64,000 nucleotides of DNA from Pseudomonas sp. BN411. Its GTDB lineage: Bacteria; Pseudomonadota; Gammaproteobacteria; Pseudomonadales; Pseudomonadaceae. Below are positions 1 through 64,000 of the stretch, piece after piece. Positions within the stretch are counted from its first letter, which is position 1. The number at the start of each line of letters is the position of its first letter. The notes beneath the pieces are model-generated. The model did not search any database. It was not told the origin of the DNA and saw nothing but the letters and a program-made list of their open reading frames with translations. The stretch lies in the NCBI RefSeq assembly GCF_029871235.1, contig NZ_SSOM01000074.1:142161-206160 (forward strand). Direction: 5' to 3'. The translations under genes were made by a program, and so were the position numbers.

Positions 1-320
1 AGCGAGGCCCAGCGTTTCTTCGGTTATCCCGCTTGTTGGGCTTCGCGTAGCTCAGACCAACCTGCGTCTGTGCTGGCGGATGTCGGACTGATCTGAGCAC
101 CGTAGGTTGGTCCGAGCGCAGCGAGGCCCAGCGTTTCTTCGGTTATCCCGCTTGTTGGGCTTCGCGTAGCTCAGACCAACCTACGTCAGTACTGCGTCTG
201 TGCTGGCGGATGTCGGACTGATCTGAGCACCGTAGGTTGGTCCGAGCGCAGCGAGGCCCAACGTTTCACCGGTTAGCTCGCGTGTTGGGCTTCGCATAGC
301 TCAGCCCAACCTACGTCAGC
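1..320. repeat. Tandem palindromic repeat, about 2.5 copies
   Basis: Three successive copies begin at 1, 120 and 250 with the same AGCGAGGCCCA start. Units are about 119 and 130 bp and the last is partial. Each contains GTAGGTTGG-type and CCAACCTACG-type ends in opposite orientation, so each can fold into a long hairpin. The second copy carries an 11-bp insertion relative to the first. The same architecture recurs at 42482-42583. No gene is seen here. The array probably continues to the left of the window. It ends exactly at the rsmE stop codon, so it may act in transcript 3'-end formation; that role is inferred. Confidence 0.85.
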
Positions 321-1039
321 TAGAAATCGCCCCAGAGTTGCTGTGCCACGCTGAGCGCCACCACGGGCGCCGTTTCGGTGCGTAGCACCCGTGGCCCCAA
401 CCGCGCAGCGTGGAACCCCGCCGCTTTCGCGGATTCGACCTCCGCTTCGGAGAGGCCGCCCTCGGGGCCGATCAGGAAGGCCAGGCTGCCCGGCCGGGCA
501 TGGCTGGCCAGGGGCTCGGCCACCGGATGCAGGACCAGCTTGAGATCCGCCTGAACGTCGCGCTGCCAATCGGCCAGCGTGACCGGCGCATGGATGACCG
601 GCAGCACCGAGCGGCCGCATTGCTCACAGGCGCTGATGGCGACCTGGCGCCAGTGGGCGAGGCGCTTGTCGGCGCGTTCATCCTTGAGGCGGACTTCGCA
701 GCGTTCGCTGACGATGGGGCTGATCTCGGCCGCGCCCAGTTCGGTGGCTTTCTGGATCGCCCAGTCCATGCGCTCGCCGCGCGACAGGCCCTGACCCAGG
801 TGCACCTGCAAGGGAGACTCGGCCATTCCGGCGAAGGCTTCGCGCAGCTCCACCCTGACGGCCTTCTTGCCCACCTCGATCAGTTCGCCGAGGTACTCCT
901 GCCCGGAGCCGTCGAAGAGCTGCACGGCATCGCCCGTGGCCAGGCGCAGGACGCGGCCGATGTAGTGGGCCTGGGCTTCGGGCAGGTCGTGCTGGCCGAG
1001 GGAGAGCGGGGCGTCGATAAAGAAGCGGGAAAGGCGCAT
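320..1039 (-). CDS. rsmE: 16S rRNA (uracil1498-N3)-methyltransferase RsmE
   Basis: The 239-residue protein matches RsmE, a SPOUT-fold enzyme that methylates U1498 of 16S rRNA in the small subunit using SAM. Family features are the N-terminal RLSRFF and HYIGRVLRL segments, the KATELGA motif, the LIGPEGGLSEAE loop and the C-terminal LGPRVLRTETAPVVAL segment that forms the trefoil-knot SAM site. The start at 1039 gives the usual MRLSRFF beginning; an ATG two codons upstream (1045) is possible, and neither has a strong ribosome binding site. It lies about 66 bp downstream of bioA on the same strand and may be co-transcribed. Length is normal for the family. Confidence 0.95.
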   Translation of the reverse strand: MRLSRFFIDAPLSLGQHDLPEAQAHYIGRVLRLATGDAVQLFDGSGQEYLGELIEVGKKAVRVELREAFAGMAESPLQVHLGQGLSRGERMDWAIQKATELGAAEISPIVSERCEVRLKDERADKRLAHWRQVAISACEQCGRSVLPVIHAPVTLADWQRDVQADLKLVLHPVAEPLASHARPGSLAFLIGPEGGLSEAEVESAKAAGFHAARLGPRVLRTETAPVVALSVAQQLWGDF

Positions 1040-1105
1040 GGGCATTTGGGCAAAGGGGGGGACAGGCGCGCAGTTTAAGGCCTGGCGCGCCGTCCGTGTT
1101 ACCCG

Positions 1106-2512
1106 TCAGCCCGGATCGCGATGGTTCGGGTGCAGGTCGGCCGCCACCGACACACTCACCGACTCGCGGGTGGCGATGTCGATGCCTTCGCTAGCCACCT
1201 CGGCAAGGAAATCGATCTGTTCCTCGGTGATCACATAGGGCGGCAGGAAATACACCACGTTGCCCAGCGGACGCAGCAGCGCACCGCGCTCCAGGGCGTG
1301 CTGGAAGACTTTCAGGCCGCGGCGCTCCTGCCAGGGGAAGGGCGTCTTGCTGGCTTTGTCCTGGACCATTTCGATGGCCAGCACCATGCCGGTCTGGCGC
1401 ACTTCCGCCACGTTCGGGTGGTCCGCGAGATGGGCGGTTGCCGTCGCCATGCGCATGGCCAGCTTGCGGTTGGCCTCGATCACCTTGTCCTGCTCGAAGA
1501 TGTCCAGGGTCGCCAGGGCGGCGGCGCAGGCTAGCGGGTTGCCGGTGTAGGTGTGCGAATGGAGGAAGGCGCGCAGGGTCTGGTAGTCGTCGTAGAAGCC
1601 CTGGTAGACGGTCTCTGAGGTGAGCACCGCAGCCATCGGCAGGTAACCGCCGGTGAGGGCCTTGGACAGCACCAGGAAGTCCGGGGCGATGCCGGCCTGC
1701 TCGCAGGCGAACATGGTGCCGGTGCGGCCGAAACCGACGGCGATTTCGTCGTGGATCAGGTGCACGCTATAGCGGTCGCAGGCCTCGCGCAGCAGCTTGA
1801 GGTACACCGGGTGGTACATGCGCATGCCGCCGGCGCCCTGGATCAGCGGCTCGACGATCACCGCCGCGACCTCTTCATGGTGCTCGGCGAGGGTGCGTTC
1901 CATGTGGACGAACATGGCGCGGGAGTGTTCTTCCCAGCACATGCCTTCGGGGCGCAGGAAGCAGTCCGGGCTCGGCACCTTGAGGGTGTCCAGCAGCAGC
2001 GACTTGTAGGTCTCGGTGAACAGCGCAACGTCGCCAACCGACATCGCCGCAACGGTTTCGCCGTGGTAGCTGTTGGTCAGGGTGACGAAGCGTTTCTTGC
2101 GTTCCAGGCCCTGGTTGCGCCAGAAGTGGTAGCTCATCTTCAGCGCCACTTCGATGCCGGAGGAGCCGTTGTCGGCATAGAACACCCGATCCAGCCCCTT
2201 GGGGGTGATCCTCACCAGGCGCTCGGACAGCTCCACCACCGGTTGGTGGCTGAAGCCGGCGAGGATAACGTGCTCCAGCTGGTCCACCTGATCCTTGATG
2301 CGTTGGTTGATGCGCAGGTTGGCGTGGCCGAAGACGTTCACCCACCAGGAGCTGACGGCATCCAGGTAGCGCTTGCCCTCGAAGTCTTCCAGCCACACGC
2401 CTTCACCCCGACGGATCGGCACCACCGGCAGGCGTTCGTGATCTTTCATCTGGGTGCAGGGGTGCCAGAGCACGGCGAGGTCGCGTTGCATCCAGTCGGC
2501 ATTGAGGCCCAT
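1106..2512 (-). CDS. bioA: Adenosylmethionine-8-amino-7-oxononanoate aminotransferase
   Basis: BioA is the PLP-dependent class III aminotransferase that converts KAPA to DAPA in biotin synthesis, using SAM as amino donor. The 468-residue protein has the typical start LAVLWHPCTQMKDHE, the SSWWVNVFGH substrate-binding segment, the SGIEVALKM helix, and DFLVLSKALTGG with the Schiff-base lysine. The ATG at 2512 is preceded by AGGAG seven bases upstream, so it is preferred over an in-frame upstream start at 2539. No other biotin gene is nearby, as is common in Pseudomonas, where bioA is separate from bioBFHCD. It is divergent from the amine oxidase gene. Confidence 0.95.
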   Translation of the reverse strand: MGLNADWMQRDLAVLWHPCTQMKDHERLPVVPIRRGEGVWLEDFEGKRYLDAVSSWWVNVFGHANLRINQRIKDQVDQLEHVILAGFSHQPVVELSERLVRITPKGLDRVFYADNGSSGIEVALKMSYHFWRNQGLERKKRFVTLTNSYHGETVAAMSVGDVALFTETYKSLLLDTLKVPSPDCFLRPEGMCWEEHSRAMFVHMERTLAEHHEEVAAVIVEPLIQGAGGMRMYHPVYLKLLREACDRYSVHLIHDEIAVGFGRTGTMFACEQAGIAPDFLVLSKALTGGYLPMAAVLTSETVYQGFYDDYQTLRAFLHSHTYTGNPLACAAALATLDIFEQDKVIEANRKLAMRMATATAHLADHPNVAEVRQTGMVLAIEMVQDKASKTPFPWQERRGLKVFQHALERGALLRPLGNVVYFLPPYVITEEQIDFLAEVASEGIDIATRESVSVSVAADLHPNHRDPG

Positions 2513-2674
2513 GACTCGTTCTCCTGTAGCGATCGGCAAAGCCTATGCAATGAGGCTGGCCCGGACAAGCAGGACGCTATTCAACACGCGGAAGGCACTT
2601 CTGGCCGGGCCGTCGGGGCTGGCGTATCCTGCGCGCCAATTTCGAACGACGCTGCTTCACCGGGGGGATTCTTC

Positions 2675-4150
2675 ATGCCTGCAGCCTGGCGCGCCTTGGC
2701 GCTGATCATCGTGGGAGGGCTCAGTGCGACGGCGCTGGCCAAGGACAAGCAGCCGACGGTTATCGTCATCGGCGGCGGCATGGCGGGCCTGACTTCGGCC
2801 TACGAGTTGCAGCAGAAGGGCTGGCAGGTCACCGTGCTGGAGGCCAAGCCGAGCATCGGTGGCCGCTCGGGCCTCGCCGCCAGCGAGTGGGTCGGCAGCG
2901 CCAAGCTGCAGCCGAGCCTGTATCGCTACCTGGACCAGTTCAAGCTGAAGGCCGTGTCCGCGCCGGAGTACGTGCGCAACCCGGGTTACCTGGTGAACGG
3001 CCGCTACTTCTCCGAAGCCGACCTGCTCAAGGAAGCGCCCAGCACCGTCGAAGGCCTGAAGCGCTTCGACAAGAGCCTGGACGACCTCGCGGCCTCGATC
3101 GACGATCCGATGAAGCCGCTGGCCAACCACACCCTGCAGACCCTCGATTCCATCTCCGTTGCCCGTTGGCTGGAGAAGCTGAACCTGGCGCCCACCGCCA
3201 AGGCCCTGGTGGATCAGCGCATCCGCTCGCGCTATGACGAGCCGTCGCGCCTGTCGCTGCTCTATCTGGCCCAGCAAGCTCGCGTCTACCGTGGCCTGCC
3301 GGATACCGAAATGCGTGCAGCACGCCTGCCCGGCGGTAGCCAGGTCCTGGCCCAGGCGATGGCCAAGCAGATCAAGACCATCAAGACCAACGCCCGCGTT
3401 TCCGCCATCGTACAGGAGCAGGAGGGCGTCACCGTCAAGGTTGGTGGCACCGGCTACAAGGCCGATTACGTCGTGCTCGCCGTGCCGCTGCCGGCGCTGG
3501 GCAAGATCAGCATGACCCCGTCCCTTTCTTCGCTGCAGCTGCGCGCCCTGAAGGACATCAACTACGGCTGGCGCGACCAGATGCTGCTGCAGTTCAAGAA
3601 ACCGGTCTGGGGCAAGAGCCGCCTTTCCGGCGAGGTCTATAGCGACCAGGGGCTGGGCATGCTCTGGGTCGAACCCGCGCTGAAGGGCGGTGCCAACCTG
3701 CTGATCAACATTTCCGGCGACAACGCGCGCCTGCTGCAGGCCTTCGGCGACCGGCAGATGGTGGACCAGGTGCTGATTCGCTTCGACAATCACTTCCCGG
3801 GCGCCCGCGAGCAGTTCAAGGGCTTCGAGCTGCGCCGCTACGGCAAGGACGCCCTGGCGGGCGGTGCCTACCTGGCCTACGGCCCGGGCGAGATCAGCCT
3901 CTACTGGCGCATGTGGGAGCAGCCCCTGGGTCGTGTGGTGTTCGCGGGCGAACACACCGACGCGCTCTATCCGGGCACCCTGGAAGGCGCGCTGCGCAGC
4001 GGCCAGCGCGCCGCCGGCCAAGTCATCGACCTGAAAGCCGGCAAGACCGTCGGCCCGGTGGACGCGGTGGCCGAAGCCAAGCCGCAAGTCGCGCCCAAGG
4101 CGTCCACCAAGGAAGAGAAGAAGGGCTTCTTCTCCCGCCTGTTCAACTGA
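2675..4150 (+). CDS. Exported FAD-dependent amine oxidase
   Basis: This 491-residue protein has a signal-peptide-like N terminus (hydrophobic core ALIIVGGLSATALA), then a Rossmann FAD site (VIVIGGGMAGL, about residues 28-38) followed by EAKPSIGGRSG, the GG doublet of the flavin amine oxidase/NAD(P)-binding_8 group. The C-terminal FAD motif is present as VVFAGEHTDALYPGTLEGAL. It resembles the conserved Pseudomonas protein found beside bioA. The substrate (amine or polyamine) cannot be read from sequence. The last 20 residues are lysine-rich and end in GFFSRLFN. The ATG at 2675 follows a GGGGGG purine run; longer in-frame starts would overlap bioA. Confidence 0.85.
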   Translation: MPAAWRALALIIVGGLSATALAKDKQPTVIVIGGGMAGLTSAYELQQKGWQVTVLEAKPSIGGRSGLAASEWVGSAKLQPSLYRYLDQFKLKAVSAPEYVRNPGYLVNGRYFSEADLLKEAPSTVEGLKRFDKSLDDLAASIDDPMKPLANHTLQTLDSISVARWLEKLNLAPTAKALVDQRIRSRYDEPSRLSLLYLAQQARVYRGLPDTEMRAARLPGGSQVLAQAMAKQIKTIKTNARVSAIVQEQEGVTVKVGGTGYKADYVVLAVPLPALGKISMTPSLSSLQLRALKDINYGWRDQMLLQFKKPVWGKSRLSGEVYSDQGLGMLWVEPALKGGANLLINISGDNARLLQAFGDRQMVDQVLIRFDNHFPGAREQFKGFELRRYGKDALAGGAYLAYGPGEISLYWRMWEQPLGRVVFAGEHTDALYPGTLEGALRSGQRAAGQVIDLKAGKTVGPVDAVAEAKPQVAPKASTKEEKKGFFSRLFN

Positions 4151-4219
4151 TTCCAGCCCCGGGCGGCGAGCCATCTCGCCGCCTGTCCCCCCTGGCGCAC
4201 CGCTCGGCCGCGCCCTACG

Positions 4220-4340
4220 AACTTTCAGACATTTCCTTCGACAAAATCCTGCAAAGCTTCATTCGTTATAAAGATCGTATTACTCGATATTTCAAAGCGA
4301 AATTTTCCGCTTTAATTCGATAGATTTGCCGCTAGGCTAA
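4220..4340 (+). promoter_or_regulatory. AT-rich promoter region of the cytochrome b561-yceI operon
   Basis: The 233-bp gap before the cytochrome gene is unusually AT-rich between about 4220 and 4340 for this GC-rich DNA. It contains an inverted repeat AAAGCG/CGCTTT at 4294-4313 and two TCGATA direct repeats near 4284 and 4317. This probably holds the promoter and an operator for the two genes downstream. The regulator cannot be named. Confidence 0.4.
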
Positions 4341-4383
4341 ATCACTCGCGTTTACCCAGCCTGTGTTTCCAAGGATTCATTTC

Positions 4384-4938
4384 ATGCAATGGCGTAACTC
4401 CCCGTCCCGCTTCGGCCTGGTCAGTATCGTTCTGCATTGGGGGGTGGCCATCGTCTTCGTCGGTCTGTTCGCCCTGGGCCTGTGGATGGTCGGTCTGAAC
4501 TACTACAGCAGCTGGTACAAGACCGCTCCGGATATCCACAAGGGCATCGGAATCCTGCTGTTCCTGGTGATGCTGGCGCGCCTGGCCTGGCGTTTCGTCA
4601 GCCCGCCGCCACCCGCCCTGCCCAACCATGGACCTATGACCCGCCTGGGTTCCAAGGTCGGCCACCTGGTGCTCTACGTCGGTCTGTTCGCCCTGATGAT
4701 TTCCGGCTACCTGATTTCCACCGCCGAAGGGCGCGGCATTGCCGTGTTCGGCCTGTTCGAGGTGCCCGCCACCCTGACCGCCATCCCCGACCAGGAGGAT
4801 GTCGCCGGTGCGATTCACGAATACCTCGCCTGGGGCCTGCTGATCTTCGCCGGCATCCATGCCCTGGCCGCCCTCAAACACCACTTCATTGATCGCGACG
4901 CGACCCTGACCCGCATGCTCGGTCGTGCCGCCAAATAA
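4384..4938 (+). CDS. Cytochrome b561 family protein
   Basis: This 184-residue inner-membrane di-heme cytochrome b561 (YceJ/YodB type) has four hydrophobic helices. Probable heme-ligand histidines lie in VLHWGVAI (helix 1), DIHKGIG (helix 2), IHEYLAWG and [12 protein letters not shown] (helix 4). Such proteins pass electrons from the quinone pool or superoxide to partners. The start at 4384 is preceded by AAGGA; an upstream in-frame start at 4363 has no ribosome site. The next gene, yceI, begins 31 bp downstream, the same pair as yceJ-yceI in E. coli, so they form an operon. Confidence 0.92.
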
Positions 4939-4969
4939 CGCCGCAACCTCTCAACAAGGAGATTTATCG

Positions 4970-5545
4970 ATGCTGAAGAAAACCTTCGCTGCCCTGACCC
5001 TGGGTGCTGCGCTCTTCGCTGGCCAGGCGATGGCCGCTGACTACGTGATCGACAAGGAAGGCCAGCACGCCTTCGTCAACTTCAAGATCGGCCACCTGGG
5101 ATACAGCTACATCTACGGCTCCTTCAAGGACTTCGACGGCAGCTTCAGCTTCGACGAAAAGAACCCGGAGGCCAGCAAGATCAAGGTCACTCTGAAGACC
5201 GCCAGCGTTGATACCAACCACGCCGAGCGTGACAAGCACATCAAGAGCGGCGACTTCCTGAACGTCAGCAAGAACCCCACCGCCACCTTCGAGTCCACCG
5301 CGGTCAAGTCCACTGGCCAGGGCACTGCCGACGTGGCCGGCAACCTGACCCTGAACGGCGTGACCAAGCCGGTGGTGATCAAGGCCAAGTTCGTTGGCCA
5401 GGGCGACGACCCGTGGGGCGGCTACCGTGCCGGCTTCGAAGGCACCACCACCATCAAGCTGAAGGACTTCGCCATCCAGAAGGACCTCGGCCCGGCCTCC
5501 CAGGAAGCCGAGCTGATCATCTCCTTCGAGGGCGTGCGCTCCTAA
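4970..5545 (+). CDS. yceI: YceI family periplasmic lipid-binding protein
   Basis: This 191-residue protein has a Sec signal peptide ending near [12 protein letters not shown], followed by a full YceI lipocalin-like beta-barrel domain ([46 protein letters not shown]). YceI proteins bind polyisoprenoids in the periplasm. The P. aeruginosa orthologue PA0423 has been reported as a small secreted protease (PasP); whether that activity applies here is unknown. A strong AAGGAG lies eight bases before the ATG. It is co-transcribed with the cytochrome b561 gene and followed by a terminator at 5566. Confidence 0.93.
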
Positions 5546-5565
5546 GCGTGCCTTCCCGCTGTAGT

Positions 5566-5592
5566 AAAACGCCGGCCCAGTGCCGGCGTTTT
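5566..5592 (+). terminator. Rho-independent terminator after yceI
   Basis: Perfect 11-bp stem AAAACGCCGGC/GCCGGCGTTTT around a 5-base loop, ending in TTTT, 20 bp past the yceI stop. The symmetric A and T tracts would let it work in both directions. Confidence 0.85.
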
Positions 5593-5610
5593 GCTGTCCG
5601 GACCTGCATC

Positions 5611-5632
5611 GCGATTGAAATCGTTCCTACAG
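5611..5632. repeat. Degenerate REP half-site
   Basis: GCGATTGAAATCG followed by TTCCTACAG resembles the arm of the REPINs found later in the window (compare the right arm at 58243-58264). Only one arm is seen, so this looks like a decayed single REP. The rest of the 5593-5729 gap shows no gene. Confidence 0.5.
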
Positions 5633-5729
5633 GGCATGCAGACCCCGGAAATGAAAATGTCGACGCTGAGCCGGTGTTTTCATGGGCTTGTAGTCGCTGC
5701 ATCGCGCAGGGACCGCATGATCCGAAAAC

Positions 5730-5758
5730 GAAAACGCCGGCACTTGGCCGGCGTTTTC
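5730..5758 (-). terminator. Rho-independent terminator after rhlE
   Basis: Perfect 12-bp stem GAAAACGCCGGC/GCCGGCGTTTTC around a 5-base loop, 15 bp past the rhlE stop codon (which is at 5774 on the minus strand). T-rich on both strands. Confidence 0.85.
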
Positions 5759-5773
5759 ATGAGCGGGTGAAAC

Positions 5774-7765
5774 TCAGCGATTGCGGGTCAGCAATGCCGG
5801 CTTCTCGCCGCGCGGGCGGTTGCTCTGTTGCAGTTCGTCCAGCTGCTCCGGCGTCGGGTAACGGTCGGCGCGGGACTCTTTCATGATGATCTTCGGTGCC
5901 GGCTTGTTGGCACGGGGATCCTGCACCGCAGGCTCGTCGCGACCACGGGACACCAGTTGATCGTCACCACGGCGCTGGCTGTTGCTACGACCCTTGGCCG
6001 CCTTGCCTTGGCCCTGGCCTTGGCGCGGTTGGCCCTGCTTCTGGCCGCCCTGGCGTTGGCCCTGGTTGCTGCCACTGCCCTGGCCCTGGCCTTGGCTACG
6101 GCCCTGACCGCCGCCGCTACGTCCTTGGCCCTGACCGCCACCACTACGGGCCTGACCTTGCTGGCCTTGACCCTGCTGACGCTGGCCCTGACCTTGCCCC
6201 TGGCCACCACGGCGCTGGTTGCGACCCTGGTTCTGGCCTTTGGGCGGATAGGGGCTGACGTAATCGGCGCGATTGCCGAAGTTGTCCACGTCGTCGTCGA
6301 GGAATTCTTCCGGATCACGATCAGCTGCCGTCTGCGGCGCGCGCGCCTGCTTTGGCTGCTTGGGCTGCTGCTGACGCTGGCCGGCTGCCTGTTGGCCTTG
6401 ACCCTGGCCTTGCTCCTGACCCTCGCCTTTGCCCTTGCCACGACGGCGATTACGGCTCTTGCGCGGCTTGCCTTCAGCGGCGCCTTCGGCACTGGCTTCC
6501 TTCCCTTCGGCAGGTGCCTGCGGTGCGGCGGCCTTGGCTTCGCGCTTGGGCTTATCGGCGCGCGGCTGGCGCTCGGGACGCGGCGGGCGTGCCTCGGGAC
6601 GCTCGGCCTCGACGGTCGCCGGGTCGAAGCCCTGGGTATCGCCGTCCGGGATCTTCTGCTTGGTCAGGCGCTCGATGGCCTTCAGCAGCTTGTCTTCATC
6701 CGGCGCGACCAGGGAGATGGCTTCACCGCTGCGACCGGCACGGCCGGTACGGCCAATGCGGTGCACGTAGTCTTCCTCGACGTTGGGCAGCTCGAAGTTG
6801 ACCACATGGGGCAACTGGTCGATGTCCAGGCCACGGGCCGCGATGTCGGTGGCCACCAGGATGCGCACGTCGTTGGCCTTGAAGTCGGCCAGGGCCTTGG
6901 TGCGGGCATTCTGGCTCTTGTTGCCGTGGATCGCGGCGGCGGCCAGGCCGTGCTTGGTCAGGTACTCGGCCAGGCGGTTCGCGCCGTGCTTGGTACGGGT
7001 GAAGACCAACACCTGCTCCCATGCGCCAATCGTGATCAGGTGCGCCAGCAGGGCGCGCTTGTGACTGGCGGGGAGACGGAACACGCGCTGCTCGATGCGC
7101 TCCACCGTGGTGTTCGGCGGGGTCACTTCGATGCGTTCGGGATCGTGCAGCAGCTTGTTGGCGAGGTCGACGATGTCTTTCGAGAAGGTTGCCGAGAACA
7201 GCAGGTTCTGGCGCTTGGACGGGAGCTTGGCGAGGACCTTCTTCACATCGTGGATGAAGCCCATGTCGAGCATCCGGTCGGCTTCGTCGAGCACGAGGAT
7301 TTCCACATGGGAGAGATCGACGGCGCCCTGGCCGGCCAGGTCGAGCAGGCGGCCGGGGCAGGCCACCAGCAGGTCCACGCCCTTGGACAGGGCTTGCACC
7401 TGGGGATTCATGCCGACGCCGCCGAAGATGCAGGTACTGACCAGTTTCAGGTCACGGGCGTAGAGCTTGAAGCTGTCGTGGACCTGGGCCGCCAATTCGC
7501 GGGTCGGCGTCAGGACCAGCACGCGCGCCTGGCGTGGGCCATGGCGCTGGGACTTGTCGTGGTGACCGTTGGGGAACAGCAGTTCCAGAACAGGCAGGGC
7601 GAAACCGGCGGTCTTGCCGGTACCAGTTTGGGCGGCAACCATCAGGTCGCGACCTTGCAACACGGCGGGAATCGCCCGCTGTTGCACGGGAGTGGGCTGG
7701 GCGTAGCCGGCGGCTTCGACGGCGCCGACCAATGCCTCGGAGAGACCGAGGGAGGCAAAGGACAT
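5774..7765 (-). CDS. rhlE: DEAD-box ATP-dependent RNA helicase RhlE with long low-complexity tail
   Basis: This 663-residue RNA helicase unwinds RNA duplexes in ribosome assembly and RNA decay. Visible motifs: Q motif (TPVQQRAIP), Walker A AQTGTGKT (about 45-52), PTREL, DEAD (160-163), SAT (191-193), and [10 protein letters not shown] and [11 protein letters not shown] in the second RecA domain. After about residue 375 the protein becomes a tail of nearly 290 residues, first rich in Pro/Arg/Lys/Ala, then in GQGQ, GRS and RGG-like units, and ends in [10 protein letters not shown]. The start at 7765 gives [10 protein letters not shown] with AGGAT upstream; the upstream in-frame ATG-like start at 7801 lacks a ribosome site. 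In P. aeruginosa the homologue is PA0428. Confidence 0.93.
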
Positions 7766-7956
7766 GGGAGATCCTGTGTGAGTTCTAAGGGGCTGGCCCA
7801 ATAGGGTGATCGTGTCTGGCTCGAATCACGGCGATGGCTCGCGATCCCGACCGGTCCTGCTGGCTCTGGGGGTGGCTCAGCATCCGGGCGTATGCCTGAC
7901 GGAGCGCCGAGTATAACAGCTCCGCGAGAATGTACAGCCCTCGTGGTGCTCAACGG

Positions 7957-8712
7957 TTACCTAAGGTTTCCCGCGCCCGGTTCACGGTAGCGATCCACCA
8001 GCTTGGCGTATGCGGGCTCCCGCTTGAAGCGCCTGAGTGCTTCACCGAAGCGCCCGGCGAGGTTTTCCAGGTGCGCTTCACGGCGAAACGCCAGGTACAG
8101 GCGGTCGCGGCTGACCGCCCGCTCGTGCTGGCCGACTTCGTCCCCGAGCCCCATCTGGTGGATCAGGAAAAGACCGGCTCGGCGATCGTTCACCACCAGG
8201 TCGACACGGTCGCGGACCAGCTTGCCGAGGTTTGCCTCGTGGGTGGGCGCCGGTTCACGGATGAACAGCGGGGAGGTGCGGAAAGCCTGGTCGGCGTACC
8301 AGTAGCCGGGGGAAACGCCCACCTTCAGCCCCTGCAGATCGGCCAGGCGTTGGAACGGATAGGGGCGCTGCCTGGCGTAGAACAGGGTGAACTCCACTTC
8401 AGAAAGCGGCTCGCTGGGGAAGGCCATCCGGGCTTCGCGTTCCTGGTTGTGGAAGATATCCAGCACTGCGTCGGCTTGTCCGCTTCCCAGCTCCATCAGG
8501 CAGCGTTTCCAGGGCATCAGGCTCCACTGCACCTCGATGCCCAGGCGCTTGAGGACGATGCTGCTGGCCTCGTAGTCCAGCCCTCGGATCTCGCCGTCTT
8601 CCTCATAGATGTAGGGCGCCCAGGGCTCGCTGACGATACGCAGGGGCTCGGCCTCGATGGCTGAACCGAGGCAAGCGAGCAGGGCGAAGAGGATGATGTT
8701 GAGTAGTGGCAT
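7957..8712 (-). CDS. Orphan periplasmic solute-binding protein (SBP_bac_3 type)
   Basis: This 251-residue protein has a signal peptide (LNIILFALLACLGSAIEA) and an extracellular solute-binding family 3 fold: IVSEPWAPYIYEEDGEIRG at the N-terminal lobe, LDYEASSIVLKRLG, then MELGSGQADAVLDIFHN and LKVGVSPGYWY. No ABC permease or ATPase is adjacent, so it may feed a distant transporter or sensor, or have another periplasmic role. Ligand unknown; family 3 proteins usually bind amino acids. No clear ribosome binding site precedes the ATG at 8712. Three further family-3-like orphans occur at 29757, 31503 and 37445. Confidence 0.8.
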   Translation of the reverse strand: MPLLNIILFALLACLGSAIEAEPLRIVSEPWAPYIYEEDGEIRGLDYEASSIVLKRLGIEVQWSLMPWKRCLMELGSGQADAVLDIFHNQEREARMAFPSEPLSEVEFTLFYARQRPYPFQRLADLQGLKVGVSPGYWYADQAFRTSPLFIREPAPTHEANLGKLVRDRVDLVVNDRRAGLFLIHQMGLGDEVGQHERAVSRDRLYLAFRREAHLENLAGRFGEALRRFKREPAYAKLVDRYREPGAGNLR

Positions 8713-8831
8713 GTGGCCAGATTACGTGGCCGCACACGCAATGGGTAGTAAGCCGAAGGTCAATGCATCGAAGGTGTGACCGTCGTCGCCTCTGCCGGCA
8801 CTTGCACTCCTACAGGGTCATGCGGATGTGG

Positions 8832-8861
8832 AAAAGAAAAAGGCCGGGACAATGCCCGGCC
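8832..8861 (-). terminator. Rho-independent terminator after metF
   Basis: On the minus strand a GGCCGGG/CCCGGCC stem (8842-8861) is followed by a T-rich run at 8841-8832. It lies about 20 bp past the metF stop, and closes the ahcY-metF unit. Confidence 0.85.
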
Positions 8862-8882
8862 TCTTCGTCTTCTACGGCGAAC

Positions 8883-9728
8883 TCAACGCGGCAGGTTGAG
8901 GTTCTTCCAGATCGCCAGGCTCGGTTCGGCCTGGTTCAGGGTGTAGAAGTGCAGGCCGGGAGCGCCGCCTTGCAGCAGCTGCTCGCACATCTCGGTGATC
9001 ACCTGCTCGCCGAAGGCCTGGATGCTCTGCGCGTCATCGGCGTAAGCCTCCAGTTGCTTGCGGATCCAGCGCGGGATTTCCGCGCCGCAGGCGTCGGAGA
9101 AGCGGGCCAGCTTGCTGTAGTTGGTGATCGGCATGATGCCCGGTACCACGGGGATATCCACACCCAGCTTGCGTACGCGCTCGACGAAGTAGAAGTAGCT
9201 GTCGGCGTTGAAGAAGTACTGGGTGATCGCGCTGCTGGCGCCGGCCTTGACCTTGCGCACGAAGTTGGCGAGGTCGGACTCGTAGCTGCGTGCCTGGGGA
9301 TGGACTTCCGGGTAGGCGGCGACTTCGATGTGGAAGTGATCGCCGGTTTCCGCGCGGATGAACTCCACCAGCTCGTTGGCGTAGCGCAGCTCGCCGCTGG
9401 CCATGCCCATGCCCGACGGCAGGTCGCCGCGCAGGGCGACGATGCGCTGGATGCCGGCATCCTTGTAGTAGGCCAGCAGGGCGCGCAGTTCGGCCTTGCT
9501 GTCACCGACGCAGGACAGGTGCGGCGCGGTGGGTACCTTCACTTCGCCGTCCAGCTGCAGGACGGTCTGCAGGGTACGGTCGCGGGTGGAGCCGCCTGCA
9601 CCGTAGGTGCAGGAGAAGAAATCCGGCTGGTAGGCGGCCAGGTTGCGGGCGGTGGCCATCAGTTTTTCGTGCCCGGCTTCGGTCTTGGCGGGGAAGAACT
9701 CGAAGCTGTAACGGCGTTCTTGGGACAT
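8883..9728 (-). CDS. metF: 5,10-methylenetetrahydrofolate reductase
   Basis: MetF (281 residues) reduces methylene-THF to methyl-THF with NAD(P)H and FAD, supplying the methyl group for methionine. Diagnostic segments are SFEFFPAKTEAG at the N terminus, FFSCTYGAGGSTRDRT, HLSCVGDSKAELRALL, RGDLPSG, ITQYFFNADSYFYFV and VPGIMPITNYSKLARF. The start at 9728 (MSQERRYSFEFFP) has GGAAAG upstream and fits family length. It lies 94 bp downstream of ahcY on the same strand, so it likely belongs to the transcript controlled by the SAH riboswitch. Confidence 0.96.
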   Translation of the reverse strand: MSQERRYSFEFFPAKTEAGHEKLMATARNLAAYQPDFFSCTYGAGGSTRDRTLQTVLQLDGEVKVPTAPHLSCVGDSKAELRALLAYYKDAGIQRIVALRGDLPSGMGMASGELRYANELVEFIRAETGDHFHIEVAAYPEVHPQARSYESDLANFVRKVKAGASSAITQYFFNADSYFYFVERVRKLGVDIPVVPGIMPITNYSKLARFSDACGAEIPRWIRKQLEAYADDAQSIQAFGEQVITEMCEQLLQGGAPGLHFYTLNQAEPSLAIWKNLNLPR

Positions 9729-9756
9729 GGGTCTTTCCAGGCTCGGGAGCAAGAGA

Positions 9757-9774
9757 CGGAGGGCGCGCCCTCCG
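9757..9774 (-). other. Intercistronic perfect palindrome between ahcY and metF
   Basis: An 18-bp perfect palindrome (CGGAGGGCG and its complement) lies in the 94-bp gap, about 48 bp past the ahcY stop. There is no T run, so it is more likely an mRNA-stability or partial attenuation hairpin than a terminator. A second weaker GGACGGGC/CCCGT hairpin lies closer to the ahcY stop, near 9800. Confidence 0.5.
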
Positions 9775-9822
9775 CCAGGCTGAAAACAGGGGTGAACGGG
9801 ACGTGCCCGTCCACCCGGACCA

Positions 9823-11523
<1,701 letters not shown>

Positions 11524-11543
11524 TCACACAAGGAGGACGCTGC

Positions 11544-11948
11544 ATGAATTTCCATACGCGCAAATGGATCAAGCCCGAAGACCTCAATCCCAACGGCACG
11601 CTGTTCGGCGGCAGCCTGTTGAAGTGGATCGATGAGGAAGCGGCCATTTACGCCATCATTCAGCTCGGCAACCAGCGCGTGGTCACCAAGTTCATCTCCG
11701 AGATCAACTTCGTCAGTTCCGCGCGCCAGAGCGACATCATCGAGCTGGGCATCACCGCCACGGAGTTCGGGCGTACCTCGATCACCATGCGTTGCGAAGT
11801 GCGTAACAAGATCACCCGCAAGAGCATCCTGACCATCGACAAGATGGTGTTCGTCAACATCGGTGAAGACGGCCTGCCGGCACCCCACGGCAAGACGGAG
11901 ATCACCTACATCAAGGACCGCTTCAGAGACGACGACCTGTCTGCCTGA
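11544..11948 (+). CDS. Acyl-CoA thioesterase (hotdog fold)
   Basis: This 134-residue single-domain hotdog thioesterase is of the YciA/BACH group, which hydrolyses acyl-CoA to free fatty acid and CoA. The core is visible: LNPNGTLFGGSLLKWIDEEA (the asparagine-GG-asp active-site segment), VTKFISEINFVSSARQSDIIEL and the FGRTSITMRCEVRN strand. Length is normal. An AAGGAGG ribosome site precedes the ATG by seven bases. It is divergent from ahcY; the two share the 311-bp interval that holds the ahcY promoter and riboswitch. Confidence 0.9.
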   Translation: MNFHTRKWIKPEDLNPNGTLFGGSLLKWIDEEAAIYAIIQLGNQRVVTKFISEINFVSSARQSDIIELGITATEFGRTSITMRCEVRNKITRKSILTIDKMVFVNIGEDGLPAPHGKTEITYIKDRFRDDDLSA

Positions 11949-12103
11949 CTCTGGTGCACCTGGTGCGTGAGTTCGCCCCGTAATGGGGCGTTTCACGCTC
12001 GTTGCCAGTCGCCAGGCTCTCTGCGCCGGGGTTGGCCGCCTTCTTGCTGTGCAGCCGTCAGCCCCGCCTGAAGTCCCGGGGTGGGCTCGGCCAGGAGGCA
12101 CCC

Positions 12104-13678
12104 ATGTCCGCCACTTCCGCTTTCGACTCGCTGCTCCGCTCCGTGGGGCTGCGTACCCTCAACCAGCAATTTCTCTTTTCCTACGCGCTGATGTTCCTGC
12201 TGGCGGTTACCGCCTCGGTGGCGCTCTACCTGAGCATGTCGGTGTCACCGGAGACCATCAACATCGCCGGCGCACAGCGCATGCTCAGCCAGAAGATGAC
12301 CAAGGAGGCGCTGCTCCTGCGCCAGGGCGCCATTGCCCGGCCCACCCTGGACGCCACCATCGCCCAGTTCGACCAGGCCCATCGCGACCTGCTGAACGGC
12401 AACCCGGCGCGCAACATCAGCGCCATCCAGGCTCCGGCTGTGGCCGAGCAGATGCGCCTGGTAGGCCAGCTCTGGGCGAGCTTCCGGCCGCAGCTGGAGC
12501 GCCCGGACAGCGACCTCGCGGCCCTGGAAGGTGCTTCGCTCAACCTGCTGAAGGAAATGAACAAGGCGGTCGGCCTGATGGCTGCCCACGCCGAGAACTC
12601 GCAGCGCCGGCAGATGTGGCTGGCCTTCGCCTGTGTGATCGGCATCCTCTTGCTTGTGGTGCTTGGGCGGCAATTCGGCCTGCGTCCGTTGATCCAGCGC
12701 CTGACGGAGCTGGAGGCCGTGCTGACCCGCGTGGGGCAGGGCGACTTCACCCAGTCCCTGGACAATCGGCGGCAGGACAACGAAATCGGCCGGATCGTCG
12801 CCGGCTACAACCTCATGCGCGAGCAGGTACGCGGCCTGCTGGGGCAGGTCAAGGAGACCGGCGGCCATACCCGCCAGCACGTGGAGACCGTGGTGGCCGC
12901 TGCCCATGCGGCCAGTGACGGCGTGCGCCTGCAGCACGAGAACCTCGACCAGGTCGCCACAGCGATGAACGAGATGAGCGCCACCGTGGCCGAGGTGGCC
13001 CGCCACGCCGCCCATGCTGCCGAGTCGGCGCGCAATGCCGATAGTTGCGCCAAGTCCGGCCAGAGGGCTGTGCAACGCAGTGCCGAGCTGATCGGTGCGC
13101 TATCGGAGCAGATGGCGGCGAGTGCCGGGCAGATGAACGTCCTGCGCAATGAAACCGAAGGCGTGGGCAAGGTGCTGGAAGTCATCACCGGCATCGCCGA
13201 GCAGACCAACCTGCTGGCGCTCAATGCCGCCATCGAGGCCGCACGTGCCGGCGAAGCCGGGCGTGGATTCGCCGTGGTGGCGGACGAGGTGCGTACGCTG
13301 GCCAGCCGTACCCAGCAATCCACCGGCGAAATCCAGGCGATGATCCAGCGCTTGCAAGGCGGCGCCCAGCAGGCCGTCACCGCCTTGCAGGACAGCAACC
13401 AGCTGGTGCGAGAGAACCTCAGTCACATCGAGGAAGCCAATGAAGTGCTCGGCAGCATCGTGGTCGCGGTGGACAGTATCAGTGCCATGAACACCCAGAT
13501 CGCCACCGCCGCCGAGCAGCAGAGCCAGGTGGCTCAGGACATCGACCAGCGGGTGACGGAAATCTCCAGCCTGGCCGAGCGCAGCCGGGACGACGCCCGC
13601 AGCGTGATGCAGGCCAGCGAACGTATCCAGGGAGAGGTGCAGGAGCTGAACGGACACCTCGACCACTTCAGGACCTGA
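12104..13678 (+). CDS. Methyl-accepting chemotaxis protein with PilJ-type sensor domain
   Basis: This 524-residue chemoreceptor has TM1 at about 23-45, a periplasmic helical domain (46-170), TM2 at about 171-192, HAMP to about 245, and a cytoplasmic signalling domain with the conserved tip [20 protein letters not shown] (about 364-383). The periplasmic segment starts [21 protein letters not shown], typical of the PilJ/NarX-type four-helix domain. P. aeruginosa McpN, with this domain class, senses nitrate; nitrate is only a candidate ligand here. No CheB/CheR-tethering pentapeptide is seen at the C terminus (HLDHFRT). The start at 12104 has AGGAGG nearby. It is a lone gene. Confidence 0.9.
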
Positions 13679-13681
13679 GGC

Positions 13682-14077
13682 TCAGGGCTGCGCCGCCTGC
13701 TCGGCGGCGCGCAGCTCGGCGCGGGCCTCTTCCAGCTTGGCCTGGCGCTTCGCGATCTTCGCGGGGTCGCCCTTGGTCTGGGCCTCGCGCAGGTCTGCTT
13801 CGCGCTGGCTGACTTCCTCTCGATGTCTGGCAACGTCGGCTTCACGGTCCTGTTGAAGGCTGGCATCGGTGCAGTGGGCGGTCACTTCGGCCAGGGCCTT
13901 TTCCAGCCCCGATTGTTGATCGCGATTACCGTGAGCCTTGGCGGCCTCGATGCGCTGCTCCAACACCTGGCGCTTGGCCGCGCAACCACTCGCCGAAATG
14001 TCGGCAGCGAGGGCCGGACCGGCCAGGGCGATGCCCGTGATCAGGGATGCGAGAGACAGGGAGAAACGACTGTTCAT
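13682..14077 (-). CDS. DUF1090 family periplasmic coiled-coil protein
   Basis: This 131-residue protein has a signal peptide (SLASLITGIALAGPALA) and a mature chain of charged helices (ASGCAAKRQVLEQRIEAAKAHGN, KALAEVTAHCTD, READLREAQTKGDPAKIAKRQAKL) that matches the DUF1090/YqjC family. Two cysteines in the CAAK and HCTD segments are conserved in the family and could form a disulfide. Function unknown. The start at 14077 has GGAGGA upstream, which rules out the longer in-frame start. It converges on the chemoreceptor gene with only 3 bp between stops. Confidence 0.85.
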   Translation of the reverse strand: MNSRFSLSLASLITGIALAGPALAADISASGCAAKRQVLEQRIEAAKAHGNRDQQSGLEKALAEVTAHCTDASLQQDREADVARHREEVSQREADLREAQTKGDPAKIAKRQAKLEEARAELRAAEQAAQP

Positions 14078-14244
14078 CGGATTTTCCTCCAGATCGAAAG
14101 ACACCATTCTGGCGGGAAATCCGGTCTGGCGCGGGCCGGATCGTGCCTTCATTGATCTGCGACAAACTGTCGCCTGGCTTGGAAATTGTCGGCCTGCTGG
14201 GAGTACCCTGTCGCCCGCCTTCAGCCTGACCCGTGATCCTGCCG

Positions 14245-16373
<2,129 letters not shown>

Positions 16374-16526
16374 TTAGGGAGGCGGCCAGTCTAGGAGCGG
16401 GGATTGTCAGCGGGCGCTGAATCCCTTGTCCGTTCCGGCGTGGTTGCGTGTGGGGATTCGGGATCGCAGTGGCGGCGAAACAAAACGCTGTGTCTGCATT
16501 AAGTGTTGCAAGTAGCTGCATTGCCC

Positions 16527-16582
16527 GTAGGAGCTGGCTTGCCAGCGAATGGCCCCCTTTTCGCTAGCAAGCTAGCTCCTAC
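16527..16582. repeat. REP palindrome, GTAGGAGC family
   Basis: GTAGGAGCTGGCTTGCCAGC and the inverted GCTAGCAAGCTAGCTCCTAC form an imperfect inverted repeat of about 56 bp. Related copies are at 23211-23265 and 60654-60724. It lies in the 329-bp gap between ligB and metK, which otherwise shows no gene. Confidence 0.85.
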
Positions 16583-16639
16583 AAGTTTCCTGGACCGATG
16601 GGCGATCTCTGGCAACAGCTAACGCAGACATAGCCAAAC

Positions 16640-16668
16640 AAAAAGCCCCGCACGAGGCGGGGCTTTTT
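16640..16668 (-). terminator. Rho-independent terminator after metK
   Basis: Perfect 12-bp arms AAAAAGCCCCGC/GCGGGGCTTTTT around a 5-base loop, 17 bp past the metK stop. A and T tracts on both sides make it potentially bidirectional. Confidence 0.88.
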
Positions 16669-16684
16669 GCAGAACGGTCGAGGC

Positions 16685-17875
16685 TTAGAGGCCAGCGGCG
16701 ATGCGCAGGGCTTCGGCCTTGTCGGTCTTTTCCCAGGTGAATGCGGTGAAGGTGTCGTCACCGTAGGTCATTTCATAGGGAGTGCGACCGAAGTGGCCGT
16801 AGGCCGCGGTCGGCTGGTACATCGGGTGCAGCAGGTCGAGCATCTTGGTGATCGCGTACGGACGCAGGTCGAAGTGCTCGCGGACCAGCTGGACGATCTT
16901 GTCGTCGCTGATCTTGCCGGTGCCGAAGGTGTTGATCGAGATGGAGGTCGGCAGGGCCACGCCGATGGCGTAGGACACCTGGATCTCGCAGCGCTCGGCC
17001 AGGCCTGCGGCAACGATGTTCTTGGCTACGTAACGGCCAGCGTAGGCGGCGGAACGGTCAACCTTGGACGGGTCCTTGCCGGAGAAGGCGCCACCACCGT
17101 GACGGGCCATGCCGCCGTAGGAGTCGACGATGATCTTGCGACCGGTCAGGCCGCAGTCGCCCACCGGGCCGCCGATCACGAAGTTGCCGGTCGGGTTGAT
17201 GTGGAATTGGGTGTCCTTGTGCAGCAACTCGGCCGGCAGCACGTGTTTGACGATCAGCTCCATCACGCCTTCGCGCAGGTCGGAGTACTTCACGTCGGGG
17301 TTGTGCTGGGTGGACAGCACGATAGCGTCGATGCCGACTACCTTGCCGTTCTCGTAGCGGCAGGTGACCTGGGACTTGGCGTCCGGGCGCAGCCACGGCA
17401 GCAGGCCGGACTTGCGGGCTTCGGCCTGGCGCTCCACCAGACGGTGGGAGAAGCAGATCGGCGCAGGCATCAGCACGTCGGTTTCATTGCTGGCGTAGCC
17501 GAACATCAGGCCCTGGTCACCGGCACCCTGGTCTTCCGGCTTGGAGCGGTCGACACCCTGGTTGATGTCCGGGGACTGCTTGCCAATGATGTTCAGGATG
17601 CCGCAGGTGGCGCCGTCGAAGCCGACGTCGGAGCTGTTGTAACCGATGTCGATGATGACCTTGCGCACCAGCTCTTCCAGGTCGACCCAGGCGGAGGTGG
17701 TGACTTCACCGGCGATGATGGCTACACCGGTCTTGACCAGGGTTTCGCAGGCGACGCGGGCGTGCTTGTCCTGGGAGATGATGGCGTCGAGGACGGCATC
17801 GGAAATCTGGTCGGCGATCTTGTCCGGATGGCCTTCGGACACGGATTCGGAGGTAAACAGGGAGTATTCGCTCAT
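16685..17875 (-). CDS. metK: S-adenosylmethionine synthase
   Basis: MetK (396 residues) makes SAM from methionine and ATP. All hallmark segments are present: [29 protein letters not shown], and [23 protein letters not shown] with the P-loop-like GGGAFSGKD. The ATG at 17875 follows AGGAAAA. It starts 19 bp after the stop of the ArsR-methyltransferase gene and is likely co-transcribed with it. With ahcY and metF this window encodes most of the methyl cycle. Confidence 0.97.
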
Positions 17876-17894
17876 CTATCGGTTTTCCTATTCG

Positions 17895-18896
17895 TTACCG
17901 GTGGGTGAGTTCGCTTCGTGAATCCGGTTTGGCGAAGTGCCGTACCTGAATCTGAAAGCCGTTTCGCAAGCCAATGTAGAGGCTCTCGCCGGGCGTGAGC
18001 CCCGCGGCATTGGCCCAACGGGCCAGGTCGTCCTGTTCGAAGCCCAACCATAGATCGCCGCAGGCCTCCCTGGCCCAACTCTGGTTGTGGCTGCACAACT
18101 CGGTCACCAGCAGCGCGCCGCCTGGCTGCACCCGCTGGGCCAATTGTTTCATCGCATCGGCCGGTGCCGCGAAATGGTGCAGGACCATGTTCAGCACCAC
18201 GCAGTCGGCGGCCGCCTGCTCGTCATTCAGGGCATCAGTCAGTCGCAGTTCGACATTGCCGAGGCCTTCTTCGTTACAGCGCATTCGCGCCAGCTCCAGC
18301 ATGGCCGGGCTGTTGTCCAGCGCCATGACCTGGCTGAAGCGCCGTGCCAGGTCCGGCAGGAATCCGCCGTCGCCGGGGCCGACTTCCAGCGCCGTGGCGC
18401 CGGGTTCGAAGCCCAGCGCATCGAGCAATGCCAGCACACTGTCACGGTATTGCGGCAGTCCTGCGATCAGGTCCTGCTGCGCCTGGAATTTTTCTGCTGC
18501 GCGGGCGAAGAAGTCGCGGCTGACGGCTTCACGCTGGGCATGCACTTCGGCGATGCGCCCGGCGATCTCGGCCGGCAACTCCAGCTCGTCCACCTCGGCC
18601 AGCAGGGCCGTGTGCAGCATGCCGCCAACCCGCTCGTTCTGCGCCAGGGCGCGGCGGTAGAAGATCGCGTTGCCTTCGCGGCGGGTGGCCACCAGATTTG
18701 CCTGGGCCAGCACCTTGAGGTGATGGCTCATGCCCGACTGGCCGGTGGCGAAGATCTGCGCCAGTTCCAGCACGCCGAACGAATCGTTGGCCAGCACCCG
18801 CAGCACGTTAAGGCGCAGCGGATCGCCGCCGGCCTTGCACAGGGCGGCCAGCTCGTCGCTGTCGTCATGACGGATCTGGGGTACGCGCAGGCTCAT
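17895..18896 (-). CDS. ArsR-family regulator fused to a SAM-dependent methyltransferase domain
   Basis: The 333-residue protein has an N-terminal ArsR winged helix (DPLRLNVLRVLANDSFGVLELAQIFATGQSGMSHHLKVL, about 25-70) and a C-terminal class I methyltransferase domain (motif I ALEVGPGDGGFLPDLA; VVLNMVLHHFAAPADAM). The domain pairing and position before metK fit SahR-type regulators, described in Proteobacteria as sensing SAH and repressing methionine-cycle genes; P. aeruginosa PA0547 is the positional equivalent. Whether the second domain still methylates or only senses SAM/SAH is unknown. A perfect palindrome sits 42 bp upstream of the ATG. The ribosome site is poor. Confidence 0.88.
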   Translation of the reverse strand: MSLRVPQIRHDDSDELAALCKAGGDPLRLNVLRVLANDSFGVLELAQIFATGQSGMSHHLKVLAQANLVATRREGNAIFYRRALAQNERVGGMLHTALLAEVDELELPAEIAGRIAEVHAQREAVSRDFFARAAEKFQAQQDLIAGLPQYRDSVLALLDALGFEPGATALEVGPGDGGFLPDLARRFSQVMALDNSPAMLELARMRCNEEGLGNVELRLTDALNDEQAAADCVVLNMVLHHFAAPADAMKQLAQRVQPGGALLVTELCSHNQSWAREACGDLWLGFEQDDLARWANAAGLTPGESLYIGLRNGFQIQVRHFAKPDSRSELTHR

Positions 18897-18937
18897 AGGG
18901 GGCGCAGTCTAGCCCCCGCGTTTCGGTGTCGCAATGC

Positions 18938-18961
18938 CAATATCAAAAAGTTTTGATATTG
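18938..18961 (-). promoter_or_regulatory. Perfect palindromic operator upstream of the ArsR-methyltransferase/metK operon
   Basis: A 24-bp perfect inverted repeat with 11-bp arms CAATATCAAAA and TTTTGATATTG separated by AG. It is strikingly AT-rich for this genome. ArsR proteins bind such dyads, and the position in the promoter of the regulator's own operon suggests autoregulation. It lies between the LysR gene stop and the regulator start. Confidence 0.75.
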
Positions 18962-18973
18962 AGTGATCGACGG

Positions 18974-19855
18974 TCAGCCGGGCGTTCGCACCCGTTCGAG
19001 GAAGGCGGCGGGCGCCGGGCTCAGGGTCTGGCCGGGGCGCCAGAGGGCATGAAATTCGCGTTCGATTGCCAGATCGCGCACGTCCAGGCTCGCCAGGCGG
19101 CCGCTGGCCAGTTCCTCGCGGACCATATGGGGCGACAGCCAGGCGATGCCGCGGCCGTCCTGCACCAGGCGCTTGAGCGCTTCCGTGCTGCCGATGGACA
19201 TGCGCACGCGCAGTTCGATGCCCCGTCCGCGGTAGGCCTGCTCGACGCTGGCGCGGGTGGCCGAGCCCTGTTCGCGCAGGTAGTGGTCCTGCCCGGCGAG
19301 GTCGCGGGCGCCGAGTTCACCGCGTCCGGCCAGTGGATGGTCAGGACCGACCACCGGCAGCAGCCGGTCGCGGTCCAGCAGGTGGCTGGCGAAGGCCTGG
19401 TTGTCGAAGGCACCTTCGACGAAGCCCAGGCTGATGCGGCCGTCCTCCAGCTGCGCGGCCACCGCGCGGGTATTGCTCACGGCCAGGTCCACCACCACGG
19501 TGGGATGCGACTGGTGGAAACGCTCGATCAGCTCCGGCAGCAGGTAGCTGCCCAACGTGGCGCTGGCACCGAGGCGCAGTTCGCCATCCCCCAGACTGGC
19601 GAAGCCGCGCAGGTCGCGCTCCGCGGCGGCTTCCAGGGCGAAGATGCGCTGGGCGTATTGCAGCAGGCGTTCACCACCCTCGGTCAGGCTGACTCCGCGC
19701 GGCCGGCGGTCGAACAGGGGCAGGCCGATGCTGGCTTCCAGGTCACGGATTTCCCGGGTGACGGCCGGCTGGCTGATGAACAGGCGGGCAGCGCCGTTGC
19801 TGATGCTGCCGCTCTCGGCGACAGCGAGAAAGACTTTGAGGTGATGCAGATTCAT
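18974..19855 (-). CDS. LysR-family transcriptional regulator
   Basis: This 293-residue LysR regulator has an N-terminal winged helix-turn-helix (NLHHLKVFLAVAESGSISNG, SQPAVTREIRDLEASIGLPLFDR) and a periplasmic-binding-like effector domain (GELRLGASATLGSYLLPELI onward). The start at 19855 (MNLHHLKVFL) fits family length; a longer frame from 19897 is less likely. It is divergent from a TDT-family transporter gene and probably controls it. The effector is not evident; the adjacent transporter suggests a small anion or acid. Confidence 0.88.
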   Translation of the reverse strand: MNLHHLKVFLAVAESGSISNGAARLFISQPAVTREIRDLEASIGLPLFDRRPRGVSLTEGGERLLQYAQRIFALEAAAERDLRGFASLGDGELRLGASATLGSYLLPELIERFHQSHPTVVVDLAVSNTRAVAAQLEDGRISLGFVEGAFDNQAFASHLLDRDRLLPVVGPDHPLAGRGELGARDLAGQDHYLREQGSATRASVEQAYRGRGIELRVRMSIGSTEALKRLVQDGRGIAWLSPHMVREELASGRLASLDVRDLAIEREFHALWRPGQTLSPAPAAFLERVRTPG

Positions 19856-19882
19856 AAATGAAAGGCATGCGATAGATGCTGA

Positions 19883-19899
19883 ATATGTATTTTTCATAT
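19883..19899. promoter_or_regulatory. Possible LysR-type operator in the divergent promoter
   Basis: ATATG-N7-CATAT dyad in the 108-bp gap between the LysR gene and the transporter gene. The location and symmetry suit a LysR-type binding site. Confidence 0.4.
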
Positions 19900-19963
19900 A
19901 GCACAGCCTTCCCTAGTCTGGCGTCGTTCTTCCCGCCACGGGACCACCCGACCGGAGCCCTCG

Positions 19964-21097
19964 ATGCCACGCCCCTTTACCCGCCTTGCCGAACCCTTCG
20001 CCTTCGTTCGCCAGTTCACCCCCAGCTGGTTCGCCGTGACCATGGGCACCGGCGCGCTGGCCCTGGTGATTGCGGCGCTGCCCTGGGGCGGAGCGCTGGA
20101 GGGGCGCCTGGCTGAAGGTTTCTGGCTGTTCAATGCCGTCCTCTTCGCTGGTTTCGCCCTGCTGTTCATGGCGCGGATCCTGCTGTTCCGCGACACCCTG
20201 CGGCCGATGCTGCTGCACCCGGTGCAGTCGATGTTCCTCGGTGCCATTCCCATGGGGCTGGCCACCCTGATCAACGGCCTGGTGCTGTTTGGCGTGCCGC
20301 ATTGGGGCGAAGGAGCGCTCGCCCTGGCCCACGGGCTCTGGTGGCTGGATGTGGTGCTGGCTCTGGGCGTCGCCCTGCTGGTGCCCTTCCTGATGTTCAC
20401 CCACCAGGATCACGCCCTGGAGAAGCTCACCGCCGTCTGGTTGCTGCCCATTGTCGCGCCCGAAGTGGCGGCGGCATCGGCCGGCGTGCTGGCGCCGCAC
20501 CTGGCACCGGAGGCCGCACGGCTCGTGCTGGTGACGGGTTATCTGCTCTGGGGTGTGTCCCTGAGCCTGGCTTTCTCCCTGATCACCCTGGTGCTGCTGC
20601 GCCTGGCCCTGCACAAGCTGCCGGGCAGCGAGTTCGCCGCCACCAGTTGGCTGCCGGTCGGCCCGCTGGCCACCGGTTGCCTCGGCCTGCTGAGCCTGGG
20701 CAAGGCGATGCCCGCGGCCTTCGCCGGTACTGCCCTGGCCGGCGTGGCGGAGCTAGCCCATGATGTCGGTCTGATCGGCAGCCTGCTGCTCTGGGGTGCT
20801 GCATTCTGGTGGCTGGTGATGGCGCTGTTCTGCACTCGCCGCCATCTGCGTCAGGACATGCGCTTCAACCTCGGCTGGTGGGGCTTCACCTTCCCGCTGG
20901 CGGTCTTCACCCTGGCCACTTTCGAGTTGCAGCGTCGCACCGGCATCGCCTTTTTTGGCCCCGTGGGCGGGGCGCTGGCCCTCGGACTGGCGCTGATCTG
21001 GCTCCAGGTGATGGCTCGTACGCTGGCCGGTCTCTGGCATGGCGAACTGTTCCAGGCGCCCTGTCTTGCGGCTGTCGCAGGGCTTTCCCGCACCTGA
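19964..21097 (+). CDS. TDT family (TehA/Ssu1/SLAC1-like) transporter
   Basis: This 377-residue membrane protein has about ten hydrophobic helices. FTPSWFAVTMGTGALALV at the N terminus is the TDT/SLAC1 signature. Members export tellurite, sulfite or C4-dicarboxylates; the substrate cannot be chosen from sequence. GGAG lies six bases before the ATG. It is divergent from and probably controlled by the LysR gene. No tehB follows. Confidence 0.85.
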   Translation: MPRPFTRLAEPFAFVRQFTPSWFAVTMGTGALALVIAALPWGGALEGRLAEGFWLFNAVLFAGFALLFMARILLFRDTLRPMLLHPVQSMFLGAIPMGLATLINGLVLFGVPHWGEGALALAHGLWWLDVVLALGVALLVPFLMFTHQDHALEKLTAVWLLPIVAPEVAAASAGVLAPHLAPEAARLVLVTGYLLWGVSLSLAFSLITLVLLRLALHKLPGSEFAATSWLPVGPLATGCLGLLSLGKAMPAAFAGTALAGVAELAHDVGLIGSLLLWGAAFWWLVMALFCTRRHLRQDMRFNLGWWGFTFPLAVFTLATFELQRRTGIAFFGPVGGALALGLALIWLQVMARTLAGLWHGELFQAPCLAAVAGLSRT

Positions 21098-21202
21098 CTG
21101 GTGAAACTGCGACCATCTGTGATTGCCCGCGACCTGCCGGCTGGGCGAAAATAGCGGCCTTTTTTCGATTAGCCGTCTATTCAGACCTGCAGGAGATAAG
21201 CG

Positions 21203-23203
21203 ATGCCCAGCCGTCGTGAGCGTGCCAATGCCATTCGTGCCCTGAGCATGGATGCGGTGCAGAAAGCCAACAGCGGCCACCCCGGCGCCCCCATGGGGAT
21301 GGCCGATATCGCCGAAGTGCTCTGGCGGGATTACCTGCAGCACAACCCGAACAACCCCGAATGGCCCAACCGCGACCGCTTCGTGCTGTCCAACGGCCAC
21401 GGCTCGATGCTGAACTACTCGCTGCTGCACCTGACCGGCTACGACCTCAACATCGAAGACCTGAAGAACTTCCGCCAGCTCGGCAGCCGCACCCCGGGCC
21501 ACCCGGAGTACGGCTACACCGCTGGCGTCGAGACCACCACCGGTCCGCTGGGCCAGGGCATCGCCAACGCCGTTGGTTTCGCCATCGCCGAAAAGACCCT
21601 GGCTGCCCAGTTCAACCGTGACGGCCACAACATCGTCGACCACAACACCTACGTGTTCCTCGGCGATGGCTGCATGATGGAAGGCATTTCCCACGAAGTC
21701 TGCGCACTGGCCGGCACCCTCGGCCTGGGCAAGCTGGTCGCCTTCTACGACGACAACGGCATCTCCATCGACGGCGAAGTCCACGGCTGGTTCACCGATG
21801 ACACCCCGAAGCGCTTCGAAGCCTACGGCTGGCAGGTGATCCGTAACGTCGACGGCCATGACGCCGACGAGATCAAGACCGCCATCGAGACCGCGCGCAA
21901 ATCCAGCGACCGCCCGACCCTGATCTGCTGCAAGACCGTGATCGGCTTCGGTTCGCCGAACAAGCAAGGCAAGGAAGAGTGCCACGGCGCTCCCCTGGGC
22001 AACGACGAAATCGCCCTGACCCGCGCCGCGCTGGGCTGGAACCACGCGCCCTTCGAAGTCCCGGCCGACATCTATGCCGAGTGGGACGCCAAGGCCGCCG
22101 GCGCCTCCCGCGAGGCCGAGTGGAACGAGCGCTTCGCCGCCTACGCCGCCGCCCATCCGGAACTGGCCGCTGAATTCCAGCGCCGCATCAAGGGCCAACT
22201 GCCGGCCGACTTCTCCGCCAAGGCCGATGCCTACATCGCGGAAGTGGCCGCCAAGGGCGAAACCATCGCCAGCCGCAAGGCCAGCCAGAACGCCCTGAAC
22301 GCCTTCGGCCCGCTGCTGCCGGAATTCCTCGGCGGTTCGGCTGACCTGGCCGGCTCCAACCTGACCCTGTGGAAGGGTTGCAAGGGTGTGTCCGCCGAGG
22401 ACGCTTCCGGCAACTACCTGTTCTACGGCGTGCGCGAGTTCGGCATGAGCGCCATCATGAACGGCATCGCCCTGCACGGCGGCTTCATTCCTTACGGCGC
22501 CACCTTCCTGGTCTTCATGGAATACGCCTGCAACGCCGTGCGCATGGCCGCCCTGATGAAGAAGCGCGTGCTGTTCGTCTACACCCACGACTCCATCGGC
22601 CTGGGTGAAGACGGTCCGACCCACCAGCCGGTCGAGCAGTTGGCCAGCCTGCGCTGCACCCCGAACCTGAACACCTGGCGTCCGGCTGACGCGGTGGAAT
22701 CCGCTGTGGCCTGGAAATCCTCCATCGAGCGCAACGACGGCCCGAGCGCGCTGATCTTCTCCCGCCAGAACCTGCCCCACCAGGCTCGCGACGCTGCCCA
22801 GGTGGCGAACATCGCCCGTGGCGGCTACGTGCTGAAGGACAGCGAAGGCGAGCCGGAACTGATCCTGATCGCCACCGGCTCCGAAGTGGGCCTGGCCGTC
22901 CAGGCCTATGACGTGCTGACCGCCGCCGGCCGCAAGGTTCGCGTGGTGTCCATGCCGTCCACCAGCCTGTTCGACCAGCAGGACGCCGCCTACAAGCAGG
23001 CCGTTCTGCCGGTACAGGTTGGCGCGCGCATTGCCATCGAAGCTGCCCATGCGGACTTCTGGTACAAGTACGTCGGCCTGGAAGGTCGCGTGATCGGCAT
23101 GACCACCTTCGGTGAGTCGGCGCCGGCCGCAGCCCTGTTCGAGCACTTCGGCTTCACCGTCGACAACATCGTCGCCACCGCCGAAGAACTGCTGGACGTC
23201 TGA
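21203..23203 (+). CDS. tktA: Transketolase
   Basis: This 666-residue thiamine-diphosphate enzyme moves two-carbon units in the pentose phosphate pathway. Visible are [18 protein letters not shown], the TPP-binding [13 protein letters not shown]...FYDDNGIS region, the pyrimidine-domain [12 protein letters not shown], and [20 protein letters not shown]. Length is normal. AGGAGA lies before the ATG. It heads a run of carbon-metabolism genes (tktA-epd-pgk-lipoproteins-fba), an order shared with other Pseudomonas (PA0548-PA0555 region of P. aeruginosa). Confidence 0.97.
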
Positions 23204-23210
23204 CCCGTCC

Positions 23211-23265
23211 GTAGGAGCGAACTTGCTCGCGAGGCTTCTTGCTTCGCGAGCAAGCTCGCTCCTAC
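23211..23265. repeat. REP palindrome between tktA and epd
   Basis: GTAGGAGCGAACTTGCTCGC and the inverted GCGAGCAAGCTCGCTCCTAC form a 55-bp hairpin 7 bp after the tktA stop. It could separate tktA and epd expression by stabilising the upstream mRNA. Same family as 16527 and 60654. Confidence 0.9.
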
Positions 23266-23299
23266 AGGATTTCCTACCCCTCGGTCCTGCGAGCGCACC

Positions 23300-24349
23300 A
23301 TGCCAAGCAACCGCCCCTTCAAAGTCGCCCTCAACGGCTACGGCCGCATCGGCCGTTGCGTGCTGCGCGCGCTCCATGAGCGCAGTGGCGGGGCGAGCTT
23401 CGAGATCGTCGCGCTGAACGACCTGGCCGATCAGGCCAGCATCGAATACCTGACCCGCTTCGACTCCACCCACGGCCGCTTCCCCGGCGAAGTGCGGGTG
23501 GATGGCGATTGCCTGCACATCAACGGCGACTGCGTGAAGGTACTGCGTAGCGCCGAACCGGAAGGCATCGACTGGGCTGCCCTGGGCGTGGACCTGGTGC
23601 TGGAATGCTCCGGCCAGTACACCCATCGCCAGCAGGCCGAGCGCTTCCTGGCTGCCGGCGCACCCCGCGTGCTGCTGTCCCAGCCCATGTCCACCGAGTC
23701 GGACATCGACGCCACCATCGTCTATGGCGTCAACCAGGACAGCCTGACCGGTGCCGAGAAACTGGTATCCAACGCGTCCTGCACCACCAACTGCGGTGTG
23801 CCGCTGCTGAAACTTCTCAACGAGTCCGTGGGTCTGGAATACGTCTCCATTACCACTATCCACTCGGCGATGAACGACCAGCCCGTGATCGACGCCTACC
23901 ACCACGAAGACCTGCGCCGCACCCGCTCCGCCTTCCAGTCGGTGATCCCGGTATCCACCGGACTCGCCCGCGGTATCGAGCGCCTGCTGCCGGAACTGAC
24001 CGGGCGCATCCAGGCCAAGGCGATCCGCGTGCCGACGGTGAACGTGTCCTGCCTGGACATCACCCTGCAGACCGCCCGTGACACCTCGGCTGCCGAGATC
24101 AACCGGGTGCTCCGCGAAGCCGCCGAAAGCGGCCCGCTGAAGGGCCTGCTGGCCTACACCGAGCTGCCCCACGCCAGCTGCGACTTCAACCACGATCCCC
24201 ATTCCGCCATCGTCGATGGCAGCCAGACCCGTGTGTCCGGCCCGCGCCTGGTCAACCTGCTGGCCTGGTTCGACAACGAATGGGGCTTCGCCAATCGAAT
24301 GCTCGACACCGCAGACCACTATCTGCGGGTTTCCGCTGCTTCTCGTTAA
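23300..24349 (+). CDS. epd: Erythrose-4-phosphate dehydrogenase
   Basis: This 349-residue GAPDH-family enzyme has the Rossmann start KVALNGYGRIGRCVLRAL, catalytic cysteine segment SNASCTTNCGVPLLK, and C-terminal WFDNEWGFANRMLDT. The context tktA-epd-pgk and the sequence style indicate Epd (pyridoxal 5'-phosphate synthesis) rather than glycolytic GAPDH, although a GAPDH-type role cannot be excluded by eye. It is followed 28 bp later by pgk. Confidence 0.9.
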   Translation: MPSNRPFKVALNGYGRIGRCVLRALHERSGGASFEIVALNDLADQASIEYLTRFDSTHGRFPGEVRVDGDCLHINGDCVKVLRSAEPEGIDWAALGVDLVLECSGQYTHRQQAERFLAAGAPRVLLSQPMSTESDIDATIVYGVNQDSLTGAEKLVSNASCTTNCGVPLLKLLNESVGLEYVSITTIHSAMNDQPVIDAYHHEDLRRTRSAFQSVIPVSTGLARGIERLLPELTGRIQAKAIRVPTVNVSCLDITLQTARDTSAAEINRVLREAAESGPLKGLLAYTELPHASCDFNHDPHSAIVDGSQTRVSGPRLVNLLAWFDNEWGFANRMLDTADHYLRVSAASR

Positions 24350-24377
24350 CTACCAGCCCCCGTGAAGGACTGACCCC

Positions 24378-25538
24378 ATGACCGTGTTGAAAATGACCGA
24401 CCTCGACCTCCAGGGTAAGCGCGTGCTGATCCGTGAGGATCTCAACGTGCCGGTGAAGGACGGCGTCGTGAAGAGTGATGCGCGCATCCTCGCCTCCCTG
24501 CCGACCATCAAGCTGGCACTGGAGAAGGGCGCGGCGGTAATGGTCTGCTCCCACCTGGGCCGTCCCACCGAGGGCGAGTTCTCCGAAGAGAACAGCCTCA
24601 AGCCGGTGGCCGACTACCTGTCCAAGGCCCTGGGCCGCGAGGTTCCGCTGGTGGCCGACTACCTGGGCGGCGTCGACGTCGCCCCCGGCCAGGTGGTGCT
24701 GTTCGAGAACGTGCGCTTCAACAAGGGCGAGAAGAAGAACGCCGATGAGCTGGCCCAGCAGTACGCCGCCCTGTGCGACGTCTTCGTGATGGACGCCTTC
24801 GGCACCGCCCACCGCGCCGAGGGTTCCACCCACGGCGTGGCCAAGTTCGCCAAGGTCGCCGCTGCCGGCCCGCTGCTGGCTGCCGAGCTGGACGCGCTGG
24901 GCAAGGCCCTGGGTAACCCGGCTCGTCCGATGGCCGCCATCGTTGCCGGCTCCAAGGTTTCCACCAAGCTCGACGTGCTGAACTCGCTGTCGCAGATCTG
25001 CGACCAGCTGATCGTCGGCGGCGGCATCGCCAACACCTTCCTCGCCGCTGCCGGCTACAAGGTGGGCAAGTCCCTGTACGAAGCCGACCTGGTCGACACC
25101 GCCAAGGCCATTGCCGCCAAGGTCAGCGTGCCGCTGCCGGTGGACGTGGTGGTCGCCAAGGAATTCGCCGAAAGCGCTGTTGCCACCGTCAAGGCAATCG
25201 CCGACGTGGCAGACGACGACATGATCCTGGACATCGGCCCGCAGACCGCCGCCCAGTTCGCCGAGCTGCTGAAGTCCTCCAAGACCATCCTCTGGAACGG
25301 TCCGGTAGGCGTGTTCGAATTCGACCAGTTCGGCAACGGCACCAAGGTCCTGGCCCAGGCCATCGCCGAAAGCCCGGCCTTCTCCATTGCCGGTGGTGGT
25401 GACACCCTGGCGGCGATCGACAAGTACGGCGTGAACGAGCAGATCTCCTACATCTCCACCGGTGGTGGTGCTTTCCTCGAGTTCGTCGAGGGTAAAGTGC
25501 TGCCCGCCGTGGAAGTGCTGGAACAGCGCGCCAAGTAA
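24378..25538 (+). CDS. pgk: Phosphoglycerate kinase
   Basis: The 386-residue glycolytic/gluconeogenic kinase has [15 protein letters not shown], the substrate loop [10 protein letters not shown], and the nucleotide-binding tail [17 protein letters not shown]...[12 protein letters not shown]. The start is supported by AAGGA upstream. It lies in the tktA-epd-pgk-fba run. Length is normal. Confidence 0.97.
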
Positions 25539-25603
25539 AAGGCCTAAACCATGGCAGGGCTCCGCGGTCCCTTGAACAGGGCTAGCGAAAAGGAGTACCT
25601 GCC

Positions 25604-25798
25604 ATGCGCTACGCTGCGATTCTGCTGATTCTCTGTGCTGGACTCTGGGGCTGTGCCGGTGGCAAGCCCTCCAGCACTTGTGAAGTGATGAGCCCGCCCC
25701 AGGTGATAGTCCCGAGCAATCAGGATGACCAGCGGGTAGAGGCGCAGGCCAGTGGTGACCCCACTGAGAGCAACGAAGGACAACAGCATTGCCCGTGA
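25604..25798 (+). CDS. Small predicted lipoprotein
   Basis: This 64-residue protein has a lipoprotein signal peptide (AAILLILCAGLWGC, lipobox LWGC) and a short polar, disordered-looking mature part (VMSPPQVIVPSNQDDQRVEAQ) ending in QHCP. AAAAGGAG precedes the ATG. It sits between pgk and the MliC gene in the same direction. I do not recognise a family; a small lipoprotein at this position appears conserved in Pseudomonas. Confidence 0.75.
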   Translation: MRYAAILLILCAGLWGCAGGKPSSTCEVMSPPQVIVPSNQDDQRVEAQASGDPTESNEGQQHCP

Positions 25799-25844
25799 CG
25801 GAGCGGTGCGCGGATGGCCGGAGCCGTCCCCCAAGGAGACGTGG

Positions 25845-26162
25845 ATGAAAGGATGGTTCGCCCTCGCGGGCCTCGCGCTGCTGACCGGTTGTGCCGGTCA
25901 GCAGGCTCCCAGCGATGATTGGACCCGCTGGGTATGCGACAGCCAGACCGAAGTACTCTGGCGCTTCGCCGATGCGAGCCAGGAGAGCGTTGATCTGCGC
26001 CTGGGCGGCGGCGATATCGTCCACCGCCTCAAGCGGGAACCCTCGGGCTCCGGCGCGCTCTACACCGACGGCAACCTGGCCTTCCACACCAAGGGTGATG
26101 AAGGCCTGGTCTATTGGGCCGCTACCGACGACCTGATTGGTCGCGGCTGCAAAGCCCTCTGA
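25845..26162 (+). CDS. MliC-type lysozyme inhibitor lipoprotein
   Basis: This 105-residue lipoprotein (LALLTGCAG lipobox) has one MliC domain: WVCDSQTEVLWRF strand, then the two inhibitor motifs SGSGALY and HTKGDEG. In characterised MliC/PliC proteins, residues of these motifs enter the active-site cleft of c-type lysozyme. A role in protection from host or competitor lysozyme, in the outer membrane or periplasm, is inferred. AAGGAGA lies before the ATG, and the gene is 46 bp after the small lipoprotein. Confidence 0.85.
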   Translation: MKGWFALAGLALLTGCAGQQAPSDDWTRWVCDSQTEVLWRFADASQESVDLRLGGGDIVHRLKREPSGSGALYTDGNLAFHTKGDEGLVYWAATDDLIGRGCKAL

Positions 26163-26223
26163 CCCGTTTTTGATTTTCCCCGGGGCGGGCGCATGACCGC
26201 TCCTCCCTGGGAACTTGAACCCG

Positions 26224-26242
26224 GCCTGCCCCTGCGGCAGGC
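26224..26242 (+). other. Stem-loop in the fba leader
   Basis: GCCTGCC/GGCAGGC hairpin followed by TTTGC, 43 bp before fba. It may be a weak terminator or attenuator that separates fba from the lipoprotein genes. Confidence 0.4.
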
Positions 26243-26284
26243 TTTGCAATTTGACAGCCCACCCAATCGGGAGACTGAAACACC

Positions 26285-27349
26285 ATGGCACTCATCAGCA
26301 TGCGCCAGATGCTGGACCACGCCGCCGAATTCGGCTACGGCGTACCGGCTTTCAACGTCAACAACCTGGAACAGATGCGCGCCATCATGGAAGCGGCCGA
26401 CAAGACCGATTCCCCGGTGATCGTGCAGGCCTCCGCCGGTGCCCGCAAATACGCTGGCGCCCCCTTCCTGCGCCACCTGATCCTGGCTGCCATCGAAGAA
26501 TTCCCGCACATCCCGGTGTGCATGCACCAGGACCACGGCACCAGCCCTGACGTCTGCCAGCGCTCCATCCAGCTCGGTTTCTCCTCCGTGATGATGGACG
26601 GCTCCCTGCGCGAAGACGGCAAGACCCCGTCCGACTACGAGTACAACGTGCGCGTCACTCAGCAGACCGTTGCCTTCGCCCACGCCTGCGGCGTGTCCGT
26701 GGAAGGTGAGCTGGGCTGCCTGGGTTCCCTGGAAACCGGCCAGGCCGGTGAAGAAGACGGCGTTGGCGCCGAAGGCATTCTGGACCACAGCCAGATGCTG
26801 ACCGACCCGGAAGAGGCCGCCGACTTCGTCAAGAAGACCCAGGTGGACGCCCTGGCCATCGCCATCGGCACCAGCCACGGCGCCTACAAGTTCACCAAGC
26901 CGCCGACCGGTGACATCCTCGCCATCGACCGCATCAAGGAAATCCACAAGCGCATCCCCAACACCCACCTGGTGATGCACGGTTCTTCCTCCGTTCCGCA
27001 GGACTGGCTGGCGATCATCAACGAGTTCGGCGGCGACATTAAGGAAACCTACGGCGTGCCGGTCGAGGAAATCGTCGAAGGCATCAAGTACGGCGTACGC
27101 AAGGTGAACATCGACACCGACCTGCGCCTGGCTTCCACCGGTGCCATCCGCAGCTTCCTGGCCAAGAACCCGGCCGAGTTCGATCCGCGCAAATACTTCG
27201 CCAAGACCGTCGAAGCCATGCGCGACATCTGCATCGCCCGCTACGAAGCTTTCGGCACCGCCGGCAACGCCTCCAAGATCAAGCCGATCTCCCTGGATGG
27301 CATGTTCGCGCGCTACGCCAAGGGCGAGCTGGCCGCCAAGGTCAACTGA
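26285..27349 (+). CDS. fba: Class II fructose-1,6-bisphosphate aldolase
   Basis: This 354-residue zinc-dependent aldolase joins DHAP and GAP in gluconeogenesis, the main direction in Pseudomonas. Visible: [13 protein letters not shown], the zinc/catalytic [38 protein letters not shown] with a zinc histidine, [10 protein letters not shown] and [18 protein letters not shown] ribosome site upstream. A terminator follows at 27369. Confidence 0.97.
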
Positions 27350-27368
27350 TCCTGTAGTGCTTCACGAG

Positions 27369-27393
27369 GAGCCCCGCAATGCGGGGCTCTTTC
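27369..27393 (+). terminator. Rho-independent terminator after fba
   Basis: Nine-bp stem GAGCCCCGC/GCGGGGCTC with an AAT loop and TTTC tail, 20 bp past the fba stop. Confidence 0.88.
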
Positions 27394-27416
27394 GTATCCG
27401 GCAAAAGGAGTTTCCG

Positions 27417-27878
27417 ATGCGTCTGCCCCTGATGATGGGTTTCGCCCTGCTGGTCGCGGGCTGTGCCGGCCAGCCGCCGGTGGCCCCCGCGCCGCCGCCT
27501 GAGCCGGTATCCAGCGATCCGCAGCAGTGCCTGGACCGCACCGACTGCACCACCAAGACTTCCCGCACCCTGATGTTCGTCTTCGACTACGCCGAAGCCG
27601 GCGGCGCCCTGGTGCAGCGCAAGGGCGTCTGGCTGTTCACCCCGACTGCGACCAAACCGTCCGGCTGGCCGTCGCTGAAGATCCGTCTGGCCGACCCGCC
27701 CACCGGGCGCTTCGAGTTCGCCAGCCAGTGCCCGGCTGAGGACTGCCGGATCAGCGAGGGGGATCTGTTGAGGGTGTATCGCAGTTATCTGGGCGGTGAG
27801 CCCTGCTCGTTGCTCGATCCCAAGGCATTGGCGCGTTGCGTTGAGCCCGAAACCCTCACCCCCAGCCCCTCTCCCTGA
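27417..27878 (+). CDS. Predicted lipoprotein with repeat-derived C terminus
   Basis: This 153-residue protein has a lipoprotein signal (MMGFALLVAGCAG), a proline-rich linker (QPPVAPAPPPEPVSS) and a small beta-rich, cysteine-containing domain (CLDRTDCTTKT, FASQCPAEDCRISEGDLLRVY). No family is recognised. AAAAGGAG precedes the ATG. The last seven residues, LTPSPSP, and the stop codon are encoded by the palindromic repeat starting at 27852, so the native 3' end was probably replaced by repeat insertion. Confidence 0.75.
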   Translation: MRLPLMMGFALLVAGCAGQPPVAPAPPPEPVSSDPQQCLDRTDCTTKTSRTLMFVFDYAEAGGALVQRKGVWLFTPTATKPSGWPSLKIRLADPPTGRFEFASQCPAEDCRISEGDLLRVYRSYLGGEPCSLLDPKALARCVEPETLTPSPSP

Positions 27879-28008
27879 GGGAGAGGGGAGCTGTTTGTGC
27901 GAAGGCCGTCATTTGCGTTCGGCATCACTCCCGGTTGCCGGCGAGTTTCATTCATTCAGGCGCGAGTCACCCCTCTCCACGTTGGGGAGAGGGGCCGGGG
28001 GGAGGGAG
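27852..28008. repeat. Paired CCCTCTCCC-type inverted repeat element
   Basis: CCCTCACCCCCAGCCCCTC followed by the CTCTCCCTGAGGGAGAG hairpin opens the element (27852-27890). CCCTCTCC-ACGTT-GGGGAGAGGG and a closing GGGGGGAGGG (27970-28008) form the other end. The two outer ends are in inverted orientation, like a small MITE or REP doublet of about 157 bp. It overlaps the end of the lipoprotein gene and abuts the alginate lyase stop. A relative lies at 62756-62862. Confidence 0.75.
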
Positions 28009-28680
28009 TCAGGGCACCCGATGCTCGATCTTCAGGCTGTAGAAGGTCGCCTTCCCCGCCTCGGTCTCGTATCCCGTGTTGTCCTGTGCATATACCCCCG
28101 CCTTGAAGTACAGCGGCTTCGGCGCCCAGGCCGTGGACAGCTGCTGGCTCCACAGGCTGCCATTGACCATCACGCTGAGCACGCCCTTCGGCGACAGGTC
28201 GATCACGTAGCTGAAGCGCTGGTTCAGCGGGATGCCACTGAGCAGCGGGATCACGGTGCTGGTTTCCTCGGTGGGCGATTTGCGCACCTTGGCGACGATG
28301 TTGGCTGTCTGGCTCGCAGTCTTGAACTGGTACTCCAGCTTGAGCAGCGGATTGGCGCTGCCAAAGGCGTGGATCTGGCCGATCACCAGCTTGCCGGTGG
28401 AAGGCACCTGGCTGACGGCGAGGTTGGCGCTGAGCAGGTTGTCGGCGCTGGGGTAGGTCCAGTTGCGTAGCTCGCCGTCGGCGTAGGTCTCGCGCAGTTC
28501 GCTGCGCGGGTACACAGCGTTGGCGGTGGTGGTGCCGTTCACCGGGACCCAGAAGGTCACGCCAGTGGAGGTGCTCTGGAAATAGTGGTCCTGGTAACCA
28601 CCCACCAGCAGCGGGGTTTCGATGGTGACAGCGGGTACGCCTACGGGCAGGGTCAGGTTCCAGGTGGAGAGGTCGATCAT
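28009..28680 (-). CDS. Polysaccharide lyase family 7 alginate lyase
   Basis: This 223-residue PL7 enzyme cleaves alginate by beta-elimination. The three family signatures are present: YPRSELRE (59-63), QIHAF (102-104) and YFKAGVYAQ (191-199). The start at 28680 gives a bare PL7 jelly-roll domain, like P. aeruginosa PA1167. No signal peptide is seen, and a longer in-frame start at 28821 adds a sequence that does not look like one, so export is uncertain. Ribosome site weak. Nearest neighbours are unrelated. Confidence 0.88.
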   Translation of the reverse strand: MIDLSTWNLTLPVGVPAVTIETPLLVGGYQDHYFQSTSTGVTFWVPVNGTTTANAVYPRSELRETYADGELRNWTYPSADNLLSANLAVSQVPSTGKLVIGQIHAFGSANPLLKLEYQFKTASQTANIVAKVRKSPTEETSTVIPLLSGIPLNQRFSYVIDLSPKGVLSVMVNGSLWSQQLSTAWAPKPLYFKAGVYAQDNTGYETEAGKATFYSLKIEHRVP

Positions 28681-29208
28681 GACTGAGTTCTCGAAAGGAA
28701 CTTCCAGTCGGGCGCTGCTTATCCTCGTCACCCAGATACTGGGGCGGCGTTCCGGCCAATCGCGCTCGAACCAAAAGTGAGGTTGCTGGTGGCAGTTGCC
28801 CGCCGTGTCGTCCGAAGGCATTGCGGCCGTCTCGCGAGCGCTTTATACGGACTCGCCGCGTGGCTTGTCAGTTACCGATTGTCGTCATGTTGACGTCAAT
28901 AAAATGCCGAATTTTCGATTGGCCAGTATTGCGATATTGCTTCTGGCGACCGCATCGTATTCGGCCGGATATGACCGGCCTTGATGGATAAGGAGTTTTC
29001 CCCAAGGGGGGCGCCGGTTTATTGAACGGCTCTGGCTCGGTGCTATCAGCGATACGCGTGGCGCGCTCGAGAGGGAATTTGCTCGAAAATTGAACTGCGT
29101 CGCAAAGCCCCAGGGAACTATTCGAGGTACGGTCGACTGGTCCGGGAGGCGCTCGCAAAAGGCTGTGCTCGGGTAGACTGTCGCGCCCCCATTCCCACCA
29201 GCTTTGTC
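28681..29208. other. Gene-poor, locally AT-rich gap
   Basis: This 528-bp interval has no convincing gene. Its middle (about 28840-29000) is more AT-rich than the surroundings and includes the palindrome TTGACGTCAA (28890-28899). A 26-codon frame at 28904-28984 on the plus strand encodes a signal-peptide-like stretch (LASIAILLLATASYSAGYDR) with no good ribosome site, so it may be a remnant of a decayed exported-protein gene or chance. Confidence 0.5.
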
Positions 29209-29703
29209 ATGACCAGTCTCAAGTACCTCCGCGGCTACCCGGCCCACCTCCAGGAACAGGTGGCGCAGATGATGGCCGCCGGCCGCCTCGGCGAGTACCT
29301 GGAGCGCCGCTATCCGGGCCGCCACGAAGTGCAGAGCGACAAGGCGCTGTACAGCTACGCCATGACCCTGAAGCAGGAGCACCTGCGTAACGCGCCGGCC
29401 CCGGACAAGGTGCTCTACGACAACAAGCTCGATGTGGTGCACAAGGCCCTCGGCCTGAACACGGCCATCTCGCGGGTGCAGGGCGGCAAGCTCAAGGCGA
29501 AGAAGGAAATCCGCGTCGCGTCGCTGTTCAAGGAGGCCGCGCCGGAGTTCCTGCAAATGATCCTGGTCCACGAGCTGGCGCACCTGAAGGAACGCGACCA
29601 CACCAAGGCCTTCTACCAGCTGTGCGAACACATGCTGCCCGGCTACCACCAGCTGGAGTTCGACCTGCGCATCTACCTCACCTGGCGGGAGCTGCCGGGC
29701 TGA
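29209..29703 (+). CDS. YgjP-type zinc metalloprotease-like protein
   Basis: This 164-residue cytoplasmic protein has the zinc motif LVHELAHLKERDH (HExxH plus a later histidine, about residues 122-134), ending in PGYHQLEFDLRIYL, as in the DUF45/YgjP family of metallopeptidase-like proteins. Substrate unknown. It is shorter than typical YgjP proteins (about 230 residues), mostly at the N-terminal side. The ribosome site is weak. Confidence 0.8.
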   Translation: MTSLKYLRGYPAHLQEQVAQMMAAGRLGEYLERRYPGRHEVQSDKALYSYAMTLKQEHLRNAPAPDKVLYDNKLDVVHKALGLNTAISRVQGGKLKAKKEIRVASLFKEAAPEFLQMILVHELAHLKERDHTKAFYQLCEHMLPGYHQLEFDLRIYLTWRELPG

Positions 29704-29756
29704 GCCGAACGCCGGCTGCTAGGCTCTGAGGTAGCAGCCGACCGAGGTTCGCGGAC

Positions 29757-30512
29757 ATGCGTCCGACTTTCCGCACCCTCTGTTTCATCCTCTGGGTGCT
29801 GGGCCTGGTCCCCTTCGCCGATGGCCGGGAATTGCTCGCCGTCGGCACCGAATTCCCCGGTATCTATGTCCTCGACCGCAGCGGTGAGCCGCGCGGGCTC
29901 GGCGTTGATGCGTTGCGCGTGATCGCCAGCGAGCTGGGTCATCAGGTGCGTTTCGAGCACTACCCCTGGGCACGCGCGCAGAAGCTGGTGGAAGAGGGCC
30001 GCGCCGATGTGCTGATCGGCCCCTACCGGACCGCTGCGCGGGAGCGCCGTTTCCAGTTCGCCGAGCCCGGCTTCTACCGCGACAGCGTCGTCTTCTATGC
30101 CCGCACGGACTCCACCAGCAGTTGGGACGGCACCCTGGAAAGCCTCCTGGGGAAACGCATCGCCATCATCCACGGCTGGATCTACGGTGAACGCTTCGAA
30201 GCCATGCGCGGCCACCTCGACCAGCACGTCACACCCTCGGTGGAGCATGCCTTCAAGCTGCTGATGGCGGGGCGCGCCGACCTGGCCGCGACCAACGTGC
30301 GGGATTCCCGGCCACGCATTGAAGAGCTGGGTATCGCCGACAAGGTGCATCGCCTCAAGCCGGACATCGATACCCAGGTGGGCTATTTCGCCCTGCCAAG
30401 AGGCGAAGCCCACCGCCAGCTCCGTGACGACATCGGCCGCACCCTGCGACAGATGCGTGCCGATGGTCGGCTGGCAAAGCTCGCAAAGCCTTATGGCGTG
30501 CCGCTTCCCTGA
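29757..30512 (+). CDS. Orphan periplasmic solute-binding protein (SBP_bac_3 type)
   Basis: This 251-residue protein has a signal peptide (FILWVLGLVPFADG) and a family 3 binding fold: LLAVGTEFPGIYVLDRSGEPRGLGVDAL, YPWARAQKLVEEGRADVLIGPYRT, then GKRIAIIHGWIYG in lobe two. No transporter genes are adjacent. It is similar in plan to the proteins at 7957 and 37445. Ligand unknown. It is followed 87 bp later by an HDOD-domain gene. Confidence 0.8.
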   Translation: MRPTFRTLCFILWVLGLVPFADGRELLAVGTEFPGIYVLDRSGEPRGLGVDALRVIASELGHQVRFEHYPWARAQKLVEEGRADVLIGPYRTAARERRFQFAEPGFYRDSVVFYARTDSTSSWDGTLESLLGKRIAIIHGWIYGERFEAMRGHLDQHVTPSVEHAFKLLMAGRADLAATNVRDSRPRIEELGIADKVHRLKPDIDTQVGYFALPRGEAHRQLRDDIGRTLRQMRADGRLAKLAKPYGVPLP

Positions 30513-30599
30513 GCAGGTCGTCCGATTGAGCCAATCGCCCGTGGGCGTTGGAGTGGCACATGGCTACACTGCCGCCACAAGAAGAAGGGGGGAGCCGGA

Positions 30600-31457
30600 T
30601 TGAACGCAGTCGAGTCGGATTATTCGATCTACCGCAAGGTGGTCACGCAGTTGATGAATGGCGAGGAGCAGTTGCCCAGCCTGCCGATGATCACCCTGGA
30701 TATCCGTCGCGCCCTGGCTGATCCGAACGTCTCGGTTGCCCGTCTGAAGCAGGTCATCAGCAGGGACCCGGCCCTCAGCGCGCTGCTGATGAAGCACGCC
30801 TCCAGCATCGTGTTCCGCTCCACCCAGCCGCCCAGGACCCTGGAAGACGTCATCCGCATGCTCGGCCTGCAGGAGGTGGACCGCATCACCCTGGTGCACA
30901 GCCTGAAGAGCCTCTTCACCCTTCACAGCGTCGCCCACAAGCAACTGTTCGTTGGCGTCTGGGGAAGGCTGACGCGGCAGGCCGCCATCAGTGCCGTGCT
31001 CGCCCGCCCCCTGGGATTCACTTCGCCAGACCACGCACTGCTGGCCAGCCTGCTCTGCGATGTCGGCGAGCTGGCGGTGCTCTCTGCATTCAAGGACGCC
31101 AGTCAGGTACCAGGCCCCGAGGTTTATGCGCGGCTCTGTCGCGAATACGGCCAGTCCCTGAGCGTGATCGTGCTGCAGAAATGGGCCGTGGATCAGAGCT
31201 ACATCGAGGTGGTGCGCGGCGCTCGGCGCTGGGACGTCGACAGTGGCGGCCGGCTCGGCCTGATCGATCTGGTCAACCTGGGCCTCTACCATGCCATGCG
31301 CGACGATGGCCGATTCGCGCAGCTGCCGCCGCTCGACCAGCTCGCCGCGTTCCGCAAGCTGGTACCGCCATCGGACGTGCTGGACGCCGGGGGAGGGCTG
31401 GCCCTGGTTTCCGCCCATCAGGACGCCATCCAGCGCACGGCCAGCCTGCTGCGCTGA
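30600..31457 (+). CDS. HDOD-domain signalling protein
   Basis: This 285-residue protein has an HDOD domain over most of its length (LPSLPMITLDIRRALADPNVSVARLKQVISRDPALSALLM, then LEDVIRMLGLQEVDRITLVHSL and the HALLASLLCDVGELAVL segment). HDOD proteins are degenerate HD phosphohydrolase relatives tied to signalling and stress; no partner domain is present here. The start is TTG with GGGGGGAG upstream; the first in-frame ATG (30654) would remove the beginning of the domain. Confidence 0.8.
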   Translation: MNAVESDYSIYRKVVTQLMNGEEQLPSLPMITLDIRRALADPNVSVARLKQVISRDPALSALLMKHASSIVFRSTQPPRTLEDVIRMLGLQEVDRITLVHSLKSLFTLHSVAHKQLFVGVWGRLTRQAAISAVLARPLGFTSPDHALLASLLCDVGELAVLSAFKDASQVPGPEVYARLCREYGQSLSVIVLQKWAVDQSYIEVVRGARRWDVDSGGRLGLIDLVNLGLYHAMRDDGRFAQLPPLDQLAAFRKLVPPSDVLDAGGGLALVSAHQDAIQRTASLLR

Positions 31458-31502
31458 AGGGCGCACCTATACTCAGGCGTACCGCTCGCTCCCGGGTGAT
31501 CC

Positions 31503-32393
31503 ATGCGCCGACTACCGCTGCTCTGCCTCAGCCTGTGCCTGGCCTGGGCTCATGCGGTCACGGCTGCCGAGCAGTGGCGGGTAGCGGTGGCAGAGGTTCC
31601 GGGGCTGGCCGAGGCGAACGGTACCGGCCCCCTGCCGGACCTGCTCCGCGCGCTGGACGCGCAATTGCCGGACATCGACTTCGAGCTGCAGATCACACCC
31701 TTCGCGCGCACCTTCCATCTGCTGCAGAACGGCCAGTGCGAGTTCCAGGTGCCCTTTCTTGGCAATCTGCCGCGCCTGCCGGCCGGATTGCGCTATGGCT
31801 CGGGCCGTCTCTGGCAGGTGCGCTTTGGCCTGTTCACCCAGCGTGGCAATGCCCTCAGCGTCGCCCAACTGCTCGACCCGGCCCATGTGCTCAGTGCCGA
31901 GCGTCTGGCCGCCAGCGGCATGGACGCCGCTCAGCAGGCACAGCTGAAGCCCCTGCTGGGGCGGAGTTGGCGACTGGACGAACTGCAGGAGCAGCTCGCC
32001 ATGCCCACCGTGCCCACGGCCTTGCGGACCTTGGCCTATCCCTATCGGATCGAAACCGATCGCGCCCATGCGCCCTGGCTGGGATTCCCGGCGCTCTCCG
32101 GCAACAGCATCGAGGGCAGCCTGCAAAAGCTGGTGCGCGGGCGACTCGACGGCTACGTGTTCGCGGTGAACCAGACGGAGCACGAGATCGACCGCCTGGG
32201 CCTGCGTGAGCAGTTGCGGGCCCAGGATTTCGGCCTCTATCCGGTGCGCTGGCTGGTGCCGGACAACCTGCGTGGCGCCCAGGTGGACCGGCGCCTCATG
32301 GAGGCCCTGGGCAAGCTCCAGAGGCAGCCGGGCTTCGAGAAATTGCAGGCGCCGCTGAACAGGTTGTCCAGCGACTGGAAGCCCTGGCCCTAG
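31503..32393 (+). CDS. Periplasmic binding-protein-like protein
   Basis: This 296-residue protein has a signal peptide (LPLLCLSLCLAWAHAVTA) and a fold like solute-binding family 3 (WRVAVAEVPGLAEANGTGPLPDLL, ITPFARTFHLLQNGQCEFQVPF, LVRGRLDGYVFAVNQTEHEIDRLGL). Lobe details diverge from the amino acid binders, so ligand and even transport function are uncertain. It lies 45 bp after the HDOD gene and may be co-transcribed. Its stop overlaps the convergent DUF1127 stop by 4 bp. Confidence 0.7.
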   Translation: MRRLPLLCLSLCLAWAHAVTAAEQWRVAVAEVPGLAEANGTGPLPDLLRALDAQLPDIDFELQITPFARTFHLLQNGQCEFQVPFLGNLPRLPAGLRYGSGRLWQVRFGLFTQRGNALSVAQLLDPAHVLSAERLAASGMDAAQQAQLKPLLGRSWRLDELQEQLAMPTVPTALRTLAYPYRIETDRAHAPWLGFPALSGNSIEGSLQKLVRGRLDGYVFAVNQTEHEIDRLGLREQLRAQDFGLYPVRWLVPDNLRGAQVDRRLMEALGKLQRQPGFEKLQAPLNRLSSDWKPWP

Positions 32394-32626
32394 CGCTTCC
32401 AGAAGGGCTTGAGGGCTTCCTCCAGCGCCTGCGCGCGGCTCAGGCCAACGTCCCTCAGGGCGTGATCGTCCAGCTCCAGGAGCTGGCGGCGGGTATGCAG
32501 GCGCATCCAGAAGCGGTTCCAGCGATCGCCCAGCCGTGCCGGTGCCAGGGAAACAGTGGCGCGCTGCTCCTGTTCCAGTTCCCGTGCTTGGAGAGTCAGA
32601 CGTACATCGCTCAGGCCGTTCATCAT
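32390..32626 (-). CDS. DUF1127 (YjiS-like) small basic protein
   Basis: This 78-residue protein has a C-terminal DUF1127 domain (LHTRRQLLELDDHALRDVGLSRAQALEEALKPFW), an arginine-rich helical module found in small stress and nutrient-response proteins. AGGA lies six bases before the ATG pair at 32626/32623, so this start is chosen over 32638 and 32686. It is divergent from a MocR regulator with shared operator repeats between them, so it is a likely target. Confidence 0.8.
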   Translation of the reverse strand: MMNGLSDVRLTLQARELEQEQRATVSLAPARLGDRWNRFWMRLHTRRQLLELDDHALRDVGLSRAQALEEALKPFWKR

Positions 32627-32687
32627 TGCGTTCCTCATGCCCTTGGTGGATCGGGGTGGAACCATGATGTCCGTCGGCGAAATCACA

Positions 32688-32726
32688 ATACAGATTCACG
32701 ATCTGTATATTTTTTTCATACAGATT
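32688..32726. promoter_or_regulatory. Repeated MocR-type operator half-sites
   Basis: ATACAGAT-N5-ATCTGTAT is a perfect dyad at 32688-32708, and ATACAGATT recurs at 32718-32726, exactly 30 bp (three helical turns) after the first. A further ATCTGTAA lies at 32763. MocR proteins typically bind direct repeats between divergent genes, and this is the gap between the MocR gene and DUF1127. Confidence 0.65.
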
Positions 32727-32809
32727 GCGTGATTTCCTATCTGAATCCTCCGTTTCAGGATCATCTGTAATGGTTCTGCTGCGGATATGTGCCGATTCGG
32801 GAGACTGTC

Positions 32810-34225
32810 ATGAAGCTCTACATCAAGCTGGCCGAGACCCTGGGCGAACGTATTGAGCACGGGTACTACCGCCCCGGCGACCGCCTGCCGTCGGTACGAG
32901 CCCTGAGCCTGGAGCACGGCGTGAGCCTGAGTACGGTGCAGCAGGCCTACCGGATTCTCGAAGACAGCGGCCTGGCCGAGCCGCGGCCGAAGTCCGGCTA
33001 CTTCGTGCCGCCGCGCCGCCAGACGCCGGCGCTGCCGGCGGTGAGCCGGGCACCGCAGCGGCCGGTGGATGTCTCGCAATGGAATGACGTACTCGACCTG
33101 ATCAAGCGCAGCGCCAAGGACAATGTGCTCCAGCTCGGCCGAGGCATGCCGGACATCACCAGCCCGACCTTGAAGCCTTTGCTGCGCAGCCTCGGCCAGA
33201 TCAGCCGGCGCCAGGACGGCAGCGGTCTGTACTACGACAGCATCTATGGCACCCAGGCCCTGCGCGAACAGGTGGCGCGCCTGGTGCTGGATTCCGGCTG
33301 CCAGATCCCCGCCAGCGACATCGTCATCACCACCGGTTGCCACGAGGCGCTGTCGGTGGCGATCCGCTCCACCTGCGAGCCGGGGGACATAGTCGCGGTG
33401 GATTCGCCGAGCTTCCACGGCGCCATGCAGACCTTGAAGGGCTTCGGCATGAAGGCACTGGAACTGCCGACCGACCCGCTCAATGGCATCAGCCTGGAAG
33501 CGTTGGAAATGGCCCTGGAACAGTGGCCGATCAAGCTGATCCAGCTCACCCCCAACTGCAACAACCCGCTCGGCTACATCATGCCGGAAGCACGCAAGCG
33601 CGCCCTGGTCACCCTGGCCCAGCGCTACGACGTGCCAATCCTGGAGGACGACGTCTACGGCGACCTCGCCTACCAGTACCCGCGGCCGCGCACCATCAAG
33701 TCCTTCGACGCCGATGGCCGCGTGCTGCTCTGCAGCTCCTTCTCCAAGACAGTGGCGCCGGGTATCCGCGTCGGCTGGATCGCCCCCGGCCGCTACCTCG
33801 ACCGGGTGCTGCACATGAAGTACATCTCCACCGGCGCCACCGCCACCCAGCCGCAACTGGCGCTGGCCGACTTCATCGCCAACGGCCACTACGAACCGCA
33901 CCTGCGGCGCATGCGCAGCCAGTACCAGCACAGCCGTGACCAGATGATCGACTGGGTGATGCGCTACTTCCCCGAAGGCACCCGCGCCAGCCGGCCCCAG
34001 GGCAGCTTCATGCTCTGGGTGGAACTACCCGAGGACTTCGACACCCTGCGTCTCAACCGCGCCCTGTTGCCCAAAGGCGTACAGATCGCCGCCGGCAGCA
34101 TCTTCTCCGCCTCCGGCAAATACCGGAACTGCCTGCGGATGAACTACTCCTCCAAGCCCACCCCAAGCATCGAAGCCGCCGTGCGGATGGTGGGGGAGAC
34201 GATCAGGGAGTTGATGGGGGAGTAG
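32810..34225 (+). CDS. MocR-type GntR regulator with aminotransferase domain
   Basis: This 471-residue protein has an N-terminal GntR winged helix (YRPGDRLPSVRALSLEHGVSLSTVQQAYRILEDSG) and a full-length fold type I PLP domain (LTPNCNNPLGYIMP, LEDDVYGDLAY, SSFSKTVAPGIRVGWI with the PLP lysine in SFSK). MocR proteins use PLP or an amino compound as effector. The divergent DUF1127 gene is a likely target besides itself; no metabolic gene next to it reveals the effector. GGGAG lies before the ATG at 32810. Confidence 0.9.
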   Translation: MKLYIKLAETLGERIEHGYYRPGDRLPSVRALSLEHGVSLSTVQQAYRILEDSGLAEPRPKSGYFVPPRRQTPALPAVSRAPQRPVDVSQWNDVLDLIKRSAKDNVLQLGRGMPDITSPTLKPLLRSLGQISRRQDGSGLYYDSIYGTQALREQVARLVLDSGCQIPASDIVITTGCHEALSVAIRSTCEPGDIVAVDSPSFHGAMQTLKGFGMKALELPTDPLNGISLEALEMALEQWPIKLIQLTPNCNNPLGYIMPEARKRALVTLAQRYDVPILEDDVYGDLAYQYPRPRTIKSFDADGRVLLCSSFSKTVAPGIRVGWIAPGRYLDRVLHMKYISTGATATQPQLALADFIANGHYEPHLRRMRSQYQHSRDQMIDWVMRYFPEGTRASRPQGSFMLWVELPEDFDTLRLNRALLPKGVQIAAGSIFSASGKYRNCLRMNYSSKPTPSIEAAVRMVGETIRELMGE

Positions 34226-34252
34226 GGTGCGAGAACCTGAGGGTAAACATCC

Positions 34253-34353
34253 TGTAGGGGCGAATTCATTCGCCAAGCAGGCCGAAGGTCTGCCGATGTG
34301 CAAGGGAGTAGGGGGCTGCTTCGCAGCCCTTGGCGAATGAATTCGCCCCTACA
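34253..34353. mobile_element. REPIN A, left of the RAYT gene
   Basis: Two inverted copies of a REP with ends TGTAGGGGCGAATTCATTCG and its complement, 101 bp overall. Inside are two more hairpins, GCAGGCC-GAA-GGTCTGC and GGGCTGC-TTC-GCAGCCC. This is a REP doublet (REPIN), a non-autonomous element mobilised by RAYTs. It is the best-preserved family type together with 34922 and 55047. Confidence 0.92.
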
Positions 34354-34460
34354 GGCCATAGGCGCCTTCTGCAGGCTGGATCAGTCTTTTCGTTGCAATG
34401 TGCCGGCCCAGCATTCGATTGTTGCCCCATAGAGTCATCGCCTTCTGCATCAGGAGGGCA

Positions 34461-34916
34461 ATGGATATGCCGAGGGACGATTTGCTCAGGGGACGGGTAT
34501 CACGAGTCGGCCAGATCTACCACATCACCACCACAACCAATGACCGCCGGCCCCTGTTCCGGGACTTCGATTGCGCTCGCATTGCCATTGCCGAGTTGCG
34601 CCGGCTGCATGATCAGAATGTGGTGAACTCGCTCGCCTGGGTGCTGATGCCGGACCACCTGCATTGGTTGCTCCAGCTCAACGGGCCGATTGGATTGTCC
34701 AACGTGGTCAAGGTATTCAAAGGGCGTTCGGCCCGTCAGCTGGGCTTCCGCGTCGAAACCGGCGGAGGCGTCTGGCAACCGGGATTTCACGACCACGCCC
34801 TGCGCAGCGAGGAGAACATTCGCCAGGTTGCGCGCTACATCGTGGCCAACCCTTTGCGGGCAGGCCTGGTGGAGCAGATAGGGGATTACCCGTTCTGGGA
34901 TGCCTGCTGGCTCTGA
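34461..34916 (+). CDS. REP-associated tyrosine transposase (RAYT)
   Basis: The 151-residue Y1/HUH transposase has the HUH pair in LMPDHLHWLLQL (HLH at 66-68) and the probable nucleophile tyrosine 126 in RQVARYIVANPLRAGLV. WQPGFHDHALRSEEN is the other conserved RAYT block. RAYTs are thought to cut single-stranded REP DNA and spread REPINs. The ATG at 34461 follows CAGGAGG. REPINs in opposite orientation lie 107 bp upstream and 5 bp downstream. Length is normal and no frameshift is seen, so it may be active. Confidence 0.93.
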   Translation: MDMPRDDLLRGRVSRVGQIYHITTTTNDRRPLFRDFDCARIAIAELRRLHDQNVVNSLAWVLMPDHLHWLLQLNGPIGLSNVVKVFKGRSARQLGFRVETGGGVWQPGFHDHALRSEENIRQVARYIVANPLRAGLVEQIGDYPFWDACWL

Positions 34917-34921
34917 CGCTT

Positions 34922-35020
34922 TGTAGGGGCGAATTCATTCGCCAAGGGCGGCGTAGCTGCCCCCCAGGGGTCGTGAAGGGCAGACCTTCGGCCTGCTTGG
35001 CGAATGAATTCGCCCCTACA
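34922..35020. mobile_element. REPIN B, right of the RAYT gene
   Basis: A 99-bp REP doublet with perfect outer arms (TGTAGGGGCGAATTCATTCG and complement) in the opposite internal orientation to REPIN A: the GGGCGGCG-type hairpin comes first and the GGCCTGC side second. It starts 5 bp after the RAYT stop and ends 16 bp before the yccS stop. Confidence 0.92.
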
Positions 35021-35036
35021 GCGGTTCGCGCATCCC

Positions 35037-37214
35037 CTACGCCACCTTCCCCTCATTCAACAAATGCGCCGCCAGCGTCCTCAGCGCCCCCAGCTGCCGG
35101 CAGATCAGCCCAAGCTCGGTCTGCACCAGACGCGGGCGGTCGTCCATGTCTTCGGGAAGCTGCTCCAGGGTCTTGGCGAGTGCATCCTCCTCATCGCGAT
35201 GAATACTGATCGGACGGCGGTCGGTCAGGCCCTGGGCGATGCAGTCCAGGCTTTCGGCAATCTGTTCAGCGGCTTGGTTGATGGTCGGTGTCAGGGCTTC
35301 GCCCGGCGTCTCGCTGCGATGGGCGCCGAGCGCGGAGAGGTAGCTGAGCAGGGTGTGGGAGAGCACCAGGAAGCGGAAGCCGACATCGGCTTCCTTCCGG
35401 AAGTGGCCCGGCTCCATGAGCATGTTGGACAGCGTGGTGGACAGCGCCGCGTCGGCGTTGTGGGCGTTGCGCCGGGCCAGGCGGTAGGCCAGGTCGTCGC
35501 GTTTGCCGCTGGCGTACTGCTGCATGATCTGCCGCAGGTAGCGGCTGTTGCAGGCGAGGGTGTTGGCCACCACCTGGTTGAGCCGGCGGCCCTGCCAGTC
35601 GGGCAGGATGAAGATCACCGCGAGGCCGGCGATCAGGGCGCCGAGCAGGGTGTCCACGAAGCGCGGCAGGAACAGGCCGTAGCTGTTGCCGACCTGGTTG
35701 AAGCAGAACAGCACCATCAGGGTGATCGCGGCGGTGGCCAGGGTGTAGCGGGTCGCACGGTTGGCGAAGAAGATCACCCCGGCGATCACGGCGAAGGCGG
35801 ACTGCACCAGGGCGCTGGGGAACAGGTCGAACAACGCCCAGCCCAGTGCCAGGCCGAGCAGGGTGCCGGCGATCCGCTGCACCAGCTTGCGCCGGGTGGC
35901 GCCGAAGTTGGGCTGGCAGACGAACACCGTGGTCAGCAGGATCCAGTAGCCCTGCTCGGGGTGGATCAGGTGCAGCACGCCATAGCCGGCGGTCAGCGCC
36001 ACGGCCATGCGCAGGGCATGGCGGAACACCAGGGACGTGGGCGTGAGGTTCTGCTTGAGGCGTTCCCAGACATCCTTCGGGCCCTTGGGTGAGCGGTCCA
36101 GCAGGCTGGCATCCTGGGCTTCGGCGAGGGCGTCGGGATTGCTGGCATCGATCAGCAGGCGGTCGAGGGTGGCGAGGTTGCGCGCCAGGGCGTTGAGCGA
36201 GCGCAGCAGGCCGCGCCAGGCCGGATTGCTCTGGATGCGCAGGTGTTCCAGGGATTTGTTCAGGTCTTCCAGGGCCTGGGCGCCGTCCAGGTAGTCGAAT
36301 GGCTGGCGCATCCGGATGGCGCGCCCCAGGGCTTGGCAGGCGCCGCCCTGCTGGCGCAGCAGGCGCTGGCAGCGGAACAACACATCGCTGTGGAAGAAGG
36401 CTTCGGCCAGTTCGTTGTAGGCGTAGTGGGAGGAACTGGCGCGTTCGTGGATGTCCTGGGCGAGGAAATAGAGCTTGAGATAGCGGCTCACCTTGGGGCC
36501 CGGCCGGCCATTGCCGACCCGGTGCAGGATGATCTCCTTGGCCGCATTGAGCGCCGCCACCACCTTGCCGTTCTGCCGTGCCAGCTCCAGGCGTCGTGCT
36601 TCCACGTCGAGCTGGCGCACCGGCTCCAGCAGCGCGGATTTCAGCTTGAGGTACTGCCCCAGTTCACGGAACAGCTTGGCCAGGCTCTGCTGTACCGGCT
36701 GGTGGGTGAAGACGGCCTGCCAGAGCACCGACAGCAGGCCGTACCAGGCGGCGCCGGCCACCAGCAGCACGGGTTCCTGCCAGAGATTGGTGGGCGCGCC
36801 ATCGCGCTGGTCCACGCCGATCATGGTGTAGATGGAAAGGATCAGCGTCGCCGAGGCGATGGTGGCGTAGCGCTCGCCAAGGGCGCCGAGCATGGTCAGG
36901 CCGAAACTGGCCAGGGCCAGGGCGCCGACGAAGACCCAGGGGTAGGGGAACAGCAGTTCCACCGAGAGCGAGGCGACGCTGAAGCAGCCGAGGGTCACCA
37001 GCAGTGCGGTGAGACGCCCCTGCCAGCTGTCGTCGGTCTCCGCCAGGGCACTGGCGATGATGCCGAGGAAGAGGGGGATGAGCAGGTCCATGCGGTCCTG
37101 CTGCCAGCACAGCGCCATGCTCCCGGTGAGGGCGACGAAGACGCGCAGGCTGTAGCTGAACTTGTCGAGCGCCCAGAGGCGGCGCAGCGTTTGAGTGAAT
37201 CGGGTCGAGGGCAT
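35037..37214 (-). CDS. yccS: YccS family inner-membrane protein
   Basis: This 725-residue protein has two sets of membrane helices, an N-terminal one (about 30-175) and a second at about 400-530 (LRMAVALTAGYGVLHLIHPEQGYWILLTTVFVCQPNFGATRRKLV is the FUSC-type signature region), with a long soluble segment between. Matches YccS/YhfK, relatives of the FUSC/aromatic acid exporter proteins. Transport function is proposed only. A start at 37214 follows AAGGCCCC. Length is normal. Confidence 0.9.
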   Translation of the reverse strand: MPSTRFTQTLRRLWALDKFSYSLRVFVALTGSMALCWQQDRMDLLIPLFLGIIASALAETDDSWQGRLTALLVTLGCFSVASLSVELLFPYPWVFVGALALASFGLTMLGALGERYATIASATLILSIYTMIGVDQRDGAPTNLWQEPVLLVAGAAWYGLLSVLWQAVFTHQPVQQSLAKLFRELGQYLKLKSALLEPVRQLDVEARRLELARQNGKVVAALNAAKEIILHRVGNGRPGPKVSRYLKLYFLAQDIHERASSSHYAYNELAEAFFHSDVLFRCQRLLRQQGGACQALGRAIRMRQPFDYLDGAQALEDLNKSLEHLRIQSNPAWRGLLRSLNALARNLATLDRLLIDASNPDALAEAQDASLLDRSPKGPKDVWERLKQNLTPTSLVFRHALRMAVALTAGYGVLHLIHPEQGYWILLTTVFVCQPNFGATRRKLVQRIAGTLLGLALGWALFDLFPSALVQSAFAVIAGVIFFANRATRYTLATAAITLMVLFCFNQVGNSYGLFLPRFVDTLLGALIAGLAVIFILPDWQGRRLNQVVANTLACNSRYLRQIMQQYASGKRDDLAYRLARRNAHNADAALSTTLSNMLMEPGHFRKEADVGFRFLVLSHTLLSYLSALGAHRSETPGEALTPTINQAAEQIAESLDCIAQGLTDRRPISIHRDEEDALAKTLEQLPEDMDDRPRLVQTELGLICRQLGALRTLAAHLLNEGKVA

Positions 37215-37444
37215 AGGGGCCTTGTGGGCGAATGTCCGTTACGGCTGTGCTGCTGGCGACAGCCTAAGGTGAGCGGGAGGCGCTGTCAGCCACCCTGTCG
37301 CATTCGATGCCGGGGGACGGCGGGAGTCACATGGAGAGGAATGAAAAATCAGGTACGGGAGTGCCTGGGCGCGCTGGTGGCCACCTGTAATTTGGTGCAG
37401 TCTTGGCGAACCTGTCGGCCAAACCTGTTCTCGGATGCCCCCGC

Positions 37445-38212
37445 ATGAGACGACGCTGTGGTTTTGCCCTGTTCGCCCTGCTGCTCACTACCGCAAGCGC
37501 CTACGCTGAAACCTTGCGCATGGCCGCCGACGTCTGGCCGCCCTTCACCGATGCGAGACTGCCGGGTAACGGGCTGGCGGCCGAGCTGGTGAGCACCGCA
37601 CTCAAGCGCGCCGGACACCGCCCGGAATACATCGAAGTGCCCTGGGCCCGTGCCTTGCGCGGAGTCCAGGTGGGGGATTACGACTTGATCGTCAACGCCT
37701 GGTACAGCGATGAACGCGCGCGCTTCGGCCAGTTCTCCCAGCCTTACCTGACCAATCGCATTCTCTTCCTCAGGCGCAAGGGCAGCGACGTCGACTTCCG
37801 GACGCCGGGTGACCTCAAGCGCTACAGCATCGCCGTGGTGCGCGGATACAGCTACCTGCCGGGTTTCGATGCCGACGCCAGCCTGAACAAGGTGCCGGTA
37901 AAGGGTTTCCAGATGGCTGCGCGGATGCTGGCTGCCGGGCGCGTACAGCTGACCCTGGAAGACGATCTGGTGGCGCGCTACTACCTCGGCCGCGAGTTGG
38001 CGGGCGTTCGAGACCAGTTGGAGTTCCTGCCGCGGCCGCTCAGCGAGAACGGCCTGCACATCCTGGTGCGCCGCAGCCACCCGCGTCATCAGCAACTGGT
38101 GGACGAGTTCAACCGGGCGATGCAGGCCATGCGCGACGACGGAACCTATGAGGCCATCTTCGCCCGCCACGGCCTACCTGCCCCCGATAGGACCTGCTGC
38201 GCGTCGGAATAA
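37445..38212 (+). CDS. Orphan periplasmic solute-binding protein (SBP_bac_3 type)
   Basis: This 255-residue protein has a signal peptide (FALFALLLTTASAYA) and family 3 fold: LRMAADVWPPFTDARLPGNGLAAELVSTAL, VPWARALRGVQVGDYDLIVNAWYSDERA, then YSIAVVRGYSYLPGFD. It ends in CCASE with two adjacent cysteines. No permease or ATPase neighbours it. The start at 37445 is an ATG with a signal peptide just after it; a TTG at 37403 is an alternative. Ligand unknown. Confidence 0.82.
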   Translation: MRRRCGFALFALLLTTASAYAETLRMAADVWPPFTDARLPGNGLAAELVSTALKRAGHRPEYIEVPWARALRGVQVGDYDLIVNAWYSDERARFGQFSQPYLTNRILFLRRKGSDVDFRTPGDLKRYSIAVVRGYSYLPGFDADASLNKVPVKGFQMAARMLAAGRVQLTLEDDLVARYYLGRELAGVRDQLEFLPRPLSENGLHILVRRSHPRHQQLVDEFNRAMQAMRDDGTYEAIFARHGLPAPDRTCCASE

Positions 38213-38323
38213 CTGCGTTGCGAATGGCTCCGGATTTGTCATTTACAGCTCGTAAACTCCGCATCCTCAGCCACTCGCGCCTTGTTCTTCTCTAGCTCGC
38301 GAGGTCCTGGGTCGGAGCCACGT

Positions 38324-39703
38324 TTAGAGGATCCGCACCTTGTAGGAACGCCCCTTGATCTTCCCTTCGCTGAGGCGCTTGAGCGCCTGCTTGGCGATGC
38401 CGCGTTCCACGGCGACGAAGGCCTGGAAGTCGAAGATGGCGATCTTGCCCACCTGGCTGCCCGGAATCCCGGCTTCGCCGGTGAGGGCGCCGACGATGTC
38501 GCCGGGGCGCAGCTTTTCCTTGCGACCGCCGTTGATGCACAGGGTGGCCATGGGCGGCAGCAGGGGATCGCGGTTCTTCACGATCAGCTCGTCGATGCGC
38601 TGCCAGTTCAACGGCGCCTGTTGCAGGTCCTCGATGGCCTGGGCGCGGTTGGCCTCGGCTGGCGCCACCAGGCTCAGGGCCAGTCCCTTCTCGCCGGCGC
38701 GGCCACTGCGGCCGACGCGGTGGATATGCACTTCGGGGTCGCGGGACAGTTCGACGTTGATGACTGCTTCCAGGCTGGCGATGTCCAGGCCGCGGGCGGC
38801 GACGTCGGTGGCGACCAGCACGCTGCAGCTCTGGTTGGCGAACAGCGCCAGCACCTGGTCACGCTCGCGCTGCTCCAGGTCGCCATGCAGCGACTGCGCA
38901 GACACGCCGTTGTCGCGCAGATGGGCTTCCAGCTCCTGGCACTGCTGGCGGGTGTGGCAGAAGGCGACGCAAGACTGCGGCCGGTTGCTTTGCAGCAGGC
39001 GCAGCACGGCGTCCATGCGCTGGCGCGGATCGATCTCGTAGAAGCGCTGCTCGATCTGGCTGTCGTCGTGCAGGGCTTCCACCTTGACCTGTTGCGGCTC
39101 GCGCATGAAGGTCTTGGCCAGTTGGGCGATGCCGGCCGGGTAGGTGGCGGAGAACAGCAGGGTCTGCCGGCGTGCCGGGAGCTGGCCGATGATGTCGGCG
39201 ATGCTGTCGTAGAAGCCCATGTCGAGCATGCGGTCGGCTTCGTCCAGCACCAGCGTATTGAGGCCGTCGAGCACCAGGGTGGCCTTGCGCAGGTGCTCCT
39301 GGACTCGGCCGGGCGTGCCGACGATGACGTGGGCGCCGTGTTCCAGCGAGCCCACTTGCGGGCCGAAGGGCACGCCGCCGCAGAGGGTCAGCACCTTGAT
39401 GTTGCCGTGGCCTCGGGCCAGGCGGCGGATTTCCTTGGCCACCTGGTCGGCCAGCTCGCGAGTCGGGCAGAGCACCAGCGCCTGGCAGCCGAAGTAGCGC
39501 GGATTGAGCGGCTCCAGCAGACCGATGCCGAAGGCTGCGGTCTTGCCGCTGCCGGTCTTGGCCTGGGCGATCAGGTCCTGGCCCTTGAGGATCAGCGGCA
39601 GGGCCTGGGCCTGGATCGGCGTCATGTCGCGGTAGCCCAGGGTTTCCAGGTTGGCCAGGGTGGCCTCGGAGAGGGGCAGGGAAGTAAAGGCGGTGGTGGT
39701 CAC
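38324..39703 (-). CDS. dbpA: DEAD-box RNA helicase DbpA
   Basis: DbpA (459 residues) is an rRNA-specific helicase acting in 50S assembly near hairpin 92 of 23S rRNA. Core motifs: Q motif [63 protein letters not shown]. The C-terminal domain (LCINGGRKEKLRPGDIVGALTG...FVAVERGIAKQALKRL) is the DbpA RNA-binding module that separates it from other DEAD proteins. The likely start is GTG at 39703 giving MTTTAF; a TTG at 39718 is also in frame. No good ribosome site is visible for either. Confidence 0.93.
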   Translation of the reverse strand: MTTTAFTSLPLSEATLANLETLGYRDMTPIQAQALPLILKGQDLIAQAKTGSGKTAAFGIGLLEPLNPRYFGCQALVLCPTRELADQVAKEIRRLARGHGNIKVLTLCGGVPFGPQVGSLEHGAHVIVGTPGRVQEHLRKATLVLDGLNTLVLDEADRMLDMGFYDSIADIIGQLPARRQTLLFSATYPAGIAQLAKTFMREPQQVKVEALHDDSQIEQRFYEIDPRQRMDAVLRLLQSNRPQSCVAFCHTRQQCQELEAHLRDNGVSAQSLHGDLEQRERDQVLALFANQSCSVLVATDVAARGLDIASLEAVINVELSRDPEVHIHRVGRSGRAGEKGLALSLVAPAEANRAQAIEDLQQAPLNWQRIDELIVKNRDPLLPPMATLCINGGRKEKLRPGDIVGALTGEAGIPGSQVGKIAIFDFQAFVAVERGIAKQALKRLSEGKIKGRSYKVRIL

Positions 39704-39763
39704 GGGAGGAGCCTGCAAGTCTAAATGGCGCGCAGTTTAGCAGGCCGCGGCACGCCACCCCCG

Positions 39764-41179
39764 TCACTCGTCGATATCGCGGCTCACTCGGCGCGCGGCG
39801 CGGCCGCTGTCCCGCGGCAACTGGAAGAAAATCGCCGCCGCCAGCAGGGTCAGTACGCCAACGCACAGGTAGGTGGCCTGGAAGGCCTCCAGCACGCCCT
39901 CCACATCCGGTTTGCCGAAGCCACCGAGCAACGCTGCCGCCACTGCGACGCCCAGGCTCATGGCCAGCTGCATCACCACCGAGAGGAGGCTGTTGCCACT
40001 GCTGGCCTGTTGGTCATCGAGGTCGAGCAGGGTGACGGTGTTCATTGCGGTGAACTGCATCGAGTTCACCGCCCCCAGGGCGCCCAGCTGCAGGAGCAGC
40101 AGCGGGTAGGGCGTGTCGGTGTCGATCAGCGCCAGGCTGGCGATCATCCCGCCCAGCAGCGCCGTGTTGCCGAGCAGCAGGCGGCGGTAGCCGAGGCGGT
40201 CCAGCAACGGTTTGGCCAGGGGCTTGGCGAGCATCGCCGAGAGGGCGAGGGGGATCATGGTCATACCCGCCTTGGCCGGCGAGTAGCCCAGGGCCACTTG
40301 CAGCAGCAGCGGCGTGAGGAAGGGCAGGGCGCCGCTGCCCAGGCGTGAGAACAGGTTGCCCAGGATGCCGGCCGCGAAGGTGCGCGTGCGAAACAGCGAG
40401 GGCGCGAACAAGGGGCTTTCCACCTGCACCGCGTGCAGCCAGTAAGCGGCCAGGCAAGCCAGGCCGCCGAGCAGCAAGAGCATCACCCGCACATGGGGCA
40501 GGTGCAGTTCGCCCAGGCCTTCCAGGGCGATGGTGATCAGCACCATCGCGGTGCCGAAGAGCAGGAAGCCGACCAGGTCCAGGCGCACCGGTCCGCTGCC
40601 GCGCAAGTCGGGCATGAACCGCCAGGCGGCCAGGCCGCCGAGCAGACCCACCGGAATGTTGATGAGGAAGATCCAGTGCCAGGAGACGTACTCCACCAGC
40701 CAGCCGCCCAGGGTCGGGCCGATGAGTGGGCCGAGCAGGCCGGGCAGGGTGATGAAGCTCATGATGCGCACCAGCTCCGAGCGCGGATAGGCGCGCAGCA
40801 CCACCAGGCGTCCCACCGGCATCATCAGTGCGCCGCCGAGTCCCTGCACCACCCGGGCCCCCACCAGTTGCGGCAAGGTGGATGACAGGGAGCAGAACAA
40901 CGAACCGAGGCTGAACAGCAGCACCGCGCCGAAAAACACCCGGCGCGTGCCGAATCGGTCGGCGATCCAGCCGGAGGCCGGAATCAGCAGGGCCACGGTG
41001 AGCATGTAGGCGATGATCACCGACTGCATGCGCAGTGGGTCCTCCGCCAGGTCGCGGGCCATGGCCGGGAGAGCCGTGTTGAGGATGGTGCCGTCCAGTG
41101 CCTGCATGAAGAAGGCTACCGCCACCAGCCAGGGCAACAGGCGGGCGGTGCGGGCATCGAGGGAGACGGGCTCGGCCAT
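39764..41179 (-). CDS. DHA2-type MFS multidrug transporter (MdtD-like)
   Basis: This 471-residue major facilitator has about 14 hydrophobic helices. Visible motifs: LDGTILNTALPAMARDL (motif D-type, N-terminal helix), GWIADRFGTRRVFF (loop 2-3 motif A), GPLIGPTLGGWLVEYVSWHWIFLINIP (motif C and following). This set marks the DHA2 family of proton-driven drug efflux pumps, closest in appearance to MdtD. GAAGGAT lies upstream. It is a single gene with no membrane-fusion partner. Confidence 0.88.
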   Translation of the reverse strand: MAEPVSLDARTARLLPWLVAVAFFMQALDGTILNTALPAMARDLAEDPLRMQSVIIAYMLTVALLIPASGWIADRFGTRRVFFGAVLLFSLGSLFCSLSSTLPQLVGARVVQGLGGALMMPVGRLVVLRAYPRSELVRIMSFITLPGLLGPLIGPTLGGWLVEYVSWHWIFLINIPVGLLGGLAAWRFMPDLRGSGPVRLDLVGFLLFGTAMVLITIALEGLGELHLPHVRVMLLLLGGLACLAAYWLHAVQVESPLFAPSLFRTRTFAAGILGNLFSRLGSGALPFLTPLLLQVALGYSPAKAGMTMIPLALSAMLAKPLAKPLLDRLGYRRLLLGNTALLGGMIASLALIDTDTPYPLLLLQLGALGAVNSMQFTAMNTVTLLDLDDQQASSGNSLLSVVMQLAMSLGVAVAAALLGGFGKPDVEGVLEAFQATYLCVGVLTLLAAAIFFQLPRDSGRAARRVSRDIDE

Positions 41180-41330
41180 GACGATCCTTCAGTGGGCGAC
41201 CCTGCGCACTTTAGGCTCCGGCGGATGCTGTTTCCAGCGGGTCACACCAGGACCAATGAGTGCTGGCGCCCGGCTGCCAGGCTTGCCACTATCCATATCC
41301 CACTGTTCCTGCCATGGAAGGAATGTCCCC

Positions 41331-42362
41331 ATGCGGACCCTCTGTGCCCTGCTGTTGAGCTGGCTGAGCGCGACCTCCTGCGTCGCGGCGGAGTGGTTTC
41401 CGTTGCAGGTCGAGGTGGACGGTCGCCAGGCCAGCTACCAGCCGCTGACCGGAGCGAGCAAGCCCTGGCGCATCTGCGCACTGCTGCCTCACGGCATGGA
41501 CCGCTACTGGTGGGGCGTGGCCTGGGGGCTGGATGAGGAGGCGCAGCGCCAGGGCGTGCAGCTGGGCGTCTACGAAGCCGGTGGCTACCAGTATCCCGAT
41601 ATGCAGCGTGCGCAACTCACCCGTTGCGGCCAGCTTGCCGCCGATGCCTATGTGATTGCCGCCATCAGCGCCAAAGGCCTCTGCGACGAGATCGCCCTGC
41701 TGCACCGGGACAAGGTACCGGTGATCGACCTGATCAACCGCATCGACTGCCCCGGCATTACCGCCCGCAGCCAGGTGGACTTCGCCGACATGGCCAAGGC
41801 CGCGATGGCCTACATCATCGAACACAGCAAGGGACGAACGGTGCGCGTGGGCTGGCTGCCAGGGCCCCAGGACGCCGGCTGGGTGGCCGATGCCGAACGT
41901 GGCCTGGCCGAGATGGATATGAGCAGCAAGGTGGCGGTGATAAACGGCGGCTACGGCCCGGTGGACCGATCCACCCAGGCGGTGCTGGTGCGCCAGTTGC
42001 TGGCCCGCGAACCGGAGCTGGACTACATCCTCGGCAATGCAGAGGCGGCGGCCTTCGCCGGCCAACTGGTGCGTGCCGGCGGCAGCCGCTACAAGGCCCA
42101 GGTGGTTTCGCTCTACGCCACCGAGCGGGTGCTGGAAGCCATTGCCGATGGCTCCGTCCTGGCTTCGCCAACGGATTCGCCGGTGATCCAGGCCCGGGTG
42201 GCGGTGGACCTGGCGATACGCGCGCTGGAAGGCAAGCCGTCGCCGCAGCGCGTCAGCCCGCGAATCGAAGTGATCGACAAGGGCAACCTCAAGCGCTTCG
42301 ATATCAGCCACCTGATGCCGCCTAGCGGACACTGGATGATCCGGCAGGAGTTGCCGGAGTAG
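41331..42362 (+). CDS. TorT-like periplasmic binding protein
   Basis: This 343-residue protein has a signal peptide (CALLLSWLSATSCVAA) and matches E. coli TorT, the periplasmic TMAO-binding partner of the TorS sensor: WRICALLPHGMDRYWWGVAWGLDEEAQRQG, EAGGYQ, VPVIDLINRIDCPGI, WLPGPQDAGW. No torS, torR or torCAD gene is adjacent, so its partner must lie elsewhere or it works with another receptor. The start at 41331 is supported by GGAAGGA. TMAO is only an inferred ligand. Confidence 0.85.
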   Translation: MRTLCALLLSWLSATSCVAAEWFPLQVEVDGRQASYQPLTGASKPWRICALLPHGMDRYWWGVAWGLDEEAQRQGVQLGVYEAGGYQYPDMQRAQLTRCGQLAADAYVIAAISAKGLCDEIALLHRDKVPVIDLINRIDCPGITARSQVDFADMAKAAMAYIIEHSKGRTVRVGWLPGPQDAGWVADAERGLAEMDMSSKVAVINGGYGPVDRSTQAVLVRQLLAREPELDYILGNAEAAAFAGQLVRAGGSRYKAQVVSLYATERVLEAIADGSVLASPTDSPVIQARVAVDLAIRALEGKPSPQRVSPRIEVIDKGNLKRFDISHLMPPSGHWMIRQELPE

Positions 42363-42382
42363 GGCTCGCAGGATGTCGTTGT

Positions 42383-42479
42383 TGTAGGGGCGAATTCATT
42401 CGCCAAGCAGGCCGAAGGTCTGCCCTGAAGTATGCCGGGGCGACTGCGTCACCCTTTGGCGAATGAATTCGCCCCCACA
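42383..42479. mobile_element. REPIN C
   Basis: A 97-bp REP doublet of the RAYT-linked family (TGTAGGGGCGAATTCATTCG start), with the left GCAGGCC-GAAG-GTCTGCC hairpin intact and a slightly diverged right arm ending CCCCCACA. It lies 20 bp after the TorT-like gene. Confidence 0.9.
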
Positions 42480-42481
42480 GT

Positions 42482-42583
42482 CGTAGGTTGGGTAGAGGAA
42501 CGAAACCCAACAAGCGGAGTGTCGGGCTGCGCGCCTGTCTGCTGGCCGCCCATCGTTGGGTTTCGCTGCGCTCTACGCCAACC
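42482..42583. repeat. Inverted repeat of the GTAGGTTGG family
   Basis: GTAGGTTGGGTAGAG...GAAACCCAAC (42483-42511) is mirrored by GTTGGGTTTCGCTGCGCTCT...GCCAACC (42555-42583), about 100 bp apart in total. It abuts REPIN C. It is the same architecture as the tandem copies at 1-320. It fills the rest of the gap upstream of the betA stop; nothing else is seen. Confidence 0.8.
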
Positions 42584-42636
42584 GACAACGACCCCAGGCA
42601 AATTACGGCAGGGGCCGTTTCGTTCAGGCTGCCGCC

Positions 42637-44325
42637 TTACAGCTTGCGCAGCGGCGCGCCACGCACCGGCTTGTCGCCGGCCACGTAGTAGCTGGTGGTG
42701 CTGCGCGGCAGCGGTTTGCGGTTGCGGATCTTATCGGCGATTTTCTCGGCGATCATGATGGTGGTCGCGTTGAGGTTGCCGGTGATGATCTCCGGCATGA
42801 TCGACGCGTCCACCACTCGCAGGCCTTCCATGCCGTGCACGCGGCCCTGGCCATCTACCACCGCCATGTCGTCGGTGCCCATCTTGCAGGAGCAGGACGG
42901 GTGGAAGGCGGTTTCCGCATGGGTACGGATGAACTCGTCCAGCTCGGCGTCGCTCTTGAGGTTCGCGCCCGGGCTCAGCTCGCGGCCGCGGTACGGGTCC
43001 AGCGCCGGCTGGCCCATGATTTCGCGGGTGATGCGGATGCCGTCGCGGAATTCCTGCCAGTCCTGTTCGTGGGACATGTAGTTGAACAGGATGCTCGGGT
43101 GCTTGCGCGGGTCCTTCGATTTCACGTGGATACGGCCACGGCTCAGCGAACGCATGGAGCCCATGTGGGCCTGGAAGCCGTGTTCCTTCACCGCGTTGCT
43201 GCCGTTGTAGTTGATCGCCACCGGCAGGAAGTGGAACTGGATGTTCGGCCACTCGAACTGCTCGCGGGTGCGGATGAAGCCGCCGGCCTCGAACTGGTTG
43301 CTGGCGCCGAGCCCGGTGCCGAGGAACAGCCACTCGGCACCGATGGCCGGCTGGTTCCACCATTGCAGGGCGGGGAACAGGGACACCGGCTCCTTGCAGG
43401 CGTACTGCAGGTAGAGCTCCAGGTGGTCCTGCAGGTTGGCGCCCACGCCCGGCAGGTCGTGCACCACCGGTACGTCGAGGTCGCGCAGCAGGGCGGCCGG
43501 GCCTACGCCGGAGCGCTGCAGCAGTTGCGGCGAGGCGATGGCGCCGCTGCACACCAGGACTTCACGACGGGCACGGACGGTGATGGGGTTGTCGTTGTTG
43601 CCCTGCAGGTAGGCAACACCGGTGGCCCGCTTGCCGCTGAACAGGATGCGGTCGGTCAGGGCGTGGGTGACGATGGTCAGGTTGGGGCGGCTGCGTGCCT
43701 GGTCCAGGTAGCCGCGACCGGTGGCGGCACGCCGGCCTTCCGGGGTCACGGTGCGGTCCATGGGACCGAAGCCTTCCTGCTGGTAGCCGTTGAGGTCTTC
43801 GGTACGGGGGAAACCAGCCTGCACGCCGGCTTCGACCATGGCGTGGAACAGCGGGTTGTTGCCGGCCTTGGGCGTGGTCACGCTCACCGGGCCTTCGCCG
43901 CCGTGGAAGTCGTTCGGGCCGATGTCGCGGGTTTCCGCCTTGCGGAAATAGGGCAGGCAGTCCAGGTAGGTCCAGTCTTCCAGGCCCGGCATCTTAGCCC
44001 AGCCGTCGAAGTCCAGCGCGTTGCCGCGGATGTAGCACATGCCGTTGATCAGCGAGGAGCCACCCAGGCCCTTGCCACGGCCGCACTCCATGCGGCGGTT
44101 GTTCATGAAGGGCTCGGGATCGGTCTCGTAGGCCCAGTTGTAGCGGCGGCCCTGCAGCGGATAGGCGAGGGCGGCGGGCATCTGGGTACGGAAATCCATG
44201 CGGTAGTCCGGGCCGCCGGCTTCCAGCAGCAGGACGCTGACATCGGAATCTTCGGTCAGGCGGGTGGCCAGCACGTTACCGGCCGAACCGGCTCCGACGA
44301 TGATGTAATCGAATTCTTGGGACAT
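42637..44325 (-). CDS. betA: Choline dehydrogenase
   Basis: This 562-residue GMC flavoprotein oxidises choline to betaine aldehyde (and on to betaine) at the membrane. FAD site [18 protein letters not shown] (about 6-23), GMC signature [13 protein letters not shown], second signature [20 protein letters not shown], and the active-site histidine region HPSCSCKMG...[28 protein letters not shown] are visible. It is the last gene of the betIBA operon, 102 bp after betB. AGGT upstream of the ATG at 44325. Confidence 0.97.
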
Positions 44326-44345
44326 GTGACTTACCTGCTAGATAA

Positions 44346-44408
44346 CCCGGGGTCGCCCCCGGGGGCACGGCATCTTGTTCTCGGGTGCGGCCCGGTATGC
44401 TCCGGGCC
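44346..44408 (-). other. Two stem-loops in the betB-betA gap
   Basis: Perfect 7-bp hairpins CCCGGGG/CCCCGGG (44346-44363) and GGCCCGG/CCGGGCC (44389-44408) fill most of the 102-bp gap. Without T runs they are more likely mRNA-stability elements than terminators. Confidence 0.55.
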
Positions 44409-44427
44409 GCCAGGGCGCTGGCTCGGG

Positions 44428-45900
44428 TCAGAACACCGAGTAGTAGTCGCCCATCTCGACCTGTACGGACTTGATGCGGGTGTAGTGGGCCAGGGTGGTC
44501 AGGCCGTTCTCGCGGCCGACGCCGGACTGCTTGTAGCCGCCCACCGGCATTTCGGCGGGGGACTCGCCCCAGGTGTTGATCCAGCAGATACCGGCTTCCA
44601 GCTTGTGGATCACGCGGTGGGCGCGGGCCAGGTCGCGGGTGACGACGCCGGCGGCCAGGCCGTACTCGGTATCGTTGGCGCGGCGGATGACTTCTTCTTC
44701 GGTGTCGTACACCAGGATGCTCATCACCGGGCCGAAGATTTCTTCGCGGACGATGGTCATGTCGTCGGTGCAGTCGCTGAATACGGTTGCGGCCACGTAG
44801 GCGCCTTTGGCGTATTCACCGTCGGTGACGCGCTCGCCGCCGATCAGCAGGCGGGCGCCTTCCTTGCGGCCGGCTTCGATGTAGCCGAGCACGCTTTCCA
44901 TGTGGGCGAAGCTGGTCAGCGGGCCGAAGTTGGTGTTGGCGTCTTCCGGGTTGCCCAGGCGGATGCGCTTGACGCGCTCGATCACCTTGTCTTCGAAGCG
45001 GGCCTGCAGGGCGCGCGGTACGAACACGCGGGTGCCGTTGGTGCAGACCTGGCCGGAGCTGAAGAAGTTGGCCATGACGGCGATGTCGGCGGCGCGGTCG
45101 AGATCGGCGTCTTCGAAAATGATCAGCGGCGACTTGCCGCCCAGTTCCATGGTCACTTCCTTCAGCGAGGAGCTGGAGGCGCTGGCCATCACTTTCTTGC
45201 CGGTGGAGGTGCCGCCGGTGAAGGAAATCTTCTCGATCAGCGGGTGTTCGGTCAGCCACTGACCAACTTCACGGCCGCTGCCGGTGAGGACGTTGAACAC
45301 GCCGTCCGGTACGCCGGCTTCGGTGTAGATCTCGGCCAGTTTCAGGGCAGTCAGCGGGGTGACTTCGCTGGGCTTGAAGATCATCGCGTTGCCGGCGGCC
45401 AGGGCCGGGGCGGATTTCCACATGGCGATCTGCACCGGGTAGTTCCAGGCGCCGATACCGGCGACCACGCCCAGGGGCTCGCGGCGGGTGTAGACGAAGC
45501 TGGTTTCGCGCAGCGGGATCTGCTCGCCTTCGATGGCGGGGATCAGGCCGGCGTAGTACTCGATCACGTCGGCGCCGGTGACGATGTCCACGGCTTTGGT
45601 TTCGGCCAGCGGCTTGCCGGTGTCCAGGGTTTCCAGTGCGGCCAGCTCGTCGTTGCGCTCACGGAGGATATCCACGGCGCGACGCAGGATGCGCGAACGC
45701 TGCATGGCGGTCATCGCGGCCCAGACTTTCTGGCCTTCGACGGCAGCGGCGACGGCACGCTCGACGTCGTCCTTGCTGGCGCGCTGGACGTTGGCCAGGA
45801 CGTCACCAGTGGCCGGGTTGACGGTCTCGAAGGTGGCGCCGCTGGTAGCGTCGACGTAGCGACCGCCAATGTAGAGCTTCTGTTCTTCGAATCGGGCCAT
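44428..45900 (-). CDS. betB: Betaine aldehyde dehydrogenase
   Basis: BetB (490 residues) oxidises betaine aldehyde to glycine betaine with NAD(P). Aldehyde dehydrogenase landmarks: [43 protein letters not shown], the catalytic glutamate in MELGGKSPL, the catalytic cysteine in [14 protein letters not shown], and [13 protein letters not shown]. The start at 45900 ([13 protein letters not shown]) matches family length; longer frames run into the betI stop. It begins 47 bp after betI. Confidence 0.97.
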
Positions 45901-45947
45901 GGTGGTTGTCCTCTCTAGGTCTTGTGTTCGCAAGGCTGCCGGGCGGT

Positions 45948-46541
45948 TCACGCCGCCTGCTTGGCCAGTTGTTGATCAAGGAATTCGTAGGCGAGCAGGC
46001 GGGCCTGCTCGGTTTCGAAGGCTTCGCCGGAGAGCGCGCCGCGCAGCCAGAGGCCGTCGATCAGGGCGGCCAGGCCGCGTGCGGCGGTACGTGCGCTTTC
46101 CACATCGAGCTCGCGGCGGAACTGCCAGCAGAGGTTCGAGTACAGGCGCAGGTCGTTGATGCGCTGCAAACGGCGCAGGGACGGCTGGTGCATGCTGCTG
46201 GCCCAGAACGCCAGCCAGGTCTTCATGGCCGGGCCGTTGACCTGGGTCTCGTCGAAGTTGCCGTCGATGATGGAGCGGATGTAGCCACGCGCACTGTCGT
46301 CGCGCATGGTCTCGCGGCGCTTGCGCACCGCGTCCTGCAGATCGTTCATGAGGAAGCGCATGGTGGCTTCCAGCAGGCCGTTCTTGTCCTGGAAGTAGTG
46401 GCTGATGATGCCGTTGGAAACCCCGGCGAGCCGCGCAATGTAGGAAATGCTGGCGTCGCCCATGCCAACCTGGTCCACCGCCTCGAGCGTGGCGTGGATC
46501 AGCTGGGTGCGCCGCAGGGGCTGCATTCCGACTTTTGGCAT
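45948..46541 (-). CDS. betI: TetR-family choline-responsive repressor BetI
   Basis: BetI (197 residues) represses bet genes until choline is present. It has an N-terminal TetR HTH ([41 protein letters not shown]) and a ligand domain ([46 protein letters not shown]). GGAGGAA precedes the ATG at 46541. It heads betI-betB-betA and is divergent from betT; a dyad operator lies 59 bp upstream. A close paralogue lies on the other side of betT. Confidence 0.95.
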
Positions 46542-46599
46542 GGGGTTTCCTCCTCTTCCGGAACCATTCCGGACGGGTTGAAATCCAGCCTACTTTATT

Positions 46600-46615
46600 T
46601 TGATTGATCGTTCAA
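46600..46615. promoter_or_regulatory. BetI-type operator in the betI/betT divergent promoter
   Basis: The dyad TTGATTGATCGTTCAA (minus strand TTGAACGATCAATCAA) lies in the gap between betI and betT. A plausible betI promoter on the minus strand, TTGTTT-N16-TAAAGT, spans it. The core TTGAACGATCAAT recurs upstream of gbdR and, with one change, upstream of the second betI. Confidence 0.7.
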
Positions 46616-46774
46616 ACAACAAAGAATACGATGCGCACCATGGAACGGGATGCGGCAGTTCGCCGCACCTGATTTCAGGCCTTCTGCCGGCGAAAACCAC
46701 CCGTCGCCGGCCGCTGGCGCGGGTCTGTCGTTGCGTCCATGAGGCGCCTGCTTTCACTGCCCTGGTATTTCCAA

Positions 46775-48373
46775 ATGAGTAAAGCTCCAACAACAACAAA
46801 CCATGGGAAGGTGCGTCTGAATCCGGTCGTGTTCTACGGATCCACCGCGCTCATCATGCTTCTCACGGTTGCCTTGATTGCGTTCCCGGAAGGCGCCGGC
46901 AGTGTGCTCGGCAAGGCCCAGGCCTGGCTGTCGCGCAGCTTCGGCTGGTACTACATGCTGGCTATCGGCGCGTACCTGTTCTTCGTCCTCTATGTCGCCT
47001 TCTCCCGCTACGGCAATCTGCGCCTGGGCGCCGACGACAGCCGTCCGGACTTCAGCTACGGCGCCTGGGCCGGCATGCTGTTTTCCTCGGGCATCGGCAT
47101 TTCGCTGCTGTACTTCGCGGCGTCCGAGCCCATCGACCATCTCTACAACCCGCCGGAAGGCGAGCCGGGCAGCCAGTCCGCCGCGCGCCAGGCATTGCAA
47201 CTGACCTTCCTCCACTGGGGTGTGCATGGCTGGGCCATCTACGCGCTGGTGGGCCTGGCGGTGGGCTACTTCGCCTATCGTCATAACAAGCCGCTGGCGC
47301 TGCGTTCGGCGCTCTACCCGCTGTTCGGCGAACGCCGGATGAAAGGTTCGGTGGGTAACGCGGTGGACTGCTTCGGCATCTTCGTGACCCTGCTGGGCCT
47401 GGTGACCAACCTCGGTATCGGCTCGCTGCAGGTGTCTTCCGGTCTGGAATACCTGTTCGGCCTGCCCCACAGCCAAGGTGCGCTGCTGGCGGTGATCCTG
47501 GTGATGAGCGCGGTGGCCACCCTGGCCGCGGTGTCGGGTATCGAGAAGGGCATCCGCCGCCTGTCGAACCTGAACATCATCCTATTCAGCGGCCTGCTGG
47601 TATTCGTGCTGCTGGCCGGCCAGACCCTGCACCTGCTCAACGGCTTCGTGCAGAACCTGGGTGACTACCTCAACGGCCTGGTGCTGAAGACCTTCGACCT
47701 CTACGTCTACACCGGCCAGTCCGGCAAGAGCGAAGAGTGGATGGGCCTGTGGACCCTGTTCTACTGGGCCTGGTGGATTTCCTGGGCGCCCTTCGTCGGC
47801 ATGTTCGTGGCCCGTATCTCCCGTGGCCGCACTGTGCGCGAACTGGTCAGCGGCGTGCTGCTGATTCCGCTGGGCTTCACCCTGGCCTGGCTGTCGGTGT
47901 TCGGCAACAGCGCCATCGACCTGGTGATGAACCAGAACGCGGCGGATCTCGGCAAGGCGGCGCTGGAGCAGCCGGCCATGTCCATCTACCTGCTGCTGGA
48001 GCATTACCCCTGGGCCAAGGCGGTGATCGGCCTGTCGATCTGCGTCGGCTTCGTGCTCTTCCTCACCCCGGCCGACTCCGGCTCGGTGATGCTGGCCAAC
48101 CTGTCCCGCGAGGAAGGCGACCTGGACGAAGACGCGCCGAACTGGCTGCGTATCTTCTGGTCCGTGGTGGTGACCCTGGCGACCATCGGCCTGCTGTTCG
48201 CCGGCAACTTCACCGCGATGCAGACGGTGGTGGTGCTGGCTGGCCTGCCGTTCTCGGTGGTGCTGCTGCTGTATATGTTCGCCCTGCTCAAGCAGATGAA
48301 GGCGGATGTGGCGGCGATGGAGCATGCGCCGAAGCCGGCGAAAGTCGTCCAGCTGCGAGGCGAAGCGGCCTGA
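46775..48373 (+). CDS. betT: BCCT family choline transporter BetT
   Basis: This 532-residue choline/betaine carrier has about 12 membrane helices. BCCT hallmarks are GAWAGMLFSSGIGISLLYFAASEP near helix 4 (with the GxGxGxx stretch modified) and the helix 8 tryptophan box TLFYWAWWISWAPFVGMFVARISRGR. The C-terminal cytoplasmic tail is short (about 30 residues), unlike the long osmosensing tail of E. coli BetT, which suggests uptake for catabolism. The start at 46775 begins the protein MSKAPTTTNHGK; the upstream ribosome site is weak. Terminator follows. Confidence 0.93.
   Translation: MSKAPTTTNHGKVRLNPVVFYGSTALIMLLTVALIAFPEGAGSVLGKAQAWLSRSFGWYYMLAIGAYLFFVLYVAFSRYGNLRLGADDSRPDFSYGAWAGMLFSSGIGISLLYFAASEPIDHLYNPPEGEPGSQSAARQALQLTFLHWGVHGWAIYALVGLAVGYFAYRHNKPLALRSALYPLFGERRMKGSVGNAVDCFGIFVTLLGLVTNLGIGSLQVSSGLEYLFGLPHSQGALLAVILVMSAVATLAAVSGIEKGIRRLSNLNIILFSGLLVFVLLAGQTLHLLNGFVQNLGDYLNGLVLKTFDLYVYTGQSGKSEEWMGLWTLFYWAWWISWAPFVGMFVARISRGRTVRELVSGVLLIPLGFTLAWLSVFGNSAIDLVMNQNAADLGKAALEQPAMSIYLLLEHYPWAKAVIGLSICVGFVLFLTPADSGSVMLANLSREEGDLDEDAPNWLRIFWSVVVTLATIGLLFAGNFTAMQTVVVLAGLPFSVVLLLYMFALLKQMKADVAAMEHAPKPAKVVQLRGEAA
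46789..46800 (+). promoter_or_regulatory. Hfq/Crc-type A-rich motif at the betT start
   Basis: AACAACAACAAA lies 14-25 bases into the betT coding sequence. It fits the AANAANAA pattern bound by Hfq-Crc in Pseudomonas catabolite repression of translation, and such sites usually lie close to the start codon. Confidence 0.55.
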
Positions 48374-48397
48374 TTGGCCAACAGCCTGAAATGAAAA

Positions 48398-48426
48398 AGC
48401 CCGGTCTCTGGACCGGGCTTTTTTGT
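48398..48426 (+). terminator. Rho-independent terminator after betT
   Basis: Nine-bp stem AGCCCGGTC/GACCGGGCT with a TCTG loop and a T6 run, 25 bp past the betT stop. Confidence 0.92.
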
Positions 48427-48443
48427 GTCTGAGGCAAACTTTT

Positions 48444-48541
48444 TGTGGGGGCGACTTCAGTCGCTAAGTAGGTCGGAGGTTTGCCCCGGGGTGTTGAAAG
48501 GGGCCGCTGCGCTGCCCTTGGCGAATGAATTCGCCCCTACA
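48444..48541. mobile_element. REPIN D, overlapping the end of the second betI gene
   Basis: A 98-bp REP doublet with ends TGTGGGGGCGACTTCAGTCG and GCGAATGAATTCGCCCCTACA's first 20 bases; the left arm has diverged but kept its pairing (GACTTCAGTC). The left internal hairpin is also diverged (GTAGGTCGGAGGTTTGCC). It encodes the last 28 residues of the second betI gene. Confidence 0.88.
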
Positions 48542-49137
48542 TTGGAGTCTTCGGCCTTGGCCAGCTGCTGATCAAGATACTCGTAAGCGATGTGCAGCGC
48601 CTGCTCGATATTGAAGGCGTCGCCCGAGAGGGCGCCGCGCAGCCACAGGCCATCGATCAGCGCGGCCAGGCCTCGGGCAGCGGAGCGCGCCTGATCCACG
48701 GGCATGGCACGGCGCAGTTCGCAGCAGAGGTTGGAATACAGGCGGTGATCGTTGATCCGCTGCAGGCGGCGCAGGGACGGCTGGTGCATGCTGGCAGCCC
48801 AGAAGGCCAGCCAGGTTTTCATTGCCGGGCCGCTGACCTGGCTGTCGTCGAAGTTGCCGGCGACTATGGCCCGCAAGTGTTCGCGCGGGGTGTCGTCGTG
48901 CAAGGTGGAGCGACGCTGGCGCACGGCACCGCTGAGGGCGGCCATCAAGTGGCGCATCGTGGCTTCCAGCAGGCCGTTCTTGTCTTGGAAGTAATGGCTG
49001 ATGATGCCGTTGGAGACCCCGGCAACACGGGCGATATAGGCGATGCTGGCATCGCTGAGGCCTACCTGGTCGACAGCTTCGAGGGTGGCCTGGATCAACT
49101 GCGAGCGGCGGATCGGCTGCATTCCGACCTTGGGCAT
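48457..49137 (-). CDS. Second BetI-like TetR repressor with REPIN-encoded C terminus
   Basis: This 226-residue paralogue of BetI aligns without gaps over about 197 residues and by eye is roughly three-quarters identical (same MPKVGMQP start, [22 protein letters not shown] and [14 protein letters not shown]). After the shared YLDQQLAK it continues with about 30 extra residues, of which the last 28 ([16 protein letters not shown]...) are encoded entirely by REPIN D. The original stop was probably lost when the REPIN inserted. A 16-bp palindrome lies upstream, so it likely also regulates itself. Confidence 0.9.
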
Positions 49138-49193
49138 CGGGTATTTCCACCATTTTGTGCGGGAATTGGGAGCGCGCAGTCTAGGGGGAAATT

Positions 49194-49209
49194 GATTGAT
49201 CGATCAATC
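49194..49209 (-). promoter_or_regulatory. Palindromic operator upstream of the second betI
   Basis: GATTGATCGATCAATC, a perfect 16-bp palindrome, lies 57 bp upstream of the second betI ATG. It shares the GATCAAT core of the betI/betT and gbdR sites. Position matches the operator of the first betI (59 bp upstream). Confidence 0.7.
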
Positions 49210-49251
49210 GATGGGATTGATCAAGGTGCATCGGCGGCAGGGGAATGCTTT

Positions 49252-49341
49252 TGTGGGGGCGATTTCAATCGCTATGCAGGCCGAAGGTCTGCCTGGGAGA
49301 GGGGCAACTGCGTTGCCCAAAGCGAATGAATTCGCCCCCAC
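49252..49341. mobile_element. REPIN E
   Basis: A 90-bp REP doublet of the same family; the left arm reads TGTGGGGGCGATTTCAATCG and the right arm ends GCGAATGAATTCGCCCCCAC. The internal GCAGGCC-GAAG-GTCTGCC hairpin is intact. It lies in the gap between the second betI and the betaine-binding-protein terminator. Confidence 0.88.
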
Positions 49342-49351
49342 GAAAAGCAGA

Positions 49352-49383
49352 ACGCCCCCGCGGGCGATGGCCGGCGGGGGCGT
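49352..49383 (-). terminator. Rho-independent terminator after the betaine-binding protein gene
   Basis: Ten-bp arms ACGCCCCCGC/GCGGGGGCGT enclose a small GGCGATGGCC region, followed on the minus strand by TCTGCTTTTC. It lies 18 bp past the stop of the binding protein gene. Confidence 0.8.
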
Positions 49384-49401
49384 CCTGGGCGAGGTGGCTG
49401 C

Positions 49402-50259
49402 TTACTTCAGCCACTCATCCACGCGTTGCGGGTTCTTGGCGATCCAGTCCTTGGCGGCAGCTTCCGGCTTGGCGCCTTCGCGGATGGCCAGCATCACCGC
49501 ACCCACTTCCTCGCCGTTCCAGGAGAATTTCTTCAGGAACGCGGTGGCGTCGGCGGCTTTGGCTTCCAGGCCAGGGTTGACCACGGTGTCGACGTGCTCG
49601 TCATCGCCATAGACTTTTTTCGGGTCTTCCAGGAAGCGCAGTTTCCACTTGGCGAACATCCAGTGCGGAATCCAGCCGGTCACCACGATCGGCTTCTGGG
49701 CCTTCTCGGCGCGGGTCAGGGCGGTGGCCATGGCCGGGCCGGAGCTGGGCATCAGCTTGATGTCGAGGTTGTACTGCTTGATCGCGTCTTCGGTACGGCG
49801 CATTACGCCCGCACCGGCGTCGATGCCGGTGATCTTGCCGTCGAAGTCCTTGCTGTACTTGCTCAGGTCCTCAATGGATTTGGCCTGGACGTAGTCCGGG
49901 ACGATCAGGCCGATCTTGGCGCCTTTGTAGTTCGAGCCCAGCACCACGACCTTGTCCTTCAGCTTGGCGTAGTACTCGCCGTGGGTGGCCGGCAGCCAGG
50001 CGGAGAGGGTGGCGTCCAGGTCGCCACGGGCCACGCCTTGCCACATGATGGCCGGCTCGACGGGTTTCAGCTCGACGCCGTAACCGAGTTTCTCCTTGAG
50101 GATTTCGCCCGCGACGTAGGTGGCGGCGACGCTGTCGTCCCAGCCGTTCACGAAGCCGATCTTCAGGGTTGGTTTGTCAGCGGCGTTGGCCATGCCCATG
50201 CCGAGGGCAAGGGCGGCGACGCCGAGGGTCTTGAGGTACAGGGATTTCATCTTGCGCAT
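49402..50259 (-). CDS. Glycine betaine/choline-type ABC substrate-binding protein (OpuAC family)
   Basis: This 285-residue protein has a signal peptide (GVAALALGMGMANA) and an OpuAC fold: TLKIGFVNGWDDSVAATYVAGEIL, PAIMWQGVARGDLDATLSAWLPATHGEYY (aromatic ligand-box region), VVTGWIPHWMFAKWKLRFLEDP. It differs from the two ChoX/CbcX-type proteins nearby. It is the last gene downstream of cbcVWX, 154 bp after cbcX, with a stem-loop between. GGAG precedes the ATG at 50259. A terminator follows at 49383. Confidence 0.88.
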   Translation of the reverse strand: MRKMKSLYLKTLGVAALALGMGMANAADKPTLKIGFVNGWDDSVAATYVAGEILKEKLGYGVELKPVEPAIMWQGVARGDLDATLSAWLPATHGEYYAKLKDKVVVLGSNYKGAKIGLIVPDYVQAKSIEDLSKYSKDFDGKITGIDAGAGVMRRTEDAIKQYNLDIKLMPSSGPAMATALTRAEKAQKPIVVTGWIPHWMFAKWKLRFLEDPKKVYGDDEHVDTVVNPGLEAKAADATAFLKKFSWNGEEVGAVMLAIREGAKPEAAAKDWIAKNPQRVDEWLK

Positions 50260-50385
50260 ACGTATTGCTCCATCAGGTGGGATTGGCAGCCAACTACGTG
50301 GTCGGTGACCCGTTCTCAGGCGGGGTTCGCGACAGTGCCCGTCGTGACCCGTTGCCGGGCCACGATTGGCGAATTGCAAGGAAAC

Positions 50386-50406
50386 GGGCTCCTGTAGGAG
50401 GAGCCC
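50386..50406 (-). other. Stem-loop between cbcX and the downstream binding protein gene
   Basis: Eight-bp stem GGGCTCCT/AGGAGCCC, 8 bp past the cbcX stop, followed on the minus strand by GTTTCC. The weak T run suggests partial termination, so the next gene may be expressed less or have its own promoter. Confidence 0.5.
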
Positions 50407-50413
50407 CGGGGTG

Positions 50414-51358
50414 TTACAGGCCGATGTGTTTCTTCACGGCGGTGGCGCCGTCCTGGCCATCGAAGGTGGTGACGCCGGCGAGCCACTTGTCCAGCACGGC
50501 CGGGTTGGCCTTGAGCCAGGTGGTGGCGACTTTCACCGGGTCTTCCTTCTCCAGGATCTTCTCCATCAGCTGGCTTTCCATCTGCACGTTGAACTGCAGA
50601 TTGTTCAGCAGCTTGCCGACGTTGCCGCAACGCTGTTCATAGTCCGGCGGCACCACGGTGTAGACCTTGGCGGCGCCGTAGTCGGGACCGAACACGTCGT
50701 CGCCACCGGCCAGGTAGGTGATGTCGAACTGAGTGTTCATCGGGTGCGGGGCCCAGCCGAGGAACACCACCGGTTCCTTCTTCTTCACGGCGCGCTGCAC
50801 CTGTACCAGCATGCCGGCTTCGGAAGACTCGACCATGCGGAATTGGCCCAGGCCGTACTGGTCGCCCTTGATCATCTTGTCGATCAGCAGGTTGCCGTCG
50901 TTACCCGGTTCGATGCCGTAGATCTTGCCGCCGAGCTGGTCCTTGAACTTGGCGATGTCCTGGAAGCTCTTCAGGCCGGCGTCAGCCGCGTAGGTGGGAA
51001 CCGCCAGGGTGTACTTGGCGCCTTCCAGGTTCGGGGTCGCCAGCACCTTCACGCCGTTGTCCTTGGTGAAGGGCTCGATCACCGCGTCCATGGAGGGCGC
51101 CCAGTAGCCGAGGAAGACGTCGATCTGCTTGTTCTTCACGCCGGTGAAGGCGATGGGCACGGACGCCATGATCTTGCGCGGGGTGTAGCCCAGTCCCTCG
51201 GTCAGCACCATGGCCACGCCGGTGGTGGCGGCGATGTCGGCCCAGCCGATTTCGGCGAAGCGGACCTGCTTGCAGCTCTGCGGCTCCTGGGCCCAGGCAC
51301 CCTGGGCCAAGGCGCAGGCCAGCAGGCCCAGTGCAGCGACTTTCTTCATTTTTTTCAT
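50414..51358 (-). CDS. cbcX: Choline/betaine/carnitine ABC transporter binding protein CbcX
   Basis: This 314-residue protein has a signal peptide (VAALGLLACALAQGAWA) and the ChoX/CbcX fold: VRFAEIGWADIAATTGVAMVL, IDVFLGYWAPSMDAVIEP, GKIYGIEPGNDGNLLIDKMI, FLGWAPHPMN, LAGGDDVFGPDYGAA. It follows the permease gene by 34 bp and corresponds in position and sequence to P. aeruginosa CbcX (PA5378). Start at 51358 with GGGAG upstream; a second ATG three codons later is possible. Confidence 0.93.
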   Translation of the reverse strand: MKKMKKVAALGLLACALAQGAWAQEPQSCKQVRFAEIGWADIAATTGVAMVLTEGLGYTPRKIMASVPIAFTGVKNKQIDVFLGYWAPSMDAVIEPFTKDNGVKVLATPNLEGAKYTLAVPTYAADAGLKSFQDIAKFKDQLGGKIYGIEPGNDGNLLIDKMIKGDQYGLGQFRMVESSEAGMLVQVQRAVKKKEPVVFLGWAPHPMNTQFDITYLAGGDDVFGPDYGAAKVYTVVPPDYEQRCGNVGKLLNNLQFNVQMESQLMEKILEKEDPVKVATTWLKANPAVLDKWLAGVTTFDGQDGATAVKKHIGL

Positions 51359-51392
51359 TAGCGACTCCCTGACATTGAAAGGTGAAGCGTTC

Positions 51393-52286
51393 TTAGTGCG
51401 CTTGCTGCCGCTGCAATCTGGCGCCGAGTCGACCGAACACACGACCGCGAGTCGCGGTCTGGCGGGTGCCGAAGCTTTCGGTGATACGGTCGAGAATGAT
51501 TGCCAGCAGTACCACTGCCATGCCGCTCTCGAAGCCCAGGCCGATGTCCAGGCGCTGGATACTGGCGAGCACGTCGTTACCCAGGCCACCGGCGCCGACC
51601 ATCGACGCGATGATCACCATGGACAACGCCATCATGATGGTCTGGTTCACGCCGGCCATGATCGACGGCATGGCGTTCGGCAGCTGCACTTTGTATAGCA
51701 GTTGCCAGCTGTTGCAGCCGAAGGATTGGCCGGCTTCGACGATTTCCTTGTTCACCTGGCGGATACCCAGCGCGGTCAGGCGCACCGCCGGGGGCATGGC
51801 GAAGATCACGGTGGCGATGATGCCGGGCACGCGGCCGAGGCCGAAGAGCATCGCTGCCGGAATCAGGTAGACGAACGCCGGCATGGTCTGCATGAAGTCC
51901 AGTACCGGACGGATCACATAGGCCACGCGCTCGCTCTTGGCGGCCCAGATACCCAGCGGAATGCCGAGCAGCAGGCTGATCAAGGTGGAGGAGAAGGTCA
52001 GGCCGAGGGTGACCACGGTCTGTTCCCAGAACCCGGTCATCACGATCAGGATCAGCGAGGCCGCGGTGAAGGCAGCGAACTTGGCGCCGATACGCCAGAA
52101 GCCCAGGCCCACGAACACGGCGATGATCACCCAGGCCGGCGGCCAGAGCAGGAAGCGCTCAATCAGCTCGGAGAAGCCGCTGACCACATTGCCGACGCTT
52201 TCGAAGGCGCCGCTGTAGTTTTCGAGCAGGTGCTGGACGACGTCATTCACCCAGCTGCCAAGATCCAGTTTCTCGCTCATCGTCAT
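51393..52286 (-). CDS. cbcW: Choline/betaine/carnitine ABC transporter permease CbcW
   Basis: This 297-residue inner-membrane permease has six or seven helices and the ABC permease EAA loop in ALGIRQVNKEIVEAGQSFGCNSWQLLYKVQLPNAMPSI. The start ATG overlaps the cbcV stop in an ATGA, typical of translational coupling. It forms the transport core with CbcV. Confidence 0.95.
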   Translation of the reverse strand: MTMSEKLDLGSWVNDVVQHLLENYSGAFESVGNVVSGFSELIERFLLWPPAWVIIAVFVGLGFWRIGAKFAAFTAASLILIVMTGFWEQTVVTLGLTFSSTLISLLLGIPLGIWAAKSERVAYVIRPVLDFMQTMPAFVYLIPAAMLFGLGRVPGIIATVIFAMPPAVRLTALGIRQVNKEIVEAGQSFGCNSWQLLYKVQLPNAMPSIMAGVNQTIMMALSMVIIASMVGAGGLGNDVLASIQRLDIGLGFESGMAVVLLAIILDRITESFGTRQTATRGRVFGRLGARLQRQQAH

Positions 52287-53479
52287 TCTCCCCGCAGGCG
52301 GCTCAGCAGGCGGCCTTTGCTGATCGCGCCGCTATAGCGGCCACTCTGGTCGACCACCGGGATCGGCCCTTCGTTTATCACCAGGCGCTGGATGACGCTG
52401 TCGAGTGGCAGGTCTTCCGGTACCGGGTCGATGTGCTTGAGCAGGCTCTGCTCCAGATCCAGGGTCCGGCCGCCTTCTACCAGCAGGGCGATCTTTTCCA
52501 GGCTGATGGAGCCACGGAAGTTGTTCTTCTCGTCGACGATGAAGGCGTAGTGCTTGTCCATGGCCTGCAGCTTCTGGCAGACCGTCTGGGCATCGGGCGC
52601 CTTGCCGTTGTGCACGAACAGCGGAACGCTGTCGGACTTGAGCTGGCCGGCGGTGAGATAGCGGCTGGTGTCGACCGTGTTGAAGAAGTTGCGTACATAT
52701 TCGTTGGCGGGGTTCTCGATGATCTCCTGGGGCGTGCCCACCTGGATCAGCTTGCCGCCTTCCATGATGCCGATGCGCGAACCGATGCGCATGGCCTCTT
52801 CGATGTCGTGGGACACGAAGATGATGGTGCGGCTGTGCTTCTTCTGCAGGTCCAGCAGCACGTCCTGCATCTCGCGGCGCTTGAGCGGGTCGAGTGCGGA
52901 GAAGGCCTCGTCCATGATGATCATCGACGGGTCCACGGCCAGGGCGCGGGCCAGGCCCACACGCTGTTGCATACCGCCGGAGAGCTCATGGGGATACTTG
53001 TGGGCGAAACTGGCCAGGCCAACCTGCTCCAGCACTTCCATGGCGCGCTTCTCGCGTTCCTTCTTGCCCTTGCCGGCCACCTCCAGGCCGAAGGCGGCGT
53101 TGTCCAGCACGCTGCGCGACGGCATCAGGGCGAAGGACTGAAACACCATGCTCATGTCGCGGCGGCGCAGGTCGATCAATTGCGACTTGGGCAGCTTGGC
53201 GACGTTCTGGCCGTCGATGAACACATCGCCGGCAGTGGGTTCAATCAAACGGTTGATCAGACGAATCAGGGTCGACTTGCCCGAACCCGACAGGCCCATC
53301 AGTACGAAGATCTCACCTTCGTTGACACTGAAGGACACATCGCTGACGCCGATCACGGCGCCACGTTCGGCCAGGATCTTTTCCTTGCTCCAGCCTTGCT
53401 TGAGTAGATCGATTGCTTCTTGTGGTTGTTGCCCGAAAACCTTGTAGAGGTTTTGAACCACGATCTTTCCAGACTGCAT
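52283..53479 (-). CDS. cbcV: Choline/betaine/carnitine ABC transporter ATPase CbcV
   Basis: This 398-residue ATPase of the ProV/OpuAA type has Walker A GLSGSGKST, Q-loop MVFQSFALMPSRSV, signature LSGGMQQRVGLARALA and Walker B MIIMDEAFSALDP with a later SHD histidine. The C-terminal third (about 280-398) contains CBS-domain-like sequence (HYAFIVDEKNNFRGSISLEKIALL and GPIPVVDQSGRYSGAISKGRLLSRL), the usual regulatory module. First gene of the operon; its upstream gap is 415 bp. Confidence 0.95.
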   Translation of the reverse strand: MQSGKIVVQNLYKVFGQQPQEAIDLLKQGWSKEKILAERGAVIGVSDVSFSVNEGEIFVLMGLSGSGKSTLIRLINRLIEPTAGDVFIDGQNVAKLPKSQLIDLRRRDMSMVFQSFALMPSRSVLDNAAFGLEVAGKGKKEREKRAMEVLEQVGLASFAHKYPHELSGGMQQRVGLARALAVDPSMIIMDEAFSALDPLKRREMQDVLLDLQKKHSRTIIFVSHDIEEAMRIGSRIGIMEGGKLIQVGTPQEIIENPANEYVRNFFNTVDTSRYLTAGQLKSDSVPLFVHNGKAPDAQTVCQKLQAMDKHYAFIVDEKNNFRGSISLEKIALLVEGGRTLDLEQSLLKHIDPVPEDLPLDSVIQRLVINEGPIPVVDQSGRYSGAISKGRLLSRLRGE

Positions 53480-53894
53480 GGGATATTTCCCCTTCAGTAG
53501 ACATCCAGGTCAGCTACACGGAGCCAGAACGGACGCTCGACGACGCCCAGCCTGGTGATGCCGACTGTCTTGCCTGTGTGGATAACAATGTTTCGAGAAC
53601 CTGACAGCCCTCTGGCAGTGTTACGAAACCCATTCCCTGGGCGGGTTCAGCACCTCGGCCAGAGGTGCGCGTACTTCCGAAATTTCTTATTAGGCCGACC
53701 TCTATTCGGGGGGAGGTCGCCGCTTGTGTTCTTCGGTCCGGAGCGGAGTGCTCGCGGTCTGTCGGTCCACGGGAACCGACAGCGACGAAATCGGGTGACT
53801 CAACGATAAAGCCTTGAGGCCTTCGCAATTGTCGGTTTGCGACGTCCATATATTGAGCGGCGACATGGCCGATGATATCGCTGGATGCGCCGTG
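53480..53894. other. Regulatory gap upstream of cbcV
   Basis: No gene is recognised in this 415-bp interval. It holds the presumed cbcVWX promoter and the end of the next binding-protein gene. Two inverted repeats are visible: CACCTC-GGCCA-GAGGTG (53651-53667) and CGACCTC-N10-GAGGTCG (53696-53719). Either could be a GbdR or other regulator site; the regulator cannot be assigned by eye. Confidence 0.5.
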
Positions 53895-54851
53895 TCACGG
53901 CACTTCCACCTGCGTGAGTGCTGTTGGCAGGGGACCGCCGTCACGCGCGGTGACGCCCTGCAGCCAGGCGGTCAGCGTGTCGGGATTGGCTTTCAGCCAC
54001 GCCTTCGCTTCGCGCCTGCGGTTGGTGCTCTGATTAAGTATGGCCTCCATCAGGTGGTTCTCCATGGCCAGGCTGAACTTGAGGTTTTTCAGCAGTCGTC
54101 CGAGGTTGGGGCACTCCTGGGTCAGGCCCTTGCGCACATTGGTATAGACAGTGGCGCCGCCGTAGTCCGGGCCGAACACGTCATCGCCGCCGGCCAGGTA
54201 ATGCATGTTCAGCTGGTTGTTCATCGGGTGCGGTTCCCAACCGAGGAAGACCGCCCACTGGTTGAGGTGCTCGGCGCGCTTGACCTGGGACAGCATGCCG
54301 CTTTCGCTGGACTCCACCAGTTTGAAGCCACCGAGGCTGAAGGCGTTCTCCTTGATCATCTTGCCGATCAGCTTGTTGCCGTCGTTACCGGGCTCGATGC
54401 CGTAGATCTTGCCGCCCAGTTGCTCCTTGAACTTCGCCAGGTCGGCGAAGCTCTTCAGTCCGCCGTCCCAGGCCGCCTGATTAACCGCCAGGGTGTACTT
54501 CGCGCCGGTGAGGTTGGCCCCGAGGGTTTCAACCGTGCCGTTCTCCCGATAGGGGCGGATGTCGTTTTCCATGCTCGGCATCCAGTTGCCGAGGAACACA
54601 TCGATCTTGCCTTCGCTGAGGACCTTGTAGGTGTCCGGCACCGACAGGCGCTTGACCTTGGTGACGTAGCCGAGCTCGCTCAGCACATGGCGGGTGACAG
54701 CGGTAGTGACCGTGATGTCGCTCCAGCCGACATCGGCGAACTGCACGGTGGAGCAACGTGCCGGGTCGACGGCGGCCAGGGCTTGGGGGAGGGTAAAAAG
54801 GGAGGCGGCCAACAGCGTTGTTGCGAACAGGGGCGTGGTGGGTCGAGTCAT
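53895..54851 (-). CDS. Third choline-type ABC substrate-binding protein (ChoX/CbcX-like)
   Basis: This 318-residue protein has a signal peptide (FATTLLAASLFTLPQALA) and the same plan as CbcX: VQFADVGWSDITVTTAVTRHVL, IDVFLGNWMPSMENDI, GKIYGIEPGNDGNKLIGKMI, FLGWEPHPMN, LAGGDDVFGPDYGGA. It is a clear paralogue of CbcX, possibly serving carnitine (CaiX-like) or betaine with the CbcVW core. It is not immediately joined to the core operon and probably has its own promoter. Ribosome site weak. Confidence 0.9.
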   Translation of the reverse strand: MTRPTTPLFATTLLAASLFTLPQALAAVDPARCSTVQFADVGWSDITVTTAVTRHVLSELGYVTKVKRLSVPDTYKVLSEGKIDVFLGNWMPSMENDIRPYRENGTVETLGANLTGAKYTLAVNQAAWDGGLKSFADLAKFKEQLGGKIYGIEPGNDGNKLIGKMIKENAFSLGGFKLVESSESGMLSQVKRAEHLNQWAVFLGWEPHPMNNQLNMHYLAGGDDVFGPDYGGATVYTNVRKGLTQECPNLGRLLKNLKFSLAMENHLMEAILNQSTNRRREAKAWLKANPDTLTAWLQGVTARDGGPLPTALTQVEVP

Positions 54852-55046
54852 TGAAGGGGTCCGTCCACAGCAGGAATTATTGTCGTTCTCCGGACTCGCG
54901 TGGCTGTCGGACTGCTGCAGGCCCCCGCCCCCGGGCGGCGGAATGATGCGGGCCAGACGCATCGCCTGACTACCGACCCGGTCGCACTCAGAACTTATCT
55001 GTCGCGGCTGGCATAGGGAAGCTGATGCTCAGTCGCGACGACTCTC

Positions 55047-55144
55047 TGTAGGGGCGAATTCATTCGCCAAGGGCGGCGCAGCTGCCCCAACTAGCCATGC
55101 TGGGCGGGCCTTCGGCCTGCTTGGCGAATGAATTCGCCCCTACA
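55047..55144. mobile_element. REPIN F
   Basis: A 98-bp REP doublet with intact arms (TGTAGGGGCGAATTCATTCG and complement) in the same internal orientation as REPIN B. It lies in the 416-bp divergent gap between the third binding protein gene and sdaB; no other feature is seen there. Confidence 0.92.
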
Positions 55145-55267
55145 AGGGCAGAGCGAACCATTCCCGGCCACGACGTGTTTGGATACGAGCAAGTCGGTGT
55201 GGGAAGTCCTCGCTCCGGCGAAATGCCGATCATGTCCGACAAGTGTGATCCTTATCGGAGTTGCCCC

Positions 55268-56644
55268 GTGGCTATCAGCGTTTTCGACCTGTTCAAGATC
55301 GGTATCGGCCCTTCCAGTTCGCATACCGTGGGGCCGATGCGGGCGGCGGCGCTGTTCGCCACGGCGCTGCGCGAGCGCGGCCTGCTGGCCCAGGTGACGC
55401 GGGTCGAGGTGCGCCTGTACGGCTCGCTGTCGGCCACCGGTGTCGGCCACGGCACCGACCGCGCCACCCTGGTGGGGCTGATGGGGGAATGGCCGGATCA
55501 GGTCGACCCGAAGCAGATCGCCCCGCGCATCGAGGCGCTGAAGGCCTCCCGCGAACTGCTGCTGGACGGCAGCCACCCGGTGGCCTTCGACTGGCAGCGC
55601 GACCTGCTGCTGCTCGACGAGAACCTGCCGTATCACCCCAACGCCATGACCCTGATCGTCGAAGGCGAGGGCGGTGAACTGCACCGCGACACCTACTACT
55701 CCATCGGCGGCGGTTTCGTCGTCGACGAGGCCCAGGCGAAGTCCGGGCAACTGGACCAGGACGCCACCGCACTGCCCTACGACTTCTCCAGTGCCGAAGA
55801 GCTGCTGGAGCTCTGCCAGCGCCACAACCTGCGTATCTCCGAGCTGATGCTGGCCAACGAGAAGGCCTGGCGCAGCGAGGCGGAAATCCGCGCTGGCCTG
55901 CTGAAACTGTGGGACGCCATGCAGGAATGCGTGCGTAACGGCATGGGCGAGGAAGGCATCCTCCCCGGCGGACTGAATGTGCGCCGCCGCGCGGCCAAAC
56001 TGCACCGCAGCCTGCAGGAACTGGGCAAGCCCAACGTCATCGGCTCGACCATGAGCGCCATGGAATGGGTCAACCTCTACGCCCTGGCGGTGAACGAGGA
56101 AAATGCCGCTGGCGGGCGCATGGTCACTGCACCCACCAACGGCGCGGCCGGCATCATCCCGGCGGTACTGCACTACTACATGCGCTTCAATCCCGAGGCC
56201 ACCGACGACGACGTGGTGCACTTCTTCCTCGGGGCCGCCGCCGTCGGCATCCTGTGCAAGAAGAACGCCTCGATCTCCGGCGCCGAAGTCGGCTGCCAGG
56301 GCGAAGTGGGCTCGGCCTGCGCCATGGCCGCCGCTGGCCTGGCGGAAGTGCTGGGGGCGACTCCGGCGCAGCTGGAGAACGCCGCTGAGATCGGCCTGGA
56401 GCACAACCTCGGGCTGACCTGCGACCCGGTGGGTGGACTGGTGCAAGTGCCGTGCATCGAGCGCAACGCGATCGCCGCGGTGAAGGCGATCAACGCGGCG
56501 CAGATGGCCCTGCGTGGCGACGGCGAGCACTTCATCTCGCTGGACCGGGTGATCCGCACCATGCGCGACACCGGCGCCGACATGCACGACAAGTACAAGG
56601 AAACCTCGCGCGGTGGCCTGGCGGTCAGCGCCATCGAGTGCTGA
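55268..56644 (+). CDS. sdaB: L-serine ammonia-lyase (iron-sulfur dependent)
   Basis: This 458-residue single-chain serine dehydratase makes pyruvate and ammonia from L-serine. Visible: [22 protein letters not shown] (start of the beta domain), the alpha-domain [18 protein letters not shown], and cysteines in [20 protein letters not shown] and [19 protein letters not shown] that bind the 4Fe-4S cluster. The start is GTG at 55268 with CGGAG nearby; an upstream in-frame ATG (about 55232) would add about 12 residues. Betaine catabolism yields glycine, then serine, so it completes the pathway here. Confidence 0.95.
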
Positions 56645-56906
56645 TCTCGACCATGGGCGGCCGCCGCCGCCCAATGCTGGTGCACGATGCGGCGGGGCGG
56701 TTATGACCGGGCGGTCCGGTTATGAATATTCCGTCTGTTACTGAAGGTGTTGTCCTATAGCACGGGGTGACATTCGCTGACACCGCCAGTGCTACCTAAG
56801 TCCCCAGGGCCCGCCGGATGCGGGCTCTCGCGGTCGTAAACAGAATGATTCTGTCGCTGGCGCCTAGGCCGAATGGCACGGGCCTTGGAAGAATCCACTG
56901 TTTTTA

Positions 56907-56920
56907 ATTGAACGATCAAT
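56907..56920 (+). promoter_or_regulatory. BetI-type box upstream of gbdR
   Basis: ATTGAACGATCAAT lies 115 bp upstream of the gbdR ATG in a 390-bp gap. The 13-base core TTGAACGATCAAT is identical to the betI/betT operator read on the minus strand, and the flanks are similarly A-rich. The rest of the gap has a GCCTC/GAGGC hairpin (56989-57003) preceded by an A-rich AACAAAAAA stretch, and no gene. Confidence 0.65.
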
Positions 56921-57034
56921 AAAACTAGGCACGACCTTTGCCTAGATTTGGTATTCCCTGGTTTTGAAGACCAGGCCATAACAAAAAAGCCTCTAAACGA
57001 GGCTCCGCTCCGTGCCTAGCTGAGGGTTTCGCTG

Positions 57035-58138
57035 ATGTCACAGTTCAACCAAGGGGCTCAACCCCAGAACCGTGTTCCCCAGTCCATCGGTTTCCTGCTG
57101 CTGGATAACTTCACCCTGATTTCCCTGGCATCCGCGGTCGAACCGCTGCGCATGGCCAACCACCTCTCCGGCCGCGAACTCTATCGCTGGTACACGCTCA
57201 GCCAGGACGCCCGTCCCGTGAGCGCCAGCGACGGCCTGCAGATCACCCCCGACAGCGGCCTGGACAACGCGCCGGCGCTGGACGCCGTGATCGTCTGCGG
57301 CGGCGTCGACATCCAGCACAGCGTCAGCCGCGAACACGTGCAGTGGCTGCAGTCCCAGTCCCGCCAGGGCCGCCAGCTGGGCGCCGTGTGCACCGGCAGC
57401 TGGGCACTGGCCAAGGCCGGCCTGCTCGACGGTTTCGAGTGCAGCGTGCACTGGGAATGCCTGGCAGCCATGCAGGAAGCCTTCCCCCGCGCCGGCATCA
57501 GCACGCGTCTGTTCTCCATCGACCGCAATCGCTACACCTCGTCCGGCGGCACCGCGCCGATGGACATGATGTTGCACCTGATCGCGCGCGAGCATGGCCG
57601 CGAACTGGCAGCCGCCATCTCCGAGATGTTCATCTACGAGCGCATCCGCAACGAGCAGGACCACCAGCGTGTGCCGCTCAAGCACATGCTCGGCACCAAC
57701 CAGCCGAAGCTGCAGGAAATCGTCGCGCTGATGGAAGCCAACCTGGAGGAGCCCATCGACCTCGACGAGCTGGCCACCTACGTCGACGTCTCGCGCCGCC
57801 AGCTGGAGCGTCTGTTCCAGAAGTACCTGCACTGCTCGCCGTCGCGTTACTACCTGAAGCTGCGCCTGATCCGCGCACGCCAGCTGCTGAAGCAGACCGC
57901 CATGTCCATCATCGAGGTGGCGTCGGTGTGCGGCTTCGTTTCCACCCCGCACTTCTCCAAGTGCTACCGCGAGTATTTCGGCATTCCGCCGCGTGACGAG
58001 CGTGCCGGCCAGAACGCCAACGTGGTGGCCCTGATGCCGGTGCCGGACGAACTGGTGCGCAACGCGCCGTCCACCGCCGGCGTTGCCCTGACCCGCGCCC
58101 AGGGCGAGTCCACCTTCGCCAGCGTGCGGGTGGTGTAA
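57035..58138 (+). CDS. gbdR: AraC-family activator GbdR of betaine/choline catabolism
   Basis: This 367-residue regulator has an N-terminal GATase1/DJ-1-like ligand domain (IGFLLLDNFTLISLASAVEPLRMAN, VCGGVDIQHS, GAVCTGSWALAKAGLLDG) and a C-terminal AraC double HTH (LATYVDVSRRQLERLFQKYLHCSPSRYYLKLRLIRARQLL, MSIIEVASVCGFVSTPHFSKCYREYFGIPP). P. aeruginosa GbdR responds to glycine betaine and dimethylglycine and activates the dgc, cbc and related genes. Position beside sdaB and the dgc genes is conserved. GAGG upstream of the ATG. Confidence 0.96.
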   Translation: MSQFNQGAQPQNRVPQSIGFLLLDNFTLISLASAVEPLRMANHLSGRELYRWYTLSQDARPVSASDGLQITPDSGLDNAPALDAVIVCGGVDIQHSVSREHVQWLQSQSRQGRQLGAVCTGSWALAKAGLLDGFECSVHWECLAAMQEAFPRAGISTRLFSIDRNRYTSSGGTAPMDMMLHLIAREHGRELAAAISEMFIYERIRNEQDHQRVPLKHMLGTNQPKLQEIVALMEANLEEPIDLDELATYVDVSRRQLERLFQKYLHCSPSRYYLKLRLIRARQLLKQTAMSIIEVASVCGFVSTPHFSKCYREYFGIPPRDERAGQNANVVALMPVPDELVRNAPSTAGVALTRAQGESTFASVRVV

Positions 58139-58165
58139 CGCACCTCCCTTGGCGAATGAGGAGCC

Positions 58166-58264
58166 TGTAGGGGCGAATTCATTCGCCAAGGGCGGCGAAG
58201 CTGCCCCATTCAGGACCAGAAGGGCGGACCTGCGGCCCGCTTGGCGATTGAAATCGCCCCCACA
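58166..58264. mobile_element. REPIN G
   Basis: A 99-bp REP doublet after gbdR. The left arm is intact (TGTAGGGGCGAATTCATTCG); the right arm has diverged to GCGATTGAAATCGCCCCCAC but retains pairing. An extra CTTGGCGAATGAG fragment at 58148-58160 hints at an older neighbouring copy. Orientation as B and F. It is followed by a GTGCGCACGGCGCAC hairpin (58278-58292). Confidence 0.9.
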
Positions 58265-58302
58265 AAGTATCCCCCGGTGCGCACGGCGCACCCTACGGGA
58301 AA

Positions 58303-58331
58303 GAAAAAGGCGCCATGGGCGCCCTTTTTTG
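58303..58331. terminator. Bidirectional terminator between gbdR and the etf operon
   Basis: GGCGCC-ATG-GGCGCC stem flanked by AAAAA on the left and CTTTTTT on the right. It can serve gbdR on the plus strand and the convergent operon ending at 58350 on the minus strand. Confidence 0.8.
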
Positions 58332-58349
58332 TATCCCGGATTCAGCCCC

Positions 58350-58595
58350 TCAGCGCGGCACCAACGCCGGCAGCAGCGTGCGCGAAATGGCTTCGCGCAC
58401 GTTCGGCAGCAGCGTCGCGCTGCCACCCAGCAACTCTTCCACCAGGCGGCGCAGCGCCAGTGCGCGCTCCGGGCTGAGACCGCTCACGGCCTGTTCGCAG
58501 GCCTGCTCGGCGGTAACCCCCGGCGGGATGCTGATACCCAGCGCCACCAGGCGCTCACGAAAGTCTTCCTGGTCGATCAGATCGGCATGCATCAT
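58350..58595 (-). CDS. Conserved small hypothetical protein of the dgc-etf operon
   Basis: This 81-residue acidic helical protein (ADLIDQEDFRERLVALGIS, AEQACEQAVSGLSPERALALRRLVEELLGG) is not a recognised family. GGAGG lies about nine bases before the ATG at 58595. It is the last gene of the operon, 32 bp after the ETF beta gene. A small cytoplasmic partner of the ETF or dehydrogenase is possible but unproved. Confidence 0.7.
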   Translation of the reverse strand: MMHADLIDQEDFRERLVALGISIPPGVTAEQACEQAVSGLSPERALALRRLVEELLGGSATLLPNVREAISRTLLPALVPR

Positions 58596-58627
58596 CGCGC
58601 TATTCCTCCGCATCGGGTGCCGCGCGA

Positions 58628-59407
58628 TCAGCGCAGCACACCCTCTTCCAGCAACAGTTTGAAGATAGCTTCGGCGCCCGCCTGAGGCGAGACGTCCTTG
58701 AGTACCTGGCCGCCACCGCCGGATGCCTTGGCGGTCGCCGCCTTCATCCGTTCGGCGCCGGTCTTGGCCTTGATCACCTTGAGCCGCTTGGGCCGTGGGC
58801 GAGCCGGTTGCAACTGGGCCTCGGCGAACAATACATCCTCCACCAGCTCCACGTCTTCGGCTTCGATGTGGCCGCGGCGGGCCGGGCCGAAAGCACTCTG
58901 GCGGGCGGTGGGAGCGGCGTTGTCGACGCAGGCGACGAAGGGCAGGCGCACCTTCAGCCGGCGGCGTTGGCCGCGTGGCAGGGCCTGCAGGACCTGGGCC
59001 ACGCCGTTGTCCACTTTTTCCACCTCGGCCAGGCCCACCACCAGCGGCCAGCCCAGGCGTTCGGCCAGCAGGTAGGGCAGCATGCCCGAACCTTCGCCGG
59101 TTTCCGCCTGGCTGCCGGTGAGCACCAGCTGGGCGCCGCTTTCGCGGAGGAAGTCGCCCAGCGGGGGCAGGGCGTCGTCTTGTGTGCCCTGCTCTAGGAC
59201 GATCAGTTCGTCCAGGCCCATGCCCAGGTAGGCGCGCAGGGCTTCTTCCCGGGGATTGCCGGCATGCACCACGCGCAAGCGCGGGCCGGCCAGGCGCAGG
59301 CCGAGCTCGACGGCGCGGGCATCCTGGTCGGCGCGGCGTGCGCGGCCCGAGGTGGGGTGCGCGCCGATGGAAATCAGGCTGACGATCTTCAGTGCGTCAT
59401 GCGGCAT
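58628..59407 (-). CDS. Electron transfer flavoprotein beta-subunit-like protein
   Basis: This 259-residue ETF beta homologue (LKIVSLISIGAHPTSGRARRADQDARAVELGLRL, GMGLDELIVLEQG, GSGMLPYLLAERLGWPLV) accepts electrons with the alpha subunit. Divergent from housekeeping ETF, it belongs with DgcA/DgcB. Its start overlaps the alpha gene stop by 11 bp, indicating coupling. Confidence 0.88.
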   Translation of the reverse strand: MPHDALKIVSLISIGAHPTSGRARRADQDARAVELGLRLAGPRLRVVHAGNPREEALRAYLGMGLDELIVLEQGTQDDALPPLGDFLRESGAQLVLTGSQAETGEGSGMLPYLLAERLGWPLVVGLAEVEKVDNGVAQVLQALPRGQRRRLKVRLPFVACVDNAAPTARQSAFGPARRGHIEAEDVELVEDVLFAEAQLQPARPRPKRLKVIKAKTGAERMKAATAKASGGGGQVLKDVSPQAGAEAIFKLLLEEGVLR

Positions 59408-60629
59408 CGCGTGCCCCTCCCTGACGGTATTCGGTGGCCAGCTGGATCAACGCCGCGAGAATGGCGCCGGAGTCGCCGATCACCGAGAGATCGGCGCGTT
59501 TGATCATGTCGCAGCCCGGGTCCATGTTCACCGCCACCACCTTGTCGCAGGCGCCGATGCCCTGCAGGTGCTGGATGGCGCCGGAGATGCCCACCGCGAG
59601 GTAGACGCGCGCGGTGACCCAGGTACCCGTCGCACCCACCTGGCGGTTACGCGGCATGAAGCCGTCGTCCACCGCCACGCGGGAAGCGCCTTCGGTGGCG
59701 CCGAGGGCGCCGGCCGCTTCGTGGAACAGTGCCCAGTCCTTCACCCCGTTGCCGCCGGAAAGGATGAACTCCGCCTCGGCCATTGGGATCTGCGCCGGGT
59801 CCACGGCCACCGGGCCGAGGTCCTCGATGCGCGGCAGGCTGTGGGCGATGTTTGCCGACAGATCCAGCTGACGGGCCTCGTGACGGGTTTCGCTGACCGG
59901 TTCGGCGCATTCGGCGGCGGCCAGGATCAGGCGCGGCACTTGGCGCACCAGGTCCTCGCGGCCTGCACCGGCGCGGCCAGTGGCTTGTTCGTTGGCGACC
60001 TGCCAGACGCGCGTGGCCGGGCGTTCGCCCAGCTTCGCGGACAGGCGGCGGCCCAGTTCGCCACCACCGGTGCGGCTGTCGGGCAGCAGCCAGTGGCGGG
60101 GCGCCAGCTGGCTTTCCACAGCGCTCAGGGCCAGTACACGGGCTTCCGGCGAGTAGCCGTCGAACTCGTCACCCGCGATACGCAGGATGCGGTCCACGCC
60201 CGCGGTATCGAAGGCGGATTCCTTGTCTTCGCCGAAGAGCACGGCGACCACCGCGCCTTCGCTGCCGGCCAACTTGTTGGCCAGGCCCAGGAGGTCCTTG
60301 TCGTGGCTGGAGAGACGGCCACCGACCATGTCCGGCACCACGCAGATGTGGAAGGCCGGTTGTTCGATCACGTGCAACGGCAGCTGCACCACTTCGCTGG
60401 CCGCGCTGCGCTTGCCGGCGGTGCCCTGCTGGGCGCCGCTGCGGTCGATACGCTTGACGCCGTTGGGGCCGATGAAGCCCGCTGCCGCGGCGTGGGGATT
60501 CTTGCGGATCAGGCCGTTGGGGCCCATCCAGCTCGTCTGCCCCTGGGTCTGCATGGCGGCATGCAGCGGGTGCAGGCGGTTGCGGGCGATCCACTCGGCG
60601 CGCGGGTCGCGGCGGATGATGTCGCTCAT
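59397..60629 (-). CDS. Electron transfer flavoprotein alpha-subunit-like protein
   Basis: This 410-residue ETF alpha homologue has the FAD domain at its C terminus (ILSGGNGVKDWALFHEAAGALGATEGASRVAVDDGFMPRNRQVGATGTWV, then SGAIQHLQGIGACDKVVAVNMDPGCDMIKRADLSVIGD). It carries an N-terminal extension of about 85 residues (SDIIRRDPRAEWIARNRLHP...FIGPNGVKRID) absent from ordinary ETF alpha. It is expected to carry electrons from dimethylglycine oxidation to ETF-QO. GGAGG precedes the ATG at 60629. Confidence 0.9.
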   Translation of the reverse strand: MSDIIRRDPRAEWIARNRLHPLHAAMQTQGQTSWMGPNGLIRKNPHAAAAGFIGPNGVKRIDRSGAQQGTAGKRSAASEVVQLPLHVIEQPAFHICVVPDMVGGRLSSHDKDLLGLANKLAGSEGAVVAVLFGEDKESAFDTAGVDRILRIAGDEFDGYSPEARVLALSAVESQLAPRHWLLPDSRTGGGELGRRLSAKLGERPATRVWQVANEQATGRAGAGREDLVRQVPRLILAAAECAEPVSETRHEARQLDLSANIAHSLPRIEDLGPVAVDPAQIPMAEAEFILSGGNGVKDWALFHEAAGALGATEGASRVAVDDGFMPRNRQVGATGTWVTARVYLAVGISGAIQHLQGIGACDKVVAVNMDPGCDMIKRADLSVIGDSGAILAALIQLATEYRQGGARDAA

Positions 60630-60653
60630 GGGCGGGCCTCCAGCGTGCTTTTC

Positions 60654-60724
60654 GTAGGAGCGAGCTTGCTCGCGAAGGGGATGACGTCGGTGCGGTGCCG
60701 GTTCGCGAGCAAGCTCGCTCCTAC
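60654..60724. repeat. REP palindrome between dgcB and etf alpha
   Basis: GTAGGAGCGAGCTTGCTCGC and GCGAGCAAGCTCGCTCCTAC, perfect inverted arms around a 31-bp loop, fill the 121-bp intercistronic gap. Same family as 16527 and 23211. Confidence 0.92.
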
Positions 60725-60750
60725 ACCTGCTACCGGGGCTGGGATATGCA

Positions 60751-62709
60751 TCACGCCACCTCCACGGCAGCTTTAGCCGCCGACGGCTTTTTTACTTCCG
60801 CCGGCACCTCGATCAGCACATCCGCCACCAGTTCGGCGATGTCCTTGATCTCCGGGCGCGGGGCGACCACGCCTTCGAGCATTGCGGTGCACTGCGGGCA
60901 GCCCACGGCTACCAGTTCTGCGCCGGTTTCCTTGATGTCCACCATGCGCATGTCCGGGATCCGCTGCTTGCCGGGGATGTCGGTGATCGGTGCGCCACCG
61001 CCACCGCCGCAGCAACGGGAACGGAAGCCGGAGCGTTCCATTTCCTTGACCTCGATGCCGATGGCCTTGAGCACGGCGCGCGGGGCTTCGTACTCGCCGT
61101 TGTAGCGGCCCAGGTAGCACGGGTCGTGGTAGGTCACGCTGCCGCCCTTGTGCTGGCCGAGGCTGAGGCTGCCGCGCTGCATCAGTTCGTTGATGTAGGT
61201 GCTGTGGTGCAGGACTTCGTAATGGCCGCCCAATGCGCCGTACTCGTTCTTCAGCACGTGGAAGCTGTGCGGGTCGCAGCTGACGATGCGCTTGAACTTG
61301 TACTGGTTCAGCGTGGCGATGTTGCGTTTGGCCAGGTTCTGGAAGGTGGCTTCGTCACCCAGGCGGCGGGCTACGTCGCCGCTGTCGCGTTCTTCCAGGC
61401 CGAGTACGGCGAAGTCGACGTTGGCAGCTTTCAGGACTTTGACGAAGGCGCGCAGCGTGCGCTGGTTGCGCATGTCGAAGGCACCGTCGCCGACCCAGAA
61501 CAGCACCTCGGCCTGCTTCTTCTCGCTCATCAGCGGCAGGTTCAGGTCCGCAGCCCAGTTCAGGCGGCCGCCGGGGGCGAAGCCGCCGGGGTTGTCGGTG
61601 GCGATCAGGTTTTCCAGCACCTCGGCACCCTTGTTCGGGGTGGAGCCCTTTTCCAGGGTCAGGTGGCGGCGCATGTCGACGATGGCGTCGACGTGCTCGA
61701 TCATCATCGGGCATTCCTCGACGCAGGCACGGCAGGTGGTGCAGGACCACAGGGTGTCCGCTTCCACCAGGCCCTTGCCGCCCTGGACCACGATCGGCTG
61801 GTGCGGGCCGCCAGCGTGCTCGCCCAGCGGGATGCCCGGGTAGGGGCTGCCGGCGAACTTGGCGTCGTCACCACCGGCCAGGCCGATGACCATGTCCTGG
61901 ATCAGCTTCTTCGGGTTCAGCGGCTGGCCGGCAGCGAAGGCGGGGCACACGGCCTCGCACTTGCCGCACTGCACGCAGGCGTCGAAGCCGAGCAGCTGGT
62001 TCCAGGTGAAATCAGTGGGTTTTTCCACGCCCAGCGGCGCGTTGGGGTCTTCCAGGTCCAGCGCCTTGAGGCCGGTGGAGCGGCCGCCGCCGAAGCGCTC
62101 GGCGCGGCGGTGCCAGGCCAGGTGCAGGGCACCGGCGAAGGCGTGCTTCATCGGGCCGCCCCAGGTCATGCCGAGGAACAGCTCGGACACGCCCCAGGCC
62201 ACGCCAATGGTGAGGATGCCGGCGAGGAACCAACCGCCGAAGCCTTCCGGGAGGATGCCGGCCGCCGGCAGGGTGGCGATGAAGAAGCTCGCCGCGAACA
62301 TCAGCAGGCTCTTCGGCAGACGCATCCACGGGCCCTTGGACAGACGGGACGGCGGATCGAGACGGCGTTTGGCGACGAAGAGTGCGCCAACGAACATCAG
62401 CACGGTGGCGGCCAGCAGGGCGAAGCCGAGGATCCGGCTCTGCAGGCCAAAGCCATGCACCGCGATCGCCAGCACGGCCGACAGCACGAAACCACCGGCG
62501 GTGGCCACGTGGGTCTTGGACATGTACTTGTCGCGCTCGACCACATGGTGCAGGTCCACCAGGTAGCGGCGCGGCATCTTCATCAGGCCACCGATCCAGT
62601 CGACCTTGGAGGGTCGGCCCCGGCGCCACATGAAGAAGCGCTTCGCGGCGCCCAGCACGGCAAGGCCGAGGGCGGCGAAGAGCAGGATGGGAAGAAGGGT
62701 GTTCAGCAT
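60751..62709 (-). CDS. dgcB: Dimethylglycine catabolism iron-sulfur/membrane protein DgcB
   Basis: DgcB (652 residues) has N-terminal membrane helices (LLPILLFAALGLAVLGAA and several to about residue 180), two ferredoxin-type clusters (CVQCGKCEAVCP, CTTCRACVEECP) and CCG heterodisulfide-reductase-like motifs (HDPCYLGRYNGEY...FRSRCCGGGGG; GCPQCTAML). With DgcA it demethylates dimethylglycine to sarcosine and passes electrons on to the ETF. It follows dgcA by a 167-bp repeat-filled gap. AAGGAGA precedes the ATG at 62709. Confidence 0.95.
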   Translation of the reverse strand: MLNTLLPILLFAALGLAVLGAAKRFFMWRRGRPSKVDWIGGLMKMPRRYLVDLHHVVERDKYMSKTHVATAGGFVLSAVLAIAVHGFGLQSRILGFALLAATVLMFVGALFVAKRRLDPPSRLSKGPWMRLPKSLLMFAASFFIATLPAAGILPEGFGGWFLAGILTIGVAWGVSELFLGMTWGGPMKHAFAGALHLAWHRRAERFGGGRSTGLKALDLEDPNAPLGVEKPTDFTWNQLLGFDACVQCGKCEAVCPAFAAGQPLNPKKLIQDMVIGLAGGDDAKFAGSPYPGIPLGEHAGGPHQPIVVQGGKGLVEADTLWSCTTCRACVEECPMMIEHVDAIVDMRRHLTLEKGSTPNKGAEVLENLIATDNPGGFAPGGRLNWAADLNLPLMSEKKQAEVLFWVGDGAFDMRNQRTLRAFVKVLKAANVDFAVLGLEERDSGDVARRLGDEATFQNLAKRNIATLNQYKFKRIVSCDPHSFHVLKNEYGALGGHYEVLHHSTYINELMQRGSLSLGQHKGGSVTYHDPCYLGRYNGEYEAPRAVLKAIGIEVKEMERSGFRSRCCGGGGGAPITDIPGKQRIPDMRMVDIKETGAELVAVGCPQCTAMLEGVVAPRPEIKDIAELVADVLIEVPAEVKKPSAAKAAVEVA

Positions 62710-62755
62710 TCTAGTTGGTCTCCTTGCAGGGACCGAAAGGGGTGCTCCGAACCAG

Positions 62756-62862
62756 TCCCCTCTCCCTGAGGGAGAGGGTTAGGGAGAGGGGGATGCCGAA
62801 AACGCAGGGGTTGCCGGCTTGCCCTCTCCCCCCGCCCTCTCCCGCAAGCGGGAGAGGGGGCC
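62756..62862. repeat. CCCTCTCCC-type repeats between dgcA and dgcB
   Basis: CTCTCCCTGAGGGAGAG at 62761-62777 and CCCTCTCCCGCAAGCGGGAG near 62836-62855 are hairpins with further GGGAGAGGG and CCCTCTCCCC stretches between them. Same family as 27852-28008. They fill the gap between dgcA and dgcB. Confidence 0.8.
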
Positions 62863-62876
62863 GTCCGTGTGGGCGC

Positions 62877-64000
62877 TTAGAAGTCCTTGCACAGACGCAG
62901 GGCGTCGTAGATCGCCGCGTGGGTGTTGCGCTGGGCCACGCAGTCGCCGATGCGGAACAGCAGGTAACCGCTGCCGGTTTCGCTGAGGCAAGGTTGCGGC
63001 TTGATGGCGAACAGCGCCTCGACGTCGATCTGGCCCTTGTTGCGCGAACCGTCCTTGAGCGCGTAGTACAGGCCCTCGTCCGGGCGCACGCCGTTCTCGA
63101 TGACGATCTGGTCCACCACACGCTCCTCGCGGGCGCCGGTGTACTCGTTCTCCAGCACCGCCACCACCTTGTCACCCTCGCGGTAGACCTTTTCCAGCAT
63201 CAGGTCGCCGGTCATGATCACTTCTTTCGGGTACATGCTGCGGTAGTAGGTCGGGAAGGTGGTGCCGCCCATGGCGATGCCCGGCTTGATGTCGTCGGTG
63301 ACGATTTCAACCTGGGCGCCCTTGTCGGCCAGGAAGTCCGCCGCCGACATGCCGCCGAATTCGCAGATGGTGTCGTAGACCAGCACGTTCTTGCCCGGCG
63401 CCACGGTGCCGTCGAGCACATCCCAGCTGCTCACTACCAGGCCTTCAGCCGCGCCCCAGTGCTCGTTCTGCTCCAGGAACGGATGACCGCCGTTGGCCAG
63501 GACGACGATGTCCGGCTTGAGGTCGAGGATGGCTTCCGGGTTGGCCGCGGTACCCAGGCGCAGGTCGACGCCCAGGCGAGCGATCTCCAGCTGGTACCAG
63601 CGGGTGATACCGGCGATCTGGTCACGCTGCGGTGCCTTGGCGGCGATGGTGATCTGGCCGCCGAGCTGGTCCTTCTTCTCGAACAGGGTCACGTCGTGGC
63701 CGCGTTCGGCCGCTACGCGGGCCGCTTCCATGCCTGCCGGGCCACCGCCGACGATCACTACCTTGCGCTTCACGCCGGTAGTCTTCTCGATGATGTGCGG
63801 CACGCCCATGTATTCACGGGAGGTGGCGGCGTTCTGGATGCAGAGTACGTCCAGGCCCTGGTACTGGCGGTCGATGCAGTAGTTGGCGCCGACGCACTGC
63901 TTGATCTGGTCCACCTGGCCCATCTTGATCTTGGCGATCAGGTGCGGGTCGGCGATGTGGGCGCGGGTCATGCCCACCATGTCCACGTAACCGCCTTCCA
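62877..64000 (-). CDS. dgcA: Dimethylglycine catabolism oxidoreductase DgcA, C-terminal part
   Basis: The visible 374 residues are the C-terminal part of an Old Yellow Enzyme/2,4-dienoyl-CoA reductase-like flavoprotein: the end of the TIM barrel (MVGMTRAHIADPHLIAKIKMG), the cluster-binding cysteines (CVGANYC, then VLCIQNAAT), and the FAD/NADH domain (VVIVGGGPAGMEAARVAAERGHDVTLFEKKDQLGGQ). It starts outside the window. Matches DgcA, which works with DgcB on dimethylglycine. The open frame is intact to the window edge. Confidence 0.93.
   Translation of the reverse strand, partial: EGGYVDMVGMTRAHIADPHLIAKIKMGQVDQIKQCVGANYCIDRQYQGLDVLCIQNAATSREYMGVPHIIEKTTGVKRKVVIVGGGPAGMEAARVAAERGHDVTLFEKKDQLGGQITIAAKAPQRDQIAGITRWYQLEIARLGVDLRLGTAANPEAILDLKPDIVVLANGGHPFLEQNEHWGAAEGLVVSSWDVLDGTVAPGKNVLVYDTICEFGGMSAADFLADKGAQVEIVTDDIKPGIAMGGTTFPTYYRSMYPKEVIMTGDLMLEKVYREGDKVVAVLENEYTGAREERVVDQIVIENGVRPDEGLYYALKDGSRNKGQIDVEALFAIKPQPCLSETGSGYLLFRIGDCVAQRNTHAAIYDALRLCKDF

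Follow-up and report, generated by a model that had tools for sequence, protein, structure and literature searches.

A predicted BetI operator adjoining the sigma54 promoter of gbdR in a Pseudomonas with two BetI paralogs

The bet/gbdR cluster and its shared dyad

We analyzed a 64,000-nucleotide stretch of DNA from Pseudomonas sp. BN411 (referred to here as the window), which carries the bet genes and gbdR together with the predicted regulatory elements collected in Table 1. betI-1 adjoins betB and betA. betI-2 has betT on one side and the choline ABC transporter genes on the other; parts of a choline-type ABC transporter were recognized by family search. Both BetI-1 and BetI-2 scored above the TIGR03384 cut-off of 201.3 bits. 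An alternative reading of betI-2 as the open reading frame at 48572-49153 on the minus strand was rejected, as it is in the wrong frame and has no family match. Elsewhere, a gene for a BetI-like TetR protein is found at L088:1480-2097 (G000:C51), with a score of 194.5 bits, just below the BetI cut-off; its neighbor presumably encodes an amidase-like protein.

Table 1. Genes and predicted regulatory elements of the bet/gbdR cluster, in window coordinates
Feature	Position	Strand	Family match or sequence
betA, choline dehydrogenase	42637..44325	-	
betB, betaine-aldehyde dehydrogenase	44428..45951	-	
betI-1, TetR-family BetI repressor, 197 aa	45948..46541	-	TIGR03384.1, 239.3-239.9 bits, cut-off 201.3; PF13977, PF00440
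Predicted BetI operator betI-1/betT, register 1	46600..46615	-	TTGAACGATCAATCAA (minus strand), 0 mismatch
Predicted BetI operator betI-1/betT, register 2	46604..46619	-	1 mismatch
BCCT-family transporter, betT-like	46739..48373	+	TIGR00842, over cut-off; BetT subfamily model, 602.9 bits, under cut-off 695
betI-2, second BetI, 226 aa	48457..49137	-	TIGR03384, 257 bits (own-genome search); PF13977, PF00440
Predicted BetI operator betI-2, register 1	49192..49207	-	0 mismatch
Predicted BetI operator betI-2, register 2	49196..49211	-	1 mismatch
BetI-type dyad at gbdR, register 2	56904..56919	+	TTAATTGAACGATCAA, 1 mismatch; 4 bp from register 1
BetI-type dyad at gbdR, register 1	56908..56923	+	TTGAACGATCAATAAA, 1 mismatch to TTGAWYGNNCRWTCAA; holds the 13-mer
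sigma54 promoter -24/-12 element of gbdR	56928..56941	+	GGCACGACCTTTGC; GG-N10-GC within GGCRY-N5-TTGC
gbdR, AraC-family activator of betaine catabolism, 367 aa	57035..58138	+	NF052371.1, 654.8 bits, cut-off 480

The 13-mer TTGAACGATCAAT occurs upstream of gbdR at 56908-56920 on the plus strand, and a second exact copy is present at 46603-46615 on the minus strand, between betI-1 and betT. This confirms the 13-base identity between the gbdR region and the betI/betT operator reported in the preliminary description, whose range, 56907-56920, began one base early. When the comparison was extended to the 20-mers TTAATTGAACGATCAATAAA (gbdR) and TTGTTTGAACGATCAATCAA (betI-1, minus strand), 17 of 20 positions were identical. 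A scan of the whole 6.37-Mb genome found the exact 13-mer at these two places. With one mismatch allowed, the genome yielded five rows, made up of the two exact copies, the betI-2 site, counted on both strands owing to its self-complementarity, and C20:79447; the reversed control gave two rows. Within the window, a search allowing up to two mismatches gave five matches at three loci, two of which matched in both orientations, compared to 0.50 expected, and none of 100 window shuffles reached five.

The 13-mer belongs to a longer element, the 16-bp dyad TTGAWYG-NN-CRWTCAA, which is present at betI-1/betT, betI-2, and gbdR, in each case in two registers 4 bp apart. The gbdR dyad departs from TTGAWYGNNCRWTCAA at a single position in each of its two registers and hence fits the consensus of betI promoters in this lineage. 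Allowing one mismatch, we found the dyad at seven loci in the 6.37-Mb genome (three in the bet/gbdR cluster and four elsewhere, one of the latter a perfect match on C40), and a reversed control of the pattern at three places. Both overlapping registers were present only at betI-1, betI-2, and gbdR among the seven loci. The perfect dyad on C40, TTGAACGACCGATCAA, lies at L096:1501-1516 (G000:C40:214157-214172), at the 3' end of a gene for a BetI-like TetR protein, and the gene downstream of it is one that we take to encode an OmpR-type response regulator. This dyad may be a chance occurrence.

We then considered the upstream regions of betI in other Pseudomonas. Fifty-one such regions were drawn from 80 GbdR loci, the other 29 loci having no betI match on the stretch compared. 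The dyad was present with at most one mismatch in 48 of the 51 regions and with two mismatches in another two (L028 and L031); at L020, no dyad with two or fewer mismatches was found upstream of betI. In 23 of the 51 regions the dyad is contained in a perfect 20-bp palindrome, TTGATTGAACGTTCAATCAA, which consists of two dyads overlapping with a 4-bp offset. The 13-mer is thus best read as part of a 20-bp operator, and the likely functional unit is the 16- to 20-bp dyad rather than the 13-mer.

Among genomes of the same GTDB genus, TTGAACGATCAAT itself was found in 7 of 18 gbdR sites (18 genomes) and in 6 of 13 betI-1 sites, a count that leaves out G013. It was present at both sites in two of 13 genomes (G000 and G003), with the dyad retained. 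Since the same 13-mer stands at both sites in so few genomes, agreement in excess of the dyad consensus is in part fortuitous. Selection on the exact 13-mer was rejected, as the sites drift within the dyad consensus.

The gbdR promoter and conservation of its upstream dyad

The sigma54 promoter element of gbdR, GGCACGACCTTTGC, begins 20 bases past the start of the 13-mer, which places the dyad directly upstream of this promoter. The abutting promoter went unmentioned in the preliminary description. A sigma54 element was present in all 80 gbdR upstream regions that we compared (79 loci plus the window; L073, with 61 bp of upstream sequence only, was left out). Promoter geometry puts the probable start site of gbdR near 56953, so that the operator would span about -49 to -30.

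To locate the dyad in these regions, we employed a position weight matrix (PWM) derived from 19 distinct 16-mers of betI promoters outside the window and scanned 450 bp upstream. In all 80 gbdR regions, which are non-independent trials because the species are related, the best match preceded the sigma54 GG by 20, 21, or 24 bp (49, 28, and 3 rows, respectively). In 79 of the 80 regions, the anchored score was reached by no more than 10 of 200 base shuffles. The weakest sites were those of L072 and L074, both with a score of 8.8, which 8 and 14 of 200 shuffles reached; other weak sites were those of L077 (score of 12.4, 7 of 200 shuffles) and L042 (score of 10.0, 4 of 200 shuffles). In the window, the top six scores corresponded to the three operators in their two registers, ranging from 21.9 to 28.8, and the next score was 8.6. 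The best match was at -20 or -24 in 18 of 18 genomes of the genus set, which overlaps with the 80 regions.

The consensus that picked the training sites of this matrix had been composed after the gbdR sites were known. We therefore built a second PWM from only the most self-complementary 20-mers of betI promoters; it comprised five training sequences, one of which, AAGCGGGCTGCGGCCCGCTT, is an unrelated palindrome. The best match to the second PWM started at -25 to -20 in 77 of the 80 gbdR regions and was distant from the promoter in the other three. A best score of at least 10 was obtained in 75 of the 80 gbdR regions, compared to 24 of 1,027 control windows. Moreover, the site is symmetric: mean dyad complementarity was 5.86 of 8 pairs at the site, compared to 2.05 averaged over other offsets. 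In some clades both arms vary together, TTGAATG..CATTCAA being replaced by TTGAACG..CGTTCAA, as expected for binding by a symmetric dimer. The genome scan and the comparison with gbdR upstream regions of other Pseudomonas, both proposed in the preliminary description, support its reading, as the motif is rare in the genome and the spacing between dyad and promoter is conserved.

Other elements were noted in the gbdR upstream region. A second sigma54-like element, TGGCACGGGCCTTGG, lies at 56873-56889, and the gbdR promoter element follows approximately 53 bp downstream. The sigma54-like element has GG in place of GC at -12 and is recognizable in several related loci, such as L006 to L009. The putative gbdR leader contains two hairpins (56957-57004), whose fold is weakly better than that of shuffled sequences (z = -1.73; 13 of 200 shuffles folded equally well). 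A PvrA-type CGGTCA is present at 56704-56709 on the minus strand, and PvrA has been described in a 2026 paper to bind and repress the gbdR promoter (PMC13415123).

BetI as the predicted repressor of gbdR

Rarity, dyad symmetry, and conservation at a fixed distance strongly support a BetI operator at gbdR. We consider it very probable that the site is such an operator set against the sigma54 promoter of gbdR, at which repression released by choline licenses GbdR synthesis. This agrees with what has been reported for P. aeruginosa, in which gbdR is controlled by sigma54, NtrC/CbrB, IHF, and BetI (Sanchez et al. 2017, Microbiology 163:1343) and BetI represses gbdR in the absence of choline (review, PMC10418997, section 2.3.3). 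The link between BetI and gbdR put forward in the preliminary description is therefore well supported, both by the sequence evidence and by the P. aeruginosa literature. It is known in substance, and the joining of the choline and betaine circuits was already published for that species. What the present data add is an independent comparative test, according to which many Pseudomonas would couple choline sensing to betaine sensing at a sigma54 promoter, with the operator placed 20 to 24 bp before the -24 element.

According to our model, one BetI dimer, or a pair of dimers if both overlapping registers are used, would occupy about -49 to -30 when choline is absent. Bound next to the -24 element, BetI would keep sigma54-RNA polymerase from loading or the activator (NtrC or CbrB) from making contact. 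Choline would bind BetI and free the site, and gbdR would be expressed. GbdR, which senses betaine and dimethylglycine in P. aeruginosa (PMC10418997), would then require one of these ligands to activate the downstream catabolic genes. Because choline would free gbdR and GbdR would then need betaine or dimethylglycine, choline would license the protein that senses the product of its own breakdown. That BetI-1 or BetI-2 binds here in the present organism is predicted from the sequence, and the mode of repression is presumably steric, with either protein a candidate for the repressor that acts in this species.

The locus resembles its P. aeruginosa counterpart, in which the orthologous gbdR has a sigma54 promoter and is repressed by BetI without choline (PMC10418997). 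In P. aeruginosa PA7 (L046), the dyad TTGAACGCCCAATCAA stands 20 bp before the sigma54 GG, the same spacing as at the present gbdR. Unlike PA7, for which one BetI was found on the 21 kb searched, the window encodes two BetI paralogs above the cut-off, and the present gbdR site has two overlapping registers with one mismatch each. The E. coli BetI also regulates its bet cluster and binds DNA in a choline-responsive manner (PMC12442346).

The alternative that fares best is that the element belongs to the sigma54 promoter itself or is an AT-rich upstream or IHF-type element, its likeness to the betI operator being secondary. The site does abut the -24 element at a fixed spacing, T is conserved ahead of it (98% of the 80 gbdR rows at column -24 and 95% at column -23), and the P. 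aeruginosa study has IHF in its title (Sanchez et al. 2017). However, symmetry is centered on the site itself and its arms co-vary, and a matrix trained on betI promoters finds it in every gbdR region. Moreover, no match to an IHF consensus with one or fewer mismatches was found in 56645-57034. We therefore regard this explanation as very improbable. Matches to NtrC/CbrB-type consensus motifs in the same interval were at noise level, so that motif scanning did not confirm the published IHF and NtrC/CbrB inputs.

A slightly less probable alternative is that gbdR is bound by another member of the TetR family that recognizes a similar motif, for example the BetI-like protein of C51 or that of C40. 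Genes for such proteins exist (194.5 and 105.6 bits to TIGR03384, respectively), and the C40 gene is adjoined by a perfect dyad. Conversely, both proteins are below the BetI cut-off, within the bet cluster it is betI-1 and betI-2 themselves that have perfect dyads upstream, and the regulator reported to control gbdR in P. aeruginosa is BetI (PMC10418997). Finally, that the 13-base match between two promoters of the same pathway arose by chance is hardly credible: exact identity in two of 13 genus genomes leaves room for some luck, but the 13-mer has two exact places in 6.37 Mb, and the dyad keeps its spacing in all 80 gbdR regions with the first PWM and in 77 with the second.

Two BetI paralogs and the predicted gbdR operator

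The two BetI proteins of the window, whose genes flank betT, are 77% identical. Two proteins above the BetI cut-off were found in 14 of the 18 genomes of the GTDB genus (including that of the window) and one in the other four; in the two-BetI genomes, the paired genes are 2.5 to 3.0 kb apart. Averaged over 13 pairs, BetI-1 and BetI-2 are 86.9% identical across alignment columns 1 to 65 and 97.8% identical across the recognition region (columns 39 to 62), compared to 70.6% across columns 66 to 195. By sequence comparison, the paralogs thus combine nearly identical recognition helices with diverged ligand domains. Since the recognition helices are nearly identical, the two repressors may share the gbdR operator, and both BetIs should read the same operators, that of gbdR included.

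To compare the two copies with other BetIs, we employed 21 diagnostic positions that differ between the BetI-1 and BetI-2 groups, with a uniformity of at least 90% within each group. At 13 of these positions, the BetIs of the four single-BetI genomes in the genus match BetI-2; they match BetI-1 at five and neither at three. For a consensus sequence made from 50 BetIs of other loci, the corresponding numbers are nine (BetI-2), five (BetI-1), and seven (neither). As other BetIs agree more often with BetI-2, the copy beside betBA, BetI-1, seems to have diverged further, although not sharply so. A BetI tree, from which L023 was left out as too short, had poor resolution at depth and a very long outgroup branch; its nodes are too poorly supported for the split to be dated.

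The scores of the gbdR operators ranged from 12.6 to 16.5 in the single-BetI genomes (G004, G008, G009, and G017) and from 16.5 to 26.8 in the 14 two-BetI genomes. A relation between a second BetI and a stronger gbdR operator was nevertheless dropped, as the single-BetI genomes are few and related and one-BetI loci elsewhere, on the stretch compared, reach scores of up to 25.4 (L025).

We tentatively propose, as a possibility we hold somewhat less likely than its opposite, that in this P. resinovorans-like genus the two BetI paralogs, alike in the helix that reads DNA but with diverged ligand domains, compete for the gbdR operator or heterodimerize on it. If so, gbdR would be gated by two repressors instead of one choline switch, these repressors might differ in ligand affinity or in their response to osmotic conditions, and the double-register operator would accommodate two dimers. 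The two-BetI lineage offers a natural case in which to study how duplicated repressors share operators.

In a literature search for two BetIs or a BetI box in Pseudomonas, with most subscription papers outside its scope, the sole relevant match was a study of Alphaproteobacteria (PMC12442346). It describes two BetI repressors in a single bet cluster of Ruegeria pomeroyi DSS-3, with overlapping palindromes at the betI/betT divergon, an arrangement like the present one; gbdR is not described in the part of that study considered here. The two Ruegeria proteins are 33.5% identical and bind different boxes (PMC12442346). In contrast, the BetIs of the window, at 77% identity, have nearly the same recognition helix, and the betI-1, betI-2, and gbdR sites share one consensus.
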